From Deltaproteobacteria bacterium (GTDB taxonomy: Bacteria > Myxococcota > Myxococcia > SLRQ01): a DNA stretch of 42,632 nt. The DNA lies in contig JARGFU010000035.1 in NCBI GenBank assembly GCA_029210625.1, forward strand, positions 909-43,540, given 5' to 3'. Position numbers and translations under genes: made by a program. Shown piece after piece: positions 1 through 42,632 of the stretch. Numbering within the stretch: position 1 is the first letter of the stretch; the number at the start of each line of letters is the position of its first letter. A model generated the notes under the pieces. That model saw nothing but the letters and a program-made list of their open reading frames with translations, was not told where the DNA came from and did not search any database.

Positions 1-127
1 CGAGCCGGAGGTCGAGATGGACCTCTCCGAGCCGGAGCCGGAGCCGGAGCCCGAGTTCGATCTGGCCGACGCCGAGCCGGAGGTCGAGATGGACCTCTCC
101 GAGCCGGAGCCGGAGCCGGAGCCCGAG
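1..127 (+). repeat. 72-bp tandem repeat coding for an acidic Glu-Pro segment
   Basis: Bases 1-55 recur exactly at 73-127, a 72-bp period that equals 24 codons and keeps the reading frame. Each unit encodes a short E-V-E-M-D-L-S segment followed by repeated Glu-Pro dipeptides. The first copy is cut by the window edge, so more units may lie to the left. In-frame near-identical repeats like this usually vary in copy number through slippage or recombination. Confidence 0.9.
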
Positions 128-337
128 CCGGAGCTCGAGGTCGAGGCGACCCCGGCGCCCGCCCCGGTGGCCCCGGCGGCGGGAGGCACCGACGAGGCGA
201 CCCTGCGCGCGGCCCTCTCGGGAGCCAGCCGCGAGCTGATCGAGAAGGTCGTCTGGGAGGTCGTCCCCGAGCTCGCCGAGACCATCATCCGTGAGGAGCT
301 CGAGCGGCTCATCAAGGCCCGCGAGGGCGGCGAGTAG
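2..337 (+). CDS. C-terminal part of an acidic-repeat protein (5' end outside window)
   Basis: The frame is open from the left edge, so the N-terminus is missing. The visible part has two copies of a 24-residue acidic Glu-Pro repeat, an Ala-Pro linker, and a helical end containing EKVVWEVVPELAETIIREEL. That end resembles the C-terminal helix found in many myxobacterial and Geobacter proteins that begin with a zinc ribbon or a CheY-like receiver and continue through a Pro/Glu-rich linker. The missing N-terminus may therefore carry such a regulatory domain, but this is inference. A hairpin at 366-388 follows the stop. valS begins 129 bases downstream and is probably a separate unit. Confidence 0.75.
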   Translation, partial: EPEVEMDLSEPEPEPEPEFDLADAEPEVEMDLSEPEPEPEPEPELEVEATPAPAPVAPAAGGTDEATLRAALSGASRELIEKVVWEVVPELAETIIREELERLIKAREGGE

Positions 338-365
338 AGCGCGGTCGACCGCATCCGAGGGTCGT

Positions 366-388
366 CCGGCCTCGCCTCGCGGGGCCGG
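366..388 (+). terminator. GC-rich hairpin after the acidic-repeat gene, terminator-like
   Basis: The arms CCGGCCTC (366-373) and GGGGCCGG (381-388) pair over 8 bp with one G-T wobble and a 7-nt loop, 28 nt after the stop codon. No run of T follows, so this is not a classical intrinsic terminator. It could still end or pause transcription in a high-GC genome. Confidence 0.35.
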
Positions 389-428
389 CGTCCTCATCAC
401 CTTCGGGGGAAGACTCCTTTCGTTTCGA

Positions 429-455
429 CGGCGCCTGCCACCATCGTCGGCGCCG
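429..455 (+). promoter_or_regulatory. valS: Hairpin just upstream of the valS ribosome-binding site
   Basis: CGGCGCC (429-435) and GGCGCCG (449-455) form a perfect 7-bp stem with a 13-nt loop. The stem ends a few bases before the GGGAG Shine-Dalgarno sequence and 11 nt before the valS ATG. It could limit ribosome access or simply reflect GC-rich leader sequence. No T-box hallmark was recognised. Confidence 0.3.
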
Positions 456-466
456 CGGGAGATGCC

Positions 467-3130
467 ATGAGCACCCTGGACAAGAGCTACGATCCCGCAG
501 CGGTGGAGCGCCGCTGGTACGAGGCCTGGGAGCAGGCCGGCCACTTCGTCGCCGATCCCGAGAGCGGCAAGCCGCCCTTCTCGATCGTCATGCCGCCGCC
601 GAACGTGACCGGCTCCCTGCACATGGGGCACGCCCTGACGGCGACCATCCAGGACATGATGGTCCGCTGGAAGCGGATGAGCGGCTTCGAGGCCCTCTGG
701 CTGCCGGGCACCGACCACGCCGGCATCGCCACCCAGATGGTGGTCGAGCGCGAGCTGCAGCAGAGCGAGGGCAAGAGCCGCCACGATCTCGGCCGCGAGG
801 CCTTCCTCGAGCGGGTCTGGGAGTGGAAGAAGGCCTACGGCTCCCGCATCACCGAGCAGCACAAGGCGCTGGGCACCTCCTGCGACTGGAGCCGTGAGCG
901 CTTCACCATGGACGAGGGGCTCTCCCGGGCGGTGCGCGAGGTCTTCGTGCGCCTCCACGAGGAGGGGCTGATCTACCGGGCGACCCGGCTGATCAACTGG
1001 TGCCCCCGCTGCCACACGGCGCTCTCCGACCTCGAGGTGGATCACGAGGAGCAGAAGGGGCACCTCTGGCACCTGGCCTACCCGGTCGAGGGCACCGACC
1101 GGAGGCTGGTCGTCGCCACGACCCGGCCCGAGACGATGCTCGGCGACACCGGCGTGGCGGTGCACCCCGAGGACCCGCGCTACAAGGACCTCGTCGGCAA
1201 GTCCGTGCGCCTCCCCCTGGTGGATCGGCTGATCCCCATCGTCGGGGACGCGGTCCTCGTCGACATGGAGTTCGGCACCGGCGCGGTGAAGGTGACTCCG
1301 GCCCACGACTTCAACGACTTCGAGACCGGCAAGCGCCACGAGCTCGAGGAGATCTCGATCCTCGACATCGACGCGAAGGTGAACGAGAACGGCGGCCCCT
1401 ATCAGGGGCTGGACCGGAACGAGGCGCGCAAGAAGGTCGTCGAGGACCTCGAGGCCCTCGGGCTGCTCGAGAAGGTCGAGGACTACGAGAACAAGATCGG
1501 CGGCTGCCAGCGCTGCCGCACCGTGGTCGAGCCCTACCTCTCCCAGCAGTGGTTCGTGAAGGCGGGCGTGCTCGCCGAGCCCGCCATCGAGGCGGTCGAG
1601 CAGAAGAAGACCGTCTTCGTCCCCGAGAGCTGGGAGAAGACCTACTTCCACTGGATGCGGAACATCCAGGACTGGTGCATCTCCCGGCAGCTCTGGTGGG
1701 GTCACCGCATCCCCGCCTGGTACTGCGACGAGGGGCACGTCACCGTCGCCCGGGAGGCCCCCGCCGCCTGCGGCGAGTGCGGGGCGACGGCCCTGCGGCA
1801 GGACGAGGACGTCCTCGACACCTGGTTCTCCTCGGGGCTCTGGCCCTTCTCCACCCTCGGGTGGCCGGAGCAGAGCGCCGACCTGAAGTTCTTCTACCCG
1901 ACCTCGCTGATGGAGACGGGCTTCGACATCATCTTCTTCTGGGTCGCCCGGATGATGATGATGGGGATCCACTTCATGGGCGAGGTGCCCTTCGAGACCG
2001 TCTACCTCCACGCGATGGTGCGGGACGAGAAGGGCCAGAAGATGTCGAAGACCAAGGGGAACGTCATCGATCCCCTCGAGGTGAGCGAGAAGCACGGCGC
2101 CGACGCCCTGCGCTTCACCCTGGCCTCGATGGCCGGTCAGGGCCGCGACATCAAGCTCTCCCTCGACCGGGTCGCCGGCTACCAGGCCTTCGCCAACAAG
2201 ATCTGGAACGCGGCGCGCTTCGCCCTGATGAACCTCGAGGACTACGAGGCCGACGGGGTGGAGCCGTGGGCGGGCAACCTCCTGCCGGCCGATCGCTGGA
2301 TCTTGAGCCGCCTGGACCGGGCCGTGGCCGGGACGAAGGACGCCCTGGAGGGCTACCGCTTCGACGAGGCGGCCCGGATCACCTACGGCTTCTTCTGGGG
2401 TGAGCTCTGCGACTGGTACATCGAGCTGGCGAAGGCGCCCCTGCGCGGTGACCTCGGGGACGAGGCCAAGAAGACCTCCCAGCGCGTGCTGGTGCACGTG
2501 CTCGACGAGGCCCTGCGGCTGCTGCACCCGATGATGCCCTTCGTCACCGAGGAGATCTGGCAGAAGCTTCCCCTCGGCGACGAGCGCCCCGCCTCGATCA
2601 TGATCGCCAGCTACCCCGAGCCGAACCCCTCCCGGCAGGACGACGCGGGGGAGGCCACCATGGCCCGGCTCATCGAGGCGATCTCGGGGGTCCGCACGAT
2701 CCGGGGCGAGTCCCGCATCTCCCCCAAGGCCAAGCTGGAGGTCGAGGTCCACGCCCCCGACGCCGAGGCCCGCGCCTCCTTCGAGGAGAACGAGGGCTAC
2801 TTCCTCGGGCTCTGCGGCGCCAGCCGGTTGACGGTGAAGGAGCCGGGGACCCCGCCCGCGAAGGCCGCGGTGCACGTGGCCACCGACCTCGATGTCTACG
2901 TGCCCCTCGAGGGGATCGTCGATCTCGACGAGGAGGCCAACCGGCTGGAGAAGGAGCTGGGCAAGGTCGCCAAGGACCTGAACGGCCTGGAGAAGCGCCT
3001 GGGCAACGAGGGCTTCCTCGCCCGGGCCCCCGAGGAGGTGGTCGTCGAGAGCAAGGCGCGGCTGGCCGAGCTCCAGGAGGTCCACGCCCGGATCGAGAGC
3101 AACCTGAAGCGGCTGAGAGGTGAGCCATGA
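467..3130 (+). CDS. valS: Valyl-tRNA synthetase
   Basis: Charges tRNA-Val with valine in the cytoplasm. This class I synthetase of 887 aa is close to the usual bacterial length (about 880-950). The HIGH-type signature is HMGH at residues 52-55, preceded by the ValS-typical PPPNVTGSL. The KMSKS loop is KMSKT near residues 525-529, followed by KGNVIDP. The inserted editing domain contains [17 protein letters not shown]. The C-terminal 65 or so residues are charged and helical, matching the tRNA-binding coiled-coil arm of ValS. The ATG is preceded by GGGAG. The stop overlaps the next start as ATGA, so the H1-like gene and nadC are probably co-translated with it. Confidence 0.97.
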
Positions 3131-3573
3131 GCGGTTCCCGGCAGAGCATCGAGAGCGTGCTGCAGGAGGTGAGGGCCGCCCGGGACGAGGATCTCGCCGG
3201 AGAGGCGACCTCCCGGGTGCGGGGGCTCTCCCGGGCCCGCGGCCTGGTCGCCGGGCTGCAGGCGATGGGGCAGGGCAAGCTCCGGGAGGGGATGGCCCAC
3301 GTGGCGTCGGCGCTCGGCGAGCCCTGGGTCGAGGCGCCGCCCTCCGAGGAGGCGAAGCCCGCGGCGAAGAAGAAGACCGCGAGGAAGACCGCCAAGAAGG
3401 CGGTGAAGAAGGTCGCGAAGAAGACCGCCAAGAAGGCGGTGAAGAAGGCCGCCAAGAAGACCGCGAAGAAGGCGACGAAGAAGACCGCCCAGAAGACCGC
3501 GAAGAAGGCGACGAAGAAGGCCGCCGGGAAGACCGCGAAGAAGGCGGCGAAGAAGACCGGAAAGGCCCGTTGA
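3127..3573 (+). CDS. Lysine-rich histone H1-like DNA-binding protein
   Basis: A 148-aa protein. The first 77 or so residues are mixed and probably helical. The rest is an almost pure Lys/Ala/Thr tail built from AKKTAKKA-type repeats, like the C-terminal tails of eukaryotic H1, AlgP of Pseudomonas and chlamydial Hc1/Hc2. Such tails bind DNA or RNA electrostatically, so a nucleoid-compacting or regulatory role is likely; the partner is unknown. The start overlaps the valS stop (ATGA) and the stop overlaps the nadC start (TGATG), which indicates translational coupling. The N-terminal part is not a domain I recognise. Confidence 0.85.
3358..3570 (+). repeat. Degenerate AAG-rich repeats encoding the AKK tail
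   Basis: Imperfect tandem copies of units such as GCCAAGAAGGCGGTGAAGAA and GCGAAGAAGACC encode the lysine-rich tail. The plus strand is strongly purine-rich here. Tail length probably varies between strains, as in AlgP-type genes. The repeats also keep several other frames open, which creates misleading longer reading frames across the junction with nadC. Confidence 0.85.
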
Positions 3574-4415
3574 TGCACCACCCACTCGCCCCCGGGATCG
3601 AGGATCTGATCACGCTCGCCCTCGCCGAGGATCTCGGGCCGGGGGACGTCACCACCGAGGCGACGGTGGAGCCCACCCGGGAGGGGAGCGGCACCGTGGT
3701 GGCCCGGGAGGCGCTGGTGGTCAGCGGTGTGACCGTGGCGGCCCGCGTCTTCGAGCGGGTGGGTCCGGATCTGTTGATCGACCCGATGGTGAAGGACGGC
3801 GACCTCCTGGTCGCCGGCGCGCCGGTGCTGCGGGTGTCGGGGAGGCTGGCGCCGATCTTGAGCGCCGAGCGCCTGGCCCTGAACTTCCTGCAGCGCCTCT
3901 CGGGGATCGCGACCCGCACGGCCCACTTCGTGGACGCCCTGGGCGAGGGCCGGACCCGGCTCCTCGACACCCGCAAGACGACCCCCGGGCTGCGCCTGCT
4001 GGAGAAGGCGGCGGTCCGCCACGGTGGAGGGCACAACCACCGGATCGGCCTCTTCGACGGAGTGATGATCAAGGACAACCACATCGTGGCGGCCGGCGGG
4101 ATCACCATCGCCGTCGAGCGCGCCCGGGAGCGGGTCGGCCCGCTGACCCGGATCGAGGTGGAGGTCGAGGACCTGGCGGGCCTCGAGGAGGCGATCACCG
4201 CCGGCGCCGAGATGGTGATGCTCGACAACATGGACGACGCCCGGGTCGCCGAGGCGGTCGAGGCGGCCGGGGGGAGGGTCCTCCTGGAGGTCTCCGGGGG
4301 GGTGACCCTGGAGCGCCTGCCCCGCCTGGCCCGGGCCGGGGTCGACTACGTCTCGATCGGCAGCATCATCCACGGGGCCCAGGCGGTGGATCTGGCCCTC
4401 GACCTGAACGGGTGA
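3573..4415 (+). CDS. nadC: Nicotinate-nucleotide pyrophosphorylase (quinolinate phosphoribosyltransferase)
   Basis: Converts quinolinate and PRPP to nicotinate mononucleotide, CO2 and pyrophosphate in de novo NAD synthesis. The 280-aa product fits the family (about 270-300 aa). Visible signatures are the N-terminal ALAEDLGPGDVTTEA, the substrate-binding DTRKTTPGLR, the conserved RHGGGHNHRIGLFDG followed by IKDNHI, and the C-terminal barrel strands MLDNM and VSGGV. The frame stays open upstream through the repeat tail of the previous gene, but homology begins at the ATG at 3573. That start also makes a TGATG overlap with the preceding stop, so it was chosen. birA follows after 26 nt. Confidence 0.95.
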   Translation: MHHPLAPGIEDLITLALAEDLGPGDVTTEATVEPTREGSGTVVAREALVVSGVTVAARVFERVGPDLLIDPMVKDGDLLVAGAPVLRVSGRLAPILSAERLALNFLQRLSGIATRTAHFVDALGEGRTRLLDTRKTTPGLRLLEKAAVRHGGGHNHRIGLFDGVMIKDNHIVAAGGITIAVERARERVGPLTRIEVEVEDLAGLEEAITAGAEMVMLDNMDDARVAEAVEAAGGRVLLEVSGGVTLERLPRLARAGVDYVSIGSIIHGAQAVDLALDLNG

Positions 4416-4441
4416 CCTTCCACCTACCTTTGCGGTAGCTT

Positions 4442-5467
4442 GTGCCGGTGTCGACCTCGGACGCATCGAGTGAACTGGTCCTCGGGCTGCTCTCCGATGC
4501 CCTCGGCGAGTTCCTCTCGGGAGAGGTGCTCTCTGCCAAGCTCGGCCTCGCGCCGACCGAGGTCTATCGCCAGATCGAGTCGCTCCGCGCGCAGGGCTAC
4601 CGGATCGACTCGCGGGGCCGCGCGGGCTACCGCCTGGTCTCGGTCCCCGATCGCCTCACCCCCCTGGAGATCGAGCCCTTCCTGACCACCCACGACCTGG
4701 GGCGCGAGCTCCACCACCGGGCGGTGATCGACTCGACGAACGCCCTGGCCAACATCCTCGCCAGCGAGGGTGCCTTCCACGGCGAGGCGGTGGTGGCCGA
4801 GCACCAGAGCGAGGGGAGGGGGAGGCGCGGCCGCACCTGGATCTCGCCCCCCGAGCAGAACATCTACCTCTCGGTGATCCTCCGCCCGGACCTGCCGGCC
4901 CTGCGGGCGCCGGAGCTGACCTTCGTCGCGGGGGTCGCCATCGCCGAGAGCCTCCGGACGGCCTTCAACCTGCCGGTCGATCTGAAGTGGCCGAACGACC
5001 TGCTGGTGAACGGCCTGAAGCTGGCCGGGATCCTGACCGAGCTCTCCGCGAGCGGCGATCGCATCGGCTACGTGGTCCTGGGGCTGGGGCTGAACGTGAA
5101 CATGGAGGCCGCCGACTTCCCGGCGGAGATCGCCTCGACGGCGACCTCCCTGCGCATCGAGCTCGGCCAGCCCCTGGACCGACCCCTCCTCTGCGCTGCG
5201 CTGCTCTCCAGCCTGGAGGTCTGGTACGACCGCTGGCTCGAAGAGGGCTTCGGGCCGGTGCGCGAGATGTGGCAGGCCCTCTCGGCCACGCTCCAGCGCC
5301 CGGTCCGGATCCACCTGGGCGACGACGTGCAGGGCTTCGACGGGGTGGCGGAGGGCATCGACGAGCGCGGCTCGCTCCTGGTGCGGCGCGCCAACGGAGT
5401 GCTCGAGCGGGTGGTGGCCGGAGAGGTCGTCCACCTGCGGCCGCTCAAGCACTCCTCGTCAGAGTAG
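4442..5467 (+). CDS. birA: Bifunctional biotin-[acetyl-CoA-carboxylase] ligase / repressor
   Basis: Activates biotin as biotinyl-5'-AMP and attaches it to biotin carboxyl carrier protein. The N-terminal 65 or so residues form a winged helix (LSAKLGLAPTEVYRQIESL), as in BirA proteins that also repress biotin genes. The catalytic domain has the adenylate-binding GRGRRGRTW, then LKWPNDLLVNGLKLAGIL. A C-terminal SH3-like domain follows. The 341-aa length is slightly above the 321 aa of E. coli BirA. The start is GTG at 4442, with another in-frame GTG two codons later and no clear Shine-Dalgarno sequence, so it is uncertain by a few residues. It probably belongs to the valS-nadC operon. Its end overlaps the convergent TPR gene by 9 nt. 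Confidence 0.93.
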   Translation: MPVSTSDASSELVLGLLSDALGEFLSGEVLSAKLGLAPTEVYRQIESLRAQGYRIDSRGRAGYRLVSVPDRLTPLEIEPFLTTHDLGRELHHRAVIDSTNALANILASEGAFHGEAVVAEHQSEGRGRRGRTWISPPEQNIYLSVILRPDLPALRAPELTFVAGVAIAESLRTAFNLPVDLKWPNDLLVNGLKLAGILTELSASGDRIGYVVLGLGLNVNMEAADFPAEIASTATSLRIELGQPLDRPLLCAALLSSLEVWYDRWLEEGFGPVREMWQALSATLQRPVRIHLGDDVQGFDGVAEGIDERGSLLVRRANGVLERVVAGEVVHLRPLKHSSSE

Positions 5468-6157
5468 CCCCGAGATCAGCGGGAAGACCCACACCGCCAC
5501 GCGCCAGCGGCGCTCCTGGCGCCGGAGGTAGTCGGGGACCTCGAGCTCCCGGGCCTCCTGCAGGAGGCGGGCGGCCGCCTCGGCTTCGCCCCTGCGCTGG
5601 AGCAGCGCGGCGAGCCGCACCCGCGGCTCCAGGAGGCTCTGGTTGACCTCGGTCGCGCGGCGGAACCAGCGCTCGGCCTGCGCCAGGCCCTCCTCGCCCC
5701 CGAGCTTGCGGTGGGCGATCCCCAGGCCGGTCTCGCTCTCGCCCCGGCCCGACTCGGGGGCCTCCTCCAGCCCGGCCTCGTAGGCCGCGATGGCCTCGGG
5801 CAGGTGCCCCAGGCGCCGGAGGGTGTGGCCGAGGAGCAGGTAGAGCTTGGGGTCCACCGGCGTGCCGTGTTCGCTGTGGATGCGCACGGCCTCCCGGAAG
5901 AAGTGCAAGGCCCGCCGGAGCTGGCGGCCCTCGAAGTGGAGCCGGCCGAGGAGGAAGCGCACCGACGCGTTCCGGGGGTTGGCCAGCTCGGCCCGCCGGG
6001 CCCGGTAGAACGCGCGCCGCCGGCCGTAGACCCGGAGCCGCCCCCGCAGCGCCGGGACCAGCACGAAGAGGATGATCAGCCAGCCCCAGAGCGTGAAGAA
6101 GAGGAAGCCGAAGATCTGCCAGAGCAGGATCCAGATCCAGTCGAGGAGGGCTTCCAT
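5459..6157 (-). CDS. Membrane-anchored tetratricopeptide repeat protein
   Basis: A 232-aa protein. Residues 5-30 or so form a very hydrophobic, Trp-rich segment (LLDWIWILLWQIFGFLFF) followed by basic residues, so the N-terminus is probably a membrane anchor. The rest contains three to four TPR-like helical pairs, for example LLGRLHFEGRQLRRALHFF and LLGHTLRRLGHLPEAIAAY. The C-terminus ends with another short hydrophobic patch. TPR domains hold protein partners; none is identifiable here. The frame continues upstream, but that part is arginine-rich non-coding sequence, so the ATG at 6157, where the hydrophobic segment begins, was chosen. It lies on the strand opposite birA and coaX and separates them. 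Confidence 0.8.
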   Translation of the reverse strand: MEALLDWIWILLWQIFGFLFFTLWGWLIILFVLVPALRGRLRVYGRRRAFYRARRAELANPRNASVRFLLGRLHFEGRQLRRALHFFREAVRIHSEHGTPVDPKLYLLLGHTLRRLGHLPEAIAAYEAGLEEAPESGRGESETGLGIAHRKLGGEEGLAQAERWFRRATEVNQSLLEPRVRLAALLQRRGEAEAAARLLQEARELEVPDYLRRQERRWRVAVWVFPLISGLL

Positions 6158-6225
6158 CCCCCGATGACTACCAGCTGGGCTCTGCGTTGACAGCCGTCCG
6201 GTGAGGGCCGTAAGAGTCCCGGACG

Positions 6226-6999
6226 ATGCTACTGGCCATCGATGTGGGAAATACGAACACCGTCCTGGGCGTCTTCGACGGTGACACCTTGAGTCAGCAC
6301 TGGCGGATGGAGACCCGCAAGCACCGGCCGGCCGACGAGTACGGCGTGCTGGTGCGGCTCCTCCTCTCCGAGGCCGGCCTCTCCCTGGGCGAGTTCGAGG
6401 GCTCGGCGGTCTCGACCGTCGTGCCACCCCTCCACCAGACCTGGGACGCCGCCCTCCGGGGGCTCTTCCCCCACGAGCCCCTCTTCGTGGGCCCGGGGGT
6501 GCGCTCGGGGATGCCGATCCTCTACGACAACCCCCGCGAGGTCGGCGCCGACCGGATCGTGAACGCGGTCGCGGCCTACGAGCAGTACCACTGCGGGCTG
6601 GTCATCGTGGACTTCGGCACGGCGACCACCTTCGACTGCGTGACGCCCCGGGGAGAGTACCTCGGCGGGGCCATCGCGCCGGGCATCGGGATCTCCATGG
6701 ACGCGCTCTTCCACCACGCGGCCAAGCTGCCGAGGGTCGAGCTGGCCACTCCGGAGCGGGTGGTGGGGCGGAACACCGTCGCCTCCATGCAGTCGGGGCT
6801 CCTCTTCGGCTATGTGGCCCTGGTCGACGGGGTGGTCGCCCGGATGCGGGGAGAGCTGGAGTTCCCCTGCAAGGTGATCGCCACCGGCGGGCTGGCCCCC
6901 CTCATCGCCCGCGAGAGCAAGGCCATCGAGTCGGTGGACGAGATGCTCACCCTCGAGGGGTTGCGGATCATCCACCAGCGCAACCAGAGCGCGGGCTGA
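6226..6999 (+). CDS. coaX: Type III pantothenate kinase
   Basis: Phosphorylates pantothenate in the first committed step of coenzyme A synthesis. The 257-aa length matches CoaX. The N-terminal phosphate-binding loop is AIDVGNTNTVLGVF. The middle contains GADRIVNAVAAYE and IVDFGTATTFDCV, and GGAIAPGI lies in the substrate region, all typical of the ASKHA-fold type III enzyme. A birA-coaX arrangement is common in several phyla. Here a minus-strand TPR gene lies between them, so coaX needs its own promoter in the short region 6158-6225. Confidence 0.96.
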   Translation: MLLAIDVGNTNTVLGVFDGDTLSQHWRMETRKHRPADEYGVLVRLLLSEAGLSLGEFEGSAVSTVVPPLHQTWDAALRGLFPHEPLFVGPGVRSGMPILYDNPREVGADRIVNAVAAYEQYHCGLVIVDFGTATTFDCVTPRGEYLGGAIAPGIGISMDALFHHAAKLPRVELATPERVVGRNTVASMQSGLLFGYVALVDGVVARMRGELEFPCKVIATGGLAPLIARESKAIESVDEMLTLEGLRIIHQRNQSAG

Positions 7000-7056
7000 T
7001 CCTCCCGCCGCGCGCCGCGTGCACCCCGTGGCGCTTCGCGGGTAGGATGGCCCTTG

Positions 7057-8202
7057 ATGAGCGACAACCTCCCGCCGACCGATCCCGCCGTCTGCCCCAT
7101 CGACCCCGAGAGCCTGGCGCCCGCCTCGCGGAAGTTCGTGGCCGGGGAGACCCCCAAGAAGATGAAGATGATGGCGGCCAAGGGGATCATCCCCATGCCG
7201 CCCTCGGACATGGTGCAGGTCCTCTTCATGCTGACCTTCGACGCCGACGAGGAGGTCCAGGAGACCGCCCGGGCCGCGACCGCGGGCCTCTCCGAGAAGA
7301 TCCTGACGCCGGTGCTGCGCGGGGACCTGCCGGCCTCGGTGCTCGACTTCCTCGCCGACTCGTTGATCGAGCAGGAGCAGCACCTCGAGCAGATCCTCCT
7401 CAACCCGGCGGCGACCGACGCGACCTTCGTGCGGCTCGCCGCCCAGGTGAAGGGGAAGTCCCTGAACCTCATCGCCCAGAACCAGCTGCGGCTGTTGCGG
7501 GAGCCGGACATCATCCGGGGCCTGGCCAGGAACCCGGAGGCGAGCCAGGCCACCCTCGACTCGGTCTTCGACTTCGCCGTGCGCTCGGGGCTCAACCTCC
7601 CGGACGTGCAGGCCTTCCAGGAGGCGCGCCGGAGGATCCTGGGTGACGCGGCGGTCGACGCGGAGACCGAGCCCGATCCCGAGGAGACCGCCGAGGGCCT
7701 GATCGCCGCGCACGCAGATGCTCTCGCCGAGGAGCACGACGCGGAGGCCCCCCCGCCGGAAGAGACGGAGGGCGATGAGCAGCGGGAGACCATCACCCAG
7801 AAGATCATGCGGATGACGGTCTCGGAGAAGATCAAGATGGCGATGCTGGGCAACAAGGAGGCCCGGACCATCCTGCTGCGCGACTCGAACAAGCTCGTGC
7901 AGGAGGCGGTCGTGCAGAGCCCGCGGATCACCGAGGGTGAGATCATCGCGCTGACCAACTCCCGGACCATCCCCGACGCGGTCCTGCGCTACATCCTCTC
8001 CAAGCGTGATCTGATGGCCATCTACGCGGTGAAGGTGAACCTGGTGAGCAACCCGAAGTTGCAGCTGGCGCTCGCCTTGCGGATGTTGCCGCAGCTGAAG
8101 CCGCCCGACATCCGGGCGCTCTCCCGGAACCGCAACGTCCCCCAGGCCCTGCGCAACGCGGCCAAGAAGCTGATGGAGAAGAAGTCCTCCTCAGCGGGGT
8201 AG
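7057..8202 (+). CDS. Helical-repeat protein with two repeat blocks and an acidic linker
   Basis: A 381-aa protein without catalytic motifs. Residues 40-190 or so and 245-375 or so are alpha-helical repeats resembling DUF2336 or leucine-rich-repeat-variant arrays. Examples are ARNPEASQATLDSVFDF in the first block and QSPRITEGEIIALTNS, SKRDLMAIYAVKVNLVSNP and SRNRNVPQALRNAAKKL in the second. An acidic linker rich in Glu and Pro joins the blocks. Similar proteins occur in myxobacteria and related deltaproteobacteria next to signalling genes, but no function is assigned. The ATG at 7057 follows AGGATGG at good spacing and is preferred over the TTG one codon upstream. It converges with the FrzS-like gene. 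Confidence 0.8.
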   Translation: MSDNLPPTDPAVCPIDPESLAPASRKFVAGETPKKMKMMAAKGIIPMPPSDMVQVLFMLTFDADEEVQETARAATAGLSEKILTPVLRGDLPASVLDFLADSLIEQEQHLEQILLNPAATDATFVRLAAQVKGKSLNLIAQNQLRLLREPDIIRGLARNPEASQATLDSVFDFAVRSGLNLPDVQAFQEARRRILGDAAVDAETEPDPEETAEGLIAAHADALAEEHDAEAPPPEETEGDEQRETITQKIMRMTVSEKIKMAMLGNKEARTILLRDSNKLVQEAVVQSPRITEGEIIALTNSRTIPDAVLRYILSKRDLMAIYAVKVNLVSNPKLQLALALRMLPQLKPPDIRALSRNRNVPQALRNAAKKLMEKKSSSAG

Positions 8203-8207
8203 GGGCA

Positions 8208-8235
8208 CCCCGCAGGCGAGGCCCTTCCCGCGGGG
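8208..8235. terminator. Possible bidirectional hairpin between convergent genes
   Basis: CCCCGC (8208-8213) and GCGGGG (8230-8235) can form a 6-bp stem with a 16-nt loop. It fills the 33-nt gap between two convergent stop codons. There is no T tract, so its role as a terminator rests mainly on position. Confidence 0.3.
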
Positions 8236-10038
8236 CTACATCTCGAGGCTGTCCAGGGCGAGGTCCTCGACGTCTTCCAGCTCGTCGTCCTCGAACTCCT
8301 CGAGCTCGTCCATGCCGTCGTCGCCGCCGAGGTCCGCGACCTCGCCGAGGCCCTCGTCGTCGTCCACGACCGAGGCCGGAGCCTCGTCGAGGAGGGAGAG
8401 GCCGACCTCGAGGGCCTTGCGGATGCGCTCGCGGAGCTGCTCCTCGCCCTTGAGGTTCTGGTAGGCCTTCAGCAGCCGGTCCTCGTGCTTCCTGTTCTCG
8501 CTCTCGAGGGTCTGGACCTTCTCCTCCAGCTCCTCGATCTGAGCGGCCGCGGCCTGGGCCTCGGCCAGCTCGGACTCCAGCTCGCCGATGCGGCCGCGGG
8601 CGTCGGAGGCCTCGCTGGAGGCCTCGGCGACGCGCTGCCCCAGCTCGGCCACCTGGCCCTCGAGCGCAGCGGACTGGCTCCGGGCCTCCTCGAGGGAAGC
8701 CTCCAGCTCGCTCACCCGGCGGGCCGCGTCCTGGGCGGCCACGAGCTCGCCCTGGAGCTCCTCCATGCGGGCGCCCTGCTCGTCGGCCTTCTCCTCGAAG
8801 GTCTTGGCGTTGGCCTCGGCGGTCATGGCCCGCTCCTCGAGGTCCACGGCCTTCAGCTCGAGCTCGTTCTCCTTCTCCTGCCAGTCGAGGGCGGCCTTCT
8901 CCTTCTCGTTGAGCTCCTCCTTCAGGGAGAGGATCTCCTTGTCCTTGGCGGTCAGCTCGCCCTTGAGCCGGATGACGTCCTTGTTGGAGGCAGCGCCGCC
9001 GCCACTCTTGAAGGCCTCGAGCTCGTTGGTCTTCGCCCGCAGCTCGTCCTGCACGCTCGAGAGCTTGCCGGCGGCCTCGTCGCGCTCCTTGCGGAGCTTG
9101 GCGAGCTCCTCCTCGAGTCCAGCCACCTTGACCGCAGCGCCGGCGCCGCCGGTCTCGCGCGGGGGAGGGGCCTCCATCTCCAGCTCGGGGAGCCCGTCGA
9201 TCTCCTCTTCTTCCTCCTCCTCGAACTCGGACCCGAAGTCGGGGTCGAAGTCGGGCTCGGCCTCCGCCTCGGGCTCCAGGTCCTCGACCTCGTCGAGGAC
9301 GTCGAGGAGCTCGTCCTCGGCCCCGGCCTCGGCGGCGAAGTCCTCGAGCTCCTCGAGGCCGTCGGAGTCCAGATCGTCGCCCAGGTCCTCCAGGGACTCC
9401 AGAGCGTCGAGCTCGTCGTCCTCCTCGGCCTCTCCGAGCAGGTCGAGGGCCTCGTCCTCCTCGTCCTCCTCGTCCATCGCGCCCAGGGCGTCGATGGCCA
9501 GATCCGCGGACTCGGCATCGTCGGCCGAGGAGTCATCCCCCATCTCCAGGGCGTCCAGGGCGATGTCCTCGATGCCGTCTCCGCCGCCTCCCCCGTCGAC
9601 CTCCAGGCCCTCGAGGGCCTCGTCGAGGAGGTCGATCTCGTCGTCGAGGGTGGCGTCACCCTCGCCCAGGCCGATCAGCCCGTTGACCTTCTCGACCACC
9701 TCTTCCGCCTCGCAGGGCTTGATGACGTACTCCTCGGCCCTCGTCTTGAGCTTCTTGTGCTGCTCGAAGGTCTTGGGGGTCGCCTCGCTCGAGGTGATGA
9801 TCAGCGGGATGTCCTTGAGATCCGCGCTCTTCTTGAGCTTGTTGCAGACTGCGTAGCCGCTCATCTTCGGCAGCTCGACGCAGAGCACGATGGCATCGAA
9901 GCCGCCGTCGGAGGCGATGCCCGGCGCGGCCTTCCCGTCGGCGGTCTGCTCGACGGTCGCACCACGGGCTTCGAAAGCCGACTTCAGCTGACCGGCGAAC
10001 TCGTCGTCGGCCTCGATGAGGAGGATCTTCTTCGGCAT
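8236..10038 (-). CDS. FrzS-like pseudo-receiver protein with acidic linker and coiled coil
   Basis: A 600-aa protein in three parts. Residues 1-125 or so are a CheY-like receiver resembling the atypical receiver of the Myxococcus motility protein FrzS (KLKKSADLKDIPLII, FEQHKKLKTRAEEYVIKP). Residues 130-285 or so are extremely acidic Asp/Glu-Leu repeats. Residues 300-540 or so are a long heptad-rich coiled coil. An acidic C-terminus ends the protein. At the phosphorylation position the usual Asp is replaced by Cys53 (AIVLCVELPKMSG), while the conserved Lys (YVIKP) is retained, so phosphotransfer is unlikely. By analogy with FrzS and AglZ it may act as a polar or cytoskeletal scaffold. The ATG at 10038 follows GGAG; an in-frame GTG lies one codon earlier. 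Confidence 0.82.
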   Translation of the reverse strand: MPKKILLIEADDEFAGQLKSAFEARGATVEQTADGKAAPGIASDGGFDAIVLCVELPKMSGYAVCNKLKKSADLKDIPLIITSSEATPKTFEQHKKLKTRAEEYVIKPCEAEEVVEKVNGLIGLGEGDATLDDEIDLLDEALEGLEVDGGGGGDGIEDIALDALEMGDDSSADDAESADLAIDALGAMDEEDEEDEALDLLGEAEEDDELDALESLEDLGDDLDSDGLEELEDFAAEAGAEDELLDVLDEVEDLEPEAEAEPDFDPDFGSEFEEEEEEEIDGLPELEMEAPPPRETGGAGAAVKVAGLEEELAKLRKERDEAAGKLSSVQDELRAKTNELEAFKSGGGAASNKDVIRLKGELTAKDKEILSLKEELNEKEKAALDWQEKENELELKAVDLEERAMTAEANAKTFEEKADEQGARMEELQGELVAAQDAARRVSELEASLEEARSQSAALEGQVAELGQRVAEASSEASDARGRIGELESELAEAQAAAAQIEELEEKVQTLESENRKHEDRLLKAYQNLKGEEQLRERIRKALEVGLSLLDEAPASVVDDDEGLGEVADLGGDDGMDELEEFEDDELEDVEDLALDSLEM

Positions 10039-10194
10039 CACGACTCCGTTTCGCGGCGGGGGATCTGCCGCAAAAACACAGGAAATACGGGAGACTGGGG
10101 TCCGAAGCCGGAGTCTAACCGCGCACTCCGAGGCGGGTCAACGATTCGACCTCCCCCGCCATGGGGCCGGGAGAGGGTCCAAACCCGCGAAAGA

Positions 10195-11061
10195 TCAGCG
10201 GCTGCCGGCGTCGACGAGGCGCAGCAGGGTCGACTCGTCGAGGTCGGAGACCAGGGAGTAGACGATGCCCTGATCCCGCCACATCACCACGTTGTAGCCC
10301 CGCCGGTTCACCAGGACGACCTCGTGGTCACCCACCCGGCGCACCCTCTCCCGGGCCACCGGGAGGTGGGGGTGCTCGCCCTCGGCGAAGAGGAAGAGCC
10401 CCGCCCGGCCACCGCCGGGCTCCTGGTAGGCGAGGTAGACCGCCGGGCGGTCCAGGACGTGCGAGAGGCGGGCCCCGACGGGCTGCAGCGCGGAGCGGAA
10501 GTGCGGCACGCGGGGGTTGAAGTCGACCTTGCCGCGGGCCCAGCCCCGCACCTGGGCGGGATCCGGGGTGTCGAGCTCGAGGGGGAGGGCGCGGGCGTGG
10601 CGCGTGACGGCGTCCTCGACCAGGTCCTCCTCCGAGCTCGAGCTGGCGCCGAAGCCACCCCCGGCCACCCAGACGAAGAGGGCCAGGGCGGCCGCGGAGG
10701 CCATCACCGGAAGCCGCCGGGTCCAGCGGGCCTGGGCGAGGGGGACGACCTTCGAGTCACGGCCGGGCGGGGGCCCGAAGAGGCGCTCGTCCTCGGCCGT
10801 GGGAGGGAGGTCGAAGTCGACGGAGTCGAGGGCCGCGGCGACGCGCTCCCCGAGGGAGGCGGGGGCCTTCACCTCGGAGGCGGCCGAGAGGAGGCGGGCG
10901 GAGACCTGGGCGCGCTCCTCGAGGTGGTGGCGGCAGACCTCGCAGTCCTCGAGGTGGGCCTCGAGCTCGCGCTGCTCCTCGGCGCCGAGCTCACCGTCGA
11001 GGAAGAGCTCGATGAGCTCCTGCTCGTCGCGGCAGCCGAGCTGGAAGGTCGCCTCAACCAT
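10195..11061 (-). CDS. Membrane-anchored anti-sigma factor with zinc-binding (ZAS) domain
   Basis: A 288-aa protein. The N-terminal anti-sigma fold carries Cys10, then His36-x3-Cys40-x2-Cys43, the ZAS zinc motif. This spacing equals Cys11-His37-Cys41-Cys44 of the redox sensor RsrA. Residues 117-137 or so are hydrophobic and form a likely transmembrane helix (preceded by TRR), which leaves about 150 residues outside the cytoplasm. RsrA itself is soluble, so this is a hybrid design: cytoplasmic sigma-binding head, membrane anchor, periplasmic domain of unknown function. The start overlaps the sigma-factor stop by 8 nt, so the two are translated together. Confidence 0.88.
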   Translation of the reverse strand: MVEATFQLGCRDEQELIELFLDGELGAEEQRELEAHLEDCEVCRHHLEERAQVSARLLSAASEVKAPASLGERVAAALDSVDFDLPPTAEDERLFGPPPGRDSKVVPLAQARWTRRLPVMASAAALALFVWVAGGGFGASSSSEEDLVEDAVTRHARALPLELDTPDPAQVRGWARGKVDFNPRVPHFRSALQPVGARLSHVLDRPAVYLAYQEPGGGRAGLFLFAEGEHPHLPVARERVRRVGDHEVVLVNRRGYNVVMWRDQGIVYSLVSDLDESTLLRLVDAGSR

Positions 11062-11725
11062 GGCGGCCTCCCCGGTAGTCGGCGAGGGGGGTCACCGAGG
11101 CGCCCTCGCTCTCGGCGGCGGGCTCGCGGGCCACGATGCCCTGCTCCTGGGCGTAGGCGCGCAGCCGCTTCTGCAGCAGGCGGCGGCCCCGGAAGAGGCG
11201 GCTCATCACCGTGCCCACGGGACAGCCGACGATCTCGGCGATCTCCTTGTAGGCGAAGTCCTGGAGGTCCGCGAGGATGACCACCATCCGGAAGTCGATG
11301 GGGACCTCGTCGAGGGCGTGGAGGACCTCGGCCGAGACCATCTGGTCGAGGATGGCCTTCTCGGGGTCCCGCGAGCTGCTGCTCACCTTCGCCGAGATGC
11401 TCCGGGCTCGCACCGTGGCCTGCTCGGCGCCCTCGACGGCGTTGCGCTCCCGGCCCTTGCGCCGGTAGGCGTTGATGAAGGTGTTGGTGAGGATCTTGAA
11501 GAGCCAGGCCTTGATGTTGGTGCCCTGCTCGAAGCGGTCGAAGAAGCGGTAGGCCCGGACCAGGGCGTCCTGGACCAGATCCTGGGCGTCACCCTCGTCC
11601 CGGGTCAGCCGCAGCGCCGCGCCGTAGAGGGCGTCGAGGTGGGGCAGGGCCTGGGCCTCGAAGGCCGCCCGGGTCTGGGGGTCCCAGGCGCGATCCTCTC
11701 CCCTGCGCTTGCCGCTCTTTGCCAT
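11054..11725 (-). CDS. ECF-type RNA polymerase sigma factor
   Basis: A 223-aa group 4 sigma factor. Region 2 is visible as DEGDAQDLVQDALVRAYRFF followed by IKAWLFKILTNTFINAYRR. Region 4 contains DLQDFAYKEIAEIVGCPVGT then VMSRLFRGRRLLQKRL, the helix-turn-helix that reads the -35 element. The long, mobile-looking linker (SISAKVSSSSRDPEKAI) is usual for ECF factors. It is followed at once by the anti-sigma gene, the standard layout for a sigma/anti-sigma switch, and resembles the SigR/RsrA and SigH/RshA group in architecture. The preceding 90 bases contain a promoter candidate that suggests autoregulation. Confidence 0.95.
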   Translation of the reverse strand: MAKSGKRRGEDRAWDPQTRAAFEAQALPHLDALYGAALRLTRDEGDAQDLVQDALVRAYRFFDRFEQGTNIKAWLFKILTNTFINAYRRKGRERNAVEGAEQATVRARSISAKVSSSSRDPEKAILDQMVSAEVLHALDEVPIDFRMVVILADLQDFAYKEIAEIVGCPVGTVMSRLFRGRRLLQKRLRAYAQEQGIVAREPAAESEGASVTPLADYRGGRHG

Positions 11726-11774
11726 GACGTGAAGGGTCCTCCGGAAGGGCCGTACAGCTGCACTTTCCCACGAA

Positions 11775-11800
11775 AACCCCCCATCCGAGGAGGTATTCCC
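11775..11800 (-). promoter_or_regulatory. Candidate ECF autoregulatory promoter (GGGAAT-N17-GTT)
   Basis: Reading the minus strand, GGGAAT (11800-11795) is followed after 17 nt by GTT (11777-11775), ending 49 nt before the sigma-factor ATG. This nearly matches the GGGAAT-N18-GTT consensus of the SigR/SigH family, whose members often drive their own operon. The match is short and the spacer is one base off, so this remains a prediction. Confidence 0.4.
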
Positions 11801-11815
11801 CCAAAATCGGCCCCG

Positions 11816-12928
11816 CTAGATCAGGTCGGAGAGGGGGGTGTAGGGAAGCTCCAGGCTCTCGGCCACGGCGGCGTGGGTGACCTTGCCGGCCAGGGTGTTG
11901 ACCCCCAGGGCCAGGGCCGGGTCGGCGGCGCAGGCGGCCTCCAACCCATGCCTCGCCAGGATCCGGGCGTAGGGGATGGTGGTGTTGGTCAGGGCCAGGG
12001 TGGAGGTGTGGGGCACCGCCCCCGGCATGTTGGCCACGCAGTAGTGGACGACCCCGTCGACCCCGTAGGTGGGCTCGGCGTGGGTGGTCGGCCGGCAGGT
12101 CTCGATGCAGCCGCCCTGATCCACGGCCACGTCCACGATCGCGGTGCCGCTGCCCATCTGGGCGATCAGCTCCCGGGTCACCAGCCGGGGAGCCCGGGCC
12201 CCGGCGACGAGCACCGCGCCGATCACCAGGTCGGCCTGGCGGACGAACTGCTCGATGTTGTGGGGATCGGAGTAGAGGGTCTGCAGCCGGCCGCCGAAGA
12301 TGTCGTCGAGGTACTCGAGGCGGTCGAGGTCGATGTCGAGGAGGGCGACCTCTGCGCCCATCCCGACGGCGATCTTCGCGGCGTTGGTGCCCACCACGCC
12401 CCCGCCGAGGATCACCACCCGGCCGCGCCGCACGCCGGGGACCCCTCCCAGGAGGACTCCCCGGCCCCCCCAGGCGCGCTCGAGGCACATGGCGCCCACC
12501 TGCACCGACATCTTGCCGGCGACCTCGCTCATCGGCTTGAGGAGGGGCAGGGCGCCCGAGGGCAGCTGGATCGTCTCGTAGGCCACCGCCTTCACCTCGC
12601 GCTCGAGGAGCACGCCGGCGAGCGCGGGGACCGCGGCGAGGTGGAGGAAGGTGTAGAGGATCTGCCCGCGCTGCATCCGCTCGTACTCGACCGCGATGGG
12701 CTCCTTCACCTTCACGATCATCTCGGCTGCCTTCCAGACGGCGTCGGCGTCCTCGAGGAGGCGCGCGCCCGCGCTCTCGTAGGCGCTGTCCGAGATGCCG
12801 CTGCCCTCGCCGGCCCCCCGCTGGACCACCACCTCGTGGCCGTCGGCGACGAGCAGCCGCACCCCGGCCGGGACGAGGCCCACCCGGAACTCCTGCACCT
12901 TGGTCTCCGTGGGAACTCCGATGATCAC
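11816..12928 (-). CDS. ald: Alanine dehydrogenase
   Basis: Interconverts L-alanine and pyruvate plus ammonia with NAD. The GTG at 12928 follows a strong GAGGAGGT Shine-Dalgarno sequence and gives 370 aa, almost exactly the family length. The frame is open further upstream, but homology starts at [10 protein letters not shown]. Signatures include the substrate-site Lys in MIVKVKEP, the catalytic His in LYTFLHLAA, the Rossmann loop [33 protein letters not shown], and the C-terminal [16 protein letters not shown]. The neighbours are unrelated, so it is probably monocistronic. Confidence 0.96.
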
Positions 12929-13011
12929 GGCACACCTCCTCGAGCGCTGGGGCCCGCTGGCCCCGCTGTGCACGTTGACGCGACGCTGCGGGTGACCCCA
13001 ACCTAGGAACG

Positions 13012-13845
13012 ATGAGCGCCGGGCGCCGCCGAGAACCGAGACCCCTCGCCGAGGCCCCCCGCGCCCGGCTGGCCCGGGTCCGGGGGATCTGCTTCGACAT
13101 CGACGACACCTTCTCCACCGAGGGGAAGATCCGCCCGGTGGCCTACGCGGCGCTCTGGCGCGCCCACCGGGCGGGCTTAGGGCTCGCCGCGGTCACCGGG
13201 CGCCCGGCCGGGTGGTGCGATCACCTCGCCCGGATGTGGCCGATCGACGCGGTCGTGGGAGAGAACGGGGCCTTCTACTTCGCCCACGACGCCCAGGCGC
13301 GCCGCCTCGTCCGTCGCTACGTGCAGAGCGAGGCCGAGCGGGCCGAGGGGCGGGTGCGGCTGGAGCGGGCGCGGGAGGCGGTGCTGGCGGCCGTCCCCGG
13401 GGCCCGGATCTCGGCGGACCAGCCCTTCCGGATCGCCGATCTGGCGGTCGACTTCGCCGAGGACGTGGGGCCCCTCCCCGACGCCGACATCGACCGCATC
13501 GTCGAGGTGCTCGAGGCGCACGGCGCCACCTGCAAGGTCTCCTCGATCCACGTGAACGCCTACTTCGGCCGCTACGACAAGCGCGGGATGCTCCTGGAGC
13601 TCGCCCGCGAGCGCTGGGGGCTCTCGGCCGACGCGGCGGCCCGGAGCCTGGCCTACGTGGGGGACTCCCCCAACGACGAGCCGCTCTTCGCCGCCTTCGA
13701 GCTCTCGGTGGGGGTCGCCAACGTCCGGCCGATGCTCCCCCGGATGGCGCACCCGCCCCGCTACGTGACGCGCGGCAAGGGAGGGGCGGGCTTCGCCGAG
13801 CTGGTCCGGGCGATCCTCGCGGCTAGGGCGCCGAATAGAGGCTGA
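13012..13845 (+). CDS. HAD-superfamily (Cof/type IIB) phosphatase
   Basis: A 277-aa hydrolase. Motif I is DIDDT with the nucleophile at Asp29 and the acid at Asp31. The second motif region reads AVTGRP. The conserved Lys lies in YDKRGML, and motif IV is GDSPNDEP. The large cap between motifs II and III places it in subclass IIB, with sugar-phosphate phosphatases such as mannosyl-3-phosphoglycerate or sucrose-phosphate phosphatase; the substrate cannot be read. The ATG has TAGGAAC upstream. It is divergent from ald, with 83 bp between them, and its end overlaps the convergent DsbA-like gene by 23 nt. Confidence 0.85.
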
Positions 13846-14746
13846 CCCGGCCGATCTTCTGGCGGACGAGGTTGCCGCCGGCGCACTGCCGGTCGAGGAA
13901 GTCGGCGGCGTCGCCCGGCTCGATGTCCAGGAGGGTGGCGAACTCGGCCACCGTGATCGAGCCGCGGGCCGAGGCCAGCGACCGGGCGTAGGCGCTGCGG
14001 TTCTCGACGTCGGCGGGATCCGCGAGGAGGGGGAGGGCGTCGTCGTAGGCCTCGGAGAGGGCCGCGACCAGCGCCTGGAAGGGCCGGGAGCCCCTCACGG
14101 TGACCACGCCGCCCCCGCCGCTGAAGTGGTAGGTCGGGCAGCTCACGCCCCCCAGCGCCGCCGCCCGGTCGAGGTCGGCCTTGAAGAGGGCGCCGGCCGC
14201 CCCGCTCTCGAGGTCGCGGGCGAGGCGATCGACGTCCAGGTCGCAGGCGCCCGCCAGCTCCAGGAGCTCCGTGGCGTCCGCCAGGTCCTTGCGGTGGCAG
14301 ATCACCGCCTCCCGGCACCGGCGCAGGTAGAGCTCGCCCCCCACCGGGTCGGCCGCGAGGGCGGCGGCGATGGCCGCGCAGGCGGGCCAGGAGGTCATCG
14401 GCGGCGCCTCCAGCCAGCGGTCCGCGTCGAGGGGCATCCGGGTCAGGTGGGCGATCTCCTCCCACTGCATGGCCATCCGGTGCGGATCCGAGAGCCCGCC
14501 CCCGAGGCGCTCCCCGGAAGCCGTGTCCCGGATCAGACCCACCATCCGGAAGCGCACCTGGAGGAAGCTGCCGAAGGTCTCGCAGAGCTTCACCCAGTCG
14601 GGCTGGTTGCCCCAGCACCAGGCGGAGAAGGGATCGGTGAAGACCTCGACCAGCACGGGGGCCTCGTCGTGCTCCGGGGAGGCCTCCAGCACGGCCGCCA
14701 CGGAGATCGCCGGGTGATGCCTGGATGCGTCGATGCTCGAGCTCAA
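13823..14746 (-). CDS. DsbA-family thioredoxin-fold protein (Thioredoxin_5/YjbH-like)
   Basis: A protein of about 307 aa with a DsbA-like fold. The active-site region is FTDPFSAWCWG, where the usual CxxC is reduced to SAWC, so the first, nucleophilic cysteine is Ser. The mid-region has SCPTYHF in the place of the cis-Pro loop. About 45 C-terminal residues (ITVAEFATLLDIEPGDAADF and following) look like a winged helix, as in several predicted dithiol isomerases. Loss of the first cysteine suggests an adaptor role (compare the ClpXP adaptor YjbH/SpxH) or glutathione-dependent chemistry rather than disulfide oxidation. The start is inferred as TTG at 14746, which has AGAGGAAG upstream; no in-frame ATG before the domain fits better. 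Confidence 0.75.
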   Translation of the reverse strand: MSSSIDASRHHPAISVAAVLEASPEHDEAPVLVEVFTDPFSAWCWGNQPDWVKLCETFGSFLQVRFRMVGLIRDTASGERLGGGLSDPHRMAMQWEEIAHLTRMPLDADRWLEAPPMTSWPACAAIAAALAADPVGGELYLRRCREAVICHRKDLADATELLELAGACDLDVDRLARDLESGAAGALFKADLDRAAALGGVSCPTYHFSGGGGVVTVRGSRPFQALVAALSEAYDDALPLLADPADVENRSAYARSLASARGSITVAEFATLLDIEPGDAADFLDRQCAGGNLVRQKIGRVSLYSAP

Positions 14747-14927
14747 GTGGTGCTTCCTCTGCGCTTCTGGCTCCCGCCGATCTCCCGCCGCCCGGGGCGG
14801 CGAGAACCGCAAGGGTAGCACAGACGCCGGGGGTGAAACCCGCGAGGGGCGCTGGCCCGCCCGCTTCGCGCTGACTATCATGGGAGGACGTGCGCCGGAG
14901 GCAGCACCGGGCACGAGAGAGCGGCGG

Positions 14928-15587
14928 ATGAGACAGATCGACTGGAAGACGGATCGTCAGACCCTCCGGGATTGCGCCCGGGAGAACGGCAACGGCAGCG
15001 GGGCCGTCTTCGTGCCGGTCGACGATCCCCCCTCGGCCGGGATGACGATCCGGGTGACCGTCGCCTTCGAGGGCTACGCCCGCGAGTTCTCCTTCATCGG
15101 GTTGTGCACCTCGGTGCGGCGAAAGGGGCGGGGCGCGGATCTGCCGACCGGGGTCACCGTGGAGGTCCCCCGGGAGCACCTCGCCGGGCTCCAGAAGGCC
15201 CTCGCCTTCGCGCGTGGAGAGGACGTGCCCTTCCACGAGCGCAGCCACCGGCGGACCAACACCGAGCTCCCGGCGAGGATCGAGGGCTCCCGCGGGGAGG
15301 CCGAGGTCGAGGTCCTCGACCTGAGCCTGGGCGGCGCGCGCATCGCCATGGAGGGTGAGCTCCCGGCGATGGGGGAGGAGGTCTTCCTCACCATCGAGCC
15401 GGACAGCGGCTTCTTCCCCCTGAAGGTGAGGGGGCAGGTCATGTGGCTCTCCTACTTCAAGGACTCGCGCAGCCTGGGCTTCAAGTTCATCGGCGGGGGC
15501 TTCGGCTGGAAGCGGAAGCTCGCCGCCCTCGTGGAGCGGGTCGAGGCCGAGGCCGCCTCTGCCAAGCGCGGCGGGGAAGCCCGCTAG
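14928..15587 (+). CDS. PilZ-domain c-di-GMP-binding protein
   Basis: A 219-aa protein. The C-terminal half is a PilZ domain with both c-di-GMP motifs: RxxxR at Arg105-Arg109 (ERSHRRTN) and DxSxxG at 131-136 (DLSLGG). The N-terminal 95 or so residues form a separate beta-rich domain, possibly a diverged PilZ or YcgR-N-like module. No output domain is attached, so it probably binds a partner when c-di-GMP rises. The ATG at 14928 has GAGAG at fitting distance and starts the recognisable protein; another in-frame ATG at 14880 lacks a Shine-Dalgarno sequence. An alpha/beta hydrolase follows after 22 nt and may be co-transcribed. Confidence 0.9.
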   Translation: MRQIDWKTDRQTLRDCARENGNGSGAVFVPVDDPPSAGMTIRVTVAFEGYAREFSFIGLCTSVRRKGRGADLPTGVTVEVPREHLAGLQKALAFARGEDVPFHERSHRRTNTELPARIEGSRGEAEVEVLDLSLGGARIAMEGELPAMGEEVFLTIEPDSGFFPLKVRGQVMWLSYFKDSRSLGFKFIGGGFGWKRKLAALVERVEAEAASAKRGGEAR

Positions 15588-15609
15588 GCGGACCGCCGCC
15601 TCCCTGCCG

Positions 15610-16284
15610 ATGGTCCTGAAGGGTCAGTACCTCGAGCGGCCCGTGCTCATCCGGGTGGGGGAGCTCTGCCTGGAGGGGCTCTACCACCGCGGTGATCACG
15701 TTCGGCCGGTCCTGATCCTCCCGCCGCACCCCCAGCTCGGGGGCTCGATGGACAGCCCGGTCGTCGCCGAGCTGGCCTGGGCCCTGACCCGGGCGGGCCA
15801 CCCCACCCTGAGGATGAACTACCGCGGGGTCGGCGCCTCCCAGGGCGAGTGGGAGGGGGGGGAGCACGACGTGGGGGACCTGCGCCAGGCGGTCGAGCAC
15901 CTGGCGGAGACCACCGGAGCGGCTCCCGAGGGAGGCGTGGCCCTGGTGGGCTACTCCTACGGCGCCGATCTCACCCTGAGGGCGCTGGCCGGCGGCCTGC
16001 GAGCCGCCGCGGTGATCCTGATCGCGCCGCCGGTGACCCTCCTCGATCCCTCCGAGCACCTCCGCGTCCTGCCGGAGACCTTCGCGCGCACCGGGGAGCT
16101 GGTCACCTTCTGCGGTGACGAGGACGAGGTCGCGCCCCCCGCGCGGGTGGCGGAGGTCTTCGGCCTGCTGGGCGAGCGGCACCGGGAGGAGCGGATCCCC
16201 GGCGCCGACCACGTCTTCCGGGTGGGGCTGCAGAGCCTGGGGCAGCAGGTGGCGCAGGCCGCCGGCAAGCCGGTCCGCCGCTAG
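15610..16284 (+). CDS. Alpha/beta hydrolase (COG2945-like)
   Basis: A 224-aa serine hydrolase. The nucleophile elbow is GYSYG with Ser116. The acid is probably Asp170 or Asp172 in CGDEDEVAP, and the base is His201 in GADHVF. The early PPHPQLGGSMDSPVV and MNYRGVGASQG are typical of small COG2945 hydrolases, whose natural substrate is generally unknown. No signal peptide is visible, so it should be cytoplasmic. It lies 22 nt after the PilZ gene on the same strand. Its stop codon sits inside a palindrome shared with the convergent CAP gene. Confidence 0.85.
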   Translation: MVLKGQYLERPVLIRVGELCLEGLYHRGDHVRPVLILPPHPQLGGSMDSPVVAELAWALTRAGHPTLRMNYRGVGASQGEWEGGEHDVGDLRQAVEHLAETTGAAPEGGVALVGYSYGADLTLRALAGGLRAAAVILIAPPVTLLDPSEHLRVLPETFARTGELVTFCGDEDEVAPPARVAEVFGLLGERHREERIPGADHVFRVGLQSLGQQVAQAAGKPVRR

Positions 16285-16297
16285 GGGGCGCCCCTAG
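16281..16297. terminator. Perfect palindrome covering two convergent stop codons
   Basis: CTAGGGG (16281-16287) and CCCCTAG (16291-16297) are perfect 7-bp arms with a 3-nt loop. The left arm contains the TAG of the alpha/beta hydrolase. The right arm contains, on the other strand, the TAG of the CAP-domain gene. Position and symmetry suggest a compact two-way transcription end, although there is no T run. Confidence 0.45.
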
Positions 16298-17868
16298 TTC
16301 ACGCAGAGCAGGACGACCCAGGCCTGCTCCAGGCCCTCGCGCAGGCCGACCGCGGCCCCCAGGCCCAGCTCCCGGCAGTCGGGGTGGAGCGCCGCCGGCG
16401 CGGTGGCCGCCCGCAAGACCTCGGGGGCGACCACCACGTCCACGAACGCGCCCCGCGGCCGGGGCTCCCGGTCCCGCAGCAGCTCCGTGGCCCTGGCGGT
16501 GGCCCCGGGGTCGCGGGTCCTGCCCGCCGCGGCCAGCTGACCGGCCAGGGTCTGGGCGACCTCGTCCAGCTCGGGATCGCGCCGGGCGGGGCCGAGGCTC
16601 GCCGCCCGCCGCTCCTCGCGGATCGCCTGGTAGAGCTCGAGGAGCGCGCGCTGGCGATCCAGCTCCCGGGCCAGAGGGGTGGCCAGGGGGGGCGGGCGCG
16701 AGCCCGTGAGGAGGACGGCCAGGTACACCCCGTCGCCGGTCTCCTCGGTGCCGATGCCCACCTTGTCGGCGCGGGTCTCGAGGAGGGCACCCCGGTGGGC
16801 CGGGCTGGCGAGCAGGCTCTCGAAGGCCAGGCGCACGCTCGGCCCGAGGGCCACGTCCTCGGCCAGGAAGCGGTGGCGGAAGCCCGCGCTCTCCAGGAGG
16901 GTCCGGGCGTTGGGGCCGCGCTCGGGCTCGTGGACCACCCGGCGCTCGGCGGCCATGGTCCGGGCCCGGGTCAGGGCGGCCGCGTCCAGAGTGGCGTCCC
17001 GGCGCAGGGGCTCGAGCCCCTCGGCCTGGCGCAGCCGGGCGAGGAGCAGGTGGGCCTGATCGGTCGGGGGCCGGTCGTCGCCCTCCCCGGGGCCCGGGGC
17101 GCCGGTGGTCGCCACGCGTGCGGGCGCCTCGGGCTCCGGGACCTCCACCCAGAGGGGAGCGAGGAGGCCCACCTCCGGGCCGTGGCCGCGATCGACGATG
17201 AGCTGGAAGCGATACTCCCCCGCCTCGCTCAGGGCGGGGAGGCGCAGATCGAAGCTCCCCGGGGAGGCGGGGAGGGAGAGCTTCACGGGGCGGGTCTCCC
17301 CCCCCGGGGTCTGGAGCAGCGCCTCCCTCAACCTCACGTCCTTCGCCAGCAGGCCCTCCACCCGGGGCCGGCTGCCCCGGCCGGGCCGGCGGGGGAAGGG
17401 CGCGGGCAGCACCACCCCCTCGATCGAGAGGAGCACCCCCACGGCGCCGTCGGGGAGGGGGGCGAGGCCGAGGCCGATGCGGTGCCCCTCCGGGATCCGC
17501 CCGGCCGCCTTCTCGAGCTCGTCCAGGACCACGACGTAGCGGGCGTCCTGGACCAGGATGGCGTGCACCCGGGGATCGGGCACCCCCTGCCGCAGGGCGA
17601 GGAAGGGTGCCCAGCGGGCCAGGAGGTCCCGCTCGGCCCCCTCCAGGGTGCCGCCGGCGGAGGCGACGCGCCGGGCGAGCAGGCGGGCGGCGTCACAGAG
17701 CGCCCCGTCCACGGGCCGGGGCCAGGCGGCCGGATCGCAGAGCAGGCGGGTGGGGACCCGCTGCCCGTAGCTGGTCGCGGCCGGCAGCTCCAGGGGCGCC
17801 GCGGCCAAACTCGCGGGCCGGAGGGCGAGCAGGCCCAGGAGGGCGAGGGTCCGGGCGCGCGCCCTCAC
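16294..17868 (-). CDS. Exported CAP (SCP/PR-1)-domain protein
   Basis: A 524-aa protein with an N-terminal signal peptide (RARARTLALLGLLALRPASL then AAA). The middle is a beta-rich region of unknown type. At about residues 270-390 lies a CAP/SCP domain: LLLARLRQAEGLEPLRRDA, TRARTMAAERRVVHEP with the conserved His, then LASPAHRGALLE. Bacterial CAP proteins are secreted and mostly of unknown activity. The frame is open far upstream, but the GTG at 17868 forms a GTGA overlap with the preceding glutaredoxin-like gene and begins the signal peptide. It is the last gene of a three-gene minus-strand operon. Confidence 0.82.
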   Translation of the reverse strand: MRARARTLALLGLLALRPASLAAAPLELPAATSYGQRVPTRLLCDPAAWPRPVDGALCDAARLLARRVASAGGTLEGAERDLLARWAPFLALRQGVPDPRVHAILVQDARYVVVLDELEKAAGRIPEGHRIGLGLAPLPDGAVGVLLSIEGVVLPAPFPRRPGRGSRPRVEGLLAKDVRLREALLQTPGGETRPVKLSLPASPGSFDLRLPALSEAGEYRFQLIVDRGHGPEVGLLAPLWVEVPEPEAPARVATTGAPGPGEGDDRPPTDQAHLLLARLRQAEGLEPLRRDATLDAAALTRARTMAAERRVVHEPERGPNARTLLESAGFRHRFLAEDVALGPSVRLAFESLLASPAHRGALLETRADKVGIGTEETGDGVYLAVLLTGSRPPPLATPLARELDRQRALLELYQAIREERRAASLGPARRDPELDEVAQTLAGQLAAAGRTRDPGATARATELLRDREPRPRGAFVDVVVAPEVLRAATAPAALHPDCRELGLGAAVGLREGLEQAWVVLLCVN

Positions 17869-18626
17869 TCGGCCTCCGGGGGCGCCTTCGCCTCCGCAGC
17901 GGCGGGGACGAGGGCGATCCCGACCTGCGCCAGGCGCGCCTGGATCGCCTGGGGTTTGAAGCCCACGATGAGCTCTCCGTGGATGTCGGTCACCGGGATT
18001 CCCCGGGAGCTCTGGCCGGCGGCCTTCAGCTTGGCGGCCAGCTCCGCGGCGGCGCTGGGATCCTCGTCGATGTCCCGCTCGGTGTACGCCACCGAGTTCT
18101 CCTTCAGGAAGGCCTTCACCTTCTTGCAGAAGCCACACCAGACGGCGGAGTAGACCAGCACCTGCTGGTGCTTCAGGAGCGCGGCGCCATCGAGGGGCCG
18201 GTCGCCGCCGAGCTCCCGGAGGTCGACCCTCGAGTAGGTGGGCTCGTCGCCGCTGAAGTCGGCGACGGTCACCTCGTCGGCGAGGGCGACCTTCGCGCCG
18301 CCCCCCAGCTGGCTCAAGACGACGCGCTCCCGGGCGAAGGGCGGGACCTCCTCGATCGACGAGGCGAGGTGGGGGCGCCCCCGGGCGTCGTACCAGGTCA
18401 GCACCGGGCTATCCGGGAGATCCGCCGCCCGCACCGGCGCGGGCTCGGCCGGCGCGGCCTCTGGCGCCGTGGGCCCCTCGCCGGAGGAGGCCCCCGCGGC
18501 CGGGCCGGGGGAGCCCTCCTGGAGGTCCTTGCGGGGGTCCTCACAGGCGGGGCCGGCGAGGGCGCCCAGGGCGAGGAGGAGCAGCAGCGCGGGGAGCGCC
18601 CGGCGGTCAGTAGTTCGTGCGCACAC
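17865..18626 (-). CDS. Exported glutaredoxin/thioredoxin-like protein with DUF4124-like segment
   Basis: A 253-aa protein. The N-terminus is a hydrophobic export signal ending near Cys28. The residues before it (AGPAC) are a poor lipobox, so either a secreted or a lipid-anchored form is possible. A Pro/Ala linker follows, then VLTWYDARGRPHLASS, which resembles DUF4124. The C-terminal glutaredoxin fold has the CxxC Cys164-Gly-Phe-Cys167 (VWCGFCKK) and the cis-Pro in GIPVTD. It should be an envelope thiol-disulfide protein. The GTG start lies inside the end of the upstream reductase-like gene (20-nt overlap), and its stop overlaps the CAP gene start. Confidence 0.82.
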   Translation of the reverse strand: MCARTTDRRALPALLLLLALGALAGPACEDPRKDLQEGSPGPAAGASSGEGPTAPEAAPAEPAPVRAADLPDSPVLTWYDARGRPHLASSIEEVPPFARERVVLSQLGGGAKVALADEVTVADFSGDEPTYSRVDLRELGGDRPLDGAALLKHQQVLVYSAVWCGFCKKVKAFLKENSVAYTERDIDEDPSAAAELAAKLKAAGQSSRGIPVTDIHGELIVGFKPQAIQARLAQVGIALVPAAAEAKAPPEAE

Positions 18627-19314
18627 GATCGGCCTCGAAGCCCGACGCGAGGAGGAGGCGGCGCAGGTCGTCCTGCATCGCGCGTGGGCCGCAGAGAAAG
18701 GCCGAGCTCGCCCCGGGGTCGAGGTCGAGGCCGGCGAGGTGGTCCTGGACGTGTCCGCGGGCGCCCTCCCAGCCCGGGGCCTCCCGCGAGACCACGACCA
18801 GCAGGCGGATCCCCGCGGCGCGCCAGCCCTCGTGCTCCTCGGGGTAGGCGAGGGCGGCGGGGCCGCTCACCCCGTGCAGGAGGGTCACGGGGCCGAAGGC
18901 GGCGGGGGCGGCGAGGACCTCCCGGAGCACCGAGCGAAGGGCGGAGATGCCCGAGCCGCCCGCCACCAGCAGCAGGGGGCGGCCGGCCTGCTCGGCGAGT
19001 CCGAAGCCCGCGCCCTCGGCGCCGCTCACCTCCACCGCGCTGCCACCGCCGCCGAGGTGCGCCAGGATCTCGTCCACCGCGCCGCCGCCGGGCTGGAGGA
19101 GCAGCTCCCAGGGGCTGCCGTCGGTGGGCGCCGAGGCCAGCGCCAGGTAGGCCACCGCCTCGCCGCCGGGGCAGCGGACGCGCAGGTACTGCCCGGGCCG
19201 CTGGTAGGTCCCGGTGAGGCCGGCCGCCGCCGCGTCCAGCTTCAGGCCCCAGCCCGAAGTGCCGCGATCCTGCCGCTCGAGGACCTCCACGGTGGTGAAT
19301 TCCACATCGCTCAT
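18607..19314 (-). CDS. Ferredoxin-NADP reductase-like flavoprotein
   Basis: A 235-aa protein with an FNR two-domain layout. The N-terminal beta-barrel carries a flavin-site-like stretch (GQYLRVRCPGGEAVAYLALA). The C-terminal nucleotide domain has LLLVAGGSGISALRSVLRE, and FLCGPRAMQDDLRRLLLASG near the end. The usual RxYS flavin signature is degenerate (VAYLALAS), so cofactor binding is less certain than the fold. No iron-sulfur or CxxC motif is present. The start (ATG at 19314) was set where homology begins; sequence upstream in the same frame is antisense to the next gene. It is the first gene of the operon with the glutaredoxin-like and CAP genes, which suggests an envelope redox pathway with an unknown target. 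Confidence 0.82.
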   Translation of the reverse strand: MSDVEFTTVEVLERQDRGTSGWGLKLDAAAAGLTGTYQRPGQYLRVRCPGGEAVAYLALASAPTDGSPWELLLQPGGGAVDEILAHLGGGGSAVEVSGAEGAGFGLAEQAGRPLLLVAGGSGISALRSVLREVLAAPAAFGPVTLLHGVSGPAALAYPEEHEGWRAAGIRLLVVVSREAPGWEGARGHVQDHLAGLDLDPGASSAFLCGPRAMQDDLRRLLLASGFEADRVRTNY

Positions 19315-19335
19315 GGCGTGGTAGCCTAGCCCGCG

Positions 19336-20517
19336 ATGTGCAGCCGGAAAAGAGCGCTCTCCCCGATGATCATCCCTCTGCTGCTGACCTCCCTGGCCTG
19401 CGGCCCCTCGCCCTCCACCTCCGATGGCGGTGACGCCGGATCGCCCGACGGCGGCGGCGAGGGCCCCCGCTTCGTCCAGGCTCCCCGGGTGCAGAGCACC
19501 GAGGCGCGGGCGCTGGTCCTCGCGTGGGAGACCGACGTGCCCACCCACGCCGAGGTCGCCTGGCTCGGGGGTGGGGACACGGGGGTGACGACCGCCGGAG
19601 ACTTCCTCACGGCCCGCACGATCCGGGTCGAGGGCCTCCCGCCCGGGCGCAGCCTGCGCCTCCAGGTGGTCGCCTACGACCAGGGGAACCGGGCCGTCGG
19701 CGCCGCCCTGGAGGCGCGGACCGGCCTGCTGCGTACCAGCCCCGCCCGGGTCCTCTTCGACGCTGCCCACGGCCAGCGGGCGGGCAACGCCGACTGGATC
19801 GTCGACACCTCGGGGCGGGATCCCACCCCGGCGAACCCCTCGGTGGAGGACGACTGGAACGGGGCCTACTCGGCCTTCGGCGTCGACCTCGTGAGGACCG
19901 GCCGCTTCGTCGTCGAGATCCTCACCGACGGGGAGAGCTTCGGCCAGGGCGGGGTCGCCCTCGCGGGCTACGATCTGGTGGTCATCCCCGAGCCCAACAA
20001 CCGCCTCGGTGGCACCGAGATCGACGCCCTCGACGCCTACCTCCGGGGAGGGGGGGGGCTGCTGCTGATCGGCAACCATGGCGGCTCCGACCGGGACAAC
20101 GACGGCTGGGACGCGGTGGACGTGCTGAACGAGGCCCTGCAGGGCAAGGCCTGGGGCGCGGCCCTGATCGGTGACCGCCTCTCCGGGGCCGCCCGGGCGA
20201 CCCCCGACGACGCCCTCACCGACGGCCCCTTCGGGACGGCGGACGCGCTCGGCGCCTTCGCCGGCAGTAGCGTTCGCCTCGAGGCGGGCCTCGACACCGA
20301 CCTGCGGGTCGTGGCCTCGGTCCCGGGGAGGGCCACCCTGGCCTTGGCCGGGAGGGTGGGGCAGGGGCGGCTGCTCCTCCACGGGGACTCCTCCGCGGCG
20401 GACGACGGCACCGATAGCGGTGGAAACACCAATATTTACGATGCCTGGCACGACCCGGAGCAGACCAACGCGGCCTTCTTCCTGAACGCCGCCTCCTGGC
20501 TCGCCGGCGAGTACTGA
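19336..20517 (+). CDS. Lipoprotein with fibronectin-III-like and DUF4350/GATase-like domains
   Basis: A 393-aa predicted lipoprotein: basic N-terminus (CSRKR), hydrophobic segment, then TSLAC with the acceptor at Cys22. A Ser/Asp/Gly-rich spacer leads to an FN3-like beta-sandwich at about residues 45-130 (ALVLAWETDVPTHAEVAW). The C-terminal part is an alpha/beta domain like DUF4350 or IFT52/GATase-1-like folds: VLFDAAHGQ, YDLVVIPEPNN, YLRGGGGLLLIGNHGG, and LLLHGDSSAADDG. No catalytic Cys is apparent, so it may bind rather than cleave. Only 21 bp separate it from the divergent reductase-like gene, so the promoters must overlap coding sequence. Confidence 0.78.
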   Translation: MCSRKRALSPMIIPLLLTSLACGPSPSTSDGGDAGSPDGGGEGPRFVQAPRVQSTEARALVLAWETDVPTHAEVAWLGGGDTGVTTAGDFLTARTIRVEGLPPGRSLRLQVVAYDQGNRAVGAALEARTGLLRTSPARVLFDAAHGQRAGNADWIVDTSGRDPTPANPSVEDDWNGAYSAFGVDLVRTGRFVVEILTDGESFGQGGVALAGYDLVVIPEPNNRLGGTEIDALDAYLRGGGGLLLIGNHGGSDRDNDGWDAVDVLNEALQGKAWGAALIGDRLSGAARATPDDALTDGPFGTADALGAFAGSSVRLEAGLDTDLRVVASVPGRATLALAGRVGQGRLLLHGDSSAADDGTDSGGNTNIYDAWHDPEQTNAAFFLNAASWLAGEY

Positions 20518-20662
20518 CCCACTCCTCCCCGGGGGCTCGTATGTAAGGCGGGTCACGGTGCCGGGGTGACCGAATCTGTTAGGGTCTCGACCTCGGCCCC
20601 GGGTGGAGATCGGACCGGCTCCCGGGCCAGAGCCATGTGATGTTGCAACTGGAGGCGTAGTG

Positions 20663-21337
20663 ATGATTCGGCTGGCGAGAACCCTCGGTGCGACCCTCCT
20701 GGTCGCGGGACTGCTCCTCGTCCCCCCTCGCGCGTTCGCGGGTGAGGCGGACGGCCCCGAGCCGGGCCTGACCCTGGACGGGCTCACCATCGTGCTCTCG
20801 ATGAACCACGAGGACCCGAGCCCCGCGGATCTCGAGCCCTTCCGCCCGGGCCTCTACGAGAAGCTCGCCACGATCGAGTCGGATCTCTCGCGTCCGCGCA
20901 TCGCCCGCATCCGCGCCCTCGCCGCGATGGCGCGCGAGGATGGCGACCGCACGATGCCCCGGGTCGCTGCCCTCATCGACGATCCCACCGCGGCGCCTCG
21001 CCTGCGGATCGCGGCCGGCTGGACCCTCGGCAACCCCCTGGCCCGGCACCCCGAGGCCGTGAGCACGCTGCAGCGCCTCCTCAAGGATCGGGACCCCGGC
21101 CTGCGAGAGCGGGCGGTCCTCTCCCTCAGCCTCGTCGGCACCCCCGAGGCGCTCAAGGTCCTCGAGCAGCACCGCCTCGTCGAGCGCAACGTCGTGGTGC
21201 GCACGGCGCTGCGGGAGGCGGCGGCCGAGGCGCGCGGGCTGAAGGTGGAGCAGCTCCCCCGCGAGGGTGCGGCCCGGCCCGCGGCCCTGCTGCATCGTGA
21301 CCTGGAGGCCACCGTGGGCGCCGAGGTGATCCGATGA
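20663..21337 (+). CDS. Secreted HEAT-repeat protein
   Basis: A 224-aa protein with a type I signal peptide (MIRLARTLGATLLVAGLLL to AFA, cleavage before GEA). The mature part contains HEAT-like helical repeats, such as RPRIARIRALAAMAREDGDR, PRLRIAAGWTLGNPLARHP and RDPGLRERAVLSLSLVGTPE. These are protein-binding scaffolds; the partner may be the next gene product, since the stop overlaps its start as ATGA. The ATG at 20663 follows GGAGG. In the intergenic region before it, GGTCAC (20551-20556) and GTGACC (20566-20571) form a short inverted repeat that could be an operator. Confidence 0.82.
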   Translation: MIRLARTLGATLLVAGLLLVPPRAFAGEADGPEPGLTLDGLTIVLSMNHEDPSPADLEPFRPGLYEKLATIESDLSRPRIARIRALAAMAREDGDRTMPRVAALIDDPTAAPRLRIAAGWTLGNPLARHPEAVSTLQRLLKDRDPGLRERAVLSLSLVGTPEALKVLEQHRLVERNVVVRTALREAAAEARGLKVEQLPREGAARPAALLHRDLEATVGAEVIR

Positions 21338-23313
21338 AGACCCTGCGCAACACGATCCTCTCCTCGGCCTTCGGGCTCTCTCTGGCCCTGCTCACCTCCG
21401 GCTGCCTCGGCCTCTTCGGGGGTAGCGGCGGCGGCGGTGGTGGCGGTGGCGGAGCCGATCTCGGCGCCACCGGCGCGGCCTGCACCACGGGCGAGGACTG
21501 CGAGGAGGGCCTCGCCTGCCACGCCGGCCTGCCGGGTGGCTACTGCATCTCCCAGTGCTGGGACGCCTGCCCGGATGGCTCCACCTGCACCTACTTCGCC
21601 GGTCAGGACTGGTGCATGGGCGACTGCGCCGCCGACGGCGACTGCCGCGAGGGCTACATCTGCCGCAACTCGGTCTGCCAGCCTCCCTGCGTCACCGACC
21701 GCGACTGTGCCGATGGCCTCTCCTGCCAGAACGGCTCCTGCGTGAGCGGTGGGATCGGCGCGGGCTGCTCGAGCCCCGCCGACTGCGCTGCCGACCTCTC
21801 CTGCGCCCCCGGGCTGCCGGGCGGCTACTGCACCCGCTCTTGTGAGACCGAGGCCTGTCCGACGGGCACCGCCTGCACGACCTACGGTGGCTCCTCGTAC
21901 TGCTTCGACTCCTGCCTCTCCTCCTCCGACTGCCGCTCGGGCTACGTCTGCAGCGCGGGCGTCTGCGATCAGGCCTGCGCCTCCGACGCCGACTGCTCGG
22001 GCGGTGAGCTCTGCATCAACTCTGCCTGCGTGGGCAGCGGGGTGGGGGATCCCTGCCAGGTCGGCACCGACTGCCAGAGCCCCCTGGGCTGCTACCGCGG
22101 CATCCCCGAGGGCTACTGCACCGAGGCCTGCACCAGCGGCGCCGACTGCCCGGCGGGCTCGACCTGCGGCAACCTGCGCGGCAGCCGGATGTGCGTGGCG
22201 GTCTGCCGGGCCGACGCCGACTGCGGCAGCGGCCAGCGCTGCTTCGGTGGCGCCTGCGTGATCCCCTGCACCCAGGACAGCGAGTGCCTCGACGGCTACT
22301 GCGACACCAGCAGCGGCCAGTGCCGCAGCACGACCGCCGGCTCGGGCAACACCGAGGTGATCGACTACGGCACCATCACCCCCGGGTCGACCCAGTCGAT
22401 CCCGGTGGACGCCCAGACCTTCGCGTTCACCATCTCGGTGGTCGGGGTCTCGGGCTCCAACTACGCCATCACCTCGGTGCGCCGCCCCGACGGCACCCAG
22501 CTGGTCTCGAACGACCTCTGGACGGGTCAGCTCCGGGTCTCGCCAGGCGACCAGTACGGCGCCATCACGGTGCCCAACGCCGACAACTCCAACCTCTACA
22601 TGAGGCCGGGCACCTGGACCTGGCAGTTCCAGTCCGACTACGGCCGCACCGGCAGGGCCTACGCCTTCATCAAGAAGTCCTCCACGGGGCAGCACGTCGG
22701 TGGCAACATCCCGATGCGGCTCTATCTGGCGCCCAACGCCATCCCGGGCGTCACGGCCTCGAACGCGGCCTCGAACAGCCACGTCCAGGGTGCCATCGAT
22801 CGCTTCCGCCACTTCTACCGGGATCAGGCCGACATCGACCTCTCCTCGATCGAGTACACCGACATCGCCGCCTCCTACACCGACGTGACCTCTGGCAGCG
22901 AGTACACCGGGATGTTCGCCCAGTACGCCCGGGACGGTGAGCTCTCCGTCTTCTGGGTCCGCTCTCTCTCCGTGGGCGGCTCCTCCGAGGTCGCCGGCAT
23001 CGCGGGCGGCATTCCGGGACCCCCCCGGGCCGGCGCGACCCTCTCCTCGGGCGTCGTGGTCGAGGTGCAGGACTACTCCCGGCTCACCGGCGACGACATG
23101 GCGCACGAGGTCGGCCACTTCCAGGGCCTCTACCACGTGACGGAGACCGACGGCCGAACTCACGATCGGCTGAGCGACACGCCGCAGTGCCCCGACCTCT
23201 ACAGCTGCACCGCGGGCTACTACCAGCTGATGTTCCCGGCGCTGACCGGCTACCAGGACACCTTGACCCCCGCCTCCGTGATGGCGGTCCAGGGCAACGC
23301 CGTCTCCGACTGA
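21334..23313 (+). CDS. Cysteine-rich lipoprotein with metzincin-type protease domain
   Basis: A 659-aa protein. The signal ends with LTSGC (acceptor Cys24) and is followed by a poly-Gly spacer. Residues 45-335 or so hold about six cysteine-rich modules of the form DC..G..C..G.C...C..D.DC, a pattern frequent in myxobacterial surface proteins. A beta-rich domain at about 345-460 resembles a pre-peptidase sandwich. The C-terminal domain carries HEVGHFQGLYH at residues 591-601, an exact HExxHxxGxxH zinc site, and a later YQLMFP that could be the Met-turn. This fits an M43/pappalysin-like metzincin. It is probably surface-anchored and translationally coupled to the HEAT protein. The substrate is unknown. 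Confidence 0.85.
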   Translation: MKTLRNTILSSAFGLSLALLTSGCLGLFGGSGGGGGGGGGADLGATGAACTTGEDCEEGLACHAGLPGGYCISQCWDACPDGSTCTYFAGQDWCMGDCAADGDCREGYICRNSVCQPPCVTDRDCADGLSCQNGSCVSGGIGAGCSSPADCAADLSCAPGLPGGYCTRSCETEACPTGTACTTYGGSSYCFDSCLSSSDCRSGYVCSAGVCDQACASDADCSGGELCINSACVGSGVGDPCQVGTDCQSPLGCYRGIPEGYCTEACTSGADCPAGSTCGNLRGSRMCVAVCRADADCGSGQRCFGGACVIPCTQDSECLDGYCDTSSGQCRSTTAGSGNTEVIDYGTITPGSTQSIPVDAQTFAFTISVVGVSGSNYAITSVRRPDGTQLVSNDLWTGQLRVSPGDQYGAITVPNADNSNLYMRPGTWTWQFQSDYGRTGRAYAFIKKSSTGQHVGGNIPMRLYLAPNAIPGVTASNAASNSHVQGAIDRFRHFYRDQADIDLSSIEYTDIAASYTDVTSGSEYTGMFAQYARDGELSVFWVRSLSVGGSSEVAGIAGGIPGPPRAGATLSSGVVVEVQDYSRLTGDDMAHEVGHFQGLYHVTETDGRTHDRLSDTPQCPDLYSCTAGYYQLMFPALTGYQDTLTPASVMAVQGNAVSD

Positions 23314-23354
23314 CCCCCCCCTCTCCCTCTCCCCCTCCCCTCCCTCCCCTCCCT
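23314..23354 (+). other. 41-nt pure pyrimidine tract after the metzincin gene
   Basis: Starting directly after the TGA, 41 consecutive bases are only C or T. Such homopurine-homopyrimidine tracts can adopt triplex structures and hinder polymerases. It may contribute to ending transcription, or may mark the junction between core and accessory DNA. Confidence 0.6.
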
Positions 23355-23390
23355 GGAGGTCCCTGGAGGTGCCCCTGGAGGTGCCAGGGG
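23351..23390 (+). repeat. Three 10-bp direct repeats ending in a hairpin
   Basis: CCCTGGAGGT occurs at 23351-23360, 23361-23370 and 23373-23382. The last copy overlaps a perfect 7-bp hairpin, CCCCTGG (23372-23378) with CCAGGGG (23384-23390) and a 5-nt loop. No T tract follows. The hairpin could serve as a terminator for the metzincin gene; the direct repeats are unexplained. Confidence 0.6.
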
Positions 23391-23421
23391 ATTGTCAGAA
23401 AAGGCACGAATCGAGACCGAT

Positions 23422-23580
23422 GCGGCGACTGACTCGAGGAGAGTCGCCGCCGGGATTCGAGCCGGACCTCGAGGGTGTCACTCCGATCGCCTGGGAAATC
23501 GGACGATCGATGGTGTTGTGACACCCAAGCCCGCTGACTGGGAGGGCCGGGCACGACGGGACCGGCCCTTTGAGCGGGTG
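23422..23580. other. Cluster of three strong stem-loops in non-coding DNA
   Basis: First: GCGGCGACT (23422-23430) pairs with AGTCGCCGC (23442-23450). Second: GGGTGTCAC (23473-23481) pairs with GTGACACCC (23518-23526) and encloses TCCGAT/ATCGGA (23482-23487, 23498-23503). Third: GGGCCGG (23544-23550) pairs with CCGGCCC (23562-23568), followed by TTT, inside an outer CCCGCT/AGCGGG pair (23530-23535, 23573-23578). All named arms pair perfectly. I see no credible gene in 23314-23617. The cluster could be tandem terminators, a structured RNA, or the recombination or end sequence of a mobile element. Confidence 0.5.
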
Positions 23581-23617
23581 AGAGGGGGGTGGCGGTGTCG
23601 GCGAGTCGCTTCGGCGG

Positions 23618-23902
23618 CTATCCTGTCTCGGGCACCACCATCGAGAGCACCATCGCGTGGGGCGGGAAGCCGAGCTCCGGTAGAAGATCGCGTAGGAGCT
23701 CGGCCGCGAATCGGTAGGCCGTCACATAGGACCGATAGGCCTCCCGGAAGGCGTTGCGCATCGCGCGGGTACTGGCATGGCACAAGGGAGCGTTGCTTCG
23801 CTTGACCTGCATCGGACGGTAGTGTGGCGAGCGAGGTCGAGCGCGCACTTTCCGAGCCTTCCCAGCCTTCGTGCCGGGGAAGCACATCGCCGCTTCATTC
23901 AC
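23618..23902 (-). CDS. Small hypothetical protein, possibly real
   Basis: A 94-aa reading frame on the minus strand. The GTG start at 23902 overlaps the stop of the upstream COG2958-like gene by 8 nt, which favours real, coupled translation. The N-terminal half is basic and unremarkable; the C-terminal half is a likely amphipathic helix pair (NAFREAYRSYVTAYRFAAEL). I recognise no domain. It could also be the tail of a decayed mobile-element gene. No Shine-Dalgarno sequence is obvious. Confidence 0.35.
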   Translation of the reverse strand: MNEAAMCFPGTKAGKARKVRARPRSPHYRPMQVKRSNAPLCHASTRAMRNAFREAYRSYVTAYRFAAELLRDLLPELGFPPHAMVLSMVVPETG

Positions 23903-24707
23903 GACGGTCAGAGCGCGTTGCTGCCGTTCCCCCGCCGAGAGTCCTTCCCAGATCGGCGTGAGCTCGGCGCGCCCCGAGGTCGATCCGCACTGACTCCAGG
24001 AAGGCCTTCACGTCGCGGTTCATGGTGACGAGTTTGTCGAGAGTGGACCAGTCGAGATCATCCTTCGGGCGGGCCGGATGGATGATCGCGCTGTTGTTCG
24101 GCTCTTCCAGTTGGAGATGGATGGCGCCAATCCCGAACGCGCTGGACAGGCGCGTCAGCTCACCCACGAACTCGGGATCGTCCCGCCACTCCGCGGCGAC
24201 GAGGTAGCCCTCGTGCGCCCACGATGAGTTGGATACGGCCTGGAAGAAGCTCTCCCGCAAGTTGCCAAAATTGACCCGCCGCTTGACCTCGAAGGAGTAG
24301 AGACGAAGGAGAGGCGCCTGCATGGCGAAGCCGAAGTCGACGGTCACTTCCTCGTCCAGCGCGGTCATAGGAAAGAGCGCGCCAATGAGATCCGGGTGGA
24401 CCCACTCCCCGAACGCCTTCTTCTTGCTCGTGGAATGGTTGATGGTCTTGACCCTGACGCCCCCAAGCTTCTCCTTCGCGAACGCCGCGACGAGGGGGTG
24501 AAGTTCCTTCTCCAGGTATCCGGGGCCCCGAGACCGGCCCTTCTTGTTCGGCTCCGTGTCCGCATCGTCCTCCGGAGCGACCGTATCCGGCGACCAACCC
24601 TTCGGGAGCGGCCTGCTCTTCAGCCAGAACCGTACTGGCCGCCGCCCGACGCGAAGAAAGGGGGTCTCGGGGTTGTCCTTAGAGTCGACGTAGATCTGCG
24701 CAGCCAT
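23895..24707 (-). CDS. COG2958/HrgA-like PD-(D/E)XK nuclease-like protein, N-terminally truncated
   Basis: A 270-aa protein matching the C-terminal part of COG2958 (HrgA-like) proteins, which normally join an N-terminal HARE winged helix to a nuclease-like domain. Visible here are YLEKELHPLVAAFAKEKLGG, EWVHPDLIG with Asp106, LYSFEVKRRVNFGNLRESFF with Glu140 and Lys142, QAVSNSSWAHEGYLVAAEW, and the ending DDLDWSTLDKLV. Asp...ExK fits a restriction-endonuclease active site. The first 30 residues are the end of a HARE domain, and the frame stays open upstream with more HARE-like residues but no ATG/GTG/TTG. The true gene therefore seems to have lost about 50-60 N-terminal residues. A defence or DNA-modification role is likely. 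Confidence 0.72.
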   Translation of the reverse strand: MAAQIYVDSKDNPETPFLRVGRRPVRFWLKSRPLPKGWSPDTVAPEDDADTEPNKKGRSRGPGYLEKELHPLVAAFAKEKLGGVRVKTINHSTSKKKAFGEWVHPDLIGALFPMTALDEEVTVDFGFAMQAPLLRLYSFEVKRRVNFGNLRESFFQAVSNSSWAHEGYLVAAEWRDDPEFVGELTRLSSAFGIGAIHLQLEEPNNSAIIHPARPKDDLDWSTLDKLVTMNRDVKAFLESVRIDLGARRAHADLGRTLGGGTAATRSDRRE

Positions 24708-25065
24708 GGTCTCCCACGGCGTCGCCCCACGGGAATTGAGCTTCTTCGTGAAGCCGCTCCCCTCCGTTTCCGTACGATGCAGGGCCTTCGCTTACGAAGA
24801 TGACGCCCACAATACTCCGGGTTCTGAAGTTGACTAGGCACGCTTCCTCACCCTCCGACTATCGACCCTCCCCACCTCGCCGCGGCGCAAGGCGGACGTG
24901 AGAGCACTTTTCAGGGCTTTCCGTGCGGGTTGCGACAGCCGAGCGAAGCCCAAAGATGTGGACCTTTCGCGAAGACCCCTCTGCCCCTGGGGGGGCTGCT
25001 GATCAGGTCTGCCTCCGACACTCCGGGACGCCGGCGCTGTCAGGGGGGGCTGGTAGACCGGCCCC
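24708..25065. other. Intergenic region with HARE-domain remnant and divergent promoters
   Basis: On the minus strand, 24708-24791 continues the frame of the COG2958-like gene and encodes NSRGATPWETM before that gene's ATG, the conserved end of a HARE winged helix. A TAA at 24794-24792 closes the frame upstream. The remaining bases up to the helicase ATG show no gene I can support. They should contain divergent promoters, but no clear -35/-10 pair stands out. Confidence 0.5.
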
Positions 25066-27555
25066 ATGAACGATCTGGCCGAAGCTCGCCTCATGCTCCT
25101 CGACCTCTGCCACGGCAAGACCGACCCGCTGCCGTCGGAGCTGCTCGTGGCGCAGGTGCTCGCCCACCACGGCGACGCTTCCTGGGCGGTGAAGCGAGAG
25201 GCCATGGCCGCGGTCCTGCGCAGGCTGGCCTCGGGGCGGCGCGAGGGCCTGAAGGTCGCCTCAGGGCCCGCCGGTGGGGAGCCCCTCGGTCTCTACCGGA
25301 CGCGCCGTCGCCGGGCGGCACTCCGGCCCTACCGCACGGTCCTGCGCGGCCTGGCGCCGCTCGAGACGAGCTGCGACTGTCCCGACTTCCTGCGCAACTC
25401 GCTGGGCCTGTGCAAGCACGCGCTGGCGGTGCTCACCGACCTCGCGGCCCGGCCTCGCCGCTTTGCCCGGGCGTCGCGCGCCGCCAGGGCGTCGCAGCCC
25501 CGGCTCGTCTGGGACCCGATCCTGCCGCTGGAGGGAGAGGGTGACTGGCTGGCCCGCCTTCGCCTGGAGCGGGCGGGTCGGCCCGAGCTGCCCGGGACGA
25601 TGCGCCACGTGGGGCTGCGCTTCCGGCGCGGGGACGGACGGCTCCGGCAGACCTTCCGGGACCGGCCCGGGACGCGGCTGGCCCTGGTCGAAGAGCTGCT
25701 GGAGGTGCAGCAGGGGGCCGCCTACCGGGACGCCGATCCTGCCCTCGAGGCGCTGCTCATCCAGGAGCAGGTCCGGCTCTCCCGCCTGTGCGAGGACCGC
25801 AGGCGCCTGGGCCCGGCGAAGAAAGCGCTGCGAGCGCTCAAGCAGCCGCTCTACCCCTACCAGAGCGAGGGCACCGAGCGCTTCCTGCGAGAGGGCCGGC
25901 TGCTGGTCGCGGACGACATGGGGCTCGGCAAGACCGCCCAGGCCATCGCCGCGGCCCACGCGCTCTGGTCCTGCGGCGCCGTCCGGCGGGGCCTGATCAT
26001 CGTGCCGGCCAGCCTGCGCGATCAGTGGAGGCGGGAGTGGGCCTCCTTCACCGACGCCCCGGTCCGGGTGGTCGACGGCCCGGCGGCCGGGCGCCACCGC
26101 CTCTACCGGCAGCGGCCCGAGGGCTTCCTGCTGGCCTCCTACGCCTCCGTCCGACGCGATCTGCACGCCATCCGCGCGTTTGACGCCGGGATGGTCGTCC
26201 TCGACGAGGCCCAGCGGATCAAGAACTGGGAGACCCGGACCGCGGCGGCCATCAAGCAGCTCGACGCCCCCTACCGCCTCGTTCTCACCGGCACGCCCCT
26301 CGAGAACCGCCTCGACGAGCTCGCCTCGATCATGGACTGGGTCGACGACCGGGCGCTCGAGCCGAAGTGGAGGCTCTCACCGGCCCACACGGTGACCGCC
26401 GACGGCGCCCGGGAGGTGGTGGGTGTGCGGGGGCTCGACACCTTGCGCCGACGACTTGCGGCGACCATGGTCCGGCGCACCCGCCCCGAGATCCTCGACC
26501 AGCTACCTCCGCGCACCGAGACGGTGATCCCCGTCGCGCTGACGCCGGAGCAGTGGGAGGCCCACGAAGACCTCGACCCGCCCATCCGGCGGCTGCTCGC
26601 CACCGGGCGCCGCCGGCCGCTGCGGCCGCAGGAGTTCCATCGGCTGATGAGCCTGCTCACCCACCAGCGCATCGCCGCCAACGGGATCGCGCAGCTCGAC
26701 TTCGAGCGCCTCTGGCCCTCGCTCTCGGTGACCGGGCCCGATCCGATCGCGCTGGGAGAGGCGGGGAGCCCCAAGCTCCTCGAGCTGCGGAAGATCGTCG
26801 AGCGGGTGGTGCTCGGTGAAGGGCGCAAGGTGGTCGTCTTCTCCCAGTGGCGGCGGATGCTCACCTTGGCCCACTGGGCGGTGTCGGATCTGCTCGAGGA
26901 GGCCGGGCTGCGAGCCGCGTTCTTCACCGGCAAGGAGGGGCGACGCAGGCGGGAGCAGAACCTCGTCGACTTCCACGACGACCCCGCGGCCCGGATCCTC
27001 TTCGCGACGGACGCCGGCGGCGTGGGCCTCAACCTGCAGCGTGCCGCCAGCTGCTGTGTGAATCTCGAGCTGCCCTGGAACCCGGCGGTGCTCGAGCAGC
27101 GCATCGGCCGGGTTCACCGCCTCGGTCAGCGCTCGCCCGTGGAGGTCTACAACCTCATGGGGCGCGCCTGCATCGAGGAGCGGATGGCGGCCACCCTCTC
27201 GGACAAGCGGGCGCTCTTCTCCGGCCTCTTCGATGGCGAGGCCGACGAGATCCGCTTCGAGCGCTCCGGCAGCTTCCTCTCCCGGATGGAGCGGGTCCTC
27301 GGCCCCGAGCCGGGGGCGCCGACGAGCGCCCCGGCGTCGCTTCGAGCGGAGCGGGGGGGAGGGTCCGCGGCCGCTCCGGAGCACCGGCTCTTGCCCGCGG
27401 CCGAGCTCGGCCGCCTCCTTTCGGGCCTGCGGATCCAGTCCCGCGCCGACGGCGGGCTCGGGATCCAGGCGAGCCCGGAGGCGGCGAAGCTCCTCGGCCC
27501 GCTCTTCGAGGGGTTGGCTGGCTTGCTGGCTCGAGCGTCCGGGGCGGAGGTGTGA
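25066..27555 (+). CDS. SWIM zinc-finger SNF2-family helicase/translocase
   Basis: An 829-aa ATP-dependent DNA translocase. A SWIM zinc finger, Cys103-x-Cys105-x10-Cys116-x-His118 (CDCPDFLRNSLGLCKH), lies near the N-terminus. The SNF2 motor follows: motif I DDMGLGKT at 283-290, motif II DEAQ at 380-383, motif III LVLTGTPLENRL, motif V ATDAGGVGLNLQ and motif VI QRIGRVHRLGQ. SWIM-SNF2 proteins remodel or unwind DNA-protein complexes; many sit in bacterial chromosomes or defence islands with no fixed role. No nuclease domain is visible, so any cleavage would need a partner. Its end converges with the nucleotidyltransferase gene after 10 nt. Confidence 0.92.
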   Translation: MNDLAEARLMLLDLCHGKTDPLPSELLVAQVLAHHGDASWAVKREAMAAVLRRLASGRREGLKVASGPAGGEPLGLYRTRRRRAALRPYRTVLRGLAPLETSCDCPDFLRNSLGLCKHALAVLTDLAARPRRFARASRAARASQPRLVWDPILPLEGEGDWLARLRLERAGRPELPGTMRHVGLRFRRGDGRLRQTFRDRPGTRLALVEELLEVQQGAAYRDADPALEALLIQEQVRLSRLCEDRRRLGPAKKALRALKQPLYPYQSEGTERFLREGRLLVADDMGLGKTAQAIAAAHALWSCGAVRRGLIIVPASLRDQWRREWASFTDAPVRVVDGPAAGRHRLYRQRPEGFLLASYASVRRDLHAIRAFDAGMVVLDEAQRIKNWETRTAAAIKQLDAPYRLVLTGTPLENRLDELASIMDWVDDRALEPKWRLSPAHTVTADGAREVVGVRGLDTLRRRLAATMVRRTRPEILDQLPPRTETVIPVALTPEQWEAHEDLDPPIRRLLATGRRRPLRPQEFHRLMSLLTHQRIAANGIAQLDFERLWPSLSVTGPDPIALGEAGSPKLLELRKIVERVVLGEGRKVVVFSQWRRMLTLAHWAVSDLLEEAGLRAAFFTGKEGRRRREQNLVDFHDDPAARILFATDAGGVGLNLQRAASCCVNLELPWNPAVLEQRIGRVHRLGQRSPVEVYNLMGRACIEERMAATLSDKRALFSGLFDGEADEIRFERSGSFLSRMERVLGPEPGAPTSAPASLRAERGGGSAAAPEHRLLPAAELGRLLSGLRIQSRADGGLGIQASPEAAKLLGPLFEGLAGLLARASGAEV

Positions 27556-27565
27556 CGCCCGGTCT

Positions 27566-28120
27566 TCAGGGATGTCGCGAGCTGATCTCGTCCCAGCGAT
27601 CGATCCGCTCGTCTTCTCCCATCAGGTCCACCAGCGCGGCTCTGACGAAGTCGCGGTCGAAGGCGGTGCCCTGCACTTCCACCATCCGCTCGACGTCGAG
27701 GAGGTCCTTGGGGCGAAAGAAGAGCAGCTTGAAGACCGCGAGGACCTCGGCCGAGTGGATCCAGGCCGGGCGCCCCAGGATCGTCGTACGGACCCGACGC
27801 GCGAGCGCCTCTTCGTAGAAGGGAATGCTCGGCACGAACACATCGACCCGGATGGGGCCGAGGTAGCCCACGAAGAGGCCCTCGCGGGTGGCCCGCTGGC
27901 GGCTCGCTGACCGGTCGAACTCGACGCCCGCGGACTCGACGAGGTCGAAGGCGCGGTCGAGGTCGTCGCCGGTCACCCAGAGGACGAGGTCCACGTCGGC
28001 GGTGGCGCGAGGCTCCGACCAGGCGGCGAGGGCCACCGCGCCGCCGATCGCGTAGTCGAGCTCGCCGGCCTCGAGGACCTCGAGCAGGCGGTCGACGACC
28101 GAGGAGACGGTCTCAGCCAT
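27566..28120 (-). CDS. MNT-type nucleotidyltransferase (possible toxin)
   Basis: A 184-aa nucleotidyltransferase-fold protein: Gly26-Gly27 in YAIGGAVALAAW, the metal pair Asp42-x-Asp44 (ADVDLVLWV), and a third acidic residue at Asp93 (IRVDVFVP). That is the minimal NTase core, related to AbiEii/MenA-like and other stand-alone NTase proteins. Such enzymes transfer nucleotides to tRNA or to protein and can act as toxins, but the target is not shown. Its start overlaps the end of the 74-aa gene by 8 nt, as in two-gene toxin-antitoxin or regulator modules. Confidence 0.82.
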   Translation of the reverse strand: MAETVSSVVDRLLEVLEAGELDYAIGGAVALAAWSEPRATADVDLVLWVTGDDLDRAFDLVESAGVEFDRSASRQRATREGLFVGYLGPIRVDVFVPSIPFYEEALARRVRTTILGRPAWIHSAEVLAVFKLLFFRPKDLLDVERMVEVQGTAFDRDFVRAALVDLMGEDERIDRWDEISSRHP

Positions 28121-28337
28121 CGCGGGCGCGCTGCATCAGCTCCCGCCACAGGGCCAGGGACGACTCGGTGCGAGGTGTCGGAGCTCGCAGCTTCGCTTCT
28201 CCGGGTCGGGCGGAGACGATCGAGTCCGTGAGGTCGCAGAGCTCGAAGAGCAGGGCCAGCCGCTCCTCGGGCGTCATCCGCACGAAGCGCTCCGTGTCGT
28301 CCTCGGGCGGTACGAAGGCCGGGAGGGGAGGAGGCAT
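28113..28337 (-). CDS. Small partner protein of the nucleotidyltransferase (possible antitoxin)
   Basis: A 74-aa protein placed directly upstream of, and overlapping, the nucleotidyltransferase gene. The N-terminus is Pro-rich, the middle helical (MTPEERLALLFELCDLTDSI) and the end basic-helical (SSLALWRELMQRAR). No known domain is recognised. Order and overlap fit the antitoxin or binding-partner position of NTase modules, but no functional motif proves it. The ATG has GGGGAGGAGG just upstream. Confidence 0.7.
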   Translation of the reverse strand: MPPPLPAFVPPEDDTERFVRMTPEERLALLFELCDLTDSIVSARPGEAKLRAPTPRTESSLALWRELMQRARDG

Positions 28338-28398
28338 GGCCGGATCATACCATTCATGAAGGGGGTCCGCAGACTGTCGGAGCCGCGGAGGATCGGGA

Positions 28399-28436
28399 CA
28401 TGAACTCCCGATCAGCTAGATGATCGGGAGTTCATG
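28399..28436. repeat. 16-bp perfect inverted repeat across the jetD stop codon
   Basis: CATGAACTCCCGATCA (28399-28414) is the exact reverse complement of 28421-28436, separated by 6 nt. The right arm encodes the last residues of JetD and the spacer contains its stop. A third block, GATCGGGA at 28391-28398, can pair with 28406-28413 instead, so two alternative hairpins are possible. There is no T run on either strand. Confidence 0.85.
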
Positions 28437-29807
28437 GGCCAGGACGGTCTCCTGCTCGATCCAGACACCCGTCTCGAGCAGAGCCTCGAGGAGGTCGCGG
28501 CCGTGGGGCTCCCGCCAGCCGGCGAGGGTTCGGAGGATCCGGGCCTCCGCGGCCTGCGAGAGGCGCAGGCCAGCTGCCCGGAAGCGCGCGTGGGTGGCGG
28601 CGTCCATCCAGAGGGGCTCGATCTTCAGGCCCGAGCGGTGGGCGAGGCTGCGCCAGATCTCGAGGCCCGCCCGATCGAGGTCTCCGGTGTGGCGCAGCTC
28701 GAGGTCGGGACGGTCCCGGGCCAGTGCTTTCAGGAGCAGGACCACCGCCCAGCCGGCCTGGCCTCCGGTGTAGACGAGGAGATCGTCGGCCTCCGGGCGG
28801 GCGGCGAGGGTGTGGAAGGCACTCTCGTTCTCGACCGTGAGGACGCGCCCGGCGCTCGTGCGCGCCCGCCTCGCGCGTCGAAGGACGGGGAGGGGGAGCT
28901 TGGCGGGTAGGCCCTCCCGGTGGAGGCGCGTGGGATCCTCGAGAGTCTCGGCGCCCACCTCGAGGGTGAGTGGGCCCTGGACCAGCACGTCGAGGCCGCC
29001 GAGGTTCCCCACGAAGTCGCAGTGCTCGAGGGTGAAGCGGCGGCGGATGGCCTGGCTGCCGGGTCGCTCGGCCTCGACGGTGGCGGCAAGGTCTGGATCG
29101 AGGGTGAGCAGCGTGTCACAGAGGCGGCCGTGGTCAGCCCCACCGGGCCGGAGGATCTTGGTGTGCCCACCGACCCAGCGGGAGAGATCGTCGACCCGGC
29201 CGGAGAGTGCAGGGTGTCGCGCGAGCAGCAGTCCGGTGACCAGGCGTTCGAGGGTCTGCCTTGCCACGGCGGGCCCCTCGGCCCGGTAGAGGGCTGCGAA
29301 GGGGCCGACGCCGCGGCCGGCCTCCTCCAGGGTGCGGGCGACCAGGCCCTCGACCTCCGGGTCTCGCCGAGCTTCCTGCCCGAGGGCTCGCAGTCGAGCG
29401 GAGGCGCGCTCGAGCCCATCCCGGGCCCCCTCCTCGAGGGCCGAGAGGAGCTCGCGGGTATTCGTCGCCGCCTCGGCCCGCCGATCCCGGGGCTCTCGGC
29501 CGGCGAGGGTGTCCAGGGTGGTCTCGAGGCAGAGGGGGACGGCGCCGAGCTCCTCGCAGTCCTCGACCAGCAGGCGAGCGAGGACGTCGAGACGGAGGGT
29601 GATCCCGTCCTTTCGCGGCGCCACCGCCGCGGCCGGCAGCACCTTCCCGAGCTCTTCCAGCTCGGCCTCCTTGCCCTGGAAGCCAAGCGTGCGGGGAAAG
29701 ACGCCATCTCGATCCCTCCGGTCGAGGACCCGCTCGACCAACCTGCGGAAGGTCGGATTCCGGGAGTGGGCCCGGCGGTACGCCGCGAGGACCGGATGCT
29801 CGCTCAT
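28416..29807 (-). CDS. jetD: Wadjet nuclease subunit JetD (Toprim)
   Basis: A 463-aa protein, last in the jetABCD operon. The C-terminal third is a Toprim domain of the DUF2220/DUF2399 kind: the catalytic Glu326 in LTVENESAF and Asp376-x-Asp378 in TGDLDRAGLEIW. The N-terminal part has helical and winged-helix-like segments, with VGGHTKILR and FVGNLGGLDVLV before the Toprim. In characterised Wadjet systems JetD binds the SMC complex and cuts circular DNA after loop extrusion. Its start overlaps the jetC stop as ATGA. Which JetD subtype it belongs to is unclear from reading. The start is supported by the overlap. Confidence 0.88.
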   Translation of the reverse strand: MSEHPVLAAYRRAHSRNPTFRRLVERVLDRRDRDGVFPRTLGFQGKEAELEELGKVLPAAAVAPRKDGITLRLDVLARLLVEDCEELGAVPLCLETTLDTLAGREPRDRRAEAATNTRELLSALEEGARDGLERASARLRALGQEARRDPEVEGLVARTLEEAGRGVGPFAALYRAEGPAVARQTLERLVTGLLLARHPALSGRVDDLSRWVGGHTKILRPGGADHGRLCDTLLTLDPDLAATVEAERPGSQAIRRRFTLEHCDFVGNLGGLDVLVQGPLTLEVGAETLEDPTRLHREGLPAKLPLPVLRRARRARTSAGRVLTVENESAFHTLAARPEADDLLVYTGGQAGWAVVLLLKALARDRPDLELRHTGDLDRAGLEIWRSLAHRSGLKIEPLWMDAATHARFRAAGLRLSQAAEARILRTLAGWREPHGRDLLEALLETGVWIEQETVLAHELPII

Positions 29808-32800
29808 GCCCCCGCCTCGGCCTCGACCCCGATGCGCAGCGTGTCGGCCTCGGGCAGGGCCCGCTCGAAGAGGGTCTCGGTCTTGCGGGCGAAGCGGTAG
29901 TCGTGGAGGAAGACGTCGCCCTCGGGGCTCTTCTCGACCAGCAGGGTGGTCGAGCGGTCGAGGGCCTCGCTGATCCCGTCGAGCTCGGGGGTCGCGACGA
30001 CCAGGGTGATGCCCGCCCGGGTACAGAAGCGCAGCAGCTCGTCCCGCCTTCCGGCGTCGATGCCATAGAAGGCCTCGTCGAGGAGCAGCAGGCGGACGCT
30101 GGCCTCGATCCCCTGGTAGAGCAGCAGGGAGAGGCAGAAGAGCAGGAGGTAGCTGGGCACGGCCTGCTCACCGCCAGAGCCCTGGCGCAGGCGCTCGCGG
30201 GAGAGCGCGACGCCGTCCTCGCCGACGCGGAAGAGCTCGAGCTCGAAGTCGAACCACTTCCGGTAGTCGAGGAGGGGAGGCAGGGCGTCGTCCTCCGAGG
30301 AGAGCTCGTCGAGGCGGGCAGCGAAGTAGTCCTTCAGCTCGGCGGTCTTGGCCGGAGAGATCGAGGAGGTCTCCTCGAGGAGCTTGTGCGGGCGCCGCAT
30401 CTCTGGCTTCAGATGCGCGCGAATACGGTAGCGGGTGCTGCCGAAGGAGAGATCGGCGACCAGCTGGTTGATGTCGGCAATGGTCCGCTCGAGCCCGAAG
30501 ACCTCGCCCCGCAGGGTGGAGACGAGGTCCTCGAGGACGATGCGCTCGAGGAGATCGTCGCGCCCCTCCCCGAGGGCAGCCTGCAGCTCGTCCACCTGCC
30601 CCTGTAGCTTCGAGCTCACCTCACCCAGCGTCGCGCCGGTGGTGTCGATCAGCTGCTCGCTACCCGCGTCGCGAGAGAAGGCGTACTTCTGCCAGAGGAG
30701 AGGGTGGCGCAGGCCGTCGCTGCCGGAGAGGCGCTCCTCGAGGGTCGCGAGCTGCCGCTGCGCCTGCTCGATCCGGCCCGGGAGGTTGGCGACCTTGAGC
30801 TGGCCGCCCTTCTTGTGGACGAAGACGTAGGTGTCGAGGTCGGCGCGGTGTTCGGCGGCGACCCTCGCGAGCAGCTCGCTCCTCGCCCGGGCCAGCTCCT
30901 CCCGGGCCTGATCCATCGCGACCGCCGCCCGCGCTGCCCGATCGGCGGCGGTCTGCTCCTGCCCTTCCGCCAGACCCAGGGACCGATTCGTGGCATCTAC
31001 CTCACCCTGGAGCGCTCGCCGGTGCTCCTCGAGCGCTTGCAGCCGCTCACCGAGCACGTCGAGCCCCTCCTCCTGGATGGCCCGCTCGAGGGTCGCGAGG
31101 ACCTCATCGGTGGCCGCGAGGCGAGCCCGATGTCCCTCCGATCGCCGGGTGGTGGCCGAGACCCTCTCTTCCAGCTCGGCCGCCCGGACCCGCGCGTGCT
31201 CGCGCTCCTGGGCGGCGAGGGCCAGGGCCTGGAGCGAGAGGCCCTCGAGGGCGTCTGCGGCCTTCCCGAGGGTCTCCTCGATCGCGTCCTCTCCCGCCGC
31301 CGCCGTGCTGGCGGCGTCGGCTCGGTCTTCGTTGGCCTCGGCCTCGGCTTCGAGATGATCGATCGCCTCGGCCAGCGCCCGGGCCCGGGCGGCGGTGCCC
31401 AGCCAACGGGGCGGTCCCGGGAGCAGGCGCTCGTCGGCTCGCGCGTGGCGGAGGTGCCCCTCCCCGGTGAGGAAGGAGCGCTCGGGCTCCTCCGCGACCA
31501 CGGCATCGGCGTCTTCCGGGGCGATCGGGGCGAGGTGGTAGGCGAGGAAGGACGTCGCCACGGCCTCCGCGCCACCGGCGGCCTCGATGTGCAACTCGTC
31601 GACGAGGCTGGTACCGCCCGGCGCGGCTCGAGGTGTCTTCCCGGTCCGGGGCGCCCGCGCGAGGGGGAGACCCGGCCACCGGGCGAGGAGGAGCCCGAGA
31701 GCCGCGTCGTGGTGCTCGGGTGCGACCACGAGCGCCGAGAGGAGTCGTGGTCCGAGGGCCCGCTCGAGGTAGCCCGTGCGCTCGAGGGAGACTCCCGGCC
31801 CAGGTTCGAGGCAACGGTAGAGGGGGGAGGCCGCGATCCCCTCGGCCGCGAGCGCGGCCAGGGCGCCCTCGAGATCGACGCCCGCGAGGGGCGGCGGTGG
31901 CTCGCCCCGGGCGCGGAGAGCCTCGGCCTCCGCTCGCGCCTGGCGGGCATGGGCACGGGCGTCTCGCTCGGTCTCCCGTAGCCCCGCCGCGCGCGCCGCC
32001 GCCTCGGACGCCCCCCGGAGCAGCGCATGAAGGACCTTCTGCTGGAGGCGCTCTAGCTCCTCGGGGAGCGGGCGGTCCGGTAGACGGTGCAATCCTCGCA
32101 GCTGATCCTGGAGTCGCCCCAGGGCGTCCAACCCGACCGGCCCGAGGTGGGGAGCGCTGGAGGCCCCGACCCCTTCGAGGATGCGCGTGCCCGCGCCCGC
32201 GAGCTCGGCCACCCGGGTGGTGGTGCGCTCTGCCTCCCCCGCCACCTGGCCCAGGACCCGGGAGGCGGTCTCCTGTTCCCGGATCGCCTCTCCCAGGGTG
32301 ACGGCCTCGCGCTCTCGCGCGGCCGAGAGCTCCCTGCGCCGCTCGAGCAAGGCGATCCCTTCGCTCGCCCGGAGGCGCCCGCTCTCGGACTCCGCCGCCT
32401 CCAGGTCGATTCGCAAGGCGTGCAGCCTCTCCTCAAGCTCGCCGCGTGCGGCCCTCCTTACCTCGATGGCGGCGCGCGCCTCGGTCTCCTCGTGTTCGGC
32501 GCGCGCGGCCTCGTGGTGCGAACCCAGGTAGGCGTAGCGGCAAAGGACCTCCTTCTGGCCCTCGATCTCGTCGATCAGTCCGAGCAGGGTTCGTAGCTGC
32601 CCGAGCTCCTGGTCGAGGGCCGAGAGGTCGGTGCGGGTGCGCTCCATCGCCTCGAGGGCTCGGCGGATCTCGTGGAAGGCCCCCTCGTCCGGATCGGGCA
32701 GGAGGGAGGCGAAGAGGCCGCCGAAGTTCTCGGTGGCGGCGACCAGGTCGCGGTAGGCCTTGCCGGCCGCGAGGAAGTGGCTGACCTGCTCGAAGCTCGC

Positions 32801-33349
32801 CCGGCTGCCGAAGAGGCGCTCGCCCACCCGGGTGCGGTAGCGGCCGAGGTCCATCAGGGAGCCCGCCGGCAGATGCTCGGCGAGCTCGGCCCGGTCCCGC
32901 ACCCGCCGGCCCTCCGCGGTCTGCTCGACCAGCTCGATCTCGGAGAGGGGGAGGGGGGCGATGATGCCCCAGCGGTCCGGCCGCGAGTCCGGGCCCGCCG
33001 CGAAGGCGCCCAGCCCGATGGTCAGGACGCTCTTGCGCTGCGCGTCGGAGAGCTCGAGCAGGCAGTAGCCCACCGCGCCCTCGGGGCGGCGGTGCCCCCG
33101 CTCGAGGTCGTGCCGGAGCAGGATGCCGGCGAGATCCCGTCCCTCGCCGCGCCGACCCCGGACCCGCGCCGCCGCGTTCAGCTCGACACCCAGGGCCCCG
33201 GTCAGGGCCAGATGCACGGCATCGAGCACCGTGGTCTTGCCGGCGCCATTGTCACCCACGAGGAAGAGGCTGCCGTCGAGGGCGATGGTCTCGTCGGTGA
33301 AGTTGTGCCAGTTGACCATCCTCACCGCGCGTAGCTCGAGTCCACTCAT
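29804..33349 (-). CDS. jetC: Wadjet SMC-like ATPase JetC
   Basis: An 1181-aa MukB/SMC-like motor. The head begins with VRMVNWHNFTDETI and Walker A GDNGAGKT at residues 32-39. Long heptad-rich coiled coils run from about 260 to 480 and from about 650 to 960. Residues 500-640 or so form a hinge-like globular segment. The C-terminal head has the signature GSGGEQ at 1057-1062 and Walker B LLLLDEAF with Asp1091-Glu1092. It dimerises and, with JetA and JetB, extrudes DNA loops by ATP hydrolysis. Both ends overlap neighbours by 4 nt (ATGA). The NWHNF-type head start differs from what I know of the TIGR02680-type JetC proteins. Confidence 0.93.
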   Translation of the reverse strand: MSGLELRAVRMVNWHNFTDETIALDGSLFLVGDNGAGKTTVLDAVHLALTGALGVELNAAARVRGRRGEGRDLAGILLRHDLERGHRRPEGAVGYCLLELSDAQRKSVLTIGLGAFAAGPDSRPDRWGIIAPLPLSEIELVEQTAEGRRVRDRAELAEHLPAGSLMDLGRYRTRVGERLFGSRASFEQVSHFLAAGKAYRDLVAATENFGGLFASLLPDPDEGAFHEIRRALEAMERTRTDLSALDQELGQLRTLLGLIDEIEGQKEVLCRYAYLGSHHEAARAEHEETEARAAIEVRRAARGELEERLHALRIDLEAAESESGRLRASEGIALLERRRELSAAREREAVTLGEAIREQETASRVLGQVAGEAERTTTRVAELAGAGTRILEGVGASSAPHLGPVGLDALGRLQDQLRGLHRLPDRPLPEELERLQQKVLHALLRGASEAAARAAGLRETERDARAHARQARAEAEALRARGEPPPPLAGVDLEGALAALAAEGIAASPLYRCLEPGPGVSLERTGYLERALGPRLLSALVVAPEHHDAALGLLLARWPGLPLARAPRTGKTPRAAPGGTSLVDELHIEAAGGAEAVATSFLAYHLAPIAPEDADAVVAEEPERSFLTGEGHLRHARADERLLPGPPRWLGTAARARALAEAIDHLEAEAEANEDRADAASTAAAGEDAIEETLGKAADALEGLSLQALALAAQEREHARVRAAELEERVSATTRRSEGHRARLAATDEVLATLERAIQEEGLDVLGERLQALEEHRRALQGEVDATNRSLGLAEGQEQTAADRAARAAVAMDQAREELARARSELLARVAAEHRADLDTYVFVHKKGGQLKVANLPGRIEQAQRQLATLEERLSGSDGLRHPLLWQKYAFSRDAGSEQLIDTTGATLGEVSSKLQGQVDELQAALGEGRDDLLERIVLEDLVSTLRGEVFGLERTIADINQLVADLSFGSTRYRIRAHLKPEMRRPHKLLEETSSISPAKTAELKDYFAARLDELSSEDDALPPLLDYRKWFDFELELFRVGEDGVALSRERLRQGSGGEQAVPSYLLLFCLSLLLYQGIEASVRLLLLDEAFYGIDAGRRDELLRFCTRAGITLVVATPELDGISEALDRSTTLLVEKSPEGDVFLHDYRFARKTETLFERALPEADTLRIGVEAEAGA

Positions 33350-34221
33350 GCCTCACCTCCCTCGTCGCCACCGGGCTCGTCGACGACGCGCTGCCACGCC
33401 ACGGGTCCGGAAGCCTCGTCGTCGCCCGGCTCGAGCAGCCGCGCCGTCGTGCCCCGGTGAGGTGTCGAGGCGCCTTCTCCATAGCCCGCGGGGACGCTCT
33501 CCATGGGCGTCTCGAACGCATCGAGGGATTCGGGGGCCTCGGCGGTCTCCTCCGGCTCCGGCAGGCCGTGCGCGCGCCGGATGATCGGCTCGGCCAGGCG
33601 CGAGGGCTCGTAGCAGCGAATACCCGGCAGGAAGGCCCAGAGCTCCTGGAGCTCGCCGCCTTCGTCGTCGCCCCGCTCGATCAGCTCGAGGAAGCGGTGC
33701 CGCTCCAGCTCGCGGAAGAGGGTCGCGGTGGCCGCGAGGATCTCCCGGTCGGTGGGGGCCGCCTCGCCGAGCACCTTTCGGTAGCGGGCGACCGCGTGGG
33801 TGAGGAAGTCGGAGAGGAGGAAGCGCAGATCCTCGTCGTGCTCGGGGTGGACGTTCTGGGCCGCGAGGGAGAGCTCGTGGAACTCGAGCAGCAGCATGAA
33901 GCCGACGGCCTGATCCCGGCGGGTCAGATCGAAGAGGCTGCGGTGCCTGGGGGTGAGCGCAGGGTTGGTGGGAGCGCCAGCGCGGAAGAGGCGGGCGACC
34001 TTGCGATCGACGAAGAGGTCCCAGCCGAAGTGCTCCTCGAAGAAGTGCTGGAATGCGGCCCGGTTGCGTCGCAGGTAGTCGAAGAGGTCCCGGTCGTCCT
34101 GCCGGTAGAAGAAGGTGGACTCGGTGAGGCAGTTGAGGATCCGGCGGCTGCGGACCCGGGAGAGTCGGTCGAGGGGAGTGGACTCCCCCGTGGGGGTCGT
34201 GTCGGTCTGGATATCGTTCAT
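33346..34221 (-). CDS. jetB: Wadjet MukE-like subunit JetB
   Basis: A 291-aa protein between jetA and jetC, with 4-nt overlaps on both sides. The N-terminal 200 or so residues are helical with winged-helix character (ILNCLTESTFFYRQDDRDLF, HFGWDLFVDRKVARLF, DREILAATATLFRELERHRF), consistent with a KITE/MukE-like subunit that binds the kleisin JetA. The last 70 residues are Pro/Glu-rich and look disordered; this tail is not part of the usual core. Identification rests mostly on gene order and fold character, since JetB proteins diverge strongly. Confidence 0.82.
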   Translation of the reverse strand: MNDIQTDTTPTGESTPLDRLSRVRSRRILNCLTESTFFYRQDDRDLFDYLRRNRAAFQHFFEEHFGWDLFVDRKVARLFRAGAPTNPALTPRHRSLFDLTRRDQAVGFMLLLEFHELSLAAQNVHPEHDEDLRFLLSDFLTHAVARYRKVLGEAAPTDREILAATATLFRELERHRFLELIERGDDEGGELQELWAFLPGIRCYEPSRLAEPIIRRAHGLPEPEETAEAPESLDAFETPMESVPAGYGEGASTPHRGTTARLLEPGDDEASGPVAWQRVVDEPGGDEGGEA

Positions 34222-35795
34222 CGTCTCTTCCTCCGGAGCAGGGCGTCGGGCAGGTCGAGCTCGAAGCGCTCGGTCGTCAGCAGCGCCCGCCCCTCGGCAG
34301 GTTCGAGGGAGAAGGTGAGGTGAGGCCGCGCCTTGCCGCCGCGTAGGCGATAGGCCAGCAGGCCACCGACCACCGCCCGGGCGTCGGCGAGCTCGGTGAG
34401 CTGCCCCGCCGAGAGCAGGGCCTCCGGGCGGCCCGCGAACACTCTCAGCTCGAGGAGCTCGCAGAGGCTCGCCAGGCGGCCGAGCTCGAGCTCCCGGGAG
34501 GCGCCCGGCCGGCCCTGCTTCTCCTCCAGCAGGCCGCCCCGGAAGGCGGGCCGGCTGCTCTCGTGGCGCCGGGCGGGGCGAGGCGGGGGCGCCCGGGAGG
34601 TCGGGGTGCCCCCGCGGCCGTCGGTCCGCAGGAGGACCGGGGCGACGAGCTCCTCGACGAAGCGCCAGGCGAGCGCGTCGGCCTCGGGGCCTGCCAGCCT
34701 GAGCAGCTCGTCGGTCCGGGCGCGCAGGGTCTCGATGCGCAGGTTCCGGAGGCGGACGGCCTCGACGTGTCGCTGGAGGCGGCGGATGACCTCGCGGGTG
34801 CGGCGGTTGATCCGCAGACAGAGGGCCTCGAGCCCGGCGCCCGGCGTGAAGAAGCGGCGCAGCCCCTCGATCAGCTCGGTCGGATGGCGAAGACCGACGA
34901 TCGGACCGCCGCCCGGTTGCAGGGCCTCGAGCCGCTGCTGCTGCAAGGAAGAGGCACGTGTCCAGAGCGCTTCGAAACGCTCGCTGGCGAGCGTGGCCAG
35001 GGCCATGCGAACGGCCCGCCCCCGCTCGTGTAGCACCGCCAGGTAGCGCTCGACGTAGCGCTCCAGGTGCCCGGCGAGTGCCTGCAGTTCGCTCACCTTG
35101 AAGGGCTCGGTGAGGAAGCGTGCGAGCGCGTCGCCCACACCCACCAGCTCCTCGGCGATGCGCTCGGTGGCCAGGTCGGCTTCGTGGAGCAGGTGGAGCG
35201 CCCGCTCGATCTCCTGGTCGTCAAGGGGTTCTTCCCCACGGTCTCCCGCGCGCTTCAGGCAGCGAGTGGCCTCCTTGAGCTGCCCGTGGATGTCGGCCAA
35301 GAGGTTGGCGCCGAGCTCGCGCCCCCCCTGACCGTCCTCGCGGCTCTGGCTCTCCAGGAAGGAGAGGAGGCCCGAGACCCGCGGGTCGATCCGCAAGAGC
35401 AGCTTCTCCCGGCCCCGGTCGCCGAGGCGCCGGATCCGGGTGGGCTCGATCCGCTCGGTGACGGCGCCCCAGGCCCGCAGCTGCTCGAGGTCCTGCCGGA
35501 AGAGGACGGCGTCGTAGGGCAGGCCGAGCCGCCGCTCGACCTCGGGGGCGACCTCGGCGAGGAGGGCGTCGTGGGCCACCTCCATCTCGTGGTCGAGGCG
35601 CCGCCGATGCAGGGTCCAGAGCAGGATGAGGTAGACTCCCCGCCGAGCCTCCACCAGGAAGCGAAAGCGCTGCCCGTCGCCGAGGGCGCGGGAGACCCGG
35701 TCGAGCGCTTCCGGGTTGTTGCTGCCGTCGTCCTTCATTTGAGTCTGGCCGGGCGGTGCGCCCGGAGGATCTCTCATAGCATCGGGGTCCGACAT
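34218..35795 (-). CDS. jetA: Wadjet kleisin subunit JetA (MukF-like)
   Basis: A 525-aa protein, first in the operon. An N-terminal winged-helix region (about residues 40-130; LEQLRAWGAVTERIEPTRIR) is followed by helical bundles and coiled coil (LHLLHEADLATERIAEELVG and beyond). A linker at about 415-440 leads to a C-terminal winged helix that ends in a beta-rich LTFSLEPAEGRALLTTERF. This matches a MukF-like kleisin that bridges JetC heads and holds JetB. The ATG at 35795 gives the longest product. Two later in-frame ATGs (35777 and one near the start of KDDGSN) are possible and none has a good Shine-Dalgarno sequence. Its promoter must lie in the 97 bp shared with the divergent ATPase gene. 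Confidence 0.85.
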   Translation of the reverse strand: MSDPDAMRDPPGAPPGQTQMKDDGSNNPEALDRVSRALGDGQRFRFLVEARRGVYLILLWTLHRRRLDHEMEVAHDALLAEVAPEVERRLGLPYDAVLFRQDLEQLRAWGAVTERIEPTRIRRLGDRGREKLLLRIDPRVSGLLSFLESQSREDGQGGRELGANLLADIHGQLKEATRCLKRAGDRGEEPLDDQEIERALHLLHEADLATERIAEELVGVGDALARFLTEPFKVSELQALAGHLERYVERYLAVLHERGRAVRMALATLASERFEALWTRASSLQQQRLEALQPGGGPIVGLRHPTELIEGLRRFFTPGAGLEALCLRINRRTREVIRRLQRHVEAVRLRNLRIETLRARTDELLRLAGPEADALAWRFVEELVAPVLLRTDGRGGTPTSRAPPPRPARRHESSRPAFRGGLLEEKQGRPGASRELELGRLASLCELLELRVFAGRPEALLSAGQLTELADARAVVGGLLAYRLRGGKARPHLTFSLEPAEGRALLTTERFELDLPDALLRRKRR

Positions 35796-35867
35796 GGGGA
35801 TCCGGCGGTACTCTCCACCCGGCCGTCCAGAAGGCAGTCTTCAGGGCGTCCAAAGGGTATTGTATTG

Positions 35868-35884
35868 GCTGTCCATCTGGCAGC
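35868..35884. promoter_or_regulatory. Imperfect palindrome between jetA and the ATPase gene (operator candidate)
   Basis: GCTG-T-CCA-TC-TGG-CAGC (35868-35884) pairs over 7 bp with one extra T. It ends 8 nt before the ATPase ATG, within the intergenic region that should hold both divergent promoters. GTCCAGAAGGCAGTCTTCAG nearby (35825-35844) resembles GTCCATCTGGCAGCTTCAG (35871-35889) as an imperfect direct repeat, consistent with two binding sites for one regulator. No regulator gene is adjacent. Confidence 0.35.
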
Positions 35885-35892
35885 TTCAGGCC

Positions 35893-37167
35893 ATGGCGTA
35901 TTCATCCAGGATCGTGGACGGGGAGCTCGACGTCCTCCTGGCGGGCCTGCCGGCGATCTCGATGGAGGGCCCCAAGGCCGTGGGGAAGACCGAGACCGCG
36001 CTGCGTCGCGCGGGCACGGTCCACCGGCTCGACGACCCCGAGCAGCTGCAGATCGCGCAGGCCGCCCCCGACCGGCTGGTGGGAGGTGAGCCGCCGGTGC
36101 TCATCGACGAGTGGCAGCGGCTGCCCACCTCCTGGGATCTGGTCCGGCGGGCCGTCGATGCGGGCAGCGGACCGGCGAGCTTCCTGCTCACGGGTTCGAT
36201 GGCGCCGCGGGAGGCCCCGGTCCACTCGGGGGCCGGTCGCATCGTCACGGTCCGGATGCGGCCGATGTCGTTGGCCGAGCGGTGGCCCGAGACGCCGGCC
36301 GTCAGCCTGGCGAGGCTCCTGAAGGGCCGGGCGCGACCTCCGGTGGAGGGAGCGACCGAGCGCACCCTTGCCGACTACGCGGACGAGATCGTGCGCTCGG
36401 GCTTCCCCGCGATCCGTCAGCTCTCGGGCCGCCTGCTGCGCGCCCAGCTCGATGGTTATCTCGATCGGATCGTCGAGCGCGACTTCGCCGAGTCGGGGCA
36501 CCGGGTCCGGGAGCGGGGGGGCCTGCGCCGGTGGCTCACCGCCTATGCCGCGGCGAGCTCGACCACGGCCACCTTCGAGACGATCCGGGATGCGGCCTCG
36601 GCCGGCACCGGCGACCGGCCCGCGAAGACCACGACGCTGCCCTTCCGGGCGACCCTCGAGCACCTCTGGATGATCGAGGAGGTCCCGGCCTGGACGCCGG
36701 TCCGCAGCCGCCTGCGCCGGCTCGCCTCGTCGCCGGTGCACCAGCTGGCCGACCCGGCCCTGGCCGCTCGCCTCCTGGGGGTCGACGTCGACGCGCTCAT
36801 CGAGGGGGCGAGCGCCGGACCGGCGATGCCGCGGGATGGCACCCTGCTCGGGGCGCTCTTCGAATCGCTGGTCACCCTCTCGGTGCGGGTCTACGCCCAG
36901 GCCGCCAAGGCCCGGGTGTATCACCTCCGCACCCGCGCCGGCGAGCGGGAGGTCGATCTGATCGTCGAGCGGGGCGACGGCCGGGTGCTGGCCCTCGAGG
37001 TGAAGCTGGCGGCGACGGTCCGCGACGAGGACCTCAGGCATCTGCACTGGCTCGCCGATCGCATCGGCGGCGAGCTCCTCGATGCCGTGGTCATCACGAC
37101 CGGCCGAGAGGCCTACCGGCGAGAGGACGGAATTGCCGTCGTGCCGGCGGCGTTGCTGGGGCCTTGA
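35893..37167 (+). CDS. AAA (AAA_14) ATPase with DUF4143 C-terminal domain
   Basis: A 424-aa protein. Walker A is GPKAVGKT at residues 26-33 and Walker B VLIDEWQ at about 69-75, with the sensor LLTGS after it. The second half is DUF4143, with a restriction-nuclease-like pattern REVDLIVERGDGRVLALEVK (Asp...Glu-x-Lys). Proteins of this family are abundant in bacteria, often plasmid- or island-borne, and their function is mostly unknown. Upstream sequence is open in the same frame, but conserved sequence starts at the ATG at 35893, close to where the ATPase core begins. Divergent from jetA, so it may share regulation with Wadjet; this is inference. Confidence 0.88.
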   Translation: MAYSSRIVDGELDVLLAGLPAISMEGPKAVGKTETALRRAGTVHRLDDPEQLQIAQAAPDRLVGGEPPVLIDEWQRLPTSWDLVRRAVDAGSGPASFLLTGSMAPREAPVHSGAGRIVTVRMRPMSLAERWPETPAVSLARLLKGRARPPVEGATERTLADYADEIVRSGFPAIRQLSGRLLRAQLDGYLDRIVERDFAESGHRVRERGGLRRWLTAYAAASSTTATFETIRDAASAGTGDRPAKTTTLPFRATLEHLWMIEEVPAWTPVRSRLRRLASSPVHQLADPALAARLLGVDVDALIEGASAGPAMPRDGTLLGALFESLVTLSVRVYAQAAKARVYHLRTRAGEREVDLIVERGDGRVLALEVKLAATVRDEDLRHLHWLADRIGGELLDAVVITTGREAYRREDGIAVVPAALLGP

Positions 37168-37195
37168 GCCCGGCCGCGGCTGGCCTCAGCGCCAA

Positions 37196-38113
37196 TCAGC
37201 CCAGGTACCGGTGGTCATTGTGCCACCGGAGGTACTCAGGGTTGGGCCGCAGGTCCGGGCGGTCAGGCAGCCGTAGCAGCTCGCCATGCTTGGCGTAGTA
37301 GTCGCGTCCGTTCTCGAACTCCTCGCGGATCTTGCCGCTGACCTCGATGTGGTGGTCCGGGGTGAAGGTCAGGTAGCCGGAGTCGTAGAGGGCGTGGAGG
37401 TCCCGGCGCAGGAGCAGGCCGTTGTCAGCGGCATGGGGACCTCCCGAGGCGAATTCCTTGATGTGGGCCGCTTCCAGGGCGGGCAGGGTGCGCTCTCCGG
37501 TGACCGCGCAGCGGCGCCCGTAAGTGTCGGTGACCAGGATGCGAAAGCTCCGCTGACCCAGCCTCTGTCGCACCAGTCGCTCTGGACCCCATCCGGGGTG
37601 CTGGTCGGGTGCCTCCGTCGCCAGCAAGGCGCCGTCGCGCCTCGCCAGCTGCAGCTGTTCATGGAGTCGAGCGCCTTCGCCGACCGTGAGGTTGTAGGTC
37701 TTCCCCTGGACCGTGTTCCGCGGCCAGTCCGCAGGGGCTGGGATCCACTGGTTCTCTGGCAGGAAGAAGGTCTGGGTCAGCAGGATGCAGCCGATATCCG
37801 GGTTCGGGCCCGGATCATCACGCCTGTACTTCGCAATCCGTGCGTGCATCTCAGCGCGGGTCACGGCGCCGTTGGCCTCGCCGAAGGCCTCCCAGGCCAG
37901 GTAGAGCGGCACGATCGAGAAATGCGCAAAGTGTCCGCCACCCACGATGTAGTGGTGGGGCGCATGCAGCTTGAAGAGGAATAGCCCTCCAGGCTCGACT
38001 GCCTTGAAGGTCGTCTTGCCCCCCGGCTTCCAGAAGTTCGCCTCATCGAGGTCTGGCTTGGCCGCGAGGTGGCGATACCAGTCGCCGTCGGTGATGCCGA
38101 TGAAGGCCTTCAT
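37196..38113 (-). CDS. HNH endonuclease with possible PUA/EVE-like N-terminal domain
   Basis: A 305-aa protein. The HNH nuclease lies at about residues 200-250: Cys202 (RCAVTGE), His217 (EAAHIKEF), Asn231 (DNGLLLRRDLHALYD) and His240, the HNH_2 pattern. The N-terminal 130 or so residues (FWKPGGKTTFKAVEPGG, FLFKL, YIVGGG) resemble a small beta-barrel of the PUA/EVE/SRA sort that reads modified bases; this part is a shape guess. Such fusions would act as modification-dependent restriction enzymes. The ATG at 38113 begins MKAFIGITD and is preferred over an open frame upstream. It is divergent from the DUF3427 helicase, 71 bp away. Confidence 0.8.
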   Translation of the reverse strand: MKAFIGITDGDWYRHLAAKPDLDEANFWKPGGKTTFKAVEPGGLFLFKLHAPHHYIVGGGHFAHFSIVPLYLAWEAFGEANGAVTRAEMHARIAKYRRDDPGPNPDIGCILLTQTFFLPENQWIPAPADWPRNTVQGKTYNLTVGEGARLHEQLQLARRDGALLATEAPDQHPGWGPERLVRQRLGQRSFRILVTDTYGRRCAVTGERTLPALEAAHIKEFASGGPHAADNGLLLRRDLHALYDSGYLTFTPDHHIEVSGKIREEFENGRDYYAKHGELLRLPDRPDLRPNPEYLRWHNDHRYLG

Positions 38114-38184
38114 GGTTCCGGAGCGACCATACCACCACAAAGCCCTGGTCCACCGCGGAGGAATCGCCTAGAGCTCGAGGCACG

Positions 38185-41100
38185 ATGCCTACGAAACTCA
38201 TCCCGGGACTCTACGAAGATCTGATCACGACCGACCTGGCTTCCAAGGTCACAGAGGCTCGAGAGCAGGGCTGGCTAATCGAGGACGCTCGATGCGAGCC
38301 CGAGTTGAGGGCCGAGCTGCTCGCGCAGCACATCTACCATCACGCGCTTCGGGTTCTGCGCGACAAGAAGGGGAAGTCTGCCGACGTACTTCGAGATCAG
38401 GTGAAGCTGACGAATCGTCTGCTCGCGGTTCTCGAGAAGCACAAGCGTCCAGTCGTCACATCGGGGGATCGGGTCGAAAAAGTACCAGAGATCCTGCGAG
38501 AGGCTCGACCGAAGCCAAAGGAGGCTCTCGCAACACTCGGTTGCACTCCAAGGCCCAGCCTATCGCTCCGTAGCAGCGGCCTGATGGTGAACGGCCACCA
38601 CGACTACCAGATCGGACACGAGGTAGCGCGAGAGGCCGAGAGTGCCGATCGGATCGACTTGCTCTGCGCATTTGTGAGGTTCGCGGGCCTCCGCTTGGTG
38701 CTGCCCCAGCTGCGTGCTTTCGTGAAGCGGGGAGGTGACCTGAGGGTCATCACGAGCGTCTATACCGGCTCCACCGAGAAGAAAGCGCTAGACGCGCTCC
38801 ATGAGCTCGGCGCCAAGGTCAAAGTCTCGTACGAGACCGCCCAGACTCGTCTCCATGCGAAAGCGTGGCTCTTCGAACGGCATACGGGCCTTTCGACCGC
38901 GTACATCGGTTCATCAAACCTGACGCATTCTGCGCTAGTCGATGGTCTGGAGTGGAACGTGCGGCTCACGGCCGCCGACAACGAGCCACTCCTCGAGCGT
39001 TTCCGAGCCACGTTTGACCAGTACTGGGAGTCAGAAGAGTTTGCCCCCTACGCGCCGGATAGGGATGGGGAGCGGCTGGCGTCTGCACTTGAGAAAGAGA
39101 GGGCACCCAGGGGGGACGGCTGGGCTCCATTCGATCTCCTGGCGTCATTGTCGATCGACGTCGCGCCGAAGCCCCACCAGGCCGAGGTTCTCGAAGCCCT
39201 CCAGGCCGAACGTTCGCGAGGCCATCATCGGAATCTCGTCGTGGCAGCCACTGGCACCGGCAAGACCTGGATCGCGGCATTCGACTACGCCCGACTTCGG
39301 GAACAAGGCTACGAGAAGCTCCTCTTCGTGGCTCACCGAGAGGAGATCCTGCGGCAAAGCCAGCAGGTCTTCCGGGTCGTCCTTGCGGATGGCCAGTTCG
39401 GCGGCCAGCTGGTCGGAGGACAGCGACCGGCAGATGGTCGCCACGTGTTTGCCTCGATTCAGTCGTTGAAGAACCAGCTAGAGGATCTGCGGGCTGATGA
39501 GTTTGACGTGGTCATCGTGGACGAGTTCCATCACGCGGCGGCGAAGACCTACAGGGAGCTGCTGGAGCACTTGGAACCGAGCGTTCTACTGGGACTGACC
39601 GCTACTCCCGAACGCATGGACGGGAAGTCGATCCTCGAGTGGTTCGACAACCGCATCGCGAGCGAGTCGAGGCTGTGGAATGCCCTCGATGAGGGCCTCC
39701 TATGCCCGTTCCACTACTTCGGAGTTGCAGATGGCACGGACTTGTCGGGCGTCACCTTCAGCCAGGGGCGCTATAGCCAGGGCGAGCTAGAGGACATCTA
39801 CACCGGGGACGACATCCGCCTGAAACGCATCCTTCAAGCAGTCGATCGATACACTGCAAACACAGGCCAGATGCGTGCCCTTGGATTCTGCGTCGGGGTT
39901 GAGAACGCGAAGTTCATGGCTGAGCGTTTCAGGAAGGCGGGGCTGCCTTCAGTCGCACTTCACGGTGGCTCTTCCAAACAAGAGAGAGTGAGCGCAATCC
40001 AGAAGCTTCGCTCCGGCGCGCTGCGGTGCATTTTCACTGTCGATCTCTTCAACGAAGGCGTCGACATCCCCGAGGTCGATACGGTGTTGATGTTGAGACC
40101 CACCGAAAGCGCCACGGTCTTCCTCCAGCAGCTCGGCCGGGGCCTTCGGTGGGCCCGCAACAAGAGCGTCCTGACCGTGCTCGATTTCGTCGGTCACGCG
40201 CACAGCGACTTTCGCTTCGACCTGCGCTTCCGTGCCTTGGTGGGTGGAACCCGACGAGAAGTGGCCAAGGCTGTGGAGGCCGGGTTTCCACTGCTGCCGC
40301 CAGGGTGTGCGATTCAGCTCGAGAGGGAGGCGCAGGATGCGATTCTGGAGAACCTGAGATCCGCAATACAGAACCTGCGGGCGCAACTCGTCGACGATTT
40401 GAAGGCACTGGGGCCCGATTCTGGTCTGCGAGAGTTCCTGCGGCGATCCGAGAAGGATCTCCAAGATGTGTACACTCGACCTTCATCCAATCACTGCTTC
40501 ACCGACCTTCACAGAAGAGCCGGTCACCTTCCGAGGGAGAAGTCCGACCAAGAAAAGGCCCTAGAGCGATACGCCGGTCGTGCACTCCACATCGACGATC
40601 CCGTTCGCTTGAATGCCTGGCTGTCATGGTTGGCGAACAAGAAGCCGCTGTCAGTGAAGCCCTTGAACACGCGTCAGGGCCGTCTCTTGGCGATGCTCTA
40701 CGCGACTCTCGGCCACCGAAAGCGCCCGATCGTAGAGATGGTCGCCACATTTCAGGAGCTCTGGAGCACCCCACAGCTCAAGCGTGAGTTCGTAGATCTG
40801 TTCGAGATTCTTGCTGACGCATCGCGGGTAGACGCCCAACCCCTGGACCCGAAGGGCCGAGTGCCCCTGTGCAGCCACGCCAGCTACTCCCTCTACGAGG
40901 CCATTGCCGCCTATGGGCTGGTTGGGCCGGAGTCAGGCGCCCTGCGAGAAACCCGAGAAGGGATTGTCTGGGCCGACGAGGACAAGACTGGGCTGCTGTT
41001 CATCACGTTGGACAAGTCTGAATCGGACTACTCGCCGACGACGCGGTATGCCGACTACCCGATCTCGCCAGAGTTGTTCCACTGGGAAACCCAGAACTCC

Positions 41101-41340
41101 ACGACGCCGTCTTCAAATGTCGGAAAGCGGTACATCGAGCACCGGTATTGCGGCACCCGCATTGTCCTCTTCGTCCGTCAGCGGAAGAAGGACGACCGCG
41201 GAGAGACCATGCCCTACACCTGCCTCGGATACGCCAACTACGTGACCCATGAGTCGGAACGGCCCATGCGCATCACCTGGAAACTAGAGAGGCCGATGCC
41301 GGCGTGGCTCTACCAGGCGGGCAAGTTGGCGGCGGCATAG
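38185..41340 (+). CDS. PLD-nuclease / superfamily 2 helicase / DUF3427 protein
   Basis: A 1051-aa multidomain protein. After an N-terminal helical domain (LIPGLYEDLITTDL), a phospholipase-D-type nuclease has one HxK motif, His224-x-Lys226 (LHAKAWLFE), and GSSN downstream. The SF2 helicase has motif I ATGTGKT ending at Thr361, motif II DEFHH at 446-450, motif III LTATPERMDG, and motif VI QQLGRGLRWAR. The C-terminus is DUF3427: SPELFHWETQNSTTPSS, RIVLFVRQRKKD, and a PMRITWKLERPMPAW ending. A single HxK implies dimeric PLD action. DNA translocation plus cleavage fits anti-invader defence. Base composition is clearly lower in G+C than in the Wadjet operon, so a separate acquisition is likely. Confidence 0.93.
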   Translation: MPTKLIPGLYEDLITTDLASKVTEAREQGWLIEDARCEPELRAELLAQHIYHHALRVLRDKKGKSADVLRDQVKLTNRLLAVLEKHKRPVVTSGDRVEKVPEILREARPKPKEALATLGCTPRPSLSLRSSGLMVNGHHDYQIGHEVAREAESADRIDLLCAFVRFAGLRLVLPQLRAFVKRGGDLRVITSVYTGSTEKKALDALHELGAKVKVSYETAQTRLHAKAWLFERHTGLSTAYIGSSNLTHSALVDGLEWNVRLTAADNEPLLERFRATFDQYWESEEFAPYAPDRDGERLASALEKERAPRGDGWAPFDLLASLSIDVAPKPHQAEVLEALQAERSRGHHRNLVVAATGTGKTWIAAFDYARLREQGYEKLLFVAHREEILRQSQQVFRVVLADGQFGGQLVGGQRPADGRHVFASIQSLKNQLEDLRADEFDVVIVDEFHHAAAKTYRELLEHLEPSVLLGLTATPERMDGKSILEWFDNRIASESRLWNALDEGLLCPFHYFGVADGTDLSGVTFSQGRYSQGELEDIYTGDDIRLKRILQAVDRYTANTGQMRALGFCVGVENAKFMAERFRKAGLPSVALHGGSSKQERVSAIQKLRSGALRCIFTVDLFNEGVDIPEVDTVLMLRPTESATVFLQQLGRGLRWARNKSVLTVLDFVGHAHSDFRFDLRFRALVGGTRREVAKAVEAGFPLLPPGCAIQLEREAQDAILENLRSAIQNLRAQLVDDLKALGPDSGLREFLRRSEKDLQDVYTRPSSNHCFTDLHRRAGHLPREKSDQEKALERYAGRALHIDDPVRLNAWLSWLANKKPLSVKPLNTRQGRLLAMLYATLGHRKRPIVEMVATFQELWSTPQLKREFVDLFEILADASRVDAQPLDPKGRVPLCSHASYSLYEAIAAYGLVGPESGALRETREGIVWADEDKTGLLFITLDKSESDYSPTTRYADYPISPELFHWETQNSTTPSSNVGKRYIEHRYCGTRIVLFVRQRKKDDRGETMPYTCLGYANYVTHESERPMRITWKLERPMPAWLYQAGKLAAA

Positions 41341-41379
41341 CCAAGGTAACCCCTGACATGGAAGGTCATCTGGTCTGCC

Positions 41380-41679
41380 CTAGGACACGCTCCTGAGCTT
41401 CCGCGCCCCCGCCACCTTCGGCACCGCCCCCGCCGCCTCCCGCAGCGACTCGAGGTCGAGGTGTCCGTAGACCTTGTCCACCATCTGGGTGCTGGTGTGG
41501 CCGAGCCAGGCGGCGACCTTGGGGTTGCTGACGCCGCCCTGGACCATCCAGGAGGCGCAGGTCCTGCGCAGGTCGTTGGGGGAGACCCGGGGGACGCCGG
41601 CGGCCGCGCAAGCGGCCTGGAGATCTATTCGGACGTTGGAGCAGGGCCCGACTGACCTGCCCCAGGCTTTTCGGACCAC
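41380..41679 (-). pseudogene. C-terminal fragment of a tyrosine recombinase/integrase
   Basis: About 99 residues match the end of the catalytic domain: PNDLRRTCASWMVQGG, then VAAWLGHTSTQMVDKVYGHL with the late His and the nucleophilic Tyr. The first catalytic Arg and the whole N-terminal DNA-binding part are missing, and the 200 bases upstream (41680-41880) encode nothing related. It is the remnant of an integrase from a mobile element that carried, or lay beside, the defence genes. No attachment-site repeat or tRNA was found nearby. Confidence 0.82.
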
Positions 41680-41932
41680 GGGAAGTCCAACCGGCCAGCA
41701 GTTGACCGGCAGTGATCATCCCGACTTCTTCTCCTGCCGTCATACCGCCGACATCTCCTGCGATGTTTGCTGCCCACCTGGACCATCGCAGCTTCTTCAT
41801 CAGACCGCGTGAACAGGCAGCTTCACTCAGAATGAGCCGCTGAAAGACGCCCGCACAGCCTCGTCTGTCAGGAGCGGTCATGGGTTCTCCTCCAGGCTGA
41901 AATGTACCGCTTCCTGTGGTAGTCGAGTGTGC

Positions 41933-42586
41933 ATGCTCCTACAGGGTCCTGTGTATCTCGTGACCGCCCGCGGGCGGTATTGGCGCTGTGATCTCAACCA
42001 GAAGCGGCGAATCGTCGCTGACAGGGCGGAACCGGATGAGTGGGAGCGGTTCATCCTGGAGCCGCTTTCGGATGGAACCACCGCGATCCAGACCTTCGAC
42101 CGCAAATATGTCGCATGCGAGGAGGATGGGGGACTGATTGGGGACCGCGAGGTCGTGGGTGACTGGGAGAAGTTTGAGGTGGTCAAGGAGGAAGATGGGT
42201 TCGTTTCCATCAAGTCGCAGCTGGGGTTCGTCTGTGCGGATCAGGGCGGAAATCTGGTCGCACACAGGGGAGCGGCAAGGGCGCGGGAGCGGTTCGCGGC
42301 CGTCAGGCCGGGGAATGCAAGGAGGACCGGTGTGTCGTTTGTGGACAGGCTAAAAAAGGAGTTGGTCGAAAAGCTGTACGACATTGAGAATGCCCCCGGG
42401 ATGACCAAGGATGAGAAGATCAGCAGGATCCAGCATTTGACCTGTGGGGTCTGCGCCGGAGTCGCCGTGCAGCCGATTCCGTTTGCGGACATCTTCGTGC
42501 TGACGCCGATCCAGGGGGTTGCTGCCGTGAAAGTCGCGCATATCCATGGATTGCAGATCACGGACTCAGAGGCGATGTGGACTTGA
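41933..42586 (+). CDS. Beta-trefoil (fascin-like) protein with hydrophobic DUF697-like tail
   Basis: A 217-aa protein. Residues 1-125 or so contain beta-trefoil/fascin-like strands (YWRCDLNQKRRIVADR, FDRKYVACEEDGGLIGDRE, SQLGFVCADQGGNLVAHR). A charged helix (DRLKKELVEKLYDIENAPG) precedes a hydrophobic stretch GVCAGVAVQPIPFADIFVLT, which resembles DUF697/YcjF-type membrane segments. It ends ITDSEAMWT only a few residues later, shorter than I would expect for DUF697, so a frameshift or truncation is possible. The start is ATG at 41933 (or GTG at 41927); no strong Shine-Dalgarno sequence. G+C is near 50% in its 3' part, which suggests transfer. Membrane-anchored sensor or effector is one guess; function unknown. 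Confidence 0.65.
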   Translation: MLLQGPVYLVTARGRYWRCDLNQKRRIVADRAEPDEWERFILEPLSDGTTAIQTFDRKYVACEEDGGLIGDREVVGDWEKFEVVKEEDGFVSIKSQLGFVCADQGGNLVAHRGAARARERFAAVRPGNARRTGVSFVDRLKKELVEKLYDIENAPGMTKDEKISRIQHLTCGVCAGVAVQPIPFADIFVLTPIQGVAAVKVAHIHGLQITDSEAMWT

Positions 42587-42632
42587 TCCGGTTTCGTAGA
42601 CAGTTTTCTTATGCACACAGGCGGGCCGTTTG

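Follow-up and report, generated by a model that had tools for sequence, protein, structure and literature searches.

A SigR/SigH-like sigma factor and a predicted membrane-anchored zinc anti-sigma factor in Myxococcota: a candidate envelope-stress system

The sigma and anti-sigma genes and their relatives

In the analysed stretch of DNA (the window, 42,632 nucleotides from a Deltaproteobacteria bacterium of the GTDB class Myxococcia), a gene encoding an ECF sigma factor lies directly before a gene encoding a zinc-type anti-sigma factor that is predicted to be anchored in the membrane. The features of the locus are as follows.

11054-11725, minus strand: sigma gene, ECF, SigR/SigH-like, 223 aa (TIGR02947, SigH structure match and tree)
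10195-11061, minus strand: anti-sigma gene, predicted membrane-anchored, zinc-type, 288 aa
10930-11034, minus strand: zf-HC2 (ZAS) motif, residues 10-44 (Pfam E 1.2e-9), expected ligands C10, H36, C40 and C43
10651-10710, minus strand: predicted transmembrane helix, about residues 118-137 (Kyte-Doolittle peak; low-confidence modelled helix)
10198-10632, minus strand: C-terminal domain, residues 144-288, presumably periplasmic, with a modelled fold similar to the RseB/MucB C-terminal domain
11775-11800, minus strand: SigR-type promoter-like site GGGAAT-N17-GTT, probably autoregulatory

The sigma gene overlaps the start of the anti-sigma gene by 8 bases. The class was searched for the anti-sigma factor in 58 genomes (the own genome and the rest of its class), and a match was present in 56 of them, own genome included; 41 orthologous loci from the 55 other genomes with a match were examined, and the two genes were side by side in all 41. 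The gene that comes after the anti-sigma gene encodes a FrzS-like response regulator (8236-10041, minus strand; match to the FrzS receiver 2gkg, E 1.9e-26), and the neighbourhood ald, sigma, anti-sigma and frzS-like is widely retained, with the FrzS-like gene in 40/41 loci and alanine dehydrogenase in 28/41. FrzS of M. xanthus is given as MXAN_4149 in the available part of PMC4546325. The pair might be linked to motility. Elsewhere in the window, the product of an ORF at 13823-14914 (minus strand) had by eye the look of a DsbA-family thioredoxin-fold protein.

For the sigma factor, TIGR02947 was the best of 85 NCBIfam families, although its score of 195.1 bits was under the cut-off of 251.55. 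The best solved relative was SigH of M. tuberculosis (E 4.1e-49), which scored 170.3 bits compared to 75.6 bits for SigW.

Relatives in named genomes were collected by a scan with the sigma alignment, in which the best 80 of at least 585 relatives were kept and 74 loci were used; the scan is a sample and not a census, since one of two short peptide patterns was required. A partner was defined as a gene beside the sigma gene whose product contains HX3CX2C, and was counted as membrane type if it exceeded 150 aa and had a hydrophobic stretch scoring more than 1.2. Under this rule, among the 74 loci from the best 80 of at least 585 relatives, 19 had a membrane partner (197-357 aa), 53 a soluble partner (74-133 aa) and 2 no partner.

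The sigma tree contained 105 sequences: the window sigma, 26 of the 41 orthologues, the 74 named sigmas among the matches listed and four paralogues from the own genome. L089, L090, L093, L094, L097 and L116 were left out, together with 15 of the 41 Myxococcia sigmas. The starred branch (98/94) held 47 rows, nearly all from Myxococcota among the matches listed, of which 45 had a membrane partner and 2 none. The neighbouring group (83/73) was made up of 47 soluble-partner rows, 46 from Actinomycetota and one from Chloroflexota among the matches listed, and the two clades joined at a fork (89/90) that was not starred. Outside both clades, again among the matches listed, were six Acidobacteriota rows with soluble partners and one Nitrospinota row with a membrane partner. 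In this tree the Myxococcota sigmas are predicted to sit as a clade next to actinobacterial SigR, and almost every one sampled has a membrane-anchored partner. With TIGR02947 as best family and SigH as best solved relative, the window sigma is SigR-like.

A Nitrospinae record (L122) encodes a SigR-like sigma factor beside a membrane-type CHCC partner with the same C-terminal domain; the membrane form of the anti-sigma factor may be old, since this record falls outside both main clades. In the available part of a review, ECF270 is listed with Acidobacteria and a member from Anaeromyxobacter dehalogenans (PMC8999054).

The zinc domain, the membrane helix and the outer domain

The sequence and ORF translation of the anti-sigma factor gave the motif C10, H36, C40 and C43 (C-X25-H-X3-C-X2-C), exactly as previously described, and C10, C40 and C43 are its only cysteines. 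The zf-HC2 profile matched at 38.5 bits (cut-off 22.2) over positions 1-35 of 35, with Cys10 at profile position 1. HX3CX2C with an upstream Cys or His, in a gene adjoining that of an ECF sigma factor, is the pattern of the ZAS/zf-HC2 proteins and was found here; by its sequence the protein belongs to the ZAS anti-sigma factors, and zinc and sigma binding are predicted for it.

The N-terminal Cys was retained in 41/41 orthologues, so that loss of Cys10 among homologues, the outcome that would have counted against the redox reading, was not found. The exact C-X25-H-X3-C-X2-C was present in 39/41, while L049 and L059 have the Cys at a spacing other than X25. In an alignment of 27 anti-sigmas, all with a zf-HC2 match (E up to 5), C10, H36, C40 and C43 were invariant.

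The CHCC spacing was rejected as evidence of a redox switch: it belongs to the zf-HC2 profile as a whole and does not single out RsrA. The RsrA equivalog TIGR03988 scored 39.2 bits against the window anti-sigma, below its cut-off of 62.5. For the single protein, the best solved relative by sequence was RsiW (5wuq, E 9.2e-7), while a profile of 27 orthologues was about equally near to RsiW (E 2e-9) and to RsrA (5frf, E 5.6e-9). The N-terminal Cys ligand of RsrA was found throughout the orthologues; the soluble, single-domain form of RsrA was not found, the protein having 288 aa, a predicted helix and a C-terminal domain.

RsrA residues E39, E40, L45 and E46 contribute to redox sensitivity according to the available part of PMC5358783, which cites other work for this. 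At these places the window anti-sigma has E, D, R and H, of which E38 and D39 match the acidic pair and the other two do not match. The 41 orthologues carry A/S in 32, G/A/T in 29, R in 20 and A/R in 26, respectively. The 53 soluble partners among the matches listed have D/E in 27, D/E in 35, L in 28 and D/E in 32, and the 16 other membrane partners among the matches listed are mixed, with E46 kept in 7. The full set of tuning residues was thus found neither in the window protein nor in most orthologues. The core and sigma-binding positions of RsrA are largely retained in the window (I, F, L, L; V, V, L), with R at the place of L57. The earlier suggestion that RsrA-like spacing implies a redox switch is not supported by these comparisons: zf-HC2 proteins in general have this spacing, the redox-insensitive RsiW carries almost the same motif, and the tuning residues are mostly absent in orthologues.

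After the zinc domain, a hydrophobic peak was present at residues 119-137 (Kyte-Doolittle 1.87), with about 150 residues after it; the modelled helix at 118-133 had low model confidence. A 19-residue hydrophobic stretch was found in all 41 orthologous anti-sigmas (at least 1.15 in all and at least 1.3 in 40; peaks 1.15-2.46). The C-terminal domain contained seven invariant residues in the alignment of 27. Its HMM matched all 19 non-duplicate named membrane partners among the matches listed with E values of at most 5.1e-8; the 53 soluble partners among the matches listed gave nothing better than E 1.2. The predicted architecture is that of RsiW, with a CHCC domain, one membrane helix and an outer domain. 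A membrane helix leading into a periplasmic domain, as first described, agrees with the predicted helix and the conserved domain, and we infer that the C-terminal domain lies on the periplasmic side.

Two AlphaFold2 models (mean pLDDT 83.3 and 86.4) gave a similar C-terminal domain. With the first model, VIA-align ranks 1-6 were RseB/MucB C-terminal domains (3m4w_A, Z 8.7, rmsd 2.9, 94 aligned), and every Foldseek match had an E value above 0.001. With the second, ranks 2-7 were RseB/MucB (2v43_C, Z 8.4, rmsd 3.1, 96 aligned) behind the unrelated TM1622 (1vr8, Z 9.5), and the N-terminal domain matched the RslA structure 3hug_F (Z 6.1, rmsd 3.3, 55 aligned). The RseB-like fold is taken as a lead, since Z near 8 is typical of common arrangements. 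No homology to RseB was found at the sequence level by the family scan and the profile search of 27 members: MucB_RseB_C was absent from the 16 families matching the 27 anti-sigmas up to E 5, and MucB_RseB_C (PF17188) had no match in the 58 genomes of the class, the E. coli control being positive. DUF4367 gave weak matches in 12/27 members (best E 0.0017).

The promoter motif and candidate targets

The SigR consensus is GGAAT-N18-GTT. In the window, GGGAAT-N17-GTT lies with its end 49 bases upstream of the sigma ATG, a SigR/SigH-type promoter-like site at the sigma factor's own gene with a spacer of N17. It is the only match in the window (0.08 expected; 8/100 shuffles contained one). GGAAT-N16-18-GT[TCA] was found upstream of 36/42 sigma genes, the window's included (shuffles 1.9%), and the strict GGAAT-N17/18-GTT upstream of 17/42 (shuffles 0.4%), 16 with N18 and the window with N17. 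Outside family f2 all sites at sigma genes were N18 except the N17 of the window, and in family f2, 19 of 23 members had N17 with GTC or GTA. A chance match was rejected because of the conservation at orthologues and the spacer controls, and the site near the SigR consensus that the preliminary description placed before the operon is confirmed. In other phyla, a GGAAT-type site at the own sigma gene was observed in 11/16 membrane-partner and 25/53 soluble-partner loci among the matches listed, counts which may be too low because the start anchor used for them failed at the Myxococcia loci L057 and L068. In most f2 loci (L064-L087) the distance from the GGAAT element down to the sigma gene is about 60 bases greater than in other loci, and the interval contains a second stretch that looks conserved, perhaps another promoter.

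The best-conserved candidate target is a tandem DsbA gene. Strict GGAAT-N17/18-GTT was found within 400 bases upstream of it in 35/51 genomes (shuffles 0.46%), a count that covers 51 of the 58 genomes and whose misses may be partly false, three starts having been estimated far from the match. Of these sites, 29 were N18 and 6 were N17; every other spacer length between 10 and 25 gave one site or none. Counted by genera, the site was present in 9/23 and missing in 14/23. G006 and G053, the genomes without an anti-sigma match, were checked apart, and the dsbA site was missing there too. The dsbA site occurred in 24/34 genomes with a sigma-promoter site and in 0/6 without one (n=40; Fisher p 0.002, kinship ignored).

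Genome-wide, N17/18 sites outnumbered N13/14 sites by 38:11 in G000, 42:12 in G018 and 43:12 in G034, with no excess in G042 of family f2 (110:105); N13/14 was the one alternative pair used as a control. The own genome contained 38 sites, 30 of them with a downstream ORF by rule; 19 proteins besides the sigma factor were scanned with Pfam and the rest were judged by eye. Envelope-type candidates from Pfam were a DegP-type protease, two PspA proteins, two YkuD proteins (L,D-transpeptidases) and TolQ/ExbB; a rhodanese, M28 and S8 peptidases and MoxR were further Pfam candidates. Non-envelope candidates were trigger factor, deformylase and CarD (Pfam) and a GyrB-like protein (by eye). Many own-genome sites fall in possible coding frames, a crude flag that also marks the sigma factor's own site. 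The 19 downstream proteins scanned with Pfam included neither a cytoplasmic thioredoxin nor a thioredoxin reductase or an Msr.

Candidates common to two genomes of genus g7 were a PBP1-type protein, an SLT-LysM transglycosylase, a metallophosphoesterase, a trypsin-like protease, an exported-looking protein and isocitrate dehydrogenase; for the SLT-LysM and isocitrate dehydrogenase pairs, the site distances were unlike between the genomes. A DegP site was present in 4/30 loci (matches ranked 1, 3, 4 and 5; families f1, f5 and f7), and DegP orthology is doubtful because most f2 genomes carry several homologues. The own-genome PspA-family genes L208 and L215 have GGAAT-N17/18-GTT 142 and 222 bases upstream. 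PspA was rejected as a conserved target: the site was present in 1/2 orthologues, being missing in the G001 orthologue of the second PspA gene (75% identical), and the matches in other genomes were distant. DegP, PspA, PBP1 and L,D-transpeptidases are candidate targets less conserved than dsbA.

Proposed mechanism, alternatives and comparison with known systems

The pair is best explained as a SigR-family sigma factor turned to envelope stress, probably freed by proteolysis of its membrane anti-sigma factor, with zinc in a mainly structural role. The cytoplasmic zinc-finger domain would hold the sigma factor, and the membrane helix would link this domain to a periplasmic RseB/MucB-like domain sensing envelope trouble. 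By analogy with RsiW and RseA, a signal would open the anti-sigma factor to site-1 and then intramembrane proteolysis. Once free, the sigma factor would use GGAAT-N17/18-GTT promoters to express its own operon together with genes for envelope quality control. What was computed is the architecture, its conservation, the tree position, the conserved promoter and the candidate targets; we infer the membrane topology, the binding of zinc, the proteolysis, the signal and the reading of target promoters by this sigma factor. Zinc at C10/H36/C40/C43 is presumed to be mainly structural in the best reading. In the available part of a survey, HX3CX2C is present in about 48% of the class I anti-sigmas that are bound to the membrane, and a structural role is argued for mixed groups (PMC7406223).

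A true RsrA-type thiol switch, in which a C10-C40 or C10-C43 disulfide would expel zinc and free the sigma factor while the anchor served for placement or as a second input, is improbable. The N-terminal Cys of all 41 orthologues, 39 at the exact X25, fits such a switch, as do the acidic pair E38 and D39 of the window, the largely retained core and sigma-binding positions (apart from R at the L57 place) and a profile that places the family about as near RsrA as RsiW. In the parts of PMC4960319 available, RsrA Cys11 is required and on oxidation pairs with Cys41 or Cys44, and an N-terminal Cys is argued to be necessary for oxidative release; a membrane-linked zinc anti-sigma, RslA, is likewise described as redox sensitive (PMC2877774). 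Against this stands RsiW, which according to the available text of PMC5358783 has four ligands (C3, H30, C34, C37), is membrane-bound and leaves SigW bound when the C3-C37 disulfide forms. The two sources disagree on RsiW, since PMC4960319 classes it as HHCC. Also against a thiol switch are the orthologues, mostly with A/S, G/A/T, R and A/R at the tuning places, and the lack of cytoplasmic thioredoxin, thioredoxin reductase and Msr among the 19 Pfam-scanned proteins. A thiol input into the window anti-sigma is possible, with the balance against it; the link to thiols may lie among the target genes, where the best-conserved prediction is a DsbA-type protein. It is unlikely that both inputs are combined, with the periplasmic domain and proteolysis reporting envelope damage, CHCC oxidation loosening the sigma factor inside and either one inducing a DsbA-headed SigR-family regulon, as an ancient Gram-negative SigR branch for envelope disulfide homeostasis.

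It is also rather unlikely, on a separate question, that the GGAAT-N17/18-GTT targets are read by one or more other ECF sigma factors and that the window pair controls little besides itself. The own genome has 15 further matches to the window sigma (E up to 0.001), which speaks for such readers. The sigma and dsbA promoters of f2 differ in the -10 and mostly in the spacer; another sigma factor might read dsbA there, because the sigma factor's own site is N17 with GTC/GTA and the dsbA site is GTT, mostly with N18. The co-occurrence of dsbA and sigma-promoter sites (24/34 against 0/6, kinship ignored) speaks against this, as does the same motif at SigR-like sigma genes of other phyla, including 25/53 soluble-partner loci among the matches listed. 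The envelope-stress reading itself is slightly weakened because the profile puts RsrA about level with RsiW, PMC4960319 as far as available favours the Cys, and some target distances disagree. Also counting against it are the absent N17/18 excess in G042, the 14 genera missing the dsbA site, the few DegP and PspA sites, the non-envelope genes and possible coding frames among the own-genome sites, the Z values near 8 of the RseB-like models and the low confidence of the modelled helix. Most likely the window anti-sigma is not an RsrA, its mode of action being closer to that of RsiW or RseA.

The closest characterised sigma kind is that of RsrA/SigR in Streptomyces and RshA/SigH in M. tuberculosis, with which the CHCC spacing and the GGAAT-N18-GTT promoter are alike. 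SigR/RsrA is a cytoplasmic disulfide-stress switch. RsrA is described as soluble with 105 aa (PMC4960319, in part), whereas the window anti-sigma has 288 aa with a predicted helix and outer domain, redox-tuning residues mostly lost in orthologues and candidate targets that are largely envelope genes. RsiW of B. subtilis is likewise a membrane-anchored CHCC zinc anti-sigma for envelope stress, but its SigW is more distant from the window sigma than SigH is. In the RseA-RseB and MucA-MucB systems of gammaproteobacteria, the RseB/MucB C-terminal domain resembles the modelled domain of the window, and a DegP-type protease is among the window's candidate targets; RseB is a separate protein binding RseA (PMC8103513, in the part available), whereas here the RseB-like domain would be part of the anti-sigma factor, and RseA has no zinc motif according to the available part of PMC5358783, whereas the window anti-sigma has one. 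RslA/SigL of M. tuberculosis joins a zinc anti-sigma domain to a membrane-spanning part, as here (PMC2877774, in part); RslA has HHCC ligands and shown redox sensitivity, whereas the window protein is CHCC and known from its sequence.

Within a limited literature collection, no paper joining three of SigR, RsrA, membrane-anchored and Myxococcota was found. Across the Myxococcota sampled, the lineage neighbouring SigR has a predicted membrane anchor and a sensor-like outer domain, and its promoter motif lies before envelope quality-control genes. It would represent a candidate RpoE-type envelope-stress system in a class without a MucB_RseB_C match (58 genomes), and it may offer a natural test of the conditions under which the zinc site of an anti-sigma factor responds to redox state or serves the fold alone.

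Follow-up and report, generated by a model that had tools for sequence, protein, structure and literature searches.

A complete Wadjet (jetABCD) operon that probably belongs to a lineage apart from the described types

Type I and type II Wadjet systems differ in the length of the SMC arms, in the hinge and in the number of KITE chains. A stretch of 42,632 nucleotides from contig JARGFU010000035.1 of a Deltaproteobacteria bacterium (assembly GCA_029210625.1), here called the window, carries four genes that a first-pass annotation had described as a complete Wadjet operon that was hard to type and might be a divergent subtype. The locus raises the question of which Wadjet type, if any, it belongs to. 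We consider it likely that the operon is a Wadjet plasmid-restriction system of a lineage apart from the three described types, and most probably a relative of type II with short arms and an unfused JetB.

Genes, motifs and surroundings of the operon

The operon occupies positions 28416-35795 of the window on the minus strand, in the order jetA-jetB-jetC-jetD, and an ATGA overlap is found at each stop/start junction. The jetA gene (34218..35795, minus strand, 525 aa) encodes a kleisin-like subunit with a DUF2397 domain, which is type II-like. The jetB gene (33346..34221, minus strand, 291 aa) encodes a single KITE-like unit with an acidic, Pro/Glu-rich tail at its C-terminus (residues 217-291 of the translation; 33349..33573, minus strand), which lies outside the best profile matches. 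The jetC gene (29804..33349, minus strand, 1181 aa) encodes an SMC/MukB-like ATPase with short arms that matches the PADLOC models JetC1 (4.7e-47) and JetC2 (7.7e-42). The jetD gene (28416..29807, minus strand, 463 aa) encodes a Toprim nuclease with the Pfam domains JetD_C and DUF2399, and overlaps jetC by 4 bases. Genes for kleisin, KITE, SMC and Toprim subunits thus lie in one operon, as in Wadjet systems generally, and the coordinates and junctions agree with the complete four-gene operon first described.

Alignment of JetC with 30 reference SMC proteins locates, all on the minus strand, the Walker A motif GDNGAGKTT (residues 32-40, 33230..33256), the ABC signature GSGGE (residues 1057-1061, 30167..30181) and the Walker B motif LLLLDEAF with D1091 and E1092 (30068..30091). 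The hinge region was placed by profile comparison at about residues 500-655 (31385..31852, minus strand). In JetD the catalytic residues Glu326 (28830..28832, minus strand) and Asp376 and Asp378 of a GDLD motif (28674..28682, minus strand) fall in columns that are invariant in all six aligned JetD proteins. Aligned with references of types I and II, JetC and JetD show intact ATPase and Toprim motifs, exactly as first noted.

Third-position GC is 87.5-90.3% in jetABCD, as for most other genes in the window, so the frames are coding and not chance open reading frames in GC-rich DNA. Base composition is even over jetA, jetB, jetC and jetD. A search with JetC showed that the operon is single-copy in its own genome. 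An open reading frame at 8236-10041 was considered as a second system and rejected, its weak JetC2 match being due to a coiled coil in a response regulator.

The neighbours of the operon fit a defence island. Three of them, at 35794-41340 and divergent from jetA, encode a PDC-S01 candidate defence ATPase (DUF4143), which adjoins jetA, then an HNH nuclease akin to enzymes that restrict phosphorothioate DNA, and last a type IV restriction helicase that has both a PLD and a DUF3427 domain. The GC content of the helicase gene (60.9%, third-position GC 74%) is under that of its surroundings, which suggests a recent arrival. Downstream of jetD, at 27566-28337 on the minus strand, a 74-aa open reading frame (about 28113-28337) overlaps the start of a 184-aa gene. 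The product of the latter is nucleotidyltransferase-like by eye and has no significant family match, and the pair looks like a two-gene unit.

A family search of about 195 same-phylum genomes supplied reference loci for types I, II and III, as did plasmids and one Clostridiales MAG; the MukBEF reference was from E. coli K-12. No close relative of jetABCD was found in the ~195 same-phylum genomes, in 72,556 plasmids or in 50,697 phages. Searches of the plasmids and phages by tblastn with the window proteins gave at most one weak match each, and the viral scans gave no relative, or only short matches to the N-terminal ATPase (P-loop). A scan of GTDB contigs with JetC, by near-exact peptide patterns that are blind to all but close relatives, found two Clostridiales loci only, one an intact type II operon and the other a type II-like JetC. 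The rarity of this lineage is shown only for the collections searched.

Several of the reference loci are of interest in their own right. A large, conjugative Cupriavidus plasmid (NZ_CP016951.1) carries two Wadjets, one of type I and one of type II, separated by about 25 kb (L093 and L101, at 314-327 kb and 344-357 kb). Four loci (L078, L079, L096 and L097) from Streptomyces plasmids and two same-phylum genomes form a distinct long-armed type II group (DUF2397/2398/2399); the plasmid copy L096 adjoins SbcCD genes and the plasmid copy L097 adjoins a Ku gene. In L075 (genome G095) two TGA codons break up the jetC of a type II operon that is ordinary in other respects; the gene is either a pseudogene or the result of sequence errors. 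In related genomes type I jetABC genes occur in which jetD was not detected (L039, L041, L042, L044-L047, L049-L051 and L055). In six of these loci a nearby gene encodes enolase, an AI-2E transporter, an M16 peptidase or a methyltransferase. The jetD-less loci probably encode chromosomal condensins, MksBEF, to which defence profiles give the Wadjet label.

Profile typing and subunit architecture

All four proteins pass the curated cut-offs of Pfam families. JetA matches DUF2397 (62.7 bits, cut-off 28.5), JetB matches DUF2398 (40 bits, cut-off 26.9; DUF4194 was under its cut-off), JetC matches AAA_29 and SbcC_Walker_B, and JetD matches JetD_C (57 bits, cut-off 22) and DUF2399 (54 bits, cut-off 23). 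The identification of JetD as a Toprim protein, which was checked against these profiles, therefore stands.

The type-specific models give weaker scores. The NCBIfam models TIGR02677, TIGR02678 and TIGR02680 score 40, 31 and 76 bits against cut-offs of 166, 125 and 463, and NCBIfam gives no match for JetD (TIGR02679 is the type II JetD family). With the PADLOC models JetA scores 31 bits on JetA2, JetB 35 on JetB2 and 25 on JetB1, JetC 159 on JetC1 and 141 on JetC2, and JetD 95 on JetD1 and 47 on JetD2. The best JetD match, to JetD1, is confined to residues 274-457, and no PADLOC match was seen to JetA1, JetA3 or JetB3.

With the same models the type I and type II reference proteins reach 95-2276 bits for the type to which they belong, mostly more than 160. 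The JetA, JetB, JetC and JetD of a type II control (L073) score 485, 365, 1218 and 396 bits, and those of a control from the second type II group (L096) 1012, 784, 2276 and 168 bits. The JetA, JetB and JetD of a type I control (L043) score 677, 284 and 458 bits. In these three controls the opposite type scores little or nothing. For the DUF5716 type I group, JetA, JetB and JetC of L037 score 202, 95 and 890 bits and JetD of L036 scores 165 bits. The proteins in the window pass the Pfam cut-offs and score weakly on the models of two types at once, so we regard the operon as a Wadjet that is claimed by no type. The description of the locus as hard to type is borne out, since the four proteins do not fall within one known type in PADLOC, Pfam or NCBIfam.

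In profile comparisons JetA resembles type II JetA (97% over 284 columns, E 1e-10) and does not resemble type I JetA, either of the DUF5716 group (0.2%) or of the DUF3375 group (0.7%).

Type II JetB proteins are about 380-460 aa long. A comparison of their N-terminal half with their C-terminal half gives a modest match that is in register (P 3.7e-4, 36% probability, 134 colinear columns), and type II JetB looks like two KITE-like units in one chain. The JetB in the window matches the N-terminal half of type II JetB (96.5%, E 7e-10), and its residues 24-216 match the JetB of the DUF5716 type I group (93%, E 3e-7). We therefore read it as one unit that is followed by the acidic Pro/Glu tail. The tail is probably disordered, and a shorter acidic tail is also found in a type I JetB (L084). 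The extra tail seen in the first-pass annotation is real; the more telling feature of JetB is the presence of one KITE unit instead of two.

The stoichiometry of type II has been given as (JetC2JetB1JetA1)2 and that of type I as (JetC2JetB2JetA1)2 (PMC12647877). The solved type II system of Neobacillus vireti (nvJET, PDB 9qe0 and 9qe1) has six JetC and three JetB chains over the two entries, which agrees with this stoichiometry. By analogy we infer that each JetC dimer of the system in the window would carry two JetB chains, as those of type I do, and not one as in type II. The JetC hinge and JetB were modelled with AlphaFold, but mean pLDDT values of 48 and 37 were too low for the models to be used.

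The arms of JetC are short. The distances from Walker A to the hinge and from the hinge to the signature are 499 and 408 residues, compared with 448-529 and 369-401 in type I and 572-629 and 496-520 in type II. The hinge matches the type II hinge profile from end to end (P 1.3e-4, 54% probability, 136 columns) and the type I hinge profiles more weakly (P 0.01 and 0.32). A reading of the hinge as type I-like, made by eye from its length and the JetC N-terminus, was dropped when the profile comparison favoured type II.

By profile, the JetD Toprim region is most similar to the DUF5716 type I group (98.7%, 2.5e-16), ahead of type II (95.8%, 7e-9).

The operon is like type II (JetABCD-II; TIGR02677/78/80/79) in gene order, in its DUF2397 JetA, in the DUF2398-type start of JetB, in its nearest JetC hinge and head sequence and in the DUF2399 match of JetD. 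It differs from type II in a JetC that is about 200 residues shorter, in a JetB of one unit as opposed to about two, in NCBIfam scores far under the cut-offs, and in JetC heads and a JetD Toprim domain that lie outside the type II clades. With the DUF5716 type I group (JetA1/JetB1/JetC1/JetD1; MksBEFG-like) it shares arm length, a single JetB unit and the JetD Toprim profile, but JetA is unrelated at profile level, the hinge match is insignificant and the JetC heads are not nested there. The DUF3375 type I group is alike in general architecture and short arms, but gives no convincing profile match for JetA, JetB, JetD or the hinge (P 0.01 or worse).

Type III shares a Toprim JetD (70% probability, P 4e-5), but its JetC is long-armed (1469-1566 aa), JetA is unmatched and the JetC heads are far apart. 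MukBEF and Lamassu have an SMC-type ATPase in common with the operon; MukBEF, unlike jetABCD, is without JetD. Lamassu was rejected as an identification, the match of LmuB to JetC being weak and neither LmuA nor LmuC being seen beside jetC. We found no paper that names a type IV Wadjet in the literature covered, which is largely without subscription journals.

Phylogenetic placement and alternative explanations

A tree of the JetC heads was built from 347 head-domain columns of 31 proteins, including distant outgroups. In this tree the 13 type II rows together form the sister group of the JetC in the window (bootstrap 89, SH-aLRT 98), and this JetC lies outside the type II clade (100/100). The AU test does not reject joining it to type I (p 0.137), and joining it to the DUF5716 type I group is marginal (0.044). 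The placement beside type II is weakened because the 89/98 support depends on the distant outgroups, and by the AU value for grouping with type I.

A reduced tree was made with the five most distant rows removed, and hence with no outgroup; the program warns of long branches. The JetC in the window falls on the branch that separates the type II clade (100/100) from the type I clade (100/99.8). Its placement with the DUF5716 type I group (AU p 0.011) or with the other type I group (0.014) is rejected. As it has no outgroup, this tree puts JetC in neither group and does not indicate its sister. The highest identity of the JetC heads to any reference is 28%. From these sequence comparisons the JetC heads appear to branch outside the type I and type II clades, and closest to type II (89/98).

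The JetD tree, from 184 columns of the Toprim region, also keeps the protein out of the type II clade (99/99). AU p values are 0.24-0.29 whether JetD is grouped with type I, grouped with type II or set between the two, and 0.235 when it is put with the DUF5716 group, so that none of these is rejected. As JetD is more type I-like in the profiles while its tree is undecided, the histories of the four genes may differ. With JetC falling outside both clades, and JetD outside that of type II, the trees lend support to the divergent subtype first suggested.

One alternative is that the operon is a mosaic, in which recombination joined a type II-like jetA to genes from a DUF5716-group type I operon, namely jetD and perhaps portions of jetB and jetC. 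The match of JetA to type II only, the better match of JetD to the DUF5716 group, the match of JetB to both types and a JetC N-terminus that resembles the DUF5716 group by eye are what a mosaic might give. Yet both trees put the proteins outside type II and nested in no type I subgroup, grouping of JetC with the DUF5716 group is marginal or rejected in the two head trees (AU p 0.044 and 0.011), though that of JetD is not rejected (0.235), and composition is even across the four genes. We consider a mosaic origin possible, but rather unlikely.

It is also conceivable that the operon is an ordinary, fast-evolving type II system in which the JetC arms were shortened and the second unit of JetB was lost secondarily. 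JetA and the hinge are type II-like, and the JetC heads fall on the type II side when outgroups are present. The heads nevertheless lie outside the whole type II clade in both trees, JetD lies outside its type II clade, and neither the arms nor the number of JetB units is odd when set against type I, within whose range they fall. This makes a fast-evolving type II system distinctly improbable.

A deep offshoot of type I that acquired a DUF2397 kleisin would account for the arm length, the JetB unit number and the JetD resemblance, and the AU test of the full JetC set allows grouping with type I. We think it very unlikely, as the hinge as well as JetA is closer to type II than to type I, and the type I clade is recovered without the JetC in the window (100/99.8) once the distant rows are removed.

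The notion that the operon is a chromosomal condensin of the MksBEF kind and not a defence system can hardly be held, for although JetA, JetB and JetC are condensin-like and many relatives have jetABC operons beside housekeeping genes with jetD undetected, jetD is here joined to jetC by the 4-base overlap with its catalytic residues intact, and the operon, sporadic in its occurrence, has defence genes for neighbours.

The most likely of these explanations is a lineage of its own that branches off near the base of type II.

Proposed working and evolutionary meaning

Type I and type II Wadjets both cleave circular DNA (PMC12647877; reviewed in PMC10586767), and the jetABCD of Clostridium cellulovorans acts on incoming plasmids in its native host (PMC12287153). 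Homology and intact motifs suggest that plasmid restriction is the most likely function of the operon in the window. By analogy with the Wadjets studied, two JetC dimers, held together by JetA (the kleisin) and JetB (the KITE units), would extrude small circular DNA. Once the whole circle had been reeled in, extrusion would stall and the JetD Toprim dimer would cut. Small plasmids would be lost and the chromosome spared. Loop extrusion, circle sensing and cleavage are carried over in this scheme from those systems.

We suggest tentatively that the operon might represent a fourth Wadjet lineage at a pre-type II stage, with a type II-like kleisin and hinge, short arms and a single unfused KITE JetB. 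One member of the lineage is known, so the lineage cannot be dated and its short arms are not demonstrably ancestral.

Whether, in the origin of type II, the arms lengthened before or after the hinge channel was lost has been left open (PMC12647877). If the operon does represent a pre-type II stage, remodelling of the hinge would have preceded arm lengthening and KITE fusion, which bears on these two orders. Type-specific profile detection can leave Wadjets like this one untyped. Because its kleisin and hinge are type II-like while its arms are short and its JetB has one unit, the operon is a natural test case for the linked features of type II, and it could help to show how type II originated.
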